Origin: Candidatus Brocadiia bacterium | Lineage (GTDB): Bacteria; Planctomycetota; PUPC01 | Assembly (NCBI GenBank): GCA_030605345.1 | Contig: JAUWIN010000014.1 | Coordinates: 1 to 38,654 of the forward strand | Length of the DNA: 38,654 nucleotides | Direction of reading: 5' to 3' | Shown: piece by piece, positions 1-38,654 of the stretch | Numbering within the stretch: the first letter of the stretch is position 1 | How the letters are laid out: every line of letters starts with the position of its first letter | Translations under genes and position numbers: made by a program | Notes under the pieces: model-generated | Told to the model about the DNA's origin: nothing | The model's input: the letters and a program-made list of their open reading frames with translations, nothing else | Database searches by the model: none

Positions 1-2
1 GG

Positions 3-71
3 CCGGACGACGCGCTCAACGCCGCGCGGCACAGCGAAAGTAACACGGTGATTGACCATACCAAGACCTGA
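3..71 (+). CDS. Partial reading frame at window edge, ending in TGA just before the cytidylyltransferase
   Basis: The frame is open from the window edge and ends with TGA at 69-71. The visible tail reads PDDALNAARHSESNTVIDHT then KT. It lies in exactly the same frame as the cytidylyltransferase whose conserved N-terminus starts at the very next codon (72). It could be the C-terminus of an upstream gene. Alternatively, from GTG at 48, it could be the true N-terminus of the cytidylyltransferase (MIDHTKT) interrupted by a nonsense change or sequencing error. The product is not recognised. Confidence 0.35.
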   Translation, partial: PDDALNAARHSESNTVIDHTKT

Positions 72-803
72 GCCATCATCCTCGCGGCGGGGGCATCGAA
101 ACGGCTCAATTCGGCAATCGGCAACCGACACAAGTGCCTGGCCGACGTGGATGGGCGGCCTATTATCGATTATGAGCTGGCGCCGCTCGCCGCGTGCGGC
201 GCGTCGGAGGTAACGGTGGTTGTCGGTTACCAGGCCGAGGCGCTGACGAACGAACTCATCGCCCGCTATCCGTCCGTCAGATTCCGCTTCATTGAAAACA
301 CCGACTACGCGACCACCAACACCATCTGGTCACTTCACCTGGCGCGCGAATCGCTGGCGGGCGGTGCGCTGCTGTTCAACGCAGACGTTGTTCTGCACCC
401 CCAAATCGTGCGGGACCTTGTCGCCGCCGAGAAAGACAAGACCTGGCTCGCCGTCACCCGTGCCGCCTGCACAGACGAAGAAGTGAAAGTAGTTGTTGAC
501 ACGGACGGTCGAATCTCCAGGATCAGCAAGAAACTGAAGCCGGCGGAATGCGCCGGTGAGTTTATCGGCGCCGCATGCTTCTCGGCTCCGTGCGGCGCAC
601 GCTACGCCCGAGAACTCGAAGCGGTTGCCCCCGACAACAAGAACGAATACTTCGAATACGCGCTCGACCGCATCCTCGGCGAGGAGGACGTGCGCATGCT
701 CGACGTAACAGAGCTCCCCTGCATTGAGGTCGATTTTCCCGAAGACCTCGAACGCGCCAGGGCCGAAGTGGCGCCGCTAATCATGGGGAGGCCAGCACCG
801 TGA
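72..803 (+). CDS. LicC-like sugar/choline-phosphate cytidylyltransferase (start unclear)
   Basis: Nucleotidyltransferase of the NTP_transferase (GT-A like) superfamily, closest by eye to phosphocholine/phosphonate cytidylyltransferases (LicC/PntC type). It would activate a phospho- or phosphono-alcohol with CTP in the cytoplasm. The signature AIILAAGASKRL begins at codon 72, followed by HKCLADVDGRPIIDY. Later motifs are NTDYATTNTIWSL, FNADVVLHP (the metal-binding Asp region), EEVKVVVD and GEFIGAACF, all typical of this family. An in-frame TGA directly precedes codon 72, and the first ordinary start codon downstream (GTG 147) would delete the nucleotide-binding signature. Either the start is displaced or the gene is broken. 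It overlaps the next gene by GTGA (800-803). The partnership with a CDP-alcohol transferase supports a CDP-linked product; the substrate is unknown. Confidence 0.75.
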   Translation, partial: AIILAAGASKRLNSAIGNRHKCLADVDGRPIIDYELAPLAACGASEVTVVVGYQAEALTNELIARYPSVRFRFIENTDYATTNTIWSLHLARESLAGGALLFNADVVLHPQIVRDLVAAEKDKTWLAVTRAACTDEEVKVVVDTDGRISRISKKLKPAECAGEFIGAACFSAPCGARYARELEAVAPDNKNEYFEYALDRILGEEDVRMLDVTELPCIEVDFPEDLERARAEVAPLIMGRPAP

Positions 804-1627
804 GCCACACCAGGACCCGCCGCTCGGTCGGACAGCCCAGCCGCGAGCCGTTCTTCTGGGCTAGGCTCTACGGCAGCAGGCTGTCGTGGCCGGTTACCTT
901 GCTGGTTCTGCGGACGCCGCTTTCCGCCAACGCCGTCTCCGTCATATCTATTGCCGTGGGCGCCGCAGGCGGGGCGTGCTTCGTCGCCAGCTCGCCGGGG
1001 TGGAACATCGCCGCAGTTGCGCTCATCCTCCTCAGTTGGATTCTCGACTGCGTTGACGGCGAGGTGGCGCGCGTCCGGGGCACCGCTTCGCTGGACGGCG
1101 AGTTTATCGACGCCTCCCGCCACCAGATCGTCCCACCCGCCATCTTCGCCGGCCTTGCTCTGGGCGCACACGTACGGCATCCGGACCTGCTCTGGGTCCT
1201 AGCGTTGGGTTTCAGTTCGGCCGTCCTTTCGACGCGGTTCGTCGGCGGGATGATCGATCAGCTGGTGCTGGTCGGGGTGCGCCGCGGGCTGGCGGCCGGG
1301 ACAAAGCTGGGACCTGGGCCGGCGGAAATGTCGGCTCCGAAAGGGCGCTGTCGGGTGGTCGGCTTTGCACGGCTGTTCACACCGCTGTTTGTGGACTTTA
1401 ATATCTTGCACGTGCTCATAGCGGTGGTAATTGCGGATACTGCGGGCGTACGCGCGGGGCGTTGGACGCCGCTGGACATTCTGCACATCGCCTATGGCGC
1501 GGCCTTCCCGATCGCGAAATTGGGCAGTATGGCTGTGGCGTGGCGCCGGGGCGTCTCCGGCCGGGTTCGTGAAGTGCTGCGAAAGCAAGAGGACGCGCCA
1601 GCGAAACGGGGAACTCCGACCAAATGA
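800..1627 (+). CDS. CDP-alcohol phosphatidyltransferase family protein
   Basis: Integral membrane enzyme of 275 aa. It would transfer a phospho-alcohol from a CDP-activated donor to an acceptor alcohol, releasing CMP. The family motif is visible as D83-x2-D86-G87-x2-A90-R91-x8-G100-x3-D104-x3-H108 (sequence DCVDGEVARVRGTASLDG then EFIDASRH). The fourth Asp of the classical motif is replaced by His. Several hydrophobic helices flank it, at about 45-82, 112-150 and 190-215. The GTG start overlaps the cytidylyltransferase stop by 4 bp, and its own stop overlaps the next gene by ATGA, so the three are almost certainly co-translated. With the upstream cytidylyltransferase it forms a two-step head-group module like IPCT-DIPPS or PntC-PntB. 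The true donor and acceptor cannot be read from sequence. Confidence 0.85.
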   Translation: MSHTRTRRSVGQPSREPFFWARLYGSRLSWPVTLLVLRTPLSANAVSVISIAVGAAGGACFVASSPGWNIAAVALILLSWILDCVDGEVARVRGTASLDGEFIDASRHQIVPPAIFAGLALGAHVRHPDLLWVLALGFSSAVLSTRFVGGMIDQLVLVGVRRGLAAGTKLGPGPAEMSAPKGRCRVVGFARLFTPLFVDFNILHVLIAVVIADTAGVRAGRWTPLDILHIAYGAAFPIAKLGSMAVAWRRGVSGRVREVLRKQEDAPAKRGTPTK

Positions 1628-2982
1628 GCGCAGGCGATACACGAATACTCATCATCGGCGCCGGGCCTTGCGGGCTCGGCGCCGCCTGGCGGCTCGAACA
1701 AGCAGGACACCGCAACTGGCTGCTGCTTGAACGCGAAGCATACCCCGGCGGCCTGGCCTCCTCGTTTGTCGATACCGCCGGGTTCACCTGGGACGTGGGC
1801 GGCCACGTTATCTTCTCGCACTACGACCTGTTCACCTCAGTTGTGGACGATGCCATTGCAGGTCGGTACCTCGAACACCAGCGCGACGCCTGTGTCCATC
1901 TGTTGGGCCGGTACGTTCCTTATCCATTTCAGTACAACATACACCGGCTCCCCGCTGATGTTCGCGACGAGTGCCTCGAAGGGCTCCGCCGTGCTGCTGA
2001 AACAGCGGCCGGTAAAGACCCAAAAAACTTCGGTGAGTGGATCGACCTGACGTTCGGCCCCGGAATTGCACGTCACTTCATGCGGCCATACAACGCAAAA
2101 GTCTGGGGGCGCCCGCCGGAGGAGCTCGACTGGCGCTGGATCGGTGAGCGCGTCGCCGTCCCGGACGTCGCGCGGATCACCGAAAACATCAGACTCAGCC
2201 GGGACGACGTCGCCTGGGGGCCGAACAATACCTTCCGCTTCCCGCTTACGGGCGGCACCGGCGCCATATGGCGGAACCTCGCCCAGAAACTGCCTCCCGA
2301 CAAATTCCGCCTGAACGCTGAGGCAGTGGCGCTCGACCTCGACGCCAGGACCTGCCGCACAGCGTCCGGCGAACTCCTCCACTACGACTGCCTCATCACC
2401 ACCATGCCCCTGACCACGCTGGCCCTGCTTGCCGGGTTTGACCCGCCGCCGCTCGAGGCTACCAGCGCGTATATATTCGGCCTTGGGCTCGAAGGACGGC
2501 CGCCGGAACTGCTCCGAACAAAATGCTGGATATACTTTCCGGCGCCCGACTGCCCGTTCTACCGCGTCACTGTGTTCTCCAACTACTCTCCACAAAACGT
2601 GCCGCATCCCACCCGGCAGTGGGCGTTGATGTTTGAGTGGTGCGTACCTGGCAAAGGCGACACGGCTGCGCTATGGGAGCGGACACTCGCCTCGGCGCAG
2701 CAGGCGGGGCTTATACCCGATGCGCCAAAGATTGCCTCGCAGTGGTCGAAGTTCGTGCCCCACTGCTATCCCGTCCCCACCCTTGGGCGCGACGCCGCGC
2801 TGAACAATCTGCTGCCGCGGCTTGAAGCAGCGGGCGTTTACTCTCGCGGACGGTTCGGCGCCTGGAAATACGAGGTCGGCAATACCGACCACAGTTTCAT
2901 GCAGGGCGTCGAGGCCGCCGACAGAATCCTGCACGGGCGCGAAGAGACCACCCTCAATCACCCCGAAATCGTCAACCGATAA
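1624..2982 (+). CDS. FAD-dependent oxidoreductase, UDP-galactopyranose mutase/protoporphyrinogen oxidase-like
   Basis: Flavoprotein of 452 aa. The N-terminal dinucleotide fold reads ILIIGAGPCGLGAAWRL at residues 8-24, followed by LEREAYPGGLASSF and WDVGGHVIF, which match the FAD-binding start of UGM and amine-oxidase relatives. Mid-protein YNAKVWGRPPEELDW and the C-terminal GRFGAWKYEVGNTDHSFMQG resemble the FAD-contact region of UGM-like proteins found in surface glycan clusters. The ATG overlaps the CDP-alcohol transferase stop (ATGA, 1624-1627). The role is probably modification or ring rearrangement of a sugar or polyol in the same surface-glycoconjugate pathway. Whether it is a true mutase, which needs reduced FAD but no net redox, or an oxidase is undecided. 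Confidence 0.8.
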   Translation: MSAGDTRILIIGAGPCGLGAAWRLEQAGHRNWLLLEREAYPGGLASSFVDTAGFTWDVGGHVIFSHYDLFTSVVDDAIAGRYLEHQRDACVHLLGRYVPYPFQYNIHRLPADVRDECLEGLRRAAETAAGKDPKNFGEWIDLTFGPGIARHFMRPYNAKVWGRPPEELDWRWIGERVAVPDVARITENIRLSRDDVAWGPNNTFRFPLTGGTGAIWRNLAQKLPPDKFRLNAEAVALDLDARTCRTASGELLHYDCLITTMPLTTLALLAGFDPPPLEATSAYIFGLGLEGRPPELLRTKCWIYFPAPDCPFYRVTVFSNYSPQNVPHPTRQWALMFEWCVPGKGDTAALWERTLASAQQAGLIPDAPKIASQWSKFVPHCYPVPTLGRDAALNNLLPRLEAAGVYSRGRFGAWKYEVGNTDHSFMQGVEAADRILHGREETTLNHPEIVNR

Positions 2983-3004
2983 CCTCGCCGCGCCGAGTGT
3001 CGGC

Positions 3005-3034
3005 TTTACCGGAGGTTTGGACTTTTGGTATGAT
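3005..3034 (+). promoter_or_regulatory. Possible weak sigma70 promoter for xerC
   Basis: TTTACC (3005-3010) lies 18 bp before TATGAT (3029-3034) in the 85-bp gap between the flavoprotein gene and xerC. The -10 is good and the -35 poor. The predicted transcript start near 3041 leaves a leader of about 27 nt before the ATG at 3068. No clear Shine-Dalgarno is stronger than CCGGAAG (3055-3061). Confidence 0.35.
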
Positions 3035-3067
3035 TCTTGCCTGTCTGAAGACTCCGGAAGATTACGC

Positions 3068-3967
3068 ATGACCCTGCTCGACTGGCTGGACAATTTTCTC
3101 GAATACCTCGAAAGCGAGCGGAACTTCTCTGAGCACACTGTCCGCGCCTACAGCACAGACATCGTGGAGTTCGTTCGCTTCGGCGAGAAGGGGGCCGCGC
3201 TCCAGCCGGATGGCGTTGACCACCTGATGTTGCGCGGCTACCTGGCGCACCTGCGCAACTCCGGCCGGGCGCGCTCGACCATCGCCCGCAAACTCAGCTC
3301 CGTCCGTGCGTTCTTCAGATATCTCGTCCGTGAAGAGGTGGTGGAGGACAACCCTGCCGCTGACATGCGCTCCCCGCGAAAGGAGCAGCGCCTGCCCGGC
3401 GTGATGGACGAAAAACAGGTCCAAACGCTCATCGAACAGCCCGACATTTCGACCTTCTTGGGCCTGCGCGACCACCTCATACTCGAGGTTCTCTACAGCA
3501 CGGGGATGCGTGCGAGTGAACTGATCGGTGCGAACGTAGATGACCTCGACCTGATTGGCGAGGTCATCCGAGTCCGCGGCAAGCGGCGGAAGGAGCGGTT
3601 GGCGCACCTCGGCACATACGCGGTCGCCGCAATCGAGGATTACTTAGAGGCGCGGCGGCTGCATCCGCGTGCACCCTTCTTCGACAAGCGGGCACTTCTG
3701 CTCAACCGCTTCGGCAAACGTCTGACTGACCGCAGCCTGCGCCGGACAGTCCACAAATACTTCGTGAGAACGGGGCTGAAACTCAACGTCACCCCTCACA
3801 CCCTGCGGCATTCATTTGCCACCCATCTGCTCGACAGGGGCGCAGACCTCCGCAGCGTGCAAGAACTCCTCGGCCACGAGAGCCTCCAGACCACGCAGGT
3901 CTATACCCACGTCTCGGCCGAACGCCTCAGGAAAACCTACGACAAAGCCCACCCGCGGGCGAAGTGA
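3068..3967 (+). CDS. xerC: Tyrosine recombinase XerC-type
   Basis: Site-specific recombinase of 299 aa, the normal length for XerC/XerD, which resolve chromosome dimers at dif. The N-terminal SAM-like core-binding domain covers about 1-90 (FLEYLESERNFSEHTVRAY). The catalytic set is complete: R148 in GMRASELIG, K172 in RVRGKRRKER, H244 and R247 in HTLRHSFATHLL, H270 in LLGHESLQTTQVYTH and nucleophile Y279. The start at ATG 3068 gives the usual XerC N-terminus; the frame is open further upstream but that part overlaps the flavoprotein gene and is not XerC-like. Its last codons (YDKAHPRAK and stop) lie inside a sequence that recurs twice downstream at about 1-kb intervals, flanking two inserted genes. 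It may be the housekeeping XerC, or a recombinase that also moves those cassettes. Confidence 0.92.
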   Translation: MTLLDWLDNFLEYLESERNFSEHTVRAYSTDIVEFVRFGEKGAALQPDGVDHLMLRGYLAHLRNSGRARSTIARKLSSVRAFFRYLVREEVVEDNPAADMRSPRKEQRLPGVMDEKQVQTLIEQPDISTFLGLRDHLILEVLYSTGMRASELIGANVDDLDLIGEVIRVRGKRRKERLAHLGTYAVAAIEDYLEARRLHPRAPFFDKRALLLNRFGKRLTDRSLRRTVHKYFVRTGLKLNVTPHTLRHSFATHLLDRGADLRSVQELLGHESLQTTQVYTHVSAERLRKTYDKAHPRAK

Positions 3968-3980
3968 GCCGCGCAAGCCG
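3941..3980 (+). repeat. Repeat copy 1: 3' end of xerC (possible recombination site)
   Basis: This segment spans codons DKAHPRAK and the TGA of xerC plus 13 bp. Aligned without gaps to 5046-5085 it matches at 33 of 40 positions, including runs ACCCGCGGGC and GAGCCGCGCAA. Aligned over 34 bp to 6016-6049 it matches at 24 positions. It lacks the TTTTGATTCA left arm of copies 2 and 3. It fits an original target site at the 3' end of the recombinase gene. Confidence 0.7.
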
Positions 3981-3983
3981 ACC

Positions 3984-4955
3984 TCATTGCCGTCGAGCGA
4001 TAACCACCAAGGTGTCCCCCATACCCAGGTCAAACAATGCGTGTTTGACAATGTCCTTCCCGGACTGAATCACGCGCCTCATTCCGCCCGGTGGCCGCTT
4101 CTGTATAGCGGTCGTCGCTGGCAGAACTGGCGCACCGCCGCTCGACGGCTTCCGACGAATCAGTTGTTCAATCCCCATGCTGCAAGTGGAGATGGCTTCT
4201 ACTTGGAACTGATACTTGCACAATAACTGAACGAGAGTCGCTCTTGAAAAATAGGACAGATGAATCGGAAATGAACGAAAACGTTCATCGAAGTTCGCGT
4301 AGCGAGTTAGGAAGCGCCGGCACAAAATCGCCCGCAGTGATTTTGAATTCGGAACTTCAATAAAAAGCCGCCCGTTCCGAGCTAGAAGTCGCTTTAGCAA
4401 AACAAACAACTGGCCGAAGTCCGAGACATGTTCAACCACGTGAATCAAAGTGATCACGTCAAAGCTATTCTCCTGCAAGTCATCAACACGATTCGTGACT
4501 ATCAAGTCTTGTTTCCTGCAAGCTTCCAACGCCTCCGTGCTCACGTCAAAGCCTGTGGCATCCCAACCGGACCTAGCCGCAGATTTCAGGAAGAATCCGC
4601 CGCCGCAGCCCCAATCGAGTAATTTTCTTCCGCGACAGAAATCCACGTGCTTGGCGAGAACCGAAAGAACGAACTCAGCGCTCTTCTGCTGCACCAATCC
4701 ACATTGTATGTGCTGGTGAGGACTATACTTGGCCCCTGAGTAGAACACATTGAGCAGCGCCTGATTTGGTCTCGGATTGACAAAAACGAAAGAACAAGTG
4801 CGGCATTGGCAAAGGCCAAGCTGCGCCCTGTAGGAGCCGAACACCTCCTCTCCAATCCAGTGACCAGGAACACAGCGCCCTTTCAGCTTGTTGCTGCCAC
4901 ACAACGGACACTGCGACAAAGTCCCTACCGAAGGAATATCAGATTCTGGAGTCAC
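3984..4955 (-). CDS. SAM-dependent class I methyltransferase with N-terminal Cys-rich segment (cassette 1)
   Basis: About 323 aa from GTG 4955. The N-terminal zinc-ribbon-like segment has Cys at 16, 19, 49, 51 and 54 (CPLCG, CQCRTC), followed by FVFVNPRP and a Y-rich linker. The Rossmann core starts with LLDWGCGGGFFLKSA (motif I, about 112-126), then ATGFDVS, FDVITLIHVVEHV and GRLFIEVPN, as in sugar or small-molecule methyltransferases of surface glycan loci. The GTG start is chosen for a GGAG Shine-Dalgarno 8 nt upstream and a TATAAT at 4989-4994. ATG 5009 is an alternative without ribosome site. The stop falls 10 bp past the xerC-end repeat, pointing back at xerC. The DNA is visibly AT-richer than its neighbours (4201-4260 is 24/60 GC), suggesting recent acquisition. 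The substrate is unknown. Confidence 0.8.
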   Translation of the reverse strand: MTPESDIPSVGTLSQCPLCGSNKLKGRCVPGHWIGEEVFGSYRAQLGLCQCRTCSFVFVNPRPNQALLNVFYSGAKYSPHQHIQCGLVQQKSAEFVLSVLAKHVDFCRGRKLLDWGCGGGFFLKSAARSGWDATGFDVSTEALEACRKQDLIVTNRVDDLQENSFDVITLIHVVEHVSDFGQLFVLLKRLLARNGRLFIEVPNSKSLRAILCRRFLTRYANFDERFRSFPIHLSYFSRATLVQLLCKYQFQVEAISTCSMGIEQLIRRKPSSGGAPVLPATTAIQKRPPGGMRRVIQSGKDIVKHALFDLGMGDTLVVIARRQ

Positions 4956-4988
4956 GCCCTTCTCTCCAAGGCTTTTCAATCGGGGAAC

Positions 4989-4994
4989 ATTATA
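4989..4994 (-). promoter_or_regulatory. Candidate -10 box for the methyltransferase
   Basis: A perfect TATAAT on the minus strand at 4994-4989. No convincing -35 sits 16-18 bp upstream. It lies inside the coding sequence if ATG 5009 were used, but gives a leader of about 27 nt to the GTG at 4955, which has a good Shine-Dalgarno. Confidence 0.35.
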
Positions 4995-5028
4995 CCCTTT
5001 TTTGGTCATTTTTCGGCTGGCGGCTGCG

Positions 5029-5079
5029 TTTTGATTCACAGCGCGGACAAAGGTGACCCGCGGGCCAGGCGAGCCGCGC
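5029..5079 (+). repeat. Repeat copy 2: 51-bp direct repeat related to the xerC 3' end
   Basis: Begins TTTTGATTCA and ends GAGCCGCGC. It is 41/51 identical, gap-free, to 5999-6049, and its right 34 bp is 28/34 identical to the xerC end (3941-3974). The central CCCGCGGG (5057-5064) is a perfect palindrome. GCGCGG (5041-5046) can pair with CCGCGC (5074-5079). Weaker similarity to copy 3 continues upstream to about 5012. It sits between cassette 1 and cassette 2. Confidence 0.75.
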
Positions 5080-5198
5080 AACCCGGACCACCCCAGCATC
5101 CGCGGCGGCGGATGGAGCCGTAAAGTGTCGAGGGACCGCCACCGCAAGCCCGCGACATCACTCATCACCTGTGACAAGATGTGAGTTGAGGCAACAGG

Positions 5199-5227
5199 TT
5201 GCCGTTTCCATTCTGGCGCGGTATCAT
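5199..5227 (+). promoter_or_regulatory. Sigma70-like promoter for the ankyrin gene
   Basis: TTGCCG (5199-5204), 17-bp spacer, TATCAT (5222-5227). The predicted start near 5234 gives a leader of about 63 nt to ATG 5297. It lies inside the cassette, so the insert carries its own promoter. Confidence 0.5.
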
Positions 5228-5296
5228 AACGTTACGTCTGCGCCGTCGCGAGATTATCCCCAGCCCAATTTGACAAACGGCAGGAAACAAGCAGAC

Positions 5297-5887
5297 ATGA
5301 AGCTGTTTGCTAGACTTTTCGGCGGCCCAGTGCTGCGGAACGCTATCCAGTCGGGAGACGTGAAGGCATTCCTCGAGGTGGTGCTAGCCACTCCAGAGCT
5401 GATGACAAAGAGACACAAACGTGGAGGCACGCTTCTCCACTGGGCTGCGGCATATGGTCAGCGGGAAATTGCCACCTTCTTGCTGCACAACGGAGCTGAT
5501 TTGAACGCAAAAGATGATGGAGGTTTGTCACCGCTACACCTCGCGGCGACTGCCGAGGTCGCACGGATATTGGTCGAGGCAGGAGCCGACGTCAACGCGA
5601 CTGACGGAAAGGGTAACAGCCCCCTTGGGGTTGCGGCTGAGTACAACCGTGCGGATGTTGCGCTGATACTCCTCGATTCTGGTGCCGAAGTGGACGCACA
5701 CAACTTTACCGGAGCAACACCACTTATCTATTGTGCAATTTACGGTCATGGACAAACAGCGGAAGTCCTTCTTGACGCAGGAGCCGACCCCAAGGCTAAA
5801 ACGCTGCAAGGAATGACTGCAGGCCAGGTGGCCGAAGCAAGACGCGACGACCGCTTGGTGGCGTTGCTCACACGGAAAAGGCAATGA
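5297..5887 (+). CDS. Ankyrin repeat protein (cassette 2)
   Basis: A 196-aa protein built almost wholly of ankyrin repeats, a fold used for protein-protein binding. About six 30-33-residue units can be seen at 12-40, 43-72, 75-102, 106-135, 138-167 and 171-193, with the usual TPLH-like and GADVN-type positions (GGTLLHWAAAYG, LLHNGADLNAKD, LVEAGADVNATD, LLDSGAEVDAHN, LLDAGADPKAKT). There is no signal peptide or membrane segment, so it is probably cytoplasmic. ATG 5297 is chosen because it is the first ATG after the promoter and a weak AGGA lies upstream; the frame is open back to 5171 but that part is not ankyrin-like. The gene is flanked by direct repeats at 5029-5079 and 5999-6049. Its partner is unknown. 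Confidence 0.85.
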   Translation: MKLFARLFGGPVLRNAIQSGDVKAFLEVVLATPELMTKRHKRGGTLLHWAAAYGQREIATFLLHNGADLNAKDDGGLSPLHLAATAEVARILVEAGADVNATDGKGNSPLGVAAEYNRADVALILLDSGAEVDAHNFTGATPLIYCAIYGHGQTAEVLLDAGADPKAKTLQGMTAGQVAEARRDDRLVALLTRKRQ

Positions 5888-5998
5888 GTAAAGAATATTA
5901 GTAACTGGACGCGAATTGGCATGGGAGATATGAAGCTCCCCTCCCACAAGACATCCGTAGGCCTCCGCTACTTGGGGCACTTTCTGGGCGCGGCAACC

Positions 5999-6049
5999 TT
6001 TTGATTCAAAGCACGGGCAAACGTGAGCCGCGGGACAAGTGAACCACGC
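5999..6049 (+). repeat. Repeat copy 3: 51-bp direct repeat ending at the SDR stop codon
   Basis: 41/51 identical to 5029-5079 with exactly 970 bp between equivalent positions. In the xerC frame it reads GKREPRDK then TGA (6040-6042), against DKAHPRAK then TGA in xerC, so the stop codon is kept in register. The repeat ends one base before the stop (6050-6052) of the convergent SDR gene, as expected if the original xerC-SDR junction lay here before insertion. Confidence 0.75.
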
Positions 6050-6817
6050 TCAAGAAGCTGTATAGCCGCCGTCGATGATGAGGTTGCTGCCGGTGACGTA
6101 ACTGGAGGCGCCGGACGCCAGGAAGACCACGGCGGGGCCAAGTTCTTCCGGTCGCCCCGCGCGGCCCATCGGGATGCGGTCCATCCACACGCCGCCGACC
6201 TTCGGGTCGTCGAAGTGCGGCCGGGCCATCGGGGTGTCCATATAACCGGGGCTGATGGAGTTGACTCGTATGCCGTGGCGGGCCCACTCGACCGCCAGCG
6301 ATTTGGTCAGCTGGATGACGCCGGCCTTTGTGGCGTTGTAAGACGCCTGGCTCTGGGGCACGTTAGCAACCAGGCCGGACATTGAGGCGACGTTGACGAT
6401 GGAGCCGCCACCGGCCTTGATCATCACCTTGCCCACGGCCTGGCAGCAGTAGAAGAGCCCGGTGAGGTTAACGTCCAGGACCTTTTGCCACTCCTCCGAT
6501 GGGACGTTTTCGGCTTCGCCCCAGATGGTAATTCCGGCGTTGTTGACCAGGACGTCGATGTGCCCGAAGGCATCGAGCGAGGCGTCCACCGCGCTCTGCA
6601 CGCTGGACCTGTCCCGGACGTCGGTTTCGAGAGCGAGGGCTTGCCGCCCAATTTTTCTGATTTCGGCCGCCGCGTCCGGGCCCGTTTCGGGGTTGAGTTC
6701 GGCGACGACGATGTCGGCACCGGCGTTTGCGAGTGCCCGGGCGAACTCACGCCCGAGGCCCTGCCCCGCTCCGGTCACGACGGCCACTTTGCCAGAAAGG
6801 TCGAACGGTTCGGTCAT
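6050..6817 (-). CDS. Short-chain dehydrogenase/reductase (SDR), FabG/gluconate dehydrogenase-like
   Basis: Classical SDR of 255 aa. The Rossmann motif TGAGQGLG is near the N-terminus (KVAVVTGAGQGLGREFA), then NNAG (VLVNNAGITIWG) and the catalytic Ser in SIVNVASMSG. The YxxxK motif is SYNATKAG, and SPGYMDTPM is followed by the C-terminal SSYVTGSNLIIDGGYTA. It would catalyse NAD(P)-dependent oxidation or reduction of a hydroxyl/keto group, probably on a sugar, polyol or acyl substrate; specificity is not readable. ATG 6817 follows GGAG by 5 nt; a GTG one codon upstream is less likely. It lies 45 bp after the lipoprotein gene on the same strand, so the two may be co-transcribed. Its stop codon abuts repeat copy 3. 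Confidence 0.85.
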   Translation of the reverse strand: MTEPFDLSGKVAVVTGAGQGLGREFARALANAGADIVVAELNPETGPDAAAEIRKIGRQALALETDVRDRSSVQSAVDASLDAFGHIDVLVNNAGITIWGEAENVPSEEWQKVLDVNLTGLFYCCQAVGKVMIKAGGGSIVNVASMSGLVANVPQSQASYNATKAGVIQLTKSLAVEWARHGIRVNSISPGYMDTPMARPHFDDPKVGGVWMDRIPMGRAGRPEELGPAVVFLASGASSYVTGSNLIIDGGYTAS

Positions 6818-6862
6818 CACGGCTCCGAGCGTAATGAGCCTCCGGCCTCCGGTGATGGATAT

Positions 6863-7276
6863 TTATTCCATCGACGGGACACGGCGCGGATTGGACCGCC
6901 ATTGTCCGCGGCCGGTGGAAGTGATGGTTACGGTGACTTGCTTCGCGGCGGTATCCAGGATGAACGTTTCAGCCGGTTCATCGCCGTATGCAAAGACGCG
7001 CTGGCCCACGCTGTTCCTCTTCCCGTCAACCAGGTCAAATCTCCGGACATAGTCGCCCGGCTTGGTGGGATACTCCCGCACTGCGACGGTTATTTTGGTT
7101 ACGGCGGTGCTGTTATCGAACGAGATACGAATTTTTACGTTCTTCCACGGCCCAGGCGTTGCCTCGGTGTATAGTTCCGGTTCCGGTTCTTGCCGTCGCA
7201 GGTACTGGCAGCCTGCCGCCACCGCCAAAGCGATGGACAAAGCCAGGAGCGCAAACAAATGCCGCGTGTTCTTCAT
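6863..7276 (-). CDS. Small predicted lipoprotein
   Basis: A 137-aa protein with a type II signal peptide: basic MKNTRH, a hydrophobic stretch and lipobox AAGC with the lipidated Cys at residue 23. The mature part is hydrophilic, begins QYLRRQEPEPELYTE and has beta-like segments (VKIRISFDNSTAVTKITVAV, QVTVTITSTGRG). No family is recognised. It would be anchored to a membrane facing the periplasm. GGGAGG lies 5-10 nt before the ATG but inside a small inverted repeat (CCGGG-CCT-CCCGG), which might limit initiation. It is upstream of the SDR on the same strand. Confidence 0.65.
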   Translation of the reverse strand: MKNTRHLFALLALSIALAVAAGCQYLRRQEPEPELYTEATPGPWKNVKIRISFDNSTAVTKITVAVREYPTKPGDYVRRFDLVDGKRNSVGQRVFAYGDEPAETFILDTAAKQVTVTITSTGRGQWRSNPRRVPSME

Positions 7277-7496
7277 GCCGGGCCTCCCGGGGCTTGAGCG
7301 TCAGCACCCCTTACGTGTTATTCTTAGTCCGCCCAGCCATCCACGCCAGGTGAAGGACAAAACGTTGCCAAAGGAGTATACAACTGCGGACGAGTATGTG
7401 CCAAACAAAATCTCCGGCCGAAGCTGGAGCCGGATATTGTTGTTTGCCGCGTGGGCCCTGGAACCGCCGGCAGCGGCTGCCAGGCCCTGCTCCCGT

Positions 7497-8255
7497 TCAG
7501 AACAACAGCGAGAGGCAGGTCAAGCCGCCGTCCATCTTGCGAAATTCTGAGGTGTCTAATTCCAGGACCTGTGCGCCGGACTGCTGGAGCTTGGCTTTCG
7601 TCCTGGGATAGTCCATGGGCGTCAGAATCGTACCGTTCACGGCCAGGCTGTTCGCCGAATAATCTTCGTCCTCATCCACAGCGATTCGGTCGAAGGCTTC
7701 GAACTCTTGGCGGTTGACAAGCGGCTCGATGGCGAGCAGGGTGTTGGGGTCTATGAAGGTGGCGCCGGTCTTCAGGTGTAGCATGCCACTGACGGGGACA
7801 GTAGAGGCCGTGTAGCCGTGTTTTACAAGGATGGAACTGAGTTGTCGCGCTCCTTCAGCGTTCGTTCTTCCGGAGAGGCCGATGTAGAAATGGTCGCCGA
7901 CCCGAAGGACGTCTCCCCCGTCAAGATGCGCCGGGGCGACAAGTTGTTCGAGCGTCCGGAAACAGGATAGCACGTCCCTGACAGCTTCTTGCTCCCCTTG
8001 GCGGGTTGGCTCTCGCATTCTTGTGATGATGGCGCAGGTTTCGGTGACGACAGCGGTGTCTTCGACGAACCATGCGTCCGGGTAGCGGAGGTCGGCGTCG
8101 AGCACGCTAAGTTCCACTCCGCATTTTTCGAGTGCGTTGCAGTACGCGGCGTGCTGTTGGAGCGCGGTCTCATAGTCCGGCGGGCCAAGGCCAGCCGTCG
8201 TAATCCCCTCGCAGAAATTTTTGCCCGGCTTCCTTACGATAGCATGAGTAAACAT
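7497..8255 (-). CDS. ddaH: Dimethylarginine dimethylaminohydrolase (DDAH)
   Basis: A 252-aa member of the guanidino-group-modifying pentein fold. It would hydrolyse N-omega-methylated arginine to citrulline plus methylamine or dimethylamine, or act on a similar guanidine. Motifs are RYPDAWFVEDTAVV (substrate Asp and Glu), AHLDGGDVL, FYIGLSGRTN, the catalytic His in SGMLHLKTGATFI, and the C-terminal nucleophile Cys in DGGLTCLSLLF. Length and order of motifs match bacterial DDAH. The gene lies alone between a 220-bp and a 238-bp gap. The ATG has AGG 8 nt upstream, and a short GGCG-GGAA-CGCC hairpin lies in its leader. A closely related agmatine or arginine deiminase-like activity is the main alternative. 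Confidence 0.88.
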   Translation of the reverse strand: MFTHAIVRKPGKNFCEGITTAGLGPPDYETALQQHAAYCNALEKCGVELSVLDADLRYPDAWFVEDTAVVTETCAIITRMREPTRQGEQEAVRDVLSCFRTLEQLVAPAHLDGGDVLRVGDHFYIGLSGRTNAEGARQLSSILVKHGYTASTVPVSGMLHLKTGATFIDPNTLLAIEPLVNRQEFEAFDRIAVDEDEDYSANSLAVNGTILTPMDYPRTKAKLQQSGAQVLELDTSEFRKMDGGLTCLSLLF

Positions 8256-8493
8256 CTGGTCAACCTTATATCCTGCATGGCCGGGCGTTCCCGCCTTACT
8301 ATGAATGGAAGTATTTTATCAGACCGAATATGCTGTGTATAGGGCCGATGGCCGAGATGTCGGAACTAAGCAGGTACATCATACCCCCTTGACGCAGAAC
8401 GTCTGCGGTGCGGGGGGCGGCTGGCCCAATGCCGAGGCAGAGCCGGTGAGATCTGAAGTTTCGTGACGCCGGCTGTATGCCCTAGCTCCGATC
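8256..8493. other. Intergenic gap between ddaH and the ABC exporter gene
   Basis: 238 bp with no coding sequence I can support. It must contain the ddaH promoter (minus strand) and the 3' end of the exporter transcript, but no convincing -35/-10 pair or U-tailed hairpin is visible. Confidence 0.4.
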
Positions 8494-10245
8494 TCAGACG
8501 GCGCTCAGCGTTGCAAACTGAATCCTGAAGAATCGCGCGTATTCTCCGTCCTGCTCTATGAGACTATGGTGGTTTCCGCGCTCGACGATTCGCCCGTCCT
8601 CGACGAACAATATCTGGTCTGCGCGAAAGATAGTAGAAAGGCGGTGGGCAATTGCGACGGTAGTTCGCCCTCGCCGCAATCGGTCGAGGGCCTTCTGGAT
8701 GAGTAACTCCGTTTCCGGGTCCACTGAGGAGGTGGCTTCATCGAGCAGGAGTATTCGCGGGTCCTTCAGGATGGCCCTGGCGATGGATACGCGTTGTTTC
8801 TGTCCCTCGGACAGCCTTAGGCCCCGCTTACCAACCTCCGTGTCGTAGCCTTCTGACAACTGTTCTATGAAGGTTGCGGCGTTGGCCAGGGTGGCGGCCT
8901 CGACGATTTCCTCCGCTGCGGCCCCCGGCTTGCCGTAGGCTATGTTGTCTGCCACCGACCCCGAGAACAGGAAATCATCCTGCATCACCATCCCGATATG
9001 TGACCGGAGCGAGCGGAGCGTGAAATCCCGCAGGTCCCTCCCGTCGATGAGCACTCTGCCCTGATAAGGTTCGTAGAACCTTGGAATGAGGCGGACGATG
9101 GTTGTCTTGCCGGCGCCGCTGGGCCCTACAAGTGCGATCATCTGGCCGGGCTGAGCGGTGATGGTAACGCCGTTGAGGACAGATTTGTCTTCGTACCTAA
9201 AATGAACGTCTTCGAACTTCACCTCTCCCTGCACGCGGTCGAGGTTCCGTGCAGCGGGCAGGTCGCGGATCGCTGGAGCGATGTCCATGTAGTCGAAGAA
9301 CCTCTCCATACTGGCAAGGAACTGCCCGCCCTGCTCCATCATCATCACCATCCGAATGATGGGATGAAGAAGGTATCCGAGATACAGGATAAATGCGGTG
9401 AGGGTTCCCACAGAGATAGCGCCGCCCATGGCCATGGCACCGCCAAAAACCAGCACCGCCGCCAGGCCGACGTTATTGATGAACAGTGCCCCGGGGAACA
9501 GAACTGAGACATATTTCACCGCTCCCATGCGGCTACGGTAGTGACCCGCATTCTGCTCGGATATCGCCCTTCTCTCTCGGTCTTCGCTGCCGAACGCCTT
9601 GATAATGCTGATGCCGGACAGGTTCTCTTCCAGCACGTCGGAAAGAGAGGCCTTGCGCTTGCGCACCTCTCTGAACTGCTGCCACATTCTGCCCGACGTT
9701 TTCCCCGCAAAAATTACCAACAACGGCACGACTGTCATGGCAACCAGGGCCAGGCGCCAGTCAAGGTAAAAAAGCAGCCCGGCAGTGGTGCTTATCATCA
9801 CCACGGCCAGCACAATAGCTTCCGGCCCGTGATGAACAATCTCTTGAATGACGTTGATGTCGTCCACGATGCGCGCCAGCAGCCCGCCGGTCTTCTTGTG
9901 GTCGTGAAACGACATCGACAGCTCCTGAAAGTGGCTGTAAAGGTCGTTCCGCAGCCGGGAGGTTATGCCCTGCGCCACCTCATGGCCCCAGTATGTCTTG
10001 AGCCCGGCAATAACGCCGAAAAACCCAAAAACGACGACAATGGAGCCCGAACAGATCAGCAGGGCGGACAGGTTCCCCTCAGGCACCACCCTGTCAATGA
10101 TGTAACGGATAAGAAGCGGTGGGACGAGCAACAACAAGACCGCCACCACGTGCATCAATTGCACCACTGCGAACCTGGATATGCGGGGCCTGATGTAGGT
10201 TCTGGCGAACCTGGTCAAGCACTTCAGATTATCCCAACTTCCCAT
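8494..10245 (-). CDS. ABC exporter, MsbA/multidrug type (fused permease and ATPase)
   Basis: A 583-aa half-transporter that should dimerise in the inner membrane. The N-terminal transmembrane domain (about 20-310) has about six helices, including FAVVQLMHVVAVLLLLVPP and the paired helices around LDWRLALVAMTVVPLLVIF. The nucleotide-binding domain (about 335-575) has Walker A GPSGAGKTT, Q-loop VMQDD, Walker B ILLLDEATSSVD, H-loop AIAHRLST and a signature LSEGQ in place of LSGGQ. That variant is common in exporters. The substrate may be lipid, lipid A core or drug. It is divergent from fhs and shares an overlapping promoter region at 10258-10307. Confidence 0.92.
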   Translation of the reverse strand: MGSWDNLKCLTRFARTYIRPRISRFAVVQLMHVVAVLLLLVPPLLIRYIIDRVVPEGNLSALLICSGSIVVVFGFFGVIAGLKTYWGHEVAQGITSRLRNDLYSHFQELSMSFHDHKKTGGLLARIVDDINVIQEIVHHGPEAIVLAVVMISTTAGLLFYLDWRLALVAMTVVPLLVIFAGKTSGRMWQQFREVRKRKASLSDVLEENLSGISIIKAFGSEDRERRAISEQNAGHYRSRMGAVKYVSVLFPGALFINNVGLAAVLVFGGAMAMGGAISVGTLTAFILYLGYLLHPIIRMVMMMEQGGQFLASMERFFDYMDIAPAIRDLPAARNLDRVQGEVKFEDVHFRYEDKSVLNGVTITAQPGQMIALVGPSGAGKTTIVRLIPRFYEPYQGRVLIDGRDLRDFTLRSLRSHIGMVMQDDFLFSGSVADNIAYGKPGAAAEEIVEAATLANAATFIEQLSEGYDTEVGKRGLRLSEGQKQRVSIARAILKDPRILLLDEATSSVDPETELLIQKALDRLRRGRTTVAIAHRLSTIFRADQILFVEDGRIVERGNHHSLIEQDGEYARFFRIQFATLSAV

Positions 10246-10257
10246 TCACAATTACCC

Positions 10258-10287
10258 TTGATATCCGAACGTTCGAGCCATTATACT
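10258..10287 (+). promoter_or_regulatory. Sigma70-like promoter for fhs
   Basis: TTGATA (10258-10263), 18-bp spacer, TATACT (10282-10287). The predicted start near 10294 gives a leader of about 60 nt with GGAGG (10343-10347) 8 nt before ATG 10356. It overlaps the divergent exporter promoter. Confidence 0.6.
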
Positions 10288-10292
10288 GTTCG
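10266..10292. promoter_or_regulatory. Operator-like palindrome CGAACGTTCG plus a third GTTCG half-site
   Basis: CGAACGTTCG at 10266-10275 is a perfect 10-bp palindrome. A further GTTCG at 10288-10292 is 17 bp from the first GTTCG. The sites lie within the spacer and over the -10 of the fhs promoter and close to the predicted exporter transcript start, a position suited to a repressor. The regulator is unknown. Confidence 0.3.
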
Positions 10293-10307
10293 CTCAAATG
10301 TGTGCAA
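10280..10307 (-). promoter_or_regulatory. Sigma70-like promoter for the ABC exporter
   Basis: On the minus strand TTGCAC (10307-10302), 16-bp spacer, TATAAT (10285-10280). The predicted start near 10273 gives a leader of about 28 nt to ATG 10245. The -10 box overlaps that of the divergent fhs promoter, so the two polymerase sites should exclude each other. Confidence 0.55.
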
Positions 10308-10355
10308 TGGTAGGACTGCGATTTTCCCCGCGGTGATAGTCTGGAGGACCTTTTC

Positions 10356-12089
10356 ATGCTGAGTGACCTTGACATAGCCCAGTCGGCAGAAGTAAAGCCC
10401 ATCGAAGAGATAGCCGCGGAACTGGGGGCCGACCGGGCCGACCTGGAGCTGTACGGCGACTACAAGGCGAAGGTGAAACTTGACATCCTGGAGAAAAACA
10501 AGCACAAGCCAAACGGCAAGTACATCGACGTGACCGCAATCACCCCCACCCCACTGGGCGAGGGCAAGACCGTCACTACTGTGGGCCTCTCCCAGGCCCT
10601 CCAGCACATCGGCAAACGAGTCTGCACCTGTATCCGACAGCCGTCACAGGGCCCCACCTTTGGCATCAAGGGCGGAGCGGCTGGCGGCGGATATGCCCAG
10701 ATTATCCCGATGGAAGACTTCAATCTCCACCTGACGGGCGACATCCACGCCGTCGGCACCGCACACAACCTGCTCGCCGCCGCCATCGACGCACGAATCA
10801 TGCACGAGAACACCCTCAGCGACAAGGCCCTCGCCAAACGCGGCCTCAAGCGGCTCAACATCGACCCATACAGCATCACCTGGAACCGCGTGGTGGACGT
10901 GAACGACCGGGCACTCCGAAATATCATCGTCGGACTCGGCGGCAAGGACGACGGACGACCCAGAGAGACCGGGTTCGACATTACCGGCGCCAGCGAGGGC
11001 ATGGCCATCCTGGCGCTGGCAAAGGACCTTGGTGACCTCCGCGCCCGCATCGGCCGCATCATCATTGGCACCGACAGGAAGAAAACCCCGGTCACCGCCG
11101 ACGACCGCGGCGCCGCCGGCGCAATGACCGTGCTGATGAAAGACGCGGTGAAGCCGACCCTAATGCAGACGCTGGAACACTCACCCGCATTCGTGCACGC
11201 GGGCCCGTTCGCCAACATCGCCCAGGGGAACAGCTCGATCATTGCGGACGAGGTGGCGCTCAAGCTGGCCGATTACGTAGTGACGGAAAGCGGTTTCGGC
11301 GCCGACTGCGGGATGGAGAAGTTCTTCAACATCAAGTGCCGCCTGTCGGGCCTGGTGCCGCACTGCGTGGTGATTGTGGCGACGGTCCGAGCGCTCAAGA
11401 TGCACGGCGGCGGCCCGAAGGTCGTCCCAGGTAAGCCGCTGGACACCGCCTACACCCAGGAGAACCTCGACCTGCTGAAGAAGGGCCTTGGCAACCTGAA
11501 GAAACACGTCGAGAACGCCAAGAAGTTCGGCGTGAACGTTGTCGTGGCCGCCAACAGGTTCCAGGCGGACACAGACGCGGAACTCGAGCTGGTCAGGAAA
11601 GCCGCGGTCGATGCCGGTGCAGAAGGAGCTTACGTCTCCGAAGTATGGGCGAAGGGCGGCGAAGGTGGCGCCGAACTCGCCGAGGCCGTAGTGGCGGCCT
11701 GCGAAAAGCCGCCGAACTTCAAACTACTCTACCCCGACGAGGCCACTATCAAGGAGAAGATCGAGACCATCGCCACGGAAATCTACGGCGCCGCTGGCGT
11801 AGATTACGCGCCCGCCGCAGAGGCCAAGATCAGCCTCTATACGGACATGGGATTGAGCCGTCTGCCGCTGTGCATGGCAAAGACCCACCTCTCGCTGTCG
11901 CACGATCCGGCGCTCAAGGGCACACCGACTGGCTGGACCCTGCCCATCCGGGACGTGCGCGCCGCCGCCGGCGCCGGATTCCTCTGCCCGCTCTGCGGCG
12001 AGATGAGAACCATGCCCGGCCTGCCAGCTACTCCCGTGTTCTACGACGTGGACATCGACGAGCAAGGGAAAGTAAAAGGTCTGTTCTAA
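10356..12089 (+). CDS. fhs: Formate-tetrahydrofolate ligase
   Basis: A 577-aa enzyme, slightly longer than the usual 555-560. It uses ATP to condense formate and tetrahydrofolate into 10-formyl-THF in the cytoplasm, feeding purine synthesis, formylation of Met-tRNA or the Wood-Ljungdahl methyl branch. Motifs are the nucleotide-binding loop [11 protein letters not shown] (64-73), [61 protein letters not shown], and the C-terminal [13 protein letters not shown] and MRTMPGLP. It has its own promoter and a GGAGG ribosome site. No other one-carbon gene is adjacent except a purN homologue about 16 kb away that would use its product. Confidence 0.97.
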
Positions 12090-12111
12090 CGGTCGCTGGG
12101 CAGAGCGAACT

Positions 12112-13485
12112 TTACTTTGTTCGTTTGATGATGTGGAAGCCGAAGGGAGTTTCCACCAAGTCGGAGACCTCGCCTACGTCGAGGTCGAAGGCCGCTTTCT
12201 CGAAGGCAGGAGCCATCTCGCCCTTCTTGAACTGACCCAGGTCGCCCCCTTTGTCCTTGGTGGGGCTGTCGGAGTATTTCCTGGCGAGCGCCGCGAAGTC
12301 GGCGTCCTTTTTACGGGCTTGTTTGAGTACCTGTTGGGCAAGGGCTTTGGCATCGAGCTTGCTGCGCTCGGCCTTGGAGCGTTCGGCGCCCTTGTAGGAA
12401 ATCAGGATGTGGCGGGCGGAGATTTGCTGCGGGGCAGCTTCCTTCGGAATATCCTCAATCAACTCGGCGATGGGCTTCCGCATCGGCTCGGCCTGGTATG
12501 TGGAAACTTCATATACCCAGCCTGTGTGGCGCGCGGTGAACTCACGGGTGGTCTTCATCGCCAGGATGATGGCTTCCTTTTTCTTCAGTTCCTCGTCCGA
12601 TTCGGTCTTGCTAATCTGGATGCGATCCTTTTCCGGCCCCTTGGCCGCGAGGCGGACGTAGTTCGTTCCGTCCTTTTCGGCCAGTTGAACCGTGTAGGAG
12701 AGACCGCTCTTCAGATGGCTGGTATAGGTTGCATCCCAGGCGAGTTCCAGCTTGTCCGCCTGTGACACGTCGGTCATGTTGAGGCCGCTGAGCGCGCCGA
12801 ATACTTCCTCACAAGGGGAAGTTTTTGCGCGTTTGCCTTCGGGGACGTTCTCAAGCGTAATCTGCTCCTTCTCATCCCGGCTGATAGTGTAGGCGTCTTC
12901 GCCGACCTCCACGCAGACACGCTTCACGTCTTTTTGTTCGACGCTAACCAGCGTTCTGTCGATATAGTCGATTGGCCGGGTGCTGAGATAGAGATAATTT
13001 TCCGTGCGATACACAGTATCCTTATCGAGCAGTCGCACGTAGCGGCCGCTGCTCCGTTCGGCGCTTTTGCCTCTGACGAATCCGACGATTGGCTGACCTT
13101 CGGCGTCGAGAAACGAGACCGAGACGGCGTCTCCTTCGCCCTCCGCCACGCCCAGTTCCGCGTGGTGCTGCTCCGAGTCAGTGATCTCTTCAGCGCACCG
13201 GATTTCCAAGCACTTGATGATGAGGTCGTTTATCTTTTTGACGGAAGCAGGATAGCCGCTTTTCTCGCTCACCACGAAGTCCGCTTCCTTTCTCGGCAGG
13301 GTCACCGTGCCGGAGGCGCTGTTGACAACGACCTTGTGGACGGTTTCCGGGGCGAGTCCCTGGATTAGAGCTGCACCGGCAACGAACTTCCCCTGCTGTT
13401 GGTTGCCCACGCTATACAGGACCACCGTGACCACCAGCAACACGACCGCCGCGAGAGCAAGGATAATCAATCCCCGGTCCTTCAT
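12112..13485 (-). CDS. DUF4340-like protein fused to a C-terminal parvulin (PpiC) domain
   Basis: A 457-aa protein with an N-terminal membrane anchor (GLIILALAAVVLLVVTVVLYS, about 4-24 by segments) and a long periplasmic part. Residues about 35-330 resemble DUF4340 proteins that accompany Gld-like ABC systems (VNSASGTVTLPRKEADFVVS, LTLE-like repeats). The last 100 residues form a parvulin-type peptidyl-prolyl isomerase: ISARHILISY, FAALARKYSDSP, GGDLGQFKKGEM and VETPFGFHIIK. ATG 13485 is chosen for GGAGG 8 nt upstream and because it starts 2 bp after the GldG-like stop. It is the last gene of a four-gene operon. The fusion suggests the folding activity serves an exported client of this ABC system. 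Confidence 0.82.
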   Translation of the reverse strand: MKDRGLIILALAAVVLLVVTVVLYSVGNQQQGKFVAGAALIQGLAPETVHKVVVNSASGTVTLPRKEADFVVSEKSGYPASVKKINDLIIKCLEIRCAEEITDSEQHHAELGVAEGEGDAVSVSFLDAEGQPIVGFVRGKSAERSSGRYVRLLDKDTVYRTENYLYLSTRPIDYIDRTLVSVEQKDVKRVCVEVGEDAYTISRDEKEQITLENVPEGKRAKTSPCEEVFGALSGLNMTDVSQADKLELAWDATYTSHLKSGLSYTVQLAEKDGTNYVRLAAKGPEKDRIQISKTESDEELKKKEAIILAMKTTREFTARHTGWVYEVSTYQAEPMRKPIAELIEDIPKEAAPQQISARHILISYKGAERSKAERSKLDAKALAQQVLKQARKKDADFAALARKYSDSPTKDKGGDLGQFKKGEMAPAFEKAAFDLDVGEVSDLVETPFGFHIIKRTK

Positions 13486-13487
13486 AC

Positions 13488-15458
13488 TCACGTCCTCCGT
13501 GCTGCATAGCGCTTGGCCCTGACGGCTCGAACCACGCCCAGCACGACGGCTATCAGCAGCACAGCCGCCGGCGCCCAAACCATGTTCTGCGTCTGGAGGG
13601 AAGCTTTCAGGGCTTCAATCTTCTCGCGTTTTCCGGCTTGAAGCGCCCGCAGTTCTTTGCGGGCATTGCGGAGGTCTTTTTGGAGTTTCTGCCGTTCGGC
13701 AAGCGCCGCGCTCTTCACCAGTTTGATGTCCTTATCGGTGGCACCGGCGCCGATTTGGCGCAACTTCTTCCTGTAGCGCGCGATCCTCTGGTTAATCGCT
13801 TGACTCTCCTCCGCTGTGGCCTTGTTTGCCGCCGCTTCGATTTCGTCAACCACCACAAATGGCCGGCTGAACCGGCCGCGCGAACGGACGGCGATCAGGT
13901 CGCCCGTACCCCCGAGGAATTCGACCGCGTTAAGCACTACCGACGCATTGTCCCCCACCTGCGCTGTGCCGAAAAAAGTGTCCCTGTAGGCCAGCTCGTC
14001 CGAGATCATGTCCACATCGGCAAACACCAGCACCGCGGCCTCCGCCGAAGCTTCCTTTACCGCCTCAAGCCTGCGGGGCTTCTCCGGCTTGTCTCCGCTG
14101 CCGTCTTTCTTGGCCTCCGAGTCAGTCTCCTTTTTGTGCTCCGCTTCGGCGTTGATACCTTCAGGGAAGTTAGTTTTCAGTTTCCCGGAGATGCGGCAGG
14201 CCAGCATCAACGGTTCGGAGCCGTCGGTCACGGCGCGGTTTATGGCCTCGGGATCCGGCATCCGCAGTTCAAAAAGCTCTCTGGGCTTCCAGGTGTTTCC
14301 GGTACTGGTGGTCTGGAGGAGCGGGGTTACTTTGCACTTCGCACCGGGGACCTCCTTGAGCACACCGCCGAATAACATCTTCACCTCGTGCAGCTCCGCA
14401 GTGACTACTTCGTCAGGATTGACACAGTTCTGGTCCAGCGCCAGGTAGGTGATGAGCGGTTGGATGCTGTTCCGGACGCGAGCTTTGACCGCCAGCCTGC
14501 GGTCGGCGGCGATGAGGCCGGGCTCCATCTTCACTCCCCACCCAGCGAGCAGTTCGTTCAGTCCGGAAGAAGTCTTGTGCTCCATGTCCCCATAGGGCTG
14601 CTGCGGACTTGGCCTCGGGCGGTCGCTGTAACAATGTGGGTCCACGAAGACGAGCAACTTGCCGCCCTTCATCACGAACTGGTCAATCGCAAACAGCGTC
14701 TTTTCCGCCAGATTCTTGGGGTGGATAACCATCAGGAAATCAACGTCCCGGCCGATAGATTGAGTGTCCTTCTTGACCGGGACGACCTCGTATTCGCTGC
14801 GCAAGTGGGAGATAATGTGCCACGGCTCCCGCGGCTGGCGCCCTTGCATCCGCATCATTCGGCGCATGTAGGGCGACATCCCGCCGCCCGTGACCGGCAG
14901 CGAGGAGAGCACGCCGATTTTTCTCTTCTCCCGCCGGACCACGCTCGAAATGAGTTTGGAAACATCGTACTCGACGAATTCCTGTCGCCCCGGCTCAAAG
15001 AATCCTATGACTCTCACCTTGCCCAGTGCACTCTGGGCTACCAGGCCAAAAAAGAATTGTTCGTCCTCCGAGATTGGGAAGCGTTTGATGCCGTAGTTCG
15101 TGGCGTCGTCTTCTTGCTTGGTGAACGGGCGAGGATCGACGACGTTGAGCTTGAGTCTCCCCCCTGACAGGCCCACGTATTCCTCCAGCAAGTCTCGCAC
15201 ATAAAGGTAGTAATTATTGTAGTACCGAATTTGCTCCGGGGCTTTCATCGCGGCGACCCGCGAGTAGTACAATTTCAGTTTGATGGGCTGGTTCAGTTTC
15301 CCGAGGATTTTGCGCGTCCCCTCAGAAAGGGTGTATAGCCGGTGCTCGGTGAGGTCGACGCGGGCGCGGCCGACCACCCTTCGGAAGATTAGCGCAGCAC
15401 ACACTGCAATGACGGCGATACACGCAACGGCCAGAAATGTGCGAAATGCTGATTTCAT
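13488..15458 (-). CDS. GldG-like auxiliary protein of an ABC transport system
   Basis: A 656-aa protein of the Gldg family (ABC-type auxiliary component named after gliding motility). It has an N-terminal transmembrane helix (about 5-26), then VDLTEHRLYTLSEGTRKIL, the hallmark opening of this family. LKLYYSR, VVDPRPFTKQEDDATNYGI, KRKIGVLSSLP and GGKLLVFVDPHC follow. A charged linker (about 450-475) and a coiled-coil-prone segment (about 585-625) precede a C-terminal transmembrane helix (VWAPAAVLLIAVVLGVV). ATG 15458 is supported by the ATGA overlap with the permease stop. The large domain would be periplasmic. The cargo or function is unknown outside Bacteroidetes; gliding cannot be inferred from this gene alone. 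Confidence 0.85.
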   Translation of the reverse strand: MKSAFRTFLAVACIAVIAVCAALIFRRVVGRARVDLTEHRLYTLSEGTRKILGKLNQPIKLKLYYSRVAAMKAPEQIRYYNNYYLYVRDLLEEYVGLSGGRLKLNVVDPRPFTKQEDDATNYGIKRFPISEDEQFFFGLVAQSALGKVRVIGFFEPGRQEFVEYDVSKLISSVVRREKRKIGVLSSLPVTGGGMSPYMRRMMRMQGRQPREPWHIISHLRSEYEVVPVKKDTQSIGRDVDFLMVIHPKNLAEKTLFAIDQFVMKGGKLLVFVDPHCYSDRPRPSPQQPYGDMEHKTSSGLNELLAGWGVKMEPGLIAADRRLAVKARVRNSIQPLITYLALDQNCVNPDEVVTAELHEVKMLFGGVLKEVPGAKCKVTPLLQTTSTGNTWKPRELFELRMPDPEAINRAVTDGSEPLMLACRISGKLKTNFPEGINAEAEHKKETDSEAKKDGSGDKPEKPRRLEAVKEASAEAAVLVFADVDMISDELAYRDTFFGTAQVGDNASVVLNAVEFLGGTGDLIAVRSRGRFSRPFVVVDEIEAAANKATAEESQAINQRIARYRKKLRQIGAGATDKDIKLVKSAALAERQKLQKDLRNARKELRALQAGKREKIEALKASLQTQNMVWAPAAVLLIAVVLGVVRAVRAKRYAARRT

Positions 15459-16189
15459 CCGGCGGCTATCCTTCCCCTGAGAGCGATTACGTTTGCCCAT
15501 AGCCAGCCCGAGGCCAGCAACACGAAAAACGCCACATCGCGAAACTCAATCACGCCCCGCTGAATCGATTCGAACCGCGAGCGAAAACTCAAGCTCTCAA
15601 CAACCCTTACCAGCCCAGCCGGCAGGAAGCCGGCCAGATAGTTCATCACGCTCGGGCTGCCAGCGTATAGGAACACCACACAGGCAACCACCGAAAGCAC
15701 AAAAGCGATCACCTGGTTCCGCGAAAGACACGAGAAAAAACTGCCGATGGCCAGGTAGGTGCCCGCCAAAAGCAGAGAACCCAGATAGCCAGTCACAATC
15801 GGCCCCCAGTCGGGGTCGCCCAGATAACAGACCGTGATTACCATCGGGCAGGTCAGCACGAGCGCCAGCGCAATAACCGCCCAACAGGCGAAAAACTTCG
15901 CCAGCACTGCCTCCGGCAGGCGAACCGGCAGGCTGAAGAGAAGTTCGATTGAATTGGTCCGACGCTCCTCCGCCCACAGCCGCATGGCCAGAGCCGGCAC
16001 CAGGAAAATAAACAGCAGGGGCATGTTTCCAAAAAACAGCCTCAGCGACGCCTCCCGCATCTCGAAAAAGCCTTTCTGGAAGGTTATGAAACTGCTGAAG
16101 AAAAGGAAGATGACCAGGAACACGTAAGCCAAAGGCGTCGAGAAATAACTTTGCAGTTCCCGCTTGAACACACTCGTGAAGCCCTTCAT
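15455..16189 (-). CDS. ABC-2 type permease, GldF-like
   Basis: A 244-aa inner-membrane protein with about six transmembrane helices. The cytoplasmic N-terminus MKGFTSVFKRELQSYFSTPLA is typical of ABC-2 permeases beside GldG-like proteins. Between helices 2 and 3 lies RLWAEERRTNSIELLFSLPV, the conserved E-R-x-x-x-T-x-E-L-L-x-S-x-P cytoplasmic motif of the family. It overlaps the ATPase stop and the GldG-like start by ATGA at both ends, so it is translationally coupled to them. It should pair with the ATPase encoded immediately upstream. Confidence 0.88.
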   Translation of the reverse strand: MKGFTSVFKRELQSYFSTPLAYVFLVIFLFFSSFITFQKGFFEMREASLRLFFGNMPLLFIFLVPALAMRLWAEERRTNSIELLFSLPVRLPEAVLAKFFACWAVIALALVLTCPMVITVCYLGDPDWGPIVTGYLGSLLLAGTYLAIGSFFSCLSRNQVIAFVLSVVACVVFLYAGSPSVMNYLAGFLPAGLVRVVESLSFRSRFESIQRGVIEFRDVAFFVLLASGWLWANVIALRGRIAAG

Positions 16190-16944
16190 CCCGCACCTCC
16201 CGGCACAGCGGCCCCTTCAGAATGAACTTCTCGGCGCTCCACGGTCAGTTTTCGGAAAACTTCATCCAGAGAGCCGTTCACCTCCTCGCGGAGTTTCTCC
16301 GGCGTCGAGTCCGCCCGTATTTTGCCCCGGTCGATGATAATCATCCGGTTGCAGATGGCGTCCACCTCTTCCAGAATGTGAGTGGAGATGACGATACATT
16401 TCTCCCTGGCGAGGTCCTTGATCAACTCCCGTACATCGTGCTTCTGGTTGGGGTCAAGCCCGTCCGTTGGCTCGTCGAGAATGAGTACCGGCGGGTCATG
16501 AACCAGCGCCTGCGCCAGCCCCACACGGCGGCGGTAACCTTTAGACAGCGTCCCGATGGGCTGGTGCATTACGTCGGCGATGGCGCAAGACCCGGCCACG
16601 GCGTCGATCGCCTGTTGTCGTTTCCGCCCGTTGATGCCTCGAGCCGCGCAGACAAACTTCAGGAACCCTTCGGTGGTCATCTCGTCGTATGCAGGGACAT
16701 TTTCCGCCAGGTAGCCGGTGCTGCGGCGAACCGCCACCGACTGGGCCATAATGTCATAGCCGAGCACGCTCGCGGTGCCTCCGTCGGGCGGCAGGAAACA
16801 GCTCAGCATCCTCATCGTTGTAGTTTTTCCGGCACCATTCGGCCCCAGGAAGCCCAACACGTCGCCCCTGGCGGCCTCAAACGAAATCCCATCCACTGCA
16901 ACGATAGGCCCGAACGCCTTGCGTAAGCCCTTGACCTCGAGCAC
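16186..16944 (-). CDS. ABC transporter ATP-binding protein (Gld-like system)
   Basis: A 252-aa ATPase. It has Walker A GPNGAGKTT, Q-loop GYLAENVPAYDEMT, signature LSKGYRRRVGLAQAL (a degenerate LSGGQ, common in ABC-2 exporters), Walker B LILDEPTDGLDP and H-loop ISTHILEEV. The GTG start at 16944 matches where the family begins (VLEVKGLRKAFG). A longer open frame back to 17055 coincides with the predicted transcript start and is rejected. It is first in the operon ATPase-permease-GldG-like-DUF4340/PpiC, with a promoter at 17062-17090. It drives the permease encoded next. Confidence 0.9.
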   Translation of the reverse strand: MLEVKGLRKAFGPIVAVDGISFEAARGDVLGFLGPNGAGKTTTMRMLSCFLPPDGGTASVLGYDIMAQSVAVRRSTGYLAENVPAYDEMTTEGFLKFVCAARGINGRKRQQAIDAVAGSCAIADVMHQPIGTLSKGYRRRVGLAQALVHDPPVLILDEPTDGLDPNQKHDVRELIKDLAREKCIVISTHILEEVDAICNRMIIIDRGKIRADSTPEKLREEVNGSLDEVFRKLTVERREVHSEGAAVPGGAG

Positions 16945-17061
16945 CTGTGCCTGTCCCCTCTTCAATAGCGGTTGAGAAAAACGGCTGCAAGAGGCACGGC
17001 CGCCCGGCAACAGCAGCGACCTCTGCGACACCTCAGCACTTGCAACCGTCAACACCGCGGG

Positions 17062-17090
17062 ATTCTATCAGTCCGCTGCTTTTGGCGCAA
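17062..17090 (-). promoter_or_regulatory. Sigma70-like promoter of the Gld-like ABC operon
   Basis: Minus strand TTGCGC (17090-17085), 17-bp spacer, TAGAAT (17067-17062). The predicted start near 17055 gives a leader of about 110 nt before GTG 16944. Confidence 0.5.
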
Positions 17091-17118
17091 GCCGCCGTGG
17101 ATTTCGTTCCCGCACTGT

Positions 17119-20100
17119 TCACCAGCGCCTGAGTTCTTCCTCACGGCGGGCGGAATGAAACAAGGCCCCCGGCGGGACGCGAACCCCCTCGCCGCTCCCG
17201 CGCCGCCACCACAAGTGTATATACCCGCCCGCTGTCGGGCGGTAGTATTCGATCTTTATCTTGTGAAGCCCTTTTCCAAGTCGGCTTTTTCCAAGTGTTA
17301 TCAGCTCCGTGCCGCCGGTGTTCTCGCGAGCGCTCTGCCACCTGTCAACTACTTCCTTGTCGTCCAGCCACAGGCGAAAACCGCCGGCAGAGCTAATAGC
17401 GAACCGATACTGGCCCGGATGTGAAATCTTAATATATCCTTCCCAACGCGCTGACAAGTCCTCGCGCCGCCCAGCCGCTTCTGCAAGGTCGTGTGCGTCG
17501 AATCCGACCGTCGGAGCCACCTTCGCATGGCTGAACTTCTCAAACCGCGTGCCAATGTAGTACGCTCCCAGCAGTCCGCGCTCCAGAGAAAGCTCCCTGT
17601 TGGACAGTTCCCTGACCTCGACGGTCATGTTCCCAGAATTGTTCCCATACGCGCCGGGGGACTCGTTTATGCCGAGCCACAGCCGGCCGGATACGTATGG
17701 CCCCAAGATGATTTCCTCTCCGACGTAATACGTATCGAGGCCGGCTCTGGCGACGAGCGCGTCGGTCGGCATATACTTCAGGCCGTTCGGGAGTCCGACA
17801 GCACTTGTTCCGGGCCCGATTGCCCTGCCCTGCCACCAGCCGGTCGCCCTCAGGTGGTAACATTTGCCAGTGGAGAGCGAGAGTTCGGTCTCCGTCCAGC
17901 CCTTGTCAGCGGGCACCTGTATGGTGCCGAGAAGTTTGGACTGGGCGATGTCGGCGAGGTCCGCAGCGCGGCGCTTAGCCCAAGCCAAGTCGAGCCGGCC
18001 TCTCACGGTCACGCGTGACACATCGACTGGCGATCCACCCGTAGTCAGGAATATAGACCGCCCGGTAGCGCGGCCCTCAGCGGGCAGCTCGAGCAGGCCG
18101 ATACCGTTGATGGCGAGGGTCACATTCGCCCCTGTGATCCCCACCTCGAGGGAAGTGTCCGTGCGGGGTCTGATGTGCGCTCCACGGTATCCTGCACCAT
18201 CAGGCCCCTTGAGGTAGCACATCGCACCGCCCTGCGGCTCCGTCTGCCGGTGCAGGGCAATGCCCGCGGTGACAAATGCGTCCGCGCCCTGCGGGGTGCA
18301 CATGATTCGCAGTGTGCTTCCACCCACCTGCTGTGGCATGTTGAAGACCAACCCCAGCGAGGTGACTCTGACCCCAGCATTCCAGCGCAACTGCTTCGTA
18401 ACCCGAACGCCTTTCGACACCGGGGTACCGCCGCGCCAGTTGACACGGTCGTGTTCGCGACACAGGTCATAGATAACCGTGACGGCGTCCTCGCCGTGCA
18501 GGGCAACTTGTCCGCCGAGCACACTGGCGAGGCCCCTGCCTCTTCCAGCGGCCCGCACTGACAGCCTGGTCTGCTCGCTCTTTGTCCTTTGCCAGGTCTG
18601 CGTGTCGCGATGCTGGGCGAGTTGCCTCAGTTTTCTGTCCAGTCGCTTCCAATGCCCTTCTTCGGCAGCTATCCTGGCCTCTACAAGCAGCCCTGCAGCT
18701 GCGACTTCCGGCTTCATTCTTGTGACCAAGTCGACGTAAGAACGCCCGCGGGCCACTTCTGCGACGGCACCGAGGCGCTCGGCAGCATTGAACTCCTTCC
18801 GCGCGGCGTCCAGATCACGGTATTTATCGAACGTGTAGAACAAACCCCGCTGGAAATGCGGCCCGGGGTCACGGCTGTTGGCCTCAAAATACGGTTCGAG
18901 CAACTCGAACAGGTCAACGTCGCGCAGTGACTTCAAGGGGAGCGGTTTGGCCAGACCCTTCGCCCTCACCAGCCCGTCTTCGAAACTTTCAAACTCCATC
19001 ATGATGGAGTTGATGCGGACCATGTCACCGGGCCTCACGGCGTTCAGGTACTGCTCGGCCTTCTCCCAAAGTGGCTCAATGCTCTTGATATCTTCCGCGA
19101 GTTGTTTGAACTCCGCCGCGTCCTTGCCAAGGGCATCGTTGTGCGCCATCTCACGGGCAAGCTTGCTGGCCTCGCTGTAGTTCCGCTCTTCCAATGCCGA
19201 CATTACAACCCCTGCCCGCGCGACCAGAAGCGTAAACCGCCGGGTTTCTGCGCGGCGTTTTTCTTCGGCTTTTTCCTTGCGCCATTCGTCAATGAGTCTC
19301 TGTGCCGCGGTTTCGAACACTGGAAGCCCCCAATCCGTGACCTCCTTCACCGGGCCAATGGCCTTGTCAAACTCCCCATTCGCGGCGGCAACCGCTGCGG
19401 CACGACTGACCCGTCCGTAGACCTCCTGTGCTTTGTGGCGGCACGAGCTCCTGGCACGCTCGAGTTCGGGGCGCAACTCATCGAGCAGCAAATGTTGTGG
19501 AAATGCATCCAGGACAGCTACGGCTCGGCCGTATTCGCTCTCACCGCATAGCGTCTGGGCGCGGCTTTTGAGTTTGTCGAGTTCCTCGCTCGCGGCCTGC
19601 CGAAGGGCCGCTCTTGCGTCATCAATGAGCGATTGCACCGAACCCTCGTATTCCGTCCCGCGGCATTGATTGTTGAGGATGCCTTGCAACTTCGGCACCA
19701 GCAGCCACGGCTGCTCCTTGTTTCGGCGCGCCAGCTCTTGCGCCAGTTCATAGGCCTTTTTGCCCGGTTGTGGTTGCTCTGGGTCTGGGGGTTCTGGTGC
19801 CGGGTGCTCTACGACCGGGGGCGGTGTGGGCTTTTGCGGTGGAGATGGAGATTGTGAAGGCGGTGTGGGTTTTTCCACCGGTTCTTGCAGCGGCGGTTTG
19901 GGCTGTGGCGGGGTTTCTCCACCTGGCCGGACAGCAAGAAAAGCGATGACGGCTGCGGCAAGGACTATGCCGCCGAGCACCACGGCCGCGGGCGATAGTC
20001 TCCGGCGGAGTTCGGTGGCGATTTTGTGGGTTGCGGTGTCGGGCCCCGGCGGGCCGGCGGGCCCCGTCGCGGACAGCCCCTGAACAGCTGCATCCAGTGC

Positions 20101-20943
20101 CTGGGCCATTGCCTCGGCGGTTGGATACCGCTTCTTTCTATCTTTTTGCATCGCCCTCTGTATGACGCTTGTCGTCTTCGCGGAGATGTCTGCACTCGTG
20201 CCGACGGGGGTCGGCACGGGTTCGGTAAGGTGCTTGGCCAGGATCACGCTCGAAGTCTCACCGGTATATGGCGGCAATCCGGTCAGCAGGTAATAGAGGG
20301 TGGCTCCCAGGGAGTAGATGTCGCAACCGCCGTCGAGGTCGGTCTCGCCGCGGATCTGCTCAGGGGCTATGTAGTCCGGTGTCCCAAGAGTGCTGCCGTC
20401 GGAAGTGAGGGCCGTATCGGACTGGATGGTCTTGCGGGCGAGCCCCAGGTCGGCGAGTTTGGTTGTGCCATCCGGCGTGAGCAGGATGTTCTGCGGCTTG
20501 ACGTCGCGATGAATGATGCCGGCCTGCGAGTGGACGTGATCGAGCGCACGTGCCACCTGGCCGCAGATGTCAAGCGCCTCTTTCTCGTCGAGCCGCCCCT
20601 CGCGGGCGACCTTCTGCGCCGCGGTCTCGCCGGGGATGTATTCCATGGCAAAGTAGTAGCAGCCGGCGGACTTTCCCACGTCGATGCCCTGGACAATGTT
20701 GGGGTGGTTAAGTTTTGCCGCTGCGCGTGCCTCGCGGACGAACCGCTGTACGAAGCTGCGGTTCCGGGCGAGTCGGTCGGAGAGTATCTTCAGCGCGACC
20801 AGCCGGTCCATGCTGACCTGGCGCGCCTTGTACACCACCCCCATGCCCCCCTTGCCGATTTGTTCGATGATCTCGAAGCCGGCAATCCTCGCGCCCTGCA
20901 GAGGCGCGCGCCTGGTGTGACCGCGCTCGTCGTCACTCGGCAA
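17119..20943 (-). CDS. Large transmembrane Ser/Thr protein kinase with extracytoplasmic PA14-type domain
   Basis: A 1274-aa Hanks-type kinase. The kinase domain (about 22-290) has the glycine loop GKGGMGVVYKAR, VALKIL with Lys 52, HRDVKPQN with catalytic Asp 147, DLG (Asp 165) in place of DFG, and IAPEQ. One transmembrane helix (about 318-339, AVVLGGIVLAAAVIAFLAV) is followed by a Pro-rich stretch and a long helical, Ala/Glu/Arg-rich region. The last 150 residues look like a PA14 domain (LLGAYYIGTRFEKF, SHPGQYRFAISSAGGFRLWL, GLHKIKIEYYRP), preceded by a lectin-like beta region. TTG 20943 is chosen because AGGAAGAGGG lies 6 nt upstream and it clears the SH3b stop by 28 bp. It probably senses wall, glycan or surface ligands; targets are unknown. 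Confidence 0.88.
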   Translation of the reverse strand: MPSDDERGHTRRAPLQGARIAGFEIIEQIGKGGMGVVYKARQVSMDRLVALKILSDRLARNRSFVQRFVREARAAAKLNHPNIVQGIDVGKSAGCYYFAMEYIPGETAAQKVAREGRLDEKEALDICGQVARALDHVHSQAGIIHRDVKPQNILLTPDGTTKLADLGLARKTIQSDTALTSDGSTLGTPDYIAPEQIRGETDLDGGCDIYSLGATLYYLLTGLPPYTGETSSVILAKHLTEPVPTPVGTSADISAKTTSVIQRAMQKDRKKRYPTAEAMAQALDAAVQGLSATGPAGPPGPDTATHKIATELRRRLSPAAVVLGGIVLAAAVIAFLAVRPGGETPPQPKPPLQEPVEKPTPPSQSPSPPQKPTPPPVVEHPAPEPPDPEQPQPGKKAYELAQELARRNKEQPWLLVPKLQGILNNQCRGTEYEGSVQSLIDDARAALRQAASEELDKLKSRAQTLCGESEYGRAVAVLDAFPQHLLLDELRPELERARSSCRHKAQEVYGRVSRAAAVAAANGEFDKAIGPVKEVTDWGLPVFETAAQRLIDEWRKEKAEEKRRAETRRFTLLVARAGVVMSALEERNYSEASKLAREMAHNDALGKDAAEFKQLAEDIKSIEPLWEKAEQYLNAVRPGDMVRINSIMMEFESFEDGLVRAKGLAKPLPLKSLRDVDLFELLEPYFEANSRDPGPHFQRGLFYTFDKYRDLDAARKEFNAAERLGAVAEVARGRSYVDLVTRMKPEVAAAGLLVEARIAAEEGHWKRLDRKLRQLAQHRDTQTWQRTKSEQTRLSVRAAGRGRGLASVLGGQVALHGEDAVTVIYDLCREHDRVNWRGGTPVSKGVRVTKQLRWNAGVRVTSLGLVFNMPQQVGGSTLRIMCTPQGADAFVTAGIALHRQTEPQGGAMCYLKGPDGAGYRGAHIRPRTDTSLEVGITGANVTLAINGIGLLELPAEGRATGRSIFLTTGGSPVDVSRVTVRGRLDLAWAKRRAADLADIAQSKLLGTIQVPADKGWTETELSLSTGKCYHLRATGWWQGRAIGPGTSAVGLPNGLKYMPTDALVARAGLDTYYVGEEIILGPYVSGRLWLGINESPGAYGNNSGNMTVEVRELSNRELSLERGLLGAYYIGTRFEKFSHAKVAPTVGFDAHDLAEAAGRREDLSARWEGYIKISHPGQYRFAISSAGGFRLWLDDKEVVDRWQSARENTGGTELITLGKSRLGKGLHKIKIEYYRPTAGGYIHLWWRRGSGEGVRVPPGALFHSARREEELRRW

Positions 20944-20971
20944 TGCGATCCCTCTTCCTACTGGGTAAGGT

Positions 20972-22117
20972 TCACTCGAACGCCGGCCTGAGGTGGGCGA
21001 CGTCAACGATGCCTATCTCGTCCGCGCCGGGGCTAAGCCTGACGTGGCCTGAGCTGGTTCCAACAATCTGAACGCGCATCCCGACAAAGGAGGCCAGGTT
21101 GACCCGGCCGCTTTTGACCAGCGCCAGCACGCGTCGAGCCTTCGTGATTTTATACGTGGCGCCGGTGCGTTTCAACGCCGGGTCGAGATACGTGAGCCAG
21201 CCCTCGAACTCGTTTTCGGCGCCTTGGCGGCGGGCGGCCCCCTGTCGGGCCTGCTCAGCGACCTGCTCCGCACGCCTGTGCGCCGCGAGAAGGTGCTCGC
21301 CGACAGGTTTCTGAACGTTCAGCCCGGCCACCACCCGGCTGAAGTCAATTTTCGGGAGCGGACGTGGGGCGGTCTTTTTCGCAAGCGCCGACTGGACGTC
21401 CTGCATGGCCAGAATCAGGGCGATCCTTCGCTCGACGCTCCTCAGCAGTTCGGCATCCTTGACCTGCTTTTGAGCATTCTGATACGAGCAAAGAGGTTCG
21501 GCGAGCGAGCGGTCTGCAAGCTCCTTGTCCAGTTCTGCAACGAGAAGTTCGTCAGCCTTTGCAACCATTCTGGCTTCGCGCCTCCTGCGGTCGGCCTTTG
21601 CCTCTTGCCGCGCCTTCCTGGCCGCTTCCGTAGCCTCTTGCTCTGTGAGCGCCCGGAATTCGCCCGCTGTCATTCGCTGGACATCCCCGGCACTGACCCA
21701 GGCCACGGTGTTCTTGGGCGGAACTATCCTCAGCCAGCCTTCCTTTCGGCCTTTGATCTTGACGGCAGCGCCGTGGTTCAGTTTATTGACCACCTCTCCC
21801 TTGCCGTTCGGCCGGATGCGGACGCGGACCCTGTCGCCGTTTACGACGCCGCGGCCACCGGCAACGTCCACGTACTTCCCGAAAATCCACACGTTCCCGT
21901 CCTCGGGCGCCGCTATGCGGAGCCACTTGCCGTTGTCCGATACGCCCAATATCGTTACCACGGTACCCTTGTCCAGTTCGCACATCTCACGGAAGCTCTT
22001 GTGGGGGCCGGAGCGTACGCGCACGGCGTTACCAGTAATCAAACCGTGGGGTGAAACTCCACCCGCGGCCCCGGACACCGCAAACAACACCAAGGCACCG
22101 ATGGCAATTGTTCGCAC
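20972..22117 (-). CDS. Secreted SH3b-domain protein
   Basis: A 381-aa protein with a Sec signal peptide (MRTIAIGALVLFAVSGAAGG). It carries two bacterial SH3 domains at about 25-85 (GNAVRVRSGPHKSFREMCEL, WLRIAAP, NVWIFGKYV) and about 90-150 (GDRVRVRIRPNGKGEVVNKL, WLRIVPP, VAWVSAGDV). A charged, helical Ala/Arg/Glu-rich region and a short C-terminal beta domain follow. SH3b domains usually bind wall peptides or scaffold proteins in the periplasm. The start is GTG 22117 with TGGAGGTG about 9 nt upstream. It precedes the large kinase on the same strand with a 28-bp gap, so a ligand/adaptor role in the same signalling unit is plausible but inferred. Confidence 0.82.
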   Translation of the reverse strand: MRTIAIGALVLFAVSGAAGGVSPHGLITGNAVRVRSGPHKSFREMCELDKGTVVTILGVSDNGKWLRIAAPEDGNVWIFGKYVDVAGGRGVVNGDRVRVRIRPNGKGEVVNKLNHGAAVKIKGRKEGWLRIVPPKNTVAWVSAGDVQRMTAGEFRALTEQEATEAARKARQEAKADRRRREARMVAKADELLVAELDKELADRSLAEPLCSYQNAQKQVKDAELLRSVERRIALILAMQDVQSALAKKTAPRPLPKIDFSRVVAGLNVQKPVGEHLLAAHRRAEQVAEQARQGAARRQGAENEFEGWLTYLDPALKRTGATYKITKARRVLALVKSGRVNLASFVGMRVQIVGTSSGHVRLSPGADEIGIVDVAHLRPAFE

Positions 22118-22185
22118 CCTTGTTCACCTCCAGGAATCGTGTTCACAGTCCCGACCGCGACCGTCGTCCGCGGGCCGAGGACAGT

Positions 22186-22274
22186 TGGTGGCCGAGGGGA
22201 GACTCGAACTCCCAAGCCCCCGCAGGGGCAACGAATTTTAAGTCCGTCGTGTATGCCGGTTCCACCACTCGGCC
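22186..22274 (-). tRNA. tRNA-Leu (anticodon UAA)
   Basis: An 89-nt tRNA with CCA encoded. The acceptor stem GGCCGAG/CTCGGCC is perfect (7 bp) with discriminator A. The D-arm carries TGGTGGAACCGG, the anticodon loop ACTTAAAAT gives UAA, a long type II variable arm (GCCCC-TGCG-GGGGC) marks a leucine tRNA, and the T-arm is GGGAG-TTCGAGT-CTCCC. A TTGACG-16-TAAAAT promoter lies just upstream. Confidence 0.96.
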
Positions 22275-22309
22275 CTCCCGACGGCAGATTACCCATACCG
22301 TCCGAACGT

Positions 22310-22337
22310 ATTTTACCGTGATCGAGCCGCCCGTCAA
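22310..22337 (-). promoter_or_regulatory. Sigma70-like promoter for tRNA-Leu and perhaps the SH3b-kinase genes
   Basis: Minus strand TTGACG (22337-22332), 16-bp spacer, TAAAAT (22315-22310). The predicted start near 22303 is about 29 nt before the tRNA 5' end. The 68-bp gap between tRNA and SH3b gene has no separate promoter I can see, so read-through is possible. Confidence 0.55.
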
Positions 22338-22411
22338 ATCTTTCTACGTCCCTATTCTCGTGGATGCCGCCTCGCACCGGGCAGACGGTGCCCCGGGTCC
22401 TTGCAGCTAGG

Positions 22412-22440
22412 TTGACCGCATGAAACAGCGGATATATAAT
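22412..22440 (+). promoter_or_regulatory. Sigma70-like promoter overlapping the lpxK start
   Basis: TTGACC (22412-22417), 17-bp spacer, TATAAT (22435-22440). It spans the ATG at 22420. Its predicted transcript start (about 22446-22448) coincides with the second in-frame ATG at 22447, implying a leaderless or downstream-initiated lpxK if it is used. Confidence 0.5.
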
Positions 22441-23514
22441 TTTTTCATGGAAATTTCTCCTGGGTACAGGAAAGTTTTGTCGGCCGAGGCTCGTGGGGCC
22501 GGGACCTTTTGTGCGCGCCCGATGCTGCGCCTCCTCTCGCTCATCTATGGGCTTGCGGTACGCCTGAGAAACCTTCTTTACGATACCGGCCTGCGGGCCG
22601 AACACCGAGTGGATAAACCGGTTATTTCCATCGGCAATATCACGGCGGGCGGGACCGGCAAGACGCCGGCGGTGGAGTACACGGTAAACTGGTTCGCTCA
22701 GAACGGCGCCAGGCCCGCCATCCTGAGCCGAGGGTACCGGTCGAAAGACGGCAAAAACGACGAGGCACTGCTGCTCGCGGCGCACCTGCCGGGCGTGCCG
22801 CACCGCCAGCACCCGAACCGCTTCCGCGCGGCGCTGGAGGCAATGAAGCTCGACAACGCGAACGTCCTGATACTCGACGACGGCTTCCAGCACCGCCGGC
22901 TGGCGCGGTTCGGCAACCTGGTGCTGATTGACGCCACCTGCCCATTCGGTTACGGCCACCTGCTTCCACGCGGCCTGCTGCGGGAACCGCTCAAGGGGCT
23001 GCGCCGCGCCGATGCGGTGATCGTTACCCGCTGCGACCTGGTCAACCCTGCCGCACTGACGAAAATACTCAACCGCCTGCACAAACTGGCGCCGGAAGCG
23101 CCGATAGCCACCTCCAGGCACACCCCCAAGGCTGTCGCCGCGTATCCCGATGGCGCCGCCCAGGAGCCGACCGTGCTCTCCGGCAAGCGCCTCGGACTGT
23201 TCTCCTCCATCGGTAACCCCGCGGCGTTCACCCGGACGGTCGAAAAGCTGGGCGGGTCGGTAGAATGGGCTGTGGAGTTTCCCGACCACCACTGGTACAC
23301 GGCAGAGGACATCGCGCGGATCGTGCGGGCGGACGACAAATCAGTGGAAGCGTTCGTGACAACGGAGAAGGACGCGGTTAAACTGGGAGGCAAGTGGCAC
23401 GGCAGCCAGAAGCTGGTGGTGCTGCGGGTAGAAATGGAAATACTGTCCGGCGAAGAGAAGTTGGCCGGGCTCTTCGAGGAAGCGCTGCAGGCGGCACGAT
23501 ATGGCGAAGAGTAA
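22420..23514 (+). CDS. lpxK: Tetraacyldisaccharide 4'-kinase
   Basis: Inner-membrane-associated kinase that phosphorylates the 4' position of the lipid A disaccharide. The Walker A/P-loop GNITAGGTGKTPAVEY is near residue 73, followed by LSRGYRSK, VLILDDGFQHRRL (Walker B-like with conserved DDGFQH), GHLLPRGLLREPL, and C-terminal FPDHHWYTAEDI and VTTEKDAVKL. The sequence is 364 aa from ATG 22420. The ATG at 22447 (355 aa) gives an N-terminus that fits the family better (YRKVLSAEARG) and lies at the predicted transcript start of a good promoter; neither start has a strong ribosome site. It is the first gene of the lipid A/heptose operon and overlaps the next gene by 14 bp. Confidence 0.95.
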   Translation: MKQRIYNFFMEISPGYRKVLSAEARGAGTFCARPMLRLLSLIYGLAVRLRNLLYDTGLRAEHRVDKPVISIGNITAGGTGKTPAVEYTVNWFAQNGARPAILSRGYRSKDGKNDEALLLAAHLPGVPHRQHPNRFRAALEAMKLDNANVLILDDGFQHRRLARFGNLVLIDATCPFGYGHLLPRGLLREPLKGLRRADAVIVTRCDLVNPAALTKILNRLHKLAPEAPIATSRHTPKAVAAYPDGAAQEPTVLSGKRLGLFSSIGNPAAFTRTVEKLGGSVEWAVEFPDHHWYTAEDIARIVRADDKSVEAFVTTEKDAVKLGGKWHGSQKLVVLRVEMEILSGEEKLAGLFEEALQAARYGEE

Positions 23515-24484
23515 GCACCGCTTCGTCCGCCGATTGCGACATTCCGCTGCATACATCCTGTTCCGGGCTCTCTGTGTGTGCGCCGGGCTGTTGCCGAGAC
23601 GGGCGGCCGAGCTCGCCGGCAGGGCGCTGGGGCGGCTCTTCTGGCTGGCGAGCCCGAAGCGGCGCCGCCGGGCGACACAGAACATCCAATGGGCACTGGC
23701 CGGACAACTGACGAAGAAGGAGATGGCACGGGTGGTGAAGCAATCCTTCATCCACATGGGCCTGACCGCCATGGAAACTCTCTGGGCGGACAAGCACGAT
23801 GATGCGTCATTCGAGGAACGCTTCCCCGTCGAGGGGGTCGACGCGGTAAAGGCGGAACTGGCGAAGGGCCGCGGCGTTCTCGCGTTCACGCTCCATCTCG
23901 GCAACTGGGAGATATTCGGTTCGCGCATGGCAAGGGTGTTCGGAGAGATAGCCGTCGTGGCCCTCCCCGGCAAGAACCGGAGTGTCTCGGACTACATCGT
24001 GCGAGTGCGGGAGCGCATGGGGCTGCGCGTGATTAGCAGCGAGGAAGGCGTGAGGCCCATGGCCCGAGCGCTGAAGAACGGCTCATTCCTCGCCATCCTC
24101 ATTGACCGGCACGTGGACGCCGCAAGCGTGCGCACGAAGTTCTTCGGACGTGACGCGGCCACAACATCGATTGTCGCCGCGCTGGCCCGGCGGCTCGATG
24201 TGCCCGTGTTCCTCGGTTATTCGGTGCGCTCCGGGCATAGCTTCCGGCACCGCGGATTCTTTGAAGGCCCCCTGGAGCTTATCAGAACGCACGACCACGA
24301 GTCGGACGTTCGGGCGAACACGCAGCGCTTCAACGACCGGCTCGAGGTACTCGTTCGCAGGCATCCCGAACAGTGGCTCTGGATTCAGAAACGCTGGAAA
24401 CTGGCCAAGAAGCTCAGGCGAGAGAGGCAAAGGCGGGAGGCGGCCGAAGCCGCCGACCCTGCGGAACAGTATGGGCAGAACTGA
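23501..24484 (+). CDS. Lipid A late acyltransferase, LpxL/HtrB family (first copy)
   Basis: A 327-aa member of the lysophospholipid/lipid A acyltransferase family, which adds secondary acyl chains to the lipid A precursor at the inner membrane. A hydrophobic N-terminal anchor (AAYILFRALCVCAGLL) is followed by the catalytic H-x4-E as HLGNWE (H132, E137). LIDRHVDAASVRTKFFGRDAATTSI and RRHPEQWLWIQKRWK match the later family blocks. It overlaps lpxK by 14 bp and the next, paralogous gene by 14 bp. Which acyl position it serves relative to its paralogue is not readable. Confidence 0.92.
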   Translation: MAKSKHRFVRRLRHSAAYILFRALCVCAGLLPRRAAELAGRALGRLFWLASPKRRRRATQNIQWALAGQLTKKEMARVVKQSFIHMGLTAMETLWADKHDDASFEERFPVEGVDAVKAELAKGRGVLAFTLHLGNWEIFGSRMARVFGEIAVVALPGKNRSVSDYIVRVRERMGLRVISSEEGVRPMARALKNGSFLAILIDRHVDAASVRTKFFGRDAATTSIVAALARRLDVPVFLGYSVRSGHSFRHRGFFEGPLELIRTHDHESDVRANTQRFNDRLEVLVRRHPEQWLWIQKRWKLAKKLRRERQRREAAEAADPAEQYGQN

Positions 24485-25427
24485 CCCAGGCGTCCTTTGC
24501 AGGCTGCGGTACCTGGTTGAATACGCGGCGCTCCGGACGCTTGCGGCCGTTGTTGGCTGCCTGCCGGAGAAGCTGGCCGTCTGGGCCGGGGTGGCCCTGG
24601 GCAAGCTGTTGTGGCTTGTCGCTGCCGGACGCCGCCGAGTTGCCCGACGAAACATCGAGCTGGCGATGCCGGACGAACGGACAACTGACGAGGTCAGACG
24701 CCTAATCAGGGAGGTGTTCAGCCATATCGGGCTGACGGCGGTGGAAAGTCTGTGGATGAGGAACCGCAGGAGACACAGCATCGACCGGCGGTTTTCCGTC
24801 CACGGCGTAGATGCTATGAGGGCGCAACTCGCGGCGGGGCGTCCGGTGCTCGCATTCGGCCCGCATCTGGGCAACTGGGAACTTTTCGGCGCCTGCATGG
24901 CAGCCCACCTGGGCAGGTTGCACGCCCTGGCTCGGCCGGTGAATAATCCGCTGGTCAGAAACTACACCACCCGGCTGCGTGAGGAGTCCGGAATCTGTGT
25001 CCACAGCACGCGCCACGGACTACGCCCGATGATAAAGACGCTGAGAAACGGCGAAACCCTTGCCATACTCTTCGACCAGCACGTCAACCGGGCGTATGTG
25101 GCGTCGGAGTTCTTCGGCCGCAAAGCCGCCACCACCGCGATTCTCGCCTCGCTCGCACTTCGCCTGGACGCGCCCGTCTTCGCCGCCTACTCGGTGCGCC
25201 AGGGCCATACCTTCAGACATCACGGCTACATCGAAGGCCCGCTCGACCTGGTCCGAACCGGCGACCACCAAGGAGACGTCCGCGCAAACACCCAGTTGTT
25301 CAACGATAAACTGGAAGAGATCGTGCGCAGGCACCCTGAGCAGTGGCTCTGGACGCACCGGCGGTGGAAACTTGCGGACAGGCTCGAACAAGCCCGGCGG
25401 AAGGAGGACGCATCAAATGTCGGATGA
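24471..25427 (+). CDS. Lipid A late acyltransferase, LpxL/LpxM family (second copy)
   Basis: A 318-aa tandem paralogue of the preceding gene. HLGNWE again falls at H132 and E137 with no gap over the first 140 residues. LFDQHVNRAYVASEFFGRKAATTAI and RRHPEQWLWTHRRWK match the same blocks. ATG 24471 overlaps the first copy by 14 bp; the frame is open further upstream but that is inside the first copy. Two adjacent copies suggest two secondary acylation steps, as LpxL and LpxM do in enterobacteria. It ends 11 bp into hldE. Confidence 0.92.
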   Translation: MGRTDPGVLCRLRYLVEYAALRTLAAVVGCLPEKLAVWAGVALGKLLWLVAAGRRRVARRNIELAMPDERTTDEVRRLIREVFSHIGLTAVESLWMRNRRRHSIDRRFSVHGVDAMRAQLAAGRPVLAFGPHLGNWELFGACMAAHLGRLHALARPVNNPLVRNYTTRLREESGICVHSTRHGLRPMIKTLRNGETLAILFDQHVNRAYVASEFFGRKAATTAILASLALRLDAPVFAAYSVRQGHTFRHHGYIEGPLDLVRTGDHQGDVRANTQLFNDKLEEIVRRHPEQWLWTHRRWKLADRLEQARRKEDASNVG

Positions 25428-26925
25428 ACACGCTAAAGAACTCGTCCGTGCCCTCGGCACGCCGAGGATACTGGTCGTGGGCGACTACATGCTCGACCGG
25501 TACATCTGGGGCTCGGTGGAGCGAATCTCTCCGGAAGCCCCCATTCCGGTGCTCAAGGCCGGTCTCAACCGCCACCAACAGAAGCCCGGCGGTGCCGGCA
25601 GCGTGGCTGCCAGCCTCGCCGCACTCGGCGCCAGGCCCATCGCCGCAGGAATCATAGGGAACGACCCGCAAGGCCGCGACCTCCGCCAACTCCTCAAGCA
25701 GTGCCGAACCGCCATCCGCGGCTTACTGGTTGACCGGAGCCGGCCCACCACGGTCAAAACAAGGATGATGGCGCAATCGCAGCAGATGCTGCGCCTGGAC
25801 GAAGAGTCAAACGCAGAAATCAGCGCCGACACTGCCCGACGACTCACCAAGTTCTGCGAGCAAACCGCGCCTGATGTCGATGCTGTCGTAGTCCAAGACC
25901 ACGGCAAGGGCGCCGTCACCCGAACACTGGTCGAACTACTTGTGAGCGCCTGCCGTAAACGTTCCATCCCCCTGATTGTGGATCCGGCGCCGGCTGGCAA
26001 TTACGCGAAGTACCGCGGCGCCACCCTGCTCACCCCCAACCGAGCCGAGACCGCCCACGCCACACAAATCATCAGCACCGACGAAATCAGCGCCAGCCGG
26101 GCAGGACGGAAACTCCTGAAGACGCTGGCCCTGGACGCCGCCGTGATCACGCTCGACCGCGAGGGCATGGCGGTCATCCAAAAGGACAAGAAGACGGCAA
26201 TGGTGCCGGCGAGCGCGCTCGAAGTCTTTGACGTGGCTGGAGCTGGTGACGTGGTGGCGGCAACCATCGCCGCCTCGCTGGCCAGCGGCTACAAACTGGT
26301 AGATGCCGCCCGGCTGGCAAACACCGCCGCCGGCATCGAGGTCGGCAAAATCGGCGTCGCAACCGTCGCCAAGTGCGAGATACTCGAACACCTCCAGGGC
26401 GGGGCCGAGCCTAAGATAAAGTCACGCCCGGACCTCGTCACCATCTGTTCGGACCTGCACTCCCGCGGGCGAAAGATCGCCTTCACCAACGGATGCTTCG
26501 ACTTGCTGCACATCGGCCACGTCAGGTTGCTGGCCGAGGCAAGGAAGTTCGGCGACGTCTTGGTCGTGGCAATCAACTCCGACGCCTCAGCACGCCGCAT
26601 CAAGGGGCCGGACAGGCCGGTCATTCCGCAGGATGCACGAGCAGGCCTGCTCGCAGCGCTCGAATGCGTGGACTACGTGACTATCTACGAAGAGGACACA
26701 CCCGTCCCGCTTCTGACAGCCCTGCGGCCGGACGTGAGTGTCAAGGGCGGTGAATACGGGAAAACAGGCGTGGTCGGCGGCAAACTGGTCGAGTCGATGG
26801 GCGGGCGGATTGAGAACGTGCCGATGGTGCCCGGGTTTTCGACGACCAAAATCGCACAGCGGGCACGCCGGAACGCCAGGAAGAAAAAGACAGGAGGCCG
26901 CGGCTATGTCGGACACAGCCGATGA
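25417..26925 (+). CDS. hldE: Bifunctional heptose 7-phosphate kinase/heptose 1-phosphate adenylyltransferase
   Basis: A 502-aa bifunctional enzyme of ADP-heptose synthesis. The N-terminal PfkB kinase (about 1-320) has VGDYMLDRYIWGSVERISPE, KPGGAGSVAASLAALG, DPAPAGNY, TPNRAE and DVAGAGDVVAAT with the catalytic Asp. The C-terminal nucleotidyltransferase (about 350-490) has FTNGCFDLLHIGHVRLL (HxGH) and FSTTKI near its end. Both domains are complete. AAGGAGGA lies just before ATG 25417. It overlaps lpxL copy 2 and gmhA. With gmhA and gmhB it covers every step to ADP-glycero-manno-heptose except the final HldD epimerase, which is not in the window. Confidence 0.96.
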   Translation: MSDEHAKELVRALGTPRILVVGDYMLDRYIWGSVERISPEAPIPVLKAGLNRHQQKPGGAGSVAASLAALGARPIAAGIIGNDPQGRDLRQLLKQCRTAIRGLLVDRSRPTTVKTRMMAQSQQMLRLDEESNAEISADTARRLTKFCEQTAPDVDAVVVQDHGKGAVTRTLVELLVSACRKRSIPLIVDPAPAGNYAKYRGATLLTPNRAETAHATQIISTDEISASRAGRKLLKTLALDAAVITLDREGMAVIQKDKKTAMVPASALEVFDVAGAGDVVAATIAASLASGYKLVDAARLANTAAGIEVGKIGVATVAKCEILEHLQGGAEPKIKSRPDLVTICSDLHSRGRKIAFTNGCFDLLHIGHVRLLAEARKFGDVLVVAINSDASARRIKGPDRPVIPQDARAGLLAALECVDYVTIYEEDTPVPLLTALRPDVSVKGGEYGKTGVVGGKLVESMGGRIENVPMVPGFSTTKIAQRARRNARKKKTGGRGYVGHSR

Positions 26926-27481
26926 GGTTACCAGGTTGCTCGAAGACTCCGCCGCCGCGCTCTCACGGCTGCGCCAGCAGGCCGCAACGATAGCGGACAT
27001 CGCGGAGGCAGTCGGCGACGCGGTCCTGGGTGGAGGGAAACTCCTGCTCTGTGGCAACGGCGGCAGCGCGGCGCAGTGCCAGCACGTCGCCGCAGAGCTT
27101 ACCGGCCGGTTCAGGCTGGAGCGCCGGGCGCTGAGCGCAGTCGCCCTGCCGACCGACACATCAGCCCTGACCGCCGTGGGAAATGACTACGGGTTCGAAA
27201 ACATCTTTTCGCGGCAAGTAGAAGCACTTGCCCGGGCGGGCGACGCCCTTATCGGCCTGAGCACCAGCGGGAGTTCAAAAAACGTCGTCAAGGCCTTCGA
27301 GGCCGCCAGGGGGCTGCACGTCAAAACCATCGCCTTCGTCGGCAGCAAAGAGGCGAAGCTGGCCCAAATCGCCGACCTCTGTCTTACTGTGCCTGCCGAC
27401 AACACCGCCAACGTGCAGGAATGCCACATGGCAGCGCTGCACGCCGTGTGTCATATTGTCGAAAACAAACTCTCGAAATAA
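26906..27481 (+). CDS. gmhA: Phosphoheptose isomerase
   Basis: A 191-aa SIS-domain enzyme converting sedoheptulose 7-phosphate to glycero-manno-heptose 7-phosphate, the first ADP-heptose step. Motifs are LLCGNGGSAAQCQHVAAEL, GRFRLERRAL, DTSALTAVGNDYGFE (the conserved active-site segment), LSTSGSSKNVVKA and the C-terminal QECHMAALHAVCHIVE with a metal-ligand Glu/His pattern. ATG 26906 overlaps hldE by 20 bp with AGGAGG upstream. Length and motif order are typical. Confidence 0.96.
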   Translation: MSDTADEVTRLLEDSAAALSRLRQQAATIADIAEAVGDAVLGGGKLLLCGNGGSAAQCQHVAAELTGRFRLERRALSAVALPTDTSALTAVGNDYGFENIFSRQVEALARAGDALIGLSTSGSSKNVVKAFEAARGLHVKTIAFVGSKEAKLAQIADLCLTVPADNTANVQECHMAALHAVCHIVENKLSK

Positions 27482-27490
27482 GGCTACCCG

Positions 27491-28057
27491 ATGGGCACAA
27501 AGGCCGTTTTTCTGGATAGAGACGGAACCATCATCCCGGAGACTGGTGCGCGAATCGCCGACCCCGAAATCGACCCGCTGCCCCAGGCGGTAGAAGCGAT
27601 AAAGAAGCTCCGCGCCAACGGTTTTATCATTCTAGTAGTAACCAACCAGGCAGCGATAGCGAGGGGCTTTTTCACCGAAGCGGACCTAGCCACAGCTCAC
27701 AAGGCCCTGCTGAAAAAGTTCGCCGATGCTGGCGCCCCCATCGACGGCGTGTACTACTGCCCTCACCTGCCGGACGGGGATGTGCCGGAATACGCCGTGG
27801 AGTGCGACTGTCGGAAGCCCAAACCGGGCCTTCTGCTGCGCGCCGCAGACGACCACAACGTTGACCTTGCCCGGTCGTATGCGGTTGGCGACGGCGAGCG
27901 CGACATCCAGGCGGCGCAGGCGGCGGGATGCAGGGCGGCGGTGCTGGTCGAGCCCAGCCCACAGGACGCAGCGGAAACCGCCGCCGAAGTGGTCGTCCCG
28001 CACGTCGCAGCAGCCGCAGACTGGATCCTCAAAACGGAGAAGCAGGGACATGGCTGA
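27491..28057 (+). CDS. gmhB: Heptose 1,7-bisphosphate 7-phosphatase
   Basis: A 188-aa HAD phosphatase removing the 7-phosphate from glycero-manno-heptose 1,7-bisphosphate. The HAD motif I FLDRDGTIIPE holds the two catalytic Asp; motif II region VVTNQAAIARG; zinc-binding loop YYCPHLPDG...CDCRKPKPG; motif IV VGDGERDIQAAQAAG. It sits 9 bp after gmhA and overlaps purN by 8 bp. A histidinol-phosphatase role is a known alternative for this fold, but the operon context makes heptose synthesis much more likely. Confidence 0.95.
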   Translation: MGTKAVFLDRDGTIIPETGARIADPEIDPLPQAVEAIKKLRANGFIILVVTNQAAIARGFFTEADLATAHKALLKKFADAGAPIDGVYYCPHLPDGDVPEYAVECDCRKPKPGLLLRAADDHNVDLARSYAVGDGERDIQAAQAAGCRAAVLVEPSPQDAAETAAEVVVPHVAAAADWILKTEKQGHG

Positions 28058-28691
28058 ACCTGTCAAACTCGCCGTCCTGCTCTCAGGCGGCGGAACAACG
28101 CTCGAGAACATATTCTCAAAAATCGAGGAAGGCTCACTGGACGCCAACGTGACCGTCGTGATTGGGTCCCGCCCCGACGCCTACGGGCTGGAACGCGCTC
28201 GGAATCACAGCGTCGAGGCGGTCGTAGTCGAGCGGAAGAAGTTCGAAAGCACGGAGTCTTTCAGCGCCGCACTCAACACCACGCTCGACGAATACGACGT
28301 CGACCTGGTATGCCTTGCGGGTTTTATGGTGATGTGGGACATGTCCCAGAAGTACCTCGGCAGGGTAATGAACATACATCCTGCGCTCATCCCTGCGTTT
28401 TGTGGCAAGGGCTATTACGGACACTCAGTCCACCGGGCAGTGCTCCAATACGGTGCGAGGGTATCAGGCTGCACCGTCCACTTCGCCGACCGGGCGTACG
28501 ACCACGGACCGGTCATCATACAGAAGGTAGTTCCCGTGCTCGATGACGACACCCCCGAAACGCTGGCCGCCCGGGTGTTCGAGAAGGAGTGCGAGGCGTA
28601 TCCGGAAGCGATACAACTTTTCGCGGAAGGGCGGCTGAAAATAGAAGGCCGGCGGGTGCGCATACTGCCGAAAAATGAAGCAGGAGCATGA
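28050..28691 (+). CDS. purN: Phosphoribosylglycinamide formyltransferase
   Basis: A 213-aa folate-dependent GAR transformylase transferring the formyl group of 10-formyl-THF to glycinamide ribonucleotide. The N-terminal phosphate loop is LLSGGGTTLENI, the catalytic block MNIHPALIPAF (Asn and His), HFADRAYDHGPVIIQ carries the catalytic Asp, and GKGYYGHSVHRAVLQYGA is the typical middle segment. It overlaps gmhB by 8 bp and lpxB by 17 bp, so a purine gene is translationally embedded in a lipid A/heptose operon. A sugar N-formyltransferase role cannot be fully excluded, but length and motifs fit PurN. It would use the product of the fhs gene upstream. Confidence 0.9.
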   Translation: MAEPVKLAVLLSGGGTTLENIFSKIEEGSLDANVTVVIGSRPDAYGLERARNHSVEAVVVERKKFESTESFSAALNTTLDEYDVDLVCLAGFMVMWDMSQKYLGRVMNIHPALIPAFCGKGYYGHSVHRAVLQYGARVSGCTVHFADRAYDHGPVIIQKVVPVLDDDTPETLAARVFEKECEAYPEAIQLFAEGRLKIEGRRVRILPKNEAGA

Positions 28692-29850
28692 AACTCAGGC
28701 CCGCCGCAGGAGCTTGCTCATCGTCGCTGGCGAGAGCTCCGGCGACGGGTACGGCGCCGCGCTGGTGCGGGAACTGCTCCAGCAAGAGCCGAGGCTCCGG
28801 GTGGCCGGGCTGGGCGGCCCCAGGATGGCCGCCGCTGGCGTGGAGCTGCTTCAGGACCTCCCCGCGCCCGCAGTGATAGGGGTAGGCGGGGGGCTCAATA
28901 ACCTCGGCGGGCTGGTGCGGGCGTATCGCAAACTCACCCACCGCCTCAGTGTAGAACCGCCCGACGCCGTTGTCCTGATTGAATTCCCCGAGTTCAACTT
29001 GATGGTCGCCAGGCACGCGAAACGGGTGGGGGTGCCGGTCATCTATTACGTCAGCCCCCAGGTATGGGCGTGGCGGAGGGGGCGGCTGAAGAAAATCGCA
29101 AAGTACGTGCGCAAGATGCTCTGCCTGTTCCAGTTCGAAAAAGAGATGTACCGGCGTGCGGGGATTGACGTGACCCTGGTGGGGCATCCACTGCTCGACA
29201 CGATGGCGGAGAAACTGGAAGTGACCGACCGACCGGCGGTCCGCCGCTCGCTGGGGCTGCCGGAAACAGGGACGCTAATCGGGTTGCTGCCGGGCAGTCG
29301 GCGGAAGGAAATAGAATACGTTCTGCCCGTGCTGCTGGAATCAGCTGAAATAATGCAGCGCCGGATGAAAGACCTGACGTTTGTCACCGTGTGGGCGGAA
29401 GGGCTGGACCCGGGGCAGTTCAGTCAGATCGCGGCGGGATACAGGGTCGAGTCCAGAACAGTCTCCGGCCGGGCGCACGACGTGATGCTGGCATCTGACC
29501 TGCTGCTGGTGTGTTCGGGCACGGCCACGCTCGAGGCTGGCCTGCTCGGCACGCCGATGGTGGTGACGTATAAGGCGGACATTCTTTCGCACGTCATCTT
29601 CGGGCCGCTCATCTCCCCCGGGAACTACGCTCTGGTGAACATCGCCGCCGGAAAACAAGTGGTGCCGGAACTCTACATGATCGACGCGACCCCGAAAAGA
29701 ATATCCACGGCGGCGCTGGATATGCTGTGCAATCGGCTGGACGAGACCCGGCGCAACCTGGCCGTGGTCCGCGAAAAACTGGGCTCGCCCGGCGCCTCGG
29801 CCCGAGCCGCCGATGAGATTCTGAAGGTCATCCAACCCGTGGGAAGGTAG
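28675..29850 (+). CDS. lpxB: Lipid-A-disaccharide synthase
   Basis: A 391-aa GT19 glycosyltransferase joining lipid X and UDP-diacylglucosamine at the inner membrane, the step before LpxK. Motifs are VAGESSGDGYGAALVREL, LIEFPEFNLMVARHAK, YYVSPQVWAWRRGRLKKI, LVGHPLLD, GLLPGSRRKEIEYVLPVLL and VCSGTATLEAGLLGTPMVV. All family blocks are present and in order. It is the last gene of the operon. Downstream is a T8-G-A7 tract rather than a GC hairpin terminator. Confidence 0.97.
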   Translation: MKQEHETQARRRSLLIVAGESSGDGYGAALVRELLQQEPRLRVAGLGGPRMAAAGVELLQDLPAPAVIGVGGGLNNLGGLVRAYRKLTHRLSVEPPDAVVLIEFPEFNLMVARHAKRVGVPVIYYVSPQVWAWRRGRLKKIAKYVRKMLCLFQFEKEMYRRAGIDVTLVGHPLLDTMAEKLEVTDRPAVRRSLGLPETGTLIGLLPGSRRKEIEYVLPVLLESAEIMQRRMKDLTFVTVWAEGLDPGQFSQIAAGYRVESRTVSGRAHDVMLASDLLLVCSGTATLEAGLLGTPMVVTYKADILSHVIFGPLISPGNYALVNIAAGKQVVPELYMIDATPKRISTAALDMLCNRLDETRRNLAVVREKLGSPGASARAADEILKVIQPVGR

Positions 29851-29869
29851 GGTTGTATCTGCCGCAGTG

Positions 29870-29926
29870 TTTTTTTTGAAAAAAAGTAGCACAATTCCTT
29901 GACATGTGCCACTGTTACCGTATAAT
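29870..29926 (+). promoter_or_regulatory. Strong consensus promoter with upstream A/T tract
   Basis: Perfect TTGACA (29899-29904), 16-bp spacer, perfect TATAAT (29921-29926). A T8-G-A7 tract (29870-29885) lies about 13 bp upstream of the -35 at the position of an UP element. The predicted start near 29933 leaves a leader of about 95 nt before the pseudopilin gene. It is the best promoter match seen in the window. Confidence 0.75.
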
Positions 29927-29992
29927 CGGCGCAGTTGCGTAGACCGGTATGTCACCCCCAGCACAGAGGATGAGAGATTTTTCAGCAGATCT

Positions 29993-30025
29993 GGTCGAAA
30001 ATTCGTAACACTATAAAGTTCGACC
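29993..30025 (+). promoter_or_regulatory. Inverted repeat over the pseudopilin ribosome-binding region
   Basis: GGTCGAA (29993-29999) and TTCGACC (30019-30025) form a perfect 7-bp stem with a 19-nt loop ending 2 nt before ATG 30028. No Shine-Dalgarno is visible outside it. In RNA it could block or present the start; as DNA it could be an operator, but it lies well inside the transcript. Confidence 0.4.
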
Positions 30026-30027
30026 TC

Positions 30028-30696
30028 ATGACGCGGGACAAACGCGTTTCCGGCGGCCGGAAAACGGGCTTCACGGTGGTGGAATTACTTGTGACCATGG
30101 GAATCATTTCGGTATTGGCTGGATTACTTGTTCCAGCGCTGGGCATAGCAAAGGAAGCAGCTAAACGGACGGTCTGCGCCAGCAACCTGCGGCAGCTCGG
30201 CCTGGGTTTAGAGATGTACACGCTGGCAAACGACGGCTGGTATCCGATTGAGGACCTGTGCGGCAACCCGCAAGACGTCCTTGTGAGCTCCCTTTACCCG
30301 GCGTACGTGCCGGAGCGCGACGTGTTCTACTGCCCCAGTGCGGAGGAAATTGAGCCTTACGCACAGAGTCCCGAGTATGGCGGGCCTGGTGGGGATTCCG
30401 TAGTGAACACGGACGAAAACTGGGAACGACATTACATCACGTACAAATACTTCTCGATAACCAGGCGTGATACGCGGATGCCGCTTCCTCTACGTCTTTC
30501 GGAGTATCCCCACCTTCTTAACTCGCGCTCGCCGTCGTCGAGATGGCTGATGAGCGACTGGGTGAGAAAGAACGTTCCCGTTTTCCCGCACCGAGAGCTG
30601 GGAGGTTGGGGCGGTGGACGGAATGTTTTGTTCGCTGACAAGAGTGTACGGTTCGTGCAACACAGAACCCCCCATGCTTTTACGGAGAGACAATGA
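30028..30696 (+). CDS. Type II/IV pseudopilin with prepilin cleavage/methylation motif
   Basis: A 222-aa protein. A basic leader (MTRDKRVSGGRKTG) is followed by the prepilin peptidase site G/FTVVELLV with conserved Glu at +5 and one hydrophobic helix (VVELLVTMGIISVLAGLLVP). Then come KEAAKRTVCASNLRQLGLGL, YTLANDGWYP and YCPS, as in the many pseudopilin-like proteins of planctomycetes and relatives. The end (GRNVLFADKSVRFVQH) is a degenerate version of the H-X9-DG tail of those proteins, with DK in place of DG. It would be an inner-membrane or exported pilin-like subunit. It has a very strong promoter and overlaps the next gene by ATGA. Confidence 0.88.
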   Translation: MTRDKRVSGGRKTGFTVVELLVTMGIISVLAGLLVPALGIAKEAAKRTVCASNLRQLGLGLEMYTLANDGWYPIEDLCGNPQDVLVSSLYPAYVPERDVFYCPSAEEIEPYAQSPEYGGPGGDSVVNTDENWERHYITYKYFSITRRDTRMPLPLRLSEYPHLLNSRSPSSRWLMSDWVRKNVPVFPHRELGGWGGGRNVLFADKSVRFVQHRTPHAFTERQ

Positions 30697-31304
30697 TGCG
30701 AACAGGAACCTTGACGTCCAGACAGTTGGCCGAACCGGGTCTCTTAGGCAAGGCACGTAGTCTGACGCAACGGGAGGTCCTGCTGGTGTGTGTTGCTGGG
30801 CTTACGTCGGCTGTGCTCGCCCAATTCGGTGGCCGGGCGTTGCACGCGGTGTGGCCGATTCCAGCATCGGGTTCGCTGGTTGCGGCACTGCCCCGGACGC
30901 TTGTCCTGCTGGCTCTGCTGACGCGGGTGAACCGGTTCGGCGTATTGACAGCGGCAGGGCTCGCCGAAGTGGCCGCAAGAGTGGCGATGGGAGGCATTGG
31001 GCTGGTGCCCTGGTCCTTGGTCGTGCCGATCCTGGGCAACCTTGCTGGCGACCTGGCGTGGGCTAGTTCAGGCCTGGTCCGAAGTCAACGCCTGCGCGCA
31101 GCGCTCACCGGTGGATGTCTTTGCACCGCGAGGGTCTTGGCGGCATTGTTATTCTGGGGCGTATGCCTGACAGCTATGCAACCGAGCCTGGGGCCGGTGC
31201 ACGTGCTCATTATCGGAGCGAACGCGGTTCTGGGCGTGACGGCAGGCCTCGTCGTGAGCGGGCTAACAAGCAGAAACAAGCGGCAAGATGACACAGGCGA
31301 ATAA
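30693..31304 (+). CDS. Integral membrane protein, possibly ECF-transporter S-component-like
   Basis: A 203-aa protein with about five or six hydrophobic segments (about 27-47, 60-76, 82-92, 100-122, 138-160, 167-190) and a basic C-terminus. Size, topology and the GNLAGDLAW segment resemble vitamin-binding S-components of energy-coupling-factor transporters, but no diagnostic motif is clear and no EcfA or EcfT is in the window. GGAGA lies before ATG 30693. It overlaps the pseudopilin stop by 4 bp and trmO by 17 bp, so it is co-translated with both. Confidence 0.5.
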   Translation: MMRTGTLTSRQLAEPGLLGKARSLTQREVLLVCVAGLTSAVLAQFGGRALHAVWPIPASGSLVAALPRTLVLLALLTRVNRFGVLTAAGLAEVAARVAMGGIGLVPWSLVVPILGNLAGDLAWASSGLVRSQRLRAALTGGCLCTARVLAALLFWGVCLTAMQPSLGPVHVLIIGANAVLGVTAGLVVSGLTSRNKRQDDTGE

Positions 31305-31839
31305 CGACCACCAAGATACTAAGGCACCCAAAGTGGGTTTCAGCGTCAAGCCCATAGGCTACGTATGTTCTGGCTATGCCCAGCCGGAGGACGTTGCGCA
31401 CACTCACGTGGGCTGGACGGCGGACAGTGCGCGAATCCAGCTTATGAGCAGGTACGCTGGCGCCCTGAACGGATTGCAGGGGTACTCGCACGTAATCGTC
31501 CTTTACTGGGTCCACAGAGCCAGAGACTGGAAGATGCCCAAGCACCATCACAAGCCGCCCCACGTGAAGGTATTCGCCACCCGAATGCCCGTGCGGCCCA
31601 ATCCCATCGGCATGTCCGTCGTGCAGCTGCTCGGTTTCTCGGCCCAGACCGGGGAAGTGTCCGTCAAGGGTTTGGATGCGCTGGATGGCACGCCGGTACT
31701 GGACATCAAGCCATACATTCCCAACTTCGATAGTTACCCCGATGGGGAAGTCCCCGAGTGGGTGGCTCGCCATCTGAACAGCCATTTCCATGTGGACCCG
31801 GCACACTCGGGCGCGGTGCCCGAACGAGAGAAAGCATAG
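31288..31839 (+). CDS. trmO: tRNA (N6-threonylcarbamoyladenosine37-N6)-methyltransferase TrmO-like
   Basis: A 183-aa TsaA/YaeB (TrmO) domain protein. Family members methylate t6A37 of certain tRNAs using SAM within a small beta-barrel fold. Motifs are FSVKPIGYV at the start, LNGLQGYSHVIVLYWVHRAR, FATRMPVRPNPIGMSVVQL (the RPNPIG hallmark), LDALDGTPVLDIKPYIPNFD and the end EWVARHL. It lacks the C-terminal extension of the longer E. coli protein, as many bacterial and archaeal homologues do. Some TsaA-domain proteins have other methyl-transfer roles; its co-translation with a membrane protein leaves that open. Confidence 0.85.
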   Translation: MTQANNDHQDTKAPKVGFSVKPIGYVCSGYAQPEDVAHTHVGWTADSARIQLMSRYAGALNGLQGYSHVIVLYWVHRARDWKMPKHHHKPPHVKVFATRMPVRPNPIGMSVVQLLGFSAQTGEVSVKGLDALDGTPVLDIKPYIPNFDSYPDGEVPEWVARHLNSHFHVDPAHSGAVPEREKA

Positions 31840-31866
31840 CAGCCAAGGGCGAAGGAGAAATCAAAA

Positions 31867-32796
31867 ATGAGGAAGACCTTTTACTGCGTAACGGCGCTGG
31901 CGATGCTTGTCTTTTCGAGCGGTCTGATGGCTGCTCCAGTAGAGTTCACGCTGCTAACGCACGGCGATAATTCCGGTCGGTTGCCGCAACCAAGCGCCGT
32001 GCCGGGGGTCTCGGGAGACCATCTTATACAGACGTCCGACGACATCACGTATGCCTCTTACAATCCGGATGGATGCTTCAGCTTCAATTTTACGAACCCG
32101 GTCGGCGAGTGGCCTCCGGACTACCCGCCGGGCTATGCGGAAGGGATTCACTCGATGACGGGGTCCCTTGTGCTGGATGTGGACCTTACGGACGGGGGCA
32201 CGGTCGGCGTGAACGAACTGGCGTATAACGGGTTCATCACATCGTCCAAGACCGCCTATCAGCATCTCGTTAAACCCGGCGACCCCGGCGCCGACGGAAA
32301 CCACGGTCCAGTGAATGGCCAGCCCAACAGCGGCTCGTATAGCGCCTCGGCGGATTCTGACTGGGCATTCTCGGTTAGCATCGATTGGTACTACGACACG
32401 CCATTCCAGAAACACCCCAGCATCGACATGACGTTCAATGACTACGCGTGGGACGGATTCCTCGTCCCGGTTGCCGAGCTCACCAGCGCGGGTATGGAGG
32501 CGGCGGTGCTCGACGACCACCTCGGCTACTTCGGGGGGACAAGTGAGGACTTCGAGTCCTGGCTCCTGAATGAGGTCGAGCCCCGGCTTCCCGCCAGCGC
32601 GCAATATCTTCTATTCGCCCAGGGTGAAGCGCATCCGGACTGGACGCATCCGATGATGGGCATGACCACAGACGGCCTTGTAGGGGAAACCATCGTGGCT
32701 TACACGGAGGCTGTCGTCCCCGAGCCGGGGACGGCGTTGGTCTTGGGGCTCGGTCTATGGATGGTTGTGCTACGCTGCCGCATTTCGCGGCGTTAG
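31867..32796 (+). CDS. PEP-CTERM sorting-domain secreted protein
   Basis: A 309-aa exported protein. Signal peptide: MRKTF then a hydrophobic run to about residue 22 with MAAPVEF at the cleavage region. The low-Lys, Asp/Gly/Ser-rich middle is beta-like and has no family I recognise. The C-terminus is a textbook PEP-CTERM signal: VPEPGT, a hydrophobic helix (ALVLGLGLWMVVL) and a basic end (RCRISRR). Exosortase is expected to cleave it and release or anchor the protein at the surface in glycan-rich matrix. No exosortase gene is in the window. It follows trmO by 27 bp with an AAGGAGA ribosome site. Confidence 0.9.
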   Translation: MRKTFYCVTALAMLVFSSGLMAAPVEFTLLTHGDNSGRLPQPSAVPGVSGDHLIQTSDDITYASYNPDGCFSFNFTNPVGEWPPDYPPGYAEGIHSMTGSLVLDVDLTDGGTVGVNELAYNGFITSSKTAYQHLVKPGDPGADGNHGPVNGQPNSGSYSASADSDWAFSVSIDWYYDTPFQKHPSIDMTFNDYAWDGFLVPVAELTSAGMEAAVLDDHLGYFGGTSEDFESWLLNEVEPRLPASAQYLLFAQGEAHPDWTHPMMGMTTDGLVGETIVAYTEAVVPEPGTALVLGLGLWMVVLRCRISRR

Positions 32797-32831
32797 CTCA
32801 CTGCTCCACAAGACCACTATCTGCAATCGGC

Positions 32832-33479
32832 TTACTCAAGGATGCTGCGGGGCATACCGATATCGACCACGGTCACTTCGCCTGCCATCTCCGGCCCGCT
32901 GTTGCGGATGAACCCAACCTTGGGCGCGGCGAACGTGGCGGTGCGGGTAGCGTGAACGCACCCGCCGAGTACCCTGCCGGTATTGGCGTCGAGCCCGGAG
33001 GGGATGTCGATAGCAAGGACTGGTTTGCCAGCGGCGTTGATCGCTCTGATGGCCGCGGCGAACGGCTCACGCACCTCACCGGACAGGCCAGTGCCCAGCA
33101 TGGCGTCCACGACCAAGTCCGCCTCCGAGAAATCCAGTTCGGCCGGCTCCACGTGGCGGATATCCAGCCTCATCTTTTCGGCAATCTGAAGGTTGACCAG
33201 TGCGTCGCCGGTTGTCTTTTCCCGCGGGGCGAGCAGGCGCACGGCAACGCTGACCCCTGCGTTATGCAGGTGGCGTGCGACGACAAAACCGTCGCCGCCG
33301 TTGTTGCCGGGCCCACATACGACGGAGACCCGGGCGCGTCGTCCCTCCACGAGCATTTCAAGGGCGCAGTGCGCAGCACCTCGTCCGGCGTTCTCCATCA
33401 GGATAACGCCCGGCATGCCGTAGTCCTCGATGGCCTTGCGGTCTGCCGCTCGCATTTCTTCTCTCGTCAGGTACCGCAC
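32832..33479 (-). CDS. nnrE: NAD(P)H-hydrate epimerase (YjeF N-terminal domain)
   Basis: A 215-aa YjeF_N protein that interconverts the R and S forms of damaged NAD(P)HX so that a dehydratase can repair them. Motifs are YLTREEMRAADRKAIEDYG, GVILMENAGRGAA, VVCGPGNNGGDGFVVARHL, DLVVDAMLGTGLSG and VLAIDIPSGLDANTG. GTG 33479 is chosen because AAGGGGG lies 6 nt upstream and the family usually begins here. ATG 33524, which overlaps the UroD-like stop by ATGA, is a real alternative giving 230 aa. The dehydratase half (NnrD) is not fused here. Confidence 0.9.
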   Translation of the reverse strand: MRYLTREEMRAADRKAIEDYGMPGVILMENAGRGAAHCALEMLVEGRRARVSVVCGPGNNGGDGFVVARHLHNAGVSVAVRLLAPREKTTGDALVNLQIAEKMRLDIRHVEPAELDFSEADLVVDAMLGTGLSGEVREPFAAAIRAINAAGKPVLAIDIPSGLDANTGRVLGGCVHATRTATFAAPKVGFIRNSGPEMAGEVTVVDIGMPRSILE

Positions 33480-33520
33480 AACATACCCCCTTGAAGTGTC
33501 AACCAGGCGTGCGGGAACGG

Positions 33521-34564
33521 TCATCCGGCGTATTTCTGTCGGTGTTTCTTCCCGTAAACCAGGGTTTCGTGGAGGAACGCTTCAATGTTCTCCAACGGCG
33601 TGCCACTGACGATGCCGTTACCTGCGGCCATGCACATCCCACCGTCCGGCCGGTCCAGCGTGTCAATCAGATGCCGCACCTCGGCGCGAACTTCGTCCGG
33701 GGTGCCTTCCTGCAAGATGTGCTGGACGTCGAACCCGGACCAAAAGCCCAGCCGGTCGCCGTAGACCCGTGCCACGGCGGCTTCATCCATCGTATGCTTT
33801 TGGACAGGGTGGAACATCTTTACCCCTGCATCGATGAGCGCTGGCAGGAGCTCGGTGTTGTTGCCGCAACTGTGCAGCCACCAGTGGATGCCGTGTGCGC
33901 GGAGCGCCTCGCCGATACGGAGGTAGTAGGGCTTGAGGAACTCGTCGAAGACTTCGGGACGCATCATCGCTTGCGTCTGATGGCCCAGGTCGTCACTGGT
34001 CCAGAAGCCATCGGGCTTCAGCACTTCCGCGGCCTTGTGAATGCTCTTGCAGTACAGGTCGCACAAGGCCGAATGGAGGCGGTGTATCTCGTCGGGGTGC
34101 ACGTAGTAATCAACCATCAGGTTCTGCATGCCCCGGATGGCCCAGGGCGTCTCGAAAAACAGGCCCCACCAGCCGTTCATCAGGTACAAATCTCGTTGGC
34201 GGACTCGCTTGACTTGCTCCTCTAGTTCGTCAAAGTACGGGTCTCTCGACGGGTCGGGCAGTTTTTCGATGAACTCGTCGAGTTTGCCCCAGTCGTCGAT
34301 GACGTAGTTGCTGTCGTATGCGCCAGTATCCCGGCTTTCCCAAGAAAGATTCATTGCGTTGGTGTCGAACTTTGGTATCCCCATAAAGGTTACATCCTCA
34401 GGGAAGCGCTCGAACTGGCGCAGACGGTCTCCGTACTGTTCGCACAGTCCCTCACCCCACCATTTGGCCATCACAAGCGGGATACGGGAGGGGCCTTTAC
34501 GCTCGACTGCCTTTACGACTTCTTCCCGCGGCAGCGGGTCCCACACTTCCTTCTTCTTGCTCAT
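33521..34564 (-). CDS. Uroporphyrinogen decarboxylase (URO-D) family protein, not HemE
   Basis: A 347-aa URO-D superfamily protein. It lacks the N-terminal RPVWxMRQAGRY signature of HemE and instead looks like the corrinoid/methyl-transfer-type or uncharacterised members common beside Gfo/Idh/MocA oxidoreductases. HSCGNNTELLPALIDAGVKM carries the His-x-Cys metal-ligand pattern of methyltransferase relatives, and QHILQEGTPDEVRAEVRHLI and GMCMAAGNGIVSGTPLENI are typical of the group. It is 71 bp after the oxidoreductase on the same strand, with AAGGAAAG before the ATG. The substrate is unknown; demethylation or sugar-acid catabolism are possibilities. Confidence 0.82.
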   Translation of the reverse strand: MSKKKEVWDPLPREEVVKAVERKGPSRIPLVMAKWWGEGLCEQYGDRLRQFERFPEDVTFMGIPKFDTNAMNLSWESRDTGAYDSNYVIDDWGKLDEFIEKLPDPSRDPYFDELEEQVKRVRQRDLYLMNGWWGLFFETPWAIRGMQNLMVDYYVHPDEIHRLHSALCDLYCKSIHKAAEVLKPDGFWTSDDLGHQTQAMMRPEVFDEFLKPYYLRIGEALRAHGIHWWLHSCGNNTELLPALIDAGVKMFHPVQKHTMDEAAVARVYGDRLGFWSGFDVQHILQEGTPDEVRAEVRHLIDTLDRPDGGMCMAAGNGIVSGTPLENIEAFLHETLVYGKKHRQKYAG

Positions 34565-34598
34565 GTCGCTTTCCTTGTAATGATGACATCGTTCCGGG

Positions 34599-34615
34599 AC
34601 TTGATATGTTCAAGT
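34599..34615. promoter_or_regulatory. Palindrome between the oxidoreductase and URO-D-family genes
   Basis: ACTTGA-TATGT-TCAAGT is a perfect 6-bp inverted repeat with a 5-bp centre within the 71-bp intergenic gap. It could be an operator or a short RNA hairpin between the two cistrons. No promoter elements are clear beside it. Confidence 0.3.
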
Positions 34616-34635
34616 ATGGCCGTCAGCTGGTTTTC

Positions 34636-35784
34636 TCAGGTGAACACCTTCACCTCTTGCTTTCGCGCGGCTGGTTTCCTGGTCTTTTTTACTCTGGACG
34701 TCCGAACCAGGCTTGCCATGAGCTCGTCATACTCGGCGCGCTTAACCGGCAGACGAACGGGCTTGTTTTTCATTGACGAGAGCACGATGGCGCAGGAGAT
34801 TTCGACCTGGTGTATGCCTTCGTCACCGGGGGAGATCAGTTTCGTGCCGCGATTGATGGCGTTGATGAAGTTGCGGATGATGGCGCGATGTCCGACCTCG
34901 CCGCTCTTTTTATACGGGACGACCCTCCAGGCGACCTTTGGCCCGGCCCACGGTTCCTTGTTCACCCTATCGAACCTGGTGAGGTCGGGTTTGAGTTCTC
35001 CGAGGCGGAGCCTGTCGCCTTCGATATCGAGGACGCCCTTGTTCCCGGCGATGCGCATGTAGGTCCGGCCAGGGCACTCGGTGGTGCAGGTATAATAATA
35101 TCCGGTAGCGCGGTTAGGATATTCCAGCATGGCCTCCGCCTCGTCCTCGGCCTCGATCCGGTGGAGTTTTGTTCTGACCTTTCCGGTGATAGTTTTGGGG
35201 CTGCCGGTGAGATACCACAGTATATCGGTGAAGTGCGGAGCCTGGTTGACCAGCACGCCTCCGCCCTCTTCGGCCCAGGTGCCCCGCCAGGCGTCCTGGT
35301 CATAATACGCCTGGCATCGGTAGTCGGGCTTGATGAAATGCACGCGGAGTAGTTCGCCGATTTGGCCGGACTGGATAATGTTTTTCGCTTTTTGGTATAT
35401 GCCCTGTGTGCGCCACTGATACATCACAGCGAACTTGCAGCCGGTCTTCTTGGCGGTTCCGATGAGTTTGTCCACCGGGGTGAGGGTGACGCCGAGCGGT
35501 TTCTCACAAATGACGTGGACCCCGTTCTTCATGGCACACATCGAAATCTCCGGGTGCTGAAGGTGGGGCGTGGCCACAATCACCGCATCGACCAGGCCGC
35601 TCTGGACCAGCTCGCGGTAGTCGAGGAAGGACTTCACCCCAAACTCTTCGCCGACGGAAGTTGCCCTGCTTCGAACTATGTCGCAGACGGCGGTCAGTTT
35701 GGCCGTCTTCATCTTCGCCAGATATCCGGCGTGAGTTGTTCCCATCCCGCCGACGCCGACCACGCCGAACCTGATCCTTGCCAT
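34636..35784 (-). CDS. Gfo/Idh/MocA-family oxidoreductase
   Basis: A 382-aa NAD(P)-dependent oxidoreductase. The N-terminal Rossmann fold reads IRFGVVGVGGMGTTHAGYL with VCDI at the end of beta 2, then VDAVIVATPHLQHPE, and the family lysine motif VICEKPLGVTLTP. The C-terminal alpha/beta domain contains GGGVLVNQAPHFTDILWYL with the usual catalytic His. Members act on inositols, sugars and their derivatives. ATG 35784 is chosen for GGAAGGAG upstream; the frame is open further up but that part is before the predicted promoter start. It is first in an operon with the URO-D-family gene and nnrE. Confidence 0.9.
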   Translation of the reverse strand: MARIRFGVVGVGGMGTTHAGYLAKMKTAKLTAVCDIVRSRATSVGEEFGVKSFLDYRELVQSGLVDAVIVATPHLQHPEISMCAMKNGVHVICEKPLGVTLTPVDKLIGTAKKTGCKFAVMYQWRTQGIYQKAKNIIQSGQIGELLRVHFIKPDYRCQAYYDQDAWRGTWAEEGGGVLVNQAPHFTDILWYLTGSPKTITGKVRTKLHRIEAEDEAEAMLEYPNRATGYYYTCTTECPGRTYMRIAGNKGVLDIEGDRLRLGELKPDLTRFDRVNKEPWAGPKVAWRVVPYKKSGEVGHRAIIRNFINAINRGTKLISPGDEGIHQVEISCAIVLSSMKNKPVRLPVKRAEYDELMASLVRTSRVKKTRKPAARKQEVKVFT

Positions 35785-35821
35785 TGTCTGCTCCTTCCTG
35801 CAAAGCCGAATAACCGGGGCC

Positions 35822-35850
35822 ATCCTAATCGAGCGAGCGCTGAAATGCAA
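35822..35850 (-). promoter_or_regulatory. Sigma70-like promoter of the oxidoreductase operon
   Basis: Minus strand TTGCAT (35850-35845), 17-bp spacer, TAGGAT (35827-35822). The predicted start near 35815 gives a leader of about 30 nt to ATG 35784. Confidence 0.5.
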
Positions 35851-35973
35851 TATGAAGAAAACACACGGAGGTGGCGGATTTGCGGACTTGTGGATTGAAC
35901 TCCCGGCTCTTCTCAAGCAGAACAGCCGGGAACGACACGATTGCTGCAATGCGCCGGGCGAGGCGACCCACCG

Positions 35974-36002
35974 TTGACACGCCCCGGCGTCGCCCATACA
36001 AT
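35974..36002 (+). promoter_or_regulatory. Sigma70-like promoter for the FHA gene
   Basis: Perfect TTGACA (35974-35979), 17-bp spacer, TACAAT (35997-36002). The predicted start near 36009 rules out the in-frame TTG/ATG at 36002 and 36005 and favours ATG 36056. Confidence 0.65.
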
Positions 36003-36055
36003 TGATGTCAGCTCAAGTAAGGTTGCGGTTCCTGGGGTTTTCTTCCGAGGCTTTC

Positions 36056-36412
36056 ATGGCGTTGCTTCGGGTCATCGCCGGGCCGGATGTGGGGGCATCT
36101 GCGGAGGTAGATCAGAGTCCCGTCGCCATCGGGCGCGGTCAGGAGTGCGAGCTCAGGGTCACCGACGAACACGTTTCCATCGTCCACGCCCTGGTCGAGC
36201 GGTGCGGGCGGGGTTTCCGAGTGCGCGATCTCGAAAGTTCCGGCGGAACTGCGGTGAACGGTCACGGGGTGCTCGAGCATCCGCTGATGCCCGGTGACGT
36301 CATCACGGTCGGCGAAACCACCATACTCTTCGGCTCCGGAGCCGAGACCGCCGACACCGAGACCGTGGGTAGCGCCGAGAGCCCGCTGCCGGGTGAATCC
36401 GAAACCGCGTAG
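36056..36412 (+). CDS. FHA-domain protein
   Basis: A 118-aa protein that is essentially one forkhead-associated domain, which binds phosphothreonine peptides. The core is VAIGRGQECELRVTDEHVSI (phosphopeptide loop, with S and H positions), LVERCGRGFRVRDLESSGGT (conserved N/G-T turn), AVNGHGV, LMPGDVITVGETTILF. A short acidic Glu/Thr/Ser tail follows. GAGG sits 5 nt before ATG 36056 and the promoter at 35974-36002 fixes the start. No membrane segment is seen. It may read phosphorylation by kinases such as the large one at 17119-20943, but this is inference. Confidence 0.85.
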   Translation: MALLRVIAGPDVGASAEVDQSPVAIGRGQECELRVTDEHVSIVHALVERCGRGFRVRDLESSGGTAVNGHGVLEHPLMPGDVITVGETTILFGSGAETADTETVGSAESPLPGESETA

Positions 36413-36577
36413 CCCCCACCCGCTCGCCAATATACCCGGCGGAAAATGTCCCGCGGCCAGTGGTTCACCTCTATCGGATTCCGCCCTCAAGCCCTAAATC
36501 TCGCACCCACCCGATACGACCGAGCCTGCACATTCTGCGCCCACGTACGTGCTTCCTTTTGTGTTTATGGCGGGTTC

Positions 36578-37516
36578 TCAGGAGTCGGGAATTTTAAGTG
36601 GCGGCAGGTTCTCCTCGAGGTCAGCGTTGACTTCCTTTACTGCTTGCTCGATGGCGCGCCGCCACGTCCGGTTGGTCCGGTCACGATGTGCCAGGATGAT
36701 TCTGCGCGAGGCAGCGACCAGCGCCCCGTGACCGGTCGCGTCGAACGCCGCCGCGACGTCGGCCGCCTTGCCGCCCTGGGCGCCGTAGCCGGGCAAGAGA
36801 AAGATTGTTTGCGGCATTATCTGGCGCAGCTGCGGGATGTCTTCGGGGTAGGTCGCGCCGACGACCGCCCCCAGGGCGCTGTATCCGCTGTGGCCTACGC
36901 TGTCGGCACCCCATTCGGCCACCTTTGCGGCCAGGCGCAAATAGAGCGGGTCGGCATCGCCCTGTTCCCCCTGTATTTCGCGGGCCGTAGGGTTGCTGCT
37001 CCGCACCACCACGATGACGCCCTTGTTTGATTCCAGGGCGGCCTGAACAAACGGCTCGACCCCTTCCCAGCCGAAGTAAGGGAGGACGGTGATTGCGTGG
37101 GCGTGGGCGTGGTGTACCGCCTGCCCGTCGAGTTGGGTGGTCCCCAGGTGGGCACAGGCATAAGCCCGTGCGGTGGTACCGATGTCCGACCGCTTCACGT
37201 CACCTATAACTACGACTCCTTTCCCCGCGGCATACTTGAGTGTTTCCTCGTATGCGCGCCAGCCGGGCGGGCCAAACACCTCGTAGAACGCGACCTGCAC
37301 CTTCACCGCCGGCACGTATGGGGCAACAATATCAATGACCGCCCGGTTGAAGTTGAGGATCATCTCGGCCGCCGCCGCGCAGGAACCGCCCGAAGCCTTG
37401 AGCGCCGGCTGGCGCAGTTCGTCCGGGATGTGCTCAATCCGCGGGTCGAGCCCGACTACCAGTCGGCTCTTCTTGGCGTCAACTGCGTCCATCAACACGT
37501 CGGCAAAGTTCCGCAC
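36578..37516 (-). CDS. pyrF: Orotidine 5'-phosphate decarboxylase (type 2)
   Basis: A 312-aa enzyme of the longer OMP decarboxylase subfamily, converting OMP to UMP, the last step of pyrimidine synthesis. SRLVVGLDPR near residue 20, then VKVQVAFYEVFGPPG, and the catalytic Lys-Asp block VVIGDVKRSDIGTTARAYA. VLPYFGWEGVEPF, VVVRSSNPTA and the phosphate-binding end FLLPGYGAQGGKAADV followed by ASRRI complete it. It starts 17 bp after the priA stop on the same strand and is probably co-transcribed with it. The 165-bp gap to the convergent FHA gene holds no clear terminator. Confidence 0.95.
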   Translation of the reverse strand: MRNFADVLMDAVDAKKSRLVVGLDPRIEHIPDELRQPALKASGGSCAAAAEMILNFNRAVIDIVAPYVPAVKVQVAFYEVFGPPGWRAYEETLKYAAGKGVVVIGDVKRSDIGTTARAYACAHLGTTQLDGQAVHHAHAHAITVLPYFGWEGVEPFVQAALESNKGVIVVVRSSNPTAREIQGEQGDADPLYLRLAAKVAEWGADSVGHSGYSALGAVVGATYPEDIPQLRQIMPQTIFLLPGYGAQGGKAADVAAAFDATGHGALVAASRRIILAHRDRTNRTWRRAIEQAVKEVNADLEENLPPLKIPDS

Positions 37517-37533
37517 AACTCGTCCCCGTCAGA

Positions 37534-38654
37534 CTACAACATCGAGACCGGGTCAACGTCGATGGCTACGCGCACCTGCCGACCGCGCGGCAGGACGGGT
37601 TTTGCAACTTCTATCATATCGTGAAGTGTCCGCCATTTTCCAGCCAGGAGCAGAATATGCCATCGGAATCTGTCTTTTATTTTCTCGATAGGGCATGGCT
37701 GCGGGCCGTGAACGACGCCGTTCCGGGCGGCAGCGCCTTCCCTCAGCGCCTTTCCGATGGCCAGTGCGGCATCTCGCACCTGCCGCTCGTTTCTGCCCTC
37801 AGCCACCAGCCTCGCGGCCCGGCTGAAAGGCGGGAGGCCGAGGGTTTCTCTGTGGCCGAGTTCAACTTTGGCGAACGCAACGTAATCGTGTGCCGCGGCG
37901 CAGCGCATGGTGTAGTGGGCGGGCTGAAAGGTCTGCACGATGACCAAGCCGCCGCGCGATCCGCGCCCGGTGCGGCCGGCTACCTGCGAGACCAGCTGAT
38001 ACGTCCGCTCGCCAGCACGGAAGTCCGGCAGGTGCAGAGCGGTGTCGGCGTTGACTACACCCACAAGTGTCACGTTGGGGAAGTCCAGCCCTTTTGCAAT
38101 CATCTTTGTCCCGACGAGTATCCTTACCTCGCCGGAGCGAAACGCGTCCAGAACCCGGACGTGTGAGCCGCGGCCGCGAACAGAGTCGGAATCCATCCGA
38201 GCGCACCCGACGCCGGGGAACCGGGCGCGGATTTCTTCCTCCACCTTTTCCGTGCCCAGTCCGATGGACTTGACCCCCTGAGCTTTGCACTCCGGACATA
38301 TTTCCGGCACGGTGCTGCGGCGGCCGCAGTAGTGGCACACTGCCCGGCCCAGCCGCTTGTGATACGTCATCGCTATGTCGCAGTGCTGGCACCTCATGGC
38401 CCATCCGCAGCGCGGGCAGAAGACGTACGTGGCGAATCCACGCCGGTTGAGAAAGATAATGACCTGCTCGCCCCGCTCGAGGCGGTCTTCCATCACCGCC
38501 GTCAGCCGGCGGGAAAGGAAGCGGAAGCGGCGGACGGCGGGCATCTCCTTGCTCATGTCAACCATTTCCACCTTCGGCATCGGCCGGCCCTGAACCCTGC
38601 CGGGCAGAGAGGCCATCTCGTAATTGCCGGCGCGCGCGTTGAGGTAACTTTCCA
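37534..38654 (-). CDS. priA: Primosomal protein N' (PriA), C-terminal part, truncated by window edge
   Basis: The last 373 codons of the replication-restart helicase PriA, which reloads the replisome at stalled forks. The frame enters from the window edge as ESYLNARAGNYEMASLPGRV, matching PriA just before its second helicase half. Zinc-binding cysteines are CPRCGWAMRCQHCD and CHYCGRRSTVPEICPEC. Helicase motifs V and VI are VGTKMIAKGLDFPNVTLVGV and TYQLVSQVAGRTGRG. The C-terminal domain ends VRVAIDVDPVSML. Everything visible is intact; the N-terminal DNA-binding and Walker A half lies beyond the window. Confidence 0.95.
   Translation of the reverse strand, partial: ESYLNARAGNYEMASLPGRVQGRPMPKVEMVDMSKEMPAVRRFRFLSRRLTAVMEDRLERGEQVIIFLNRRGFATYVFCPRCGWAMRCQHCDIAMTYHKRLGRAVCHYCGRRSTVPEICPECKAQGVKSIGLGTEKVEEEIRARFPGVGCARMDSDSVRGRGSHVRVLDAFRSGEVRILVGTKMIAKGLDFPNVTLVGVVNADTALHLPDFRAGERTYQLVSQVAGRTGRGSRGGLVIVQTFQPAHYTMRCAAAHDYVAFAKVELGHRETLGLPPFSRAARLVAEGRNERQVRDAALAIGKALREGAAARNGVVHGPQPCPIEKIKDRFRWHILLLAGKWRTLHDMIEVAKPVLPRGRQVRVAIDVDPVSML

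Follow-up and report, generated by a model that had tools for sequence, protein, structure and literature searches.

Probable traces of two successive single-gene insertions behind xerC in a planctomycete genome

The 3' end of trmE is the attachment site of the element SGI1 (PMC8409611). Elements of this kind leave the target gene intact, place direct repeats of its 3' end around foreign DNA and can insert in tandem. Integron cassettes (PMC8618304) are single-gene inserts that form a tandem array beside the gene of a tyrosine recombinase, with one repeat per insert and an asymmetry between arm and core of the recombination site. In the pdif/dif modules of Acinetobacter, small gene modules lie between recombination sites that resemble dif, and the host Xer proteins are the presumed enzymes (PMC6449649). 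The suicidal integrases of archaea have their attachment site inside the recombinase gene itself, which is split upon integration (PMC8371274). Here we describe a locus that shares features with each of these systems. A search of the open-access literature turned up no report in which the xerC 3' end serves as attachment site.

The window, i.e. the whole stretch of 38,654 nucleotides that we analysed, comes from a planctomycete assembly (2.28 Mb, 141 contigs, 92% complete), in which it is contig C68. It carries a xerC gene whose product, judged by its sequence, is an ordinary housekeeping XerC. Two sediment assemblies from its family are the nearest genomes available for comparison, and their XerC proteins are 69-70% identical to this one. 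The locus runs from xerC through a methyltransferase insert and an ankyrin insert to an SDR gene, with three repeat copies between them:

3068..3967, plus strand: xerC, chromosomal tyrosine recombinase (TIGR02224, 339.9 bits; cut-off 335.15)
3941..3983, plus strand: copy 1, the xerC 3' end and ~16 bp beyond the stop codon, without the left arm (40 bp aligned with copy 2, 83% identical)
3984..4955, minus strand: gene of insert 1, class I SAM methyltransferase with a probable GTG start (PF13489, E 7e-21)
5011..5089, plus strand: copy 2, with left arm (5011-5045), core (5046-5079) and a right side resembling copy 1 (69 bp, 75% to copy 3)
5199..5227, plus strand: promoter-like site in insert 2, TTGCCG-17-TATCAT (from a consensus scan alone; one hit, with 0.7 predicted by chance)
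5297..5887, plus strand: gene of insert 2, ankyrin-repeat protein of 196 aa (PF12796, E 1.3e-35, for the longer reading frame 5171-5887)
5981..6049, plus strand: copy 3, left arm and core, adjoining the SDR gene (repeat comparison and shuffles)
6050..6820, minus strand: SDR-family oxidoreductase, bounding the array on the right (PF13561, E 1e-72)

The xerC gene is whole and not interrupted. Each of the two inserts is ~1 kb long and holds one gene, so that three sites enclose two genes; the methyltransferase stop codon (3984) directly adjoins copy 1, and copy 2 lies between the divergently transcribed methyltransferase and ankyrin genes. The inserts are foreign-looking: their G+C content is 0.516 (insert 1) and 0.563 (insert 2), lower than in xerC (0.62) and in the SDR gene (0.65). 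Their DNA matched no plasmid, and the methyltransferase protein gave one weak match (22%) among phages.

Copy 1 consists of the last eight codons of xerC and its stop codon (DKAHPRAK*) followed by ~16 bp. The initial annotation had matched copies 2 and 3 at 41 of 51 positions, starting at 5029 and 5999, and we recovered this figure exact to the base. The weak similarity that it had noticed ~18 bp further upstream belongs to the same repeat, which extends to 52 matches over 69 bp (75%; 5011-5079 and 5981-6049). In dinucleotide shuffles the pair scored 35 against a maximum of 15 (0/500). The xerC copy (3941-3980) resembles copy 2 by 83% over 40 bp and, just as the initial annotation had stated, joins the repeat only at GACAAAG (3941), with no similarity further left; the xerC end compared with 3991-6100 scored 26, with a shuffle maximum of 16 (0/300). 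Between the xerC copy and copy 3 the similarity is 24/40, too weak to stand alone, or 71% over 34 bp, and its score of 14 exceeded the shuffle maximum of 13 marginally (0/1000). With copy 3 so diverged from the xerC end, the attachment site would be either old or loose.

A stretch of ~34 bp including CCGCGGG is common to all three copies. This core resembles the last codons of xerC (GACAAAG...CCGCGGG...GTGAGCC.CGC). To the left of it copies 2 and 3 agree (TTTTGATTCA.AGC.CGG.CAAA.GTGA), and to the right of it copies 1 and 2 agree (GAGCCGCGCAA.CCG), a distribution that fits tandem elements with common ends. Copy 3 has the xerC-like AAGTGA on its right side and ends at the SDR stop codon (6050). 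The left arm is not xerC sequence and is the same in both inserts, which bears out the earlier proposal that the left part is carried by the inserts while the right part is target-like. On direct inspection, the positions at which copies 2 and 3 differ have no third-position bias in the xerC frame, so that the copies are not conserved coding sequence. An assembly artefact is an unlikely source of the repeats, since the copies have diverged. Whole-genome searches revealed no further copy at a meaningful score, a search for copy 2 in 384 planctomycete genomes gave only short G+C-rich matches that we judged to be chance, and the arm had no match among viral contigs. Each insert is closed by a worn copy of the xerC end, a pattern that would be expected to remain if site-specific insertion had taken place there repeatedly.

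The arrangement of arm and core had been likened to the attI/attC asymmetry of integrons. The fixed boundary between arm and core at GACAAAG stands, but the analogy with integrons is not supported. Although tandem single-gene units with one site each are present, in an array of two, the recombinase is XerC and not IntI: it scored 140.5 bits against the integron integrase model TIGR02249 (cut-off 265) and passed the cut-off of TIGR02224. Sites of the attC type carry R boxes with the consensus GTTRRRY / RYYYAAC. None of the three copies contains such a box on either strand. Folding of single strands, which the initial annotation had proposed as a check for attC-like hairpins, gave no hairpin beyond shuffles (DNA folding z of -0.77 to 0.85, both strands, all copies), and an inverted-repeat core was not significant (p 0.18 for the window and 0.49 for the second genome described below). 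Lacking IntI, R boxes, a folding signal, more than two units and a recurrent platform, the locus gives no support to an integron reading.

A dif module was rejected as well. The sites of pdif/dif modules resemble dif, whereas copies 1-3 do not; a search allowing up to 3 mismatches to the 28-bp XerC/XerD site found no dif-like sequence anywhere in the assembly, these copies included. From the suicidal integrases the locus differs in that xerC is whole. As with elements of the SGI1 kind, the inserts of the window and of the second case lie between direct repeats of a gene end, with the gene itself intact. What differs here is that the inserts measure ~1 kb or less, hold one gene and encode no integrase or other recombinase, and that the target is itself the recombinase gene xerC.

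To search for similar loci, we scanned the DNA behind xerC for repeats of its 3' end, covering 266 distinct xerC ends, 248 of them with at least 1.2 kb of downstream sequence. A copy together with an insert occurred at only two of ~250 xerC loci, one being that of the window, and this is thus not a general system. The other lies in genome G030, which does not belong to the same class as the window genome (a class of nine genomes). On contig C203 (L119, 2094-2795), xerC is followed by a 645-bp insert with a single gene, encoding an AbiEii-like nucleotidyltransferase of 210 aa, and then by 58 bp that repeat the end of xerC (51/58 identical, 7 mismatches). By its sequence, this is an independent similar case in another planctomycete. 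The copy reaches further into xerC and has no distinct outer arm, which counts against site-specific insertion. The initial annotation had proposed to align many instances from related genomes; the ~250 xerC loci gave this one further case.

As a control we took 1670 gene ends from the same loci. Several other matches with a score of 26 or more appeared, so that the enrichment at xerC is suggestive only. Those control matches that we examined were mostly tandem paralogs, tandem repeats and hairpin repeats, with the exception of the second match at L190 and of L240. No copy of the xerC end was seen to bound a larger island; with flanks of at most ~9 kb, large islands would be missed. Behind the xerC gene of L201 (G059) there is a dispersed repeat of hairpin type, GGGGGTCAGAC...GTCTGACTCCCC, which occurs twice (894-960 and 2681-2750), on either side of a GGDEF-like gene; it is unrelated to the xerC end and was rejected. 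At L276 and L279 (G378 and G096), xerC is followed by tandem paralogs of a propeller-like repeat protein with a repeat common to their 3' ends.

Both genomes from the family of the window genome have a gene within ~80 bp behind xerC that we labelled archease-like by inspection, and neither has the repeat or an insert. As an empty-site comparison this shows the inserts and repeats to be absent, but with a different gene 3' of xerC; no true empty site was found among close relatives.

Only two tyrosine recombinases in the assembly exceed the Pfam integrase cut-off, namely XerC and XerD (C35). A third match is a degraded C-terminal piece near a tRNA-like sequence (L323, 1501-1671; G000:C48), a relic indicating that integrative elements have visited this genome.

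We think it rather probable that the locus arose by two tandem single-gene insertions into the xerC 3' end, through recombination in the shared core. Two small elements, each with one gene and no recombinase, would have entered successively. Each would have carried a site composed of the left arm and a core mimicking the last xerC codons, and a recombinase would have joined this site to the xerC end within the ~34-bp core. Because the junction would fall within the core, xerC would have stayed intact. Copy 1 would then be an attL-like junction, copy 2 the element-element junction between the inserts, and copy 3 an attR-like junction that may be the displaced old xerC end beside the SDR gene. 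We infer site-specific recombination, the order of events and a crossover near CCGCGGG from the arrangement of the copies. Several observations count against site-specific insertion: its rarity, the lack of an empty site in a close relative, the lack of an inverted-repeat core, the lack of any other copy in the genome or of a match to the arm in viral contigs, and the low similarity of copy 3 to xerC. The enzyme could have been an integrase that worked in trans or has since disappeared, or else XerC itself, perhaps with XerD; an integrase supplied in trans and then lost is the more likely, while XerC, given that it and XerD alone pass the integrase cut-off, could conceivably have acted on the end of its own gene.

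Within this reading, the inserts could well be remnants of integrative elements with a site at the xerC 3' end, their genes being cargo and their integrase deleted or provided in trans, although we would stop somewhat short of calling this probable. The 3' ends of conserved genes commonly serve as attachment sites, as trmE does for SGI1 (PMC8409611), and the degraded integrase points the same way; yet all three inserts, in two genomes, are single-gene and free of an integrase, and no larger island bounded by the xerC end came to light within the available flanks. That XerC would use the end of its own gene as an integron-like platform, with xerC attI-like and the cassettes attC-like, appears improbable. 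The position of xerC next to the inserts, their single-gene content and the finding that XerC and XerD are the only tyrosine recombinases over the Pfam cut-off in the assembly agree with it. It is at odds with an enzyme that is not IntI, with sites that have neither attC boxes nor a hairpin, with an array of only two, with its absence from nearly all xerC loci and with an assembly that offers no dif-like match for comparison.

Without any dedicated recombinase, circular or linear DNA carrying a scrap of the xerC 3' end could have been captured by a homologous or short-homology route, which leaves the same direct repeats. The plain 58-bp repeat of G030 without an outer arm fits such capture equally well, and so does the rarity of the phenomenon. 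However, the two inserts of the window carry the same outer arm, which is foreign to xerC and has no reason to arrive twice under plain homologous capture; we regard this origin as unlikely. Very improbable is that the repeats are a terminator or another regulatory repeat, resembling xerC by chance or through constraint on gene ends. Weak terminator-like stems do overlap copy 1 on the minus strand, but copy 2 lies between divergent genes and hence is no terminator, the stem is missing from copy 3, the genome has no further copies and the similarity is far above that of shuffles.

Our findings suggest that at the repeat locus single genes were probably inserted in tandem at the xerC end, leaving a trace that is small, rare and probably old. 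As it stands there are two rare cases, which are more likely traces of site-specific insertion. It is a long shot that in some planctomycetes the housekeeping XerC inserts incoming circles, each with a single gene, at the 3' end of xerC by recombination, as a minimal platform for cassette capture with an origin separate from that of integrons. Should recombination at the xerC end have brought in the inserts, the locus would be a compact natural test of single-gene capture by a housekeeping Xer recombinase, a step relevant to the origin of integrons.
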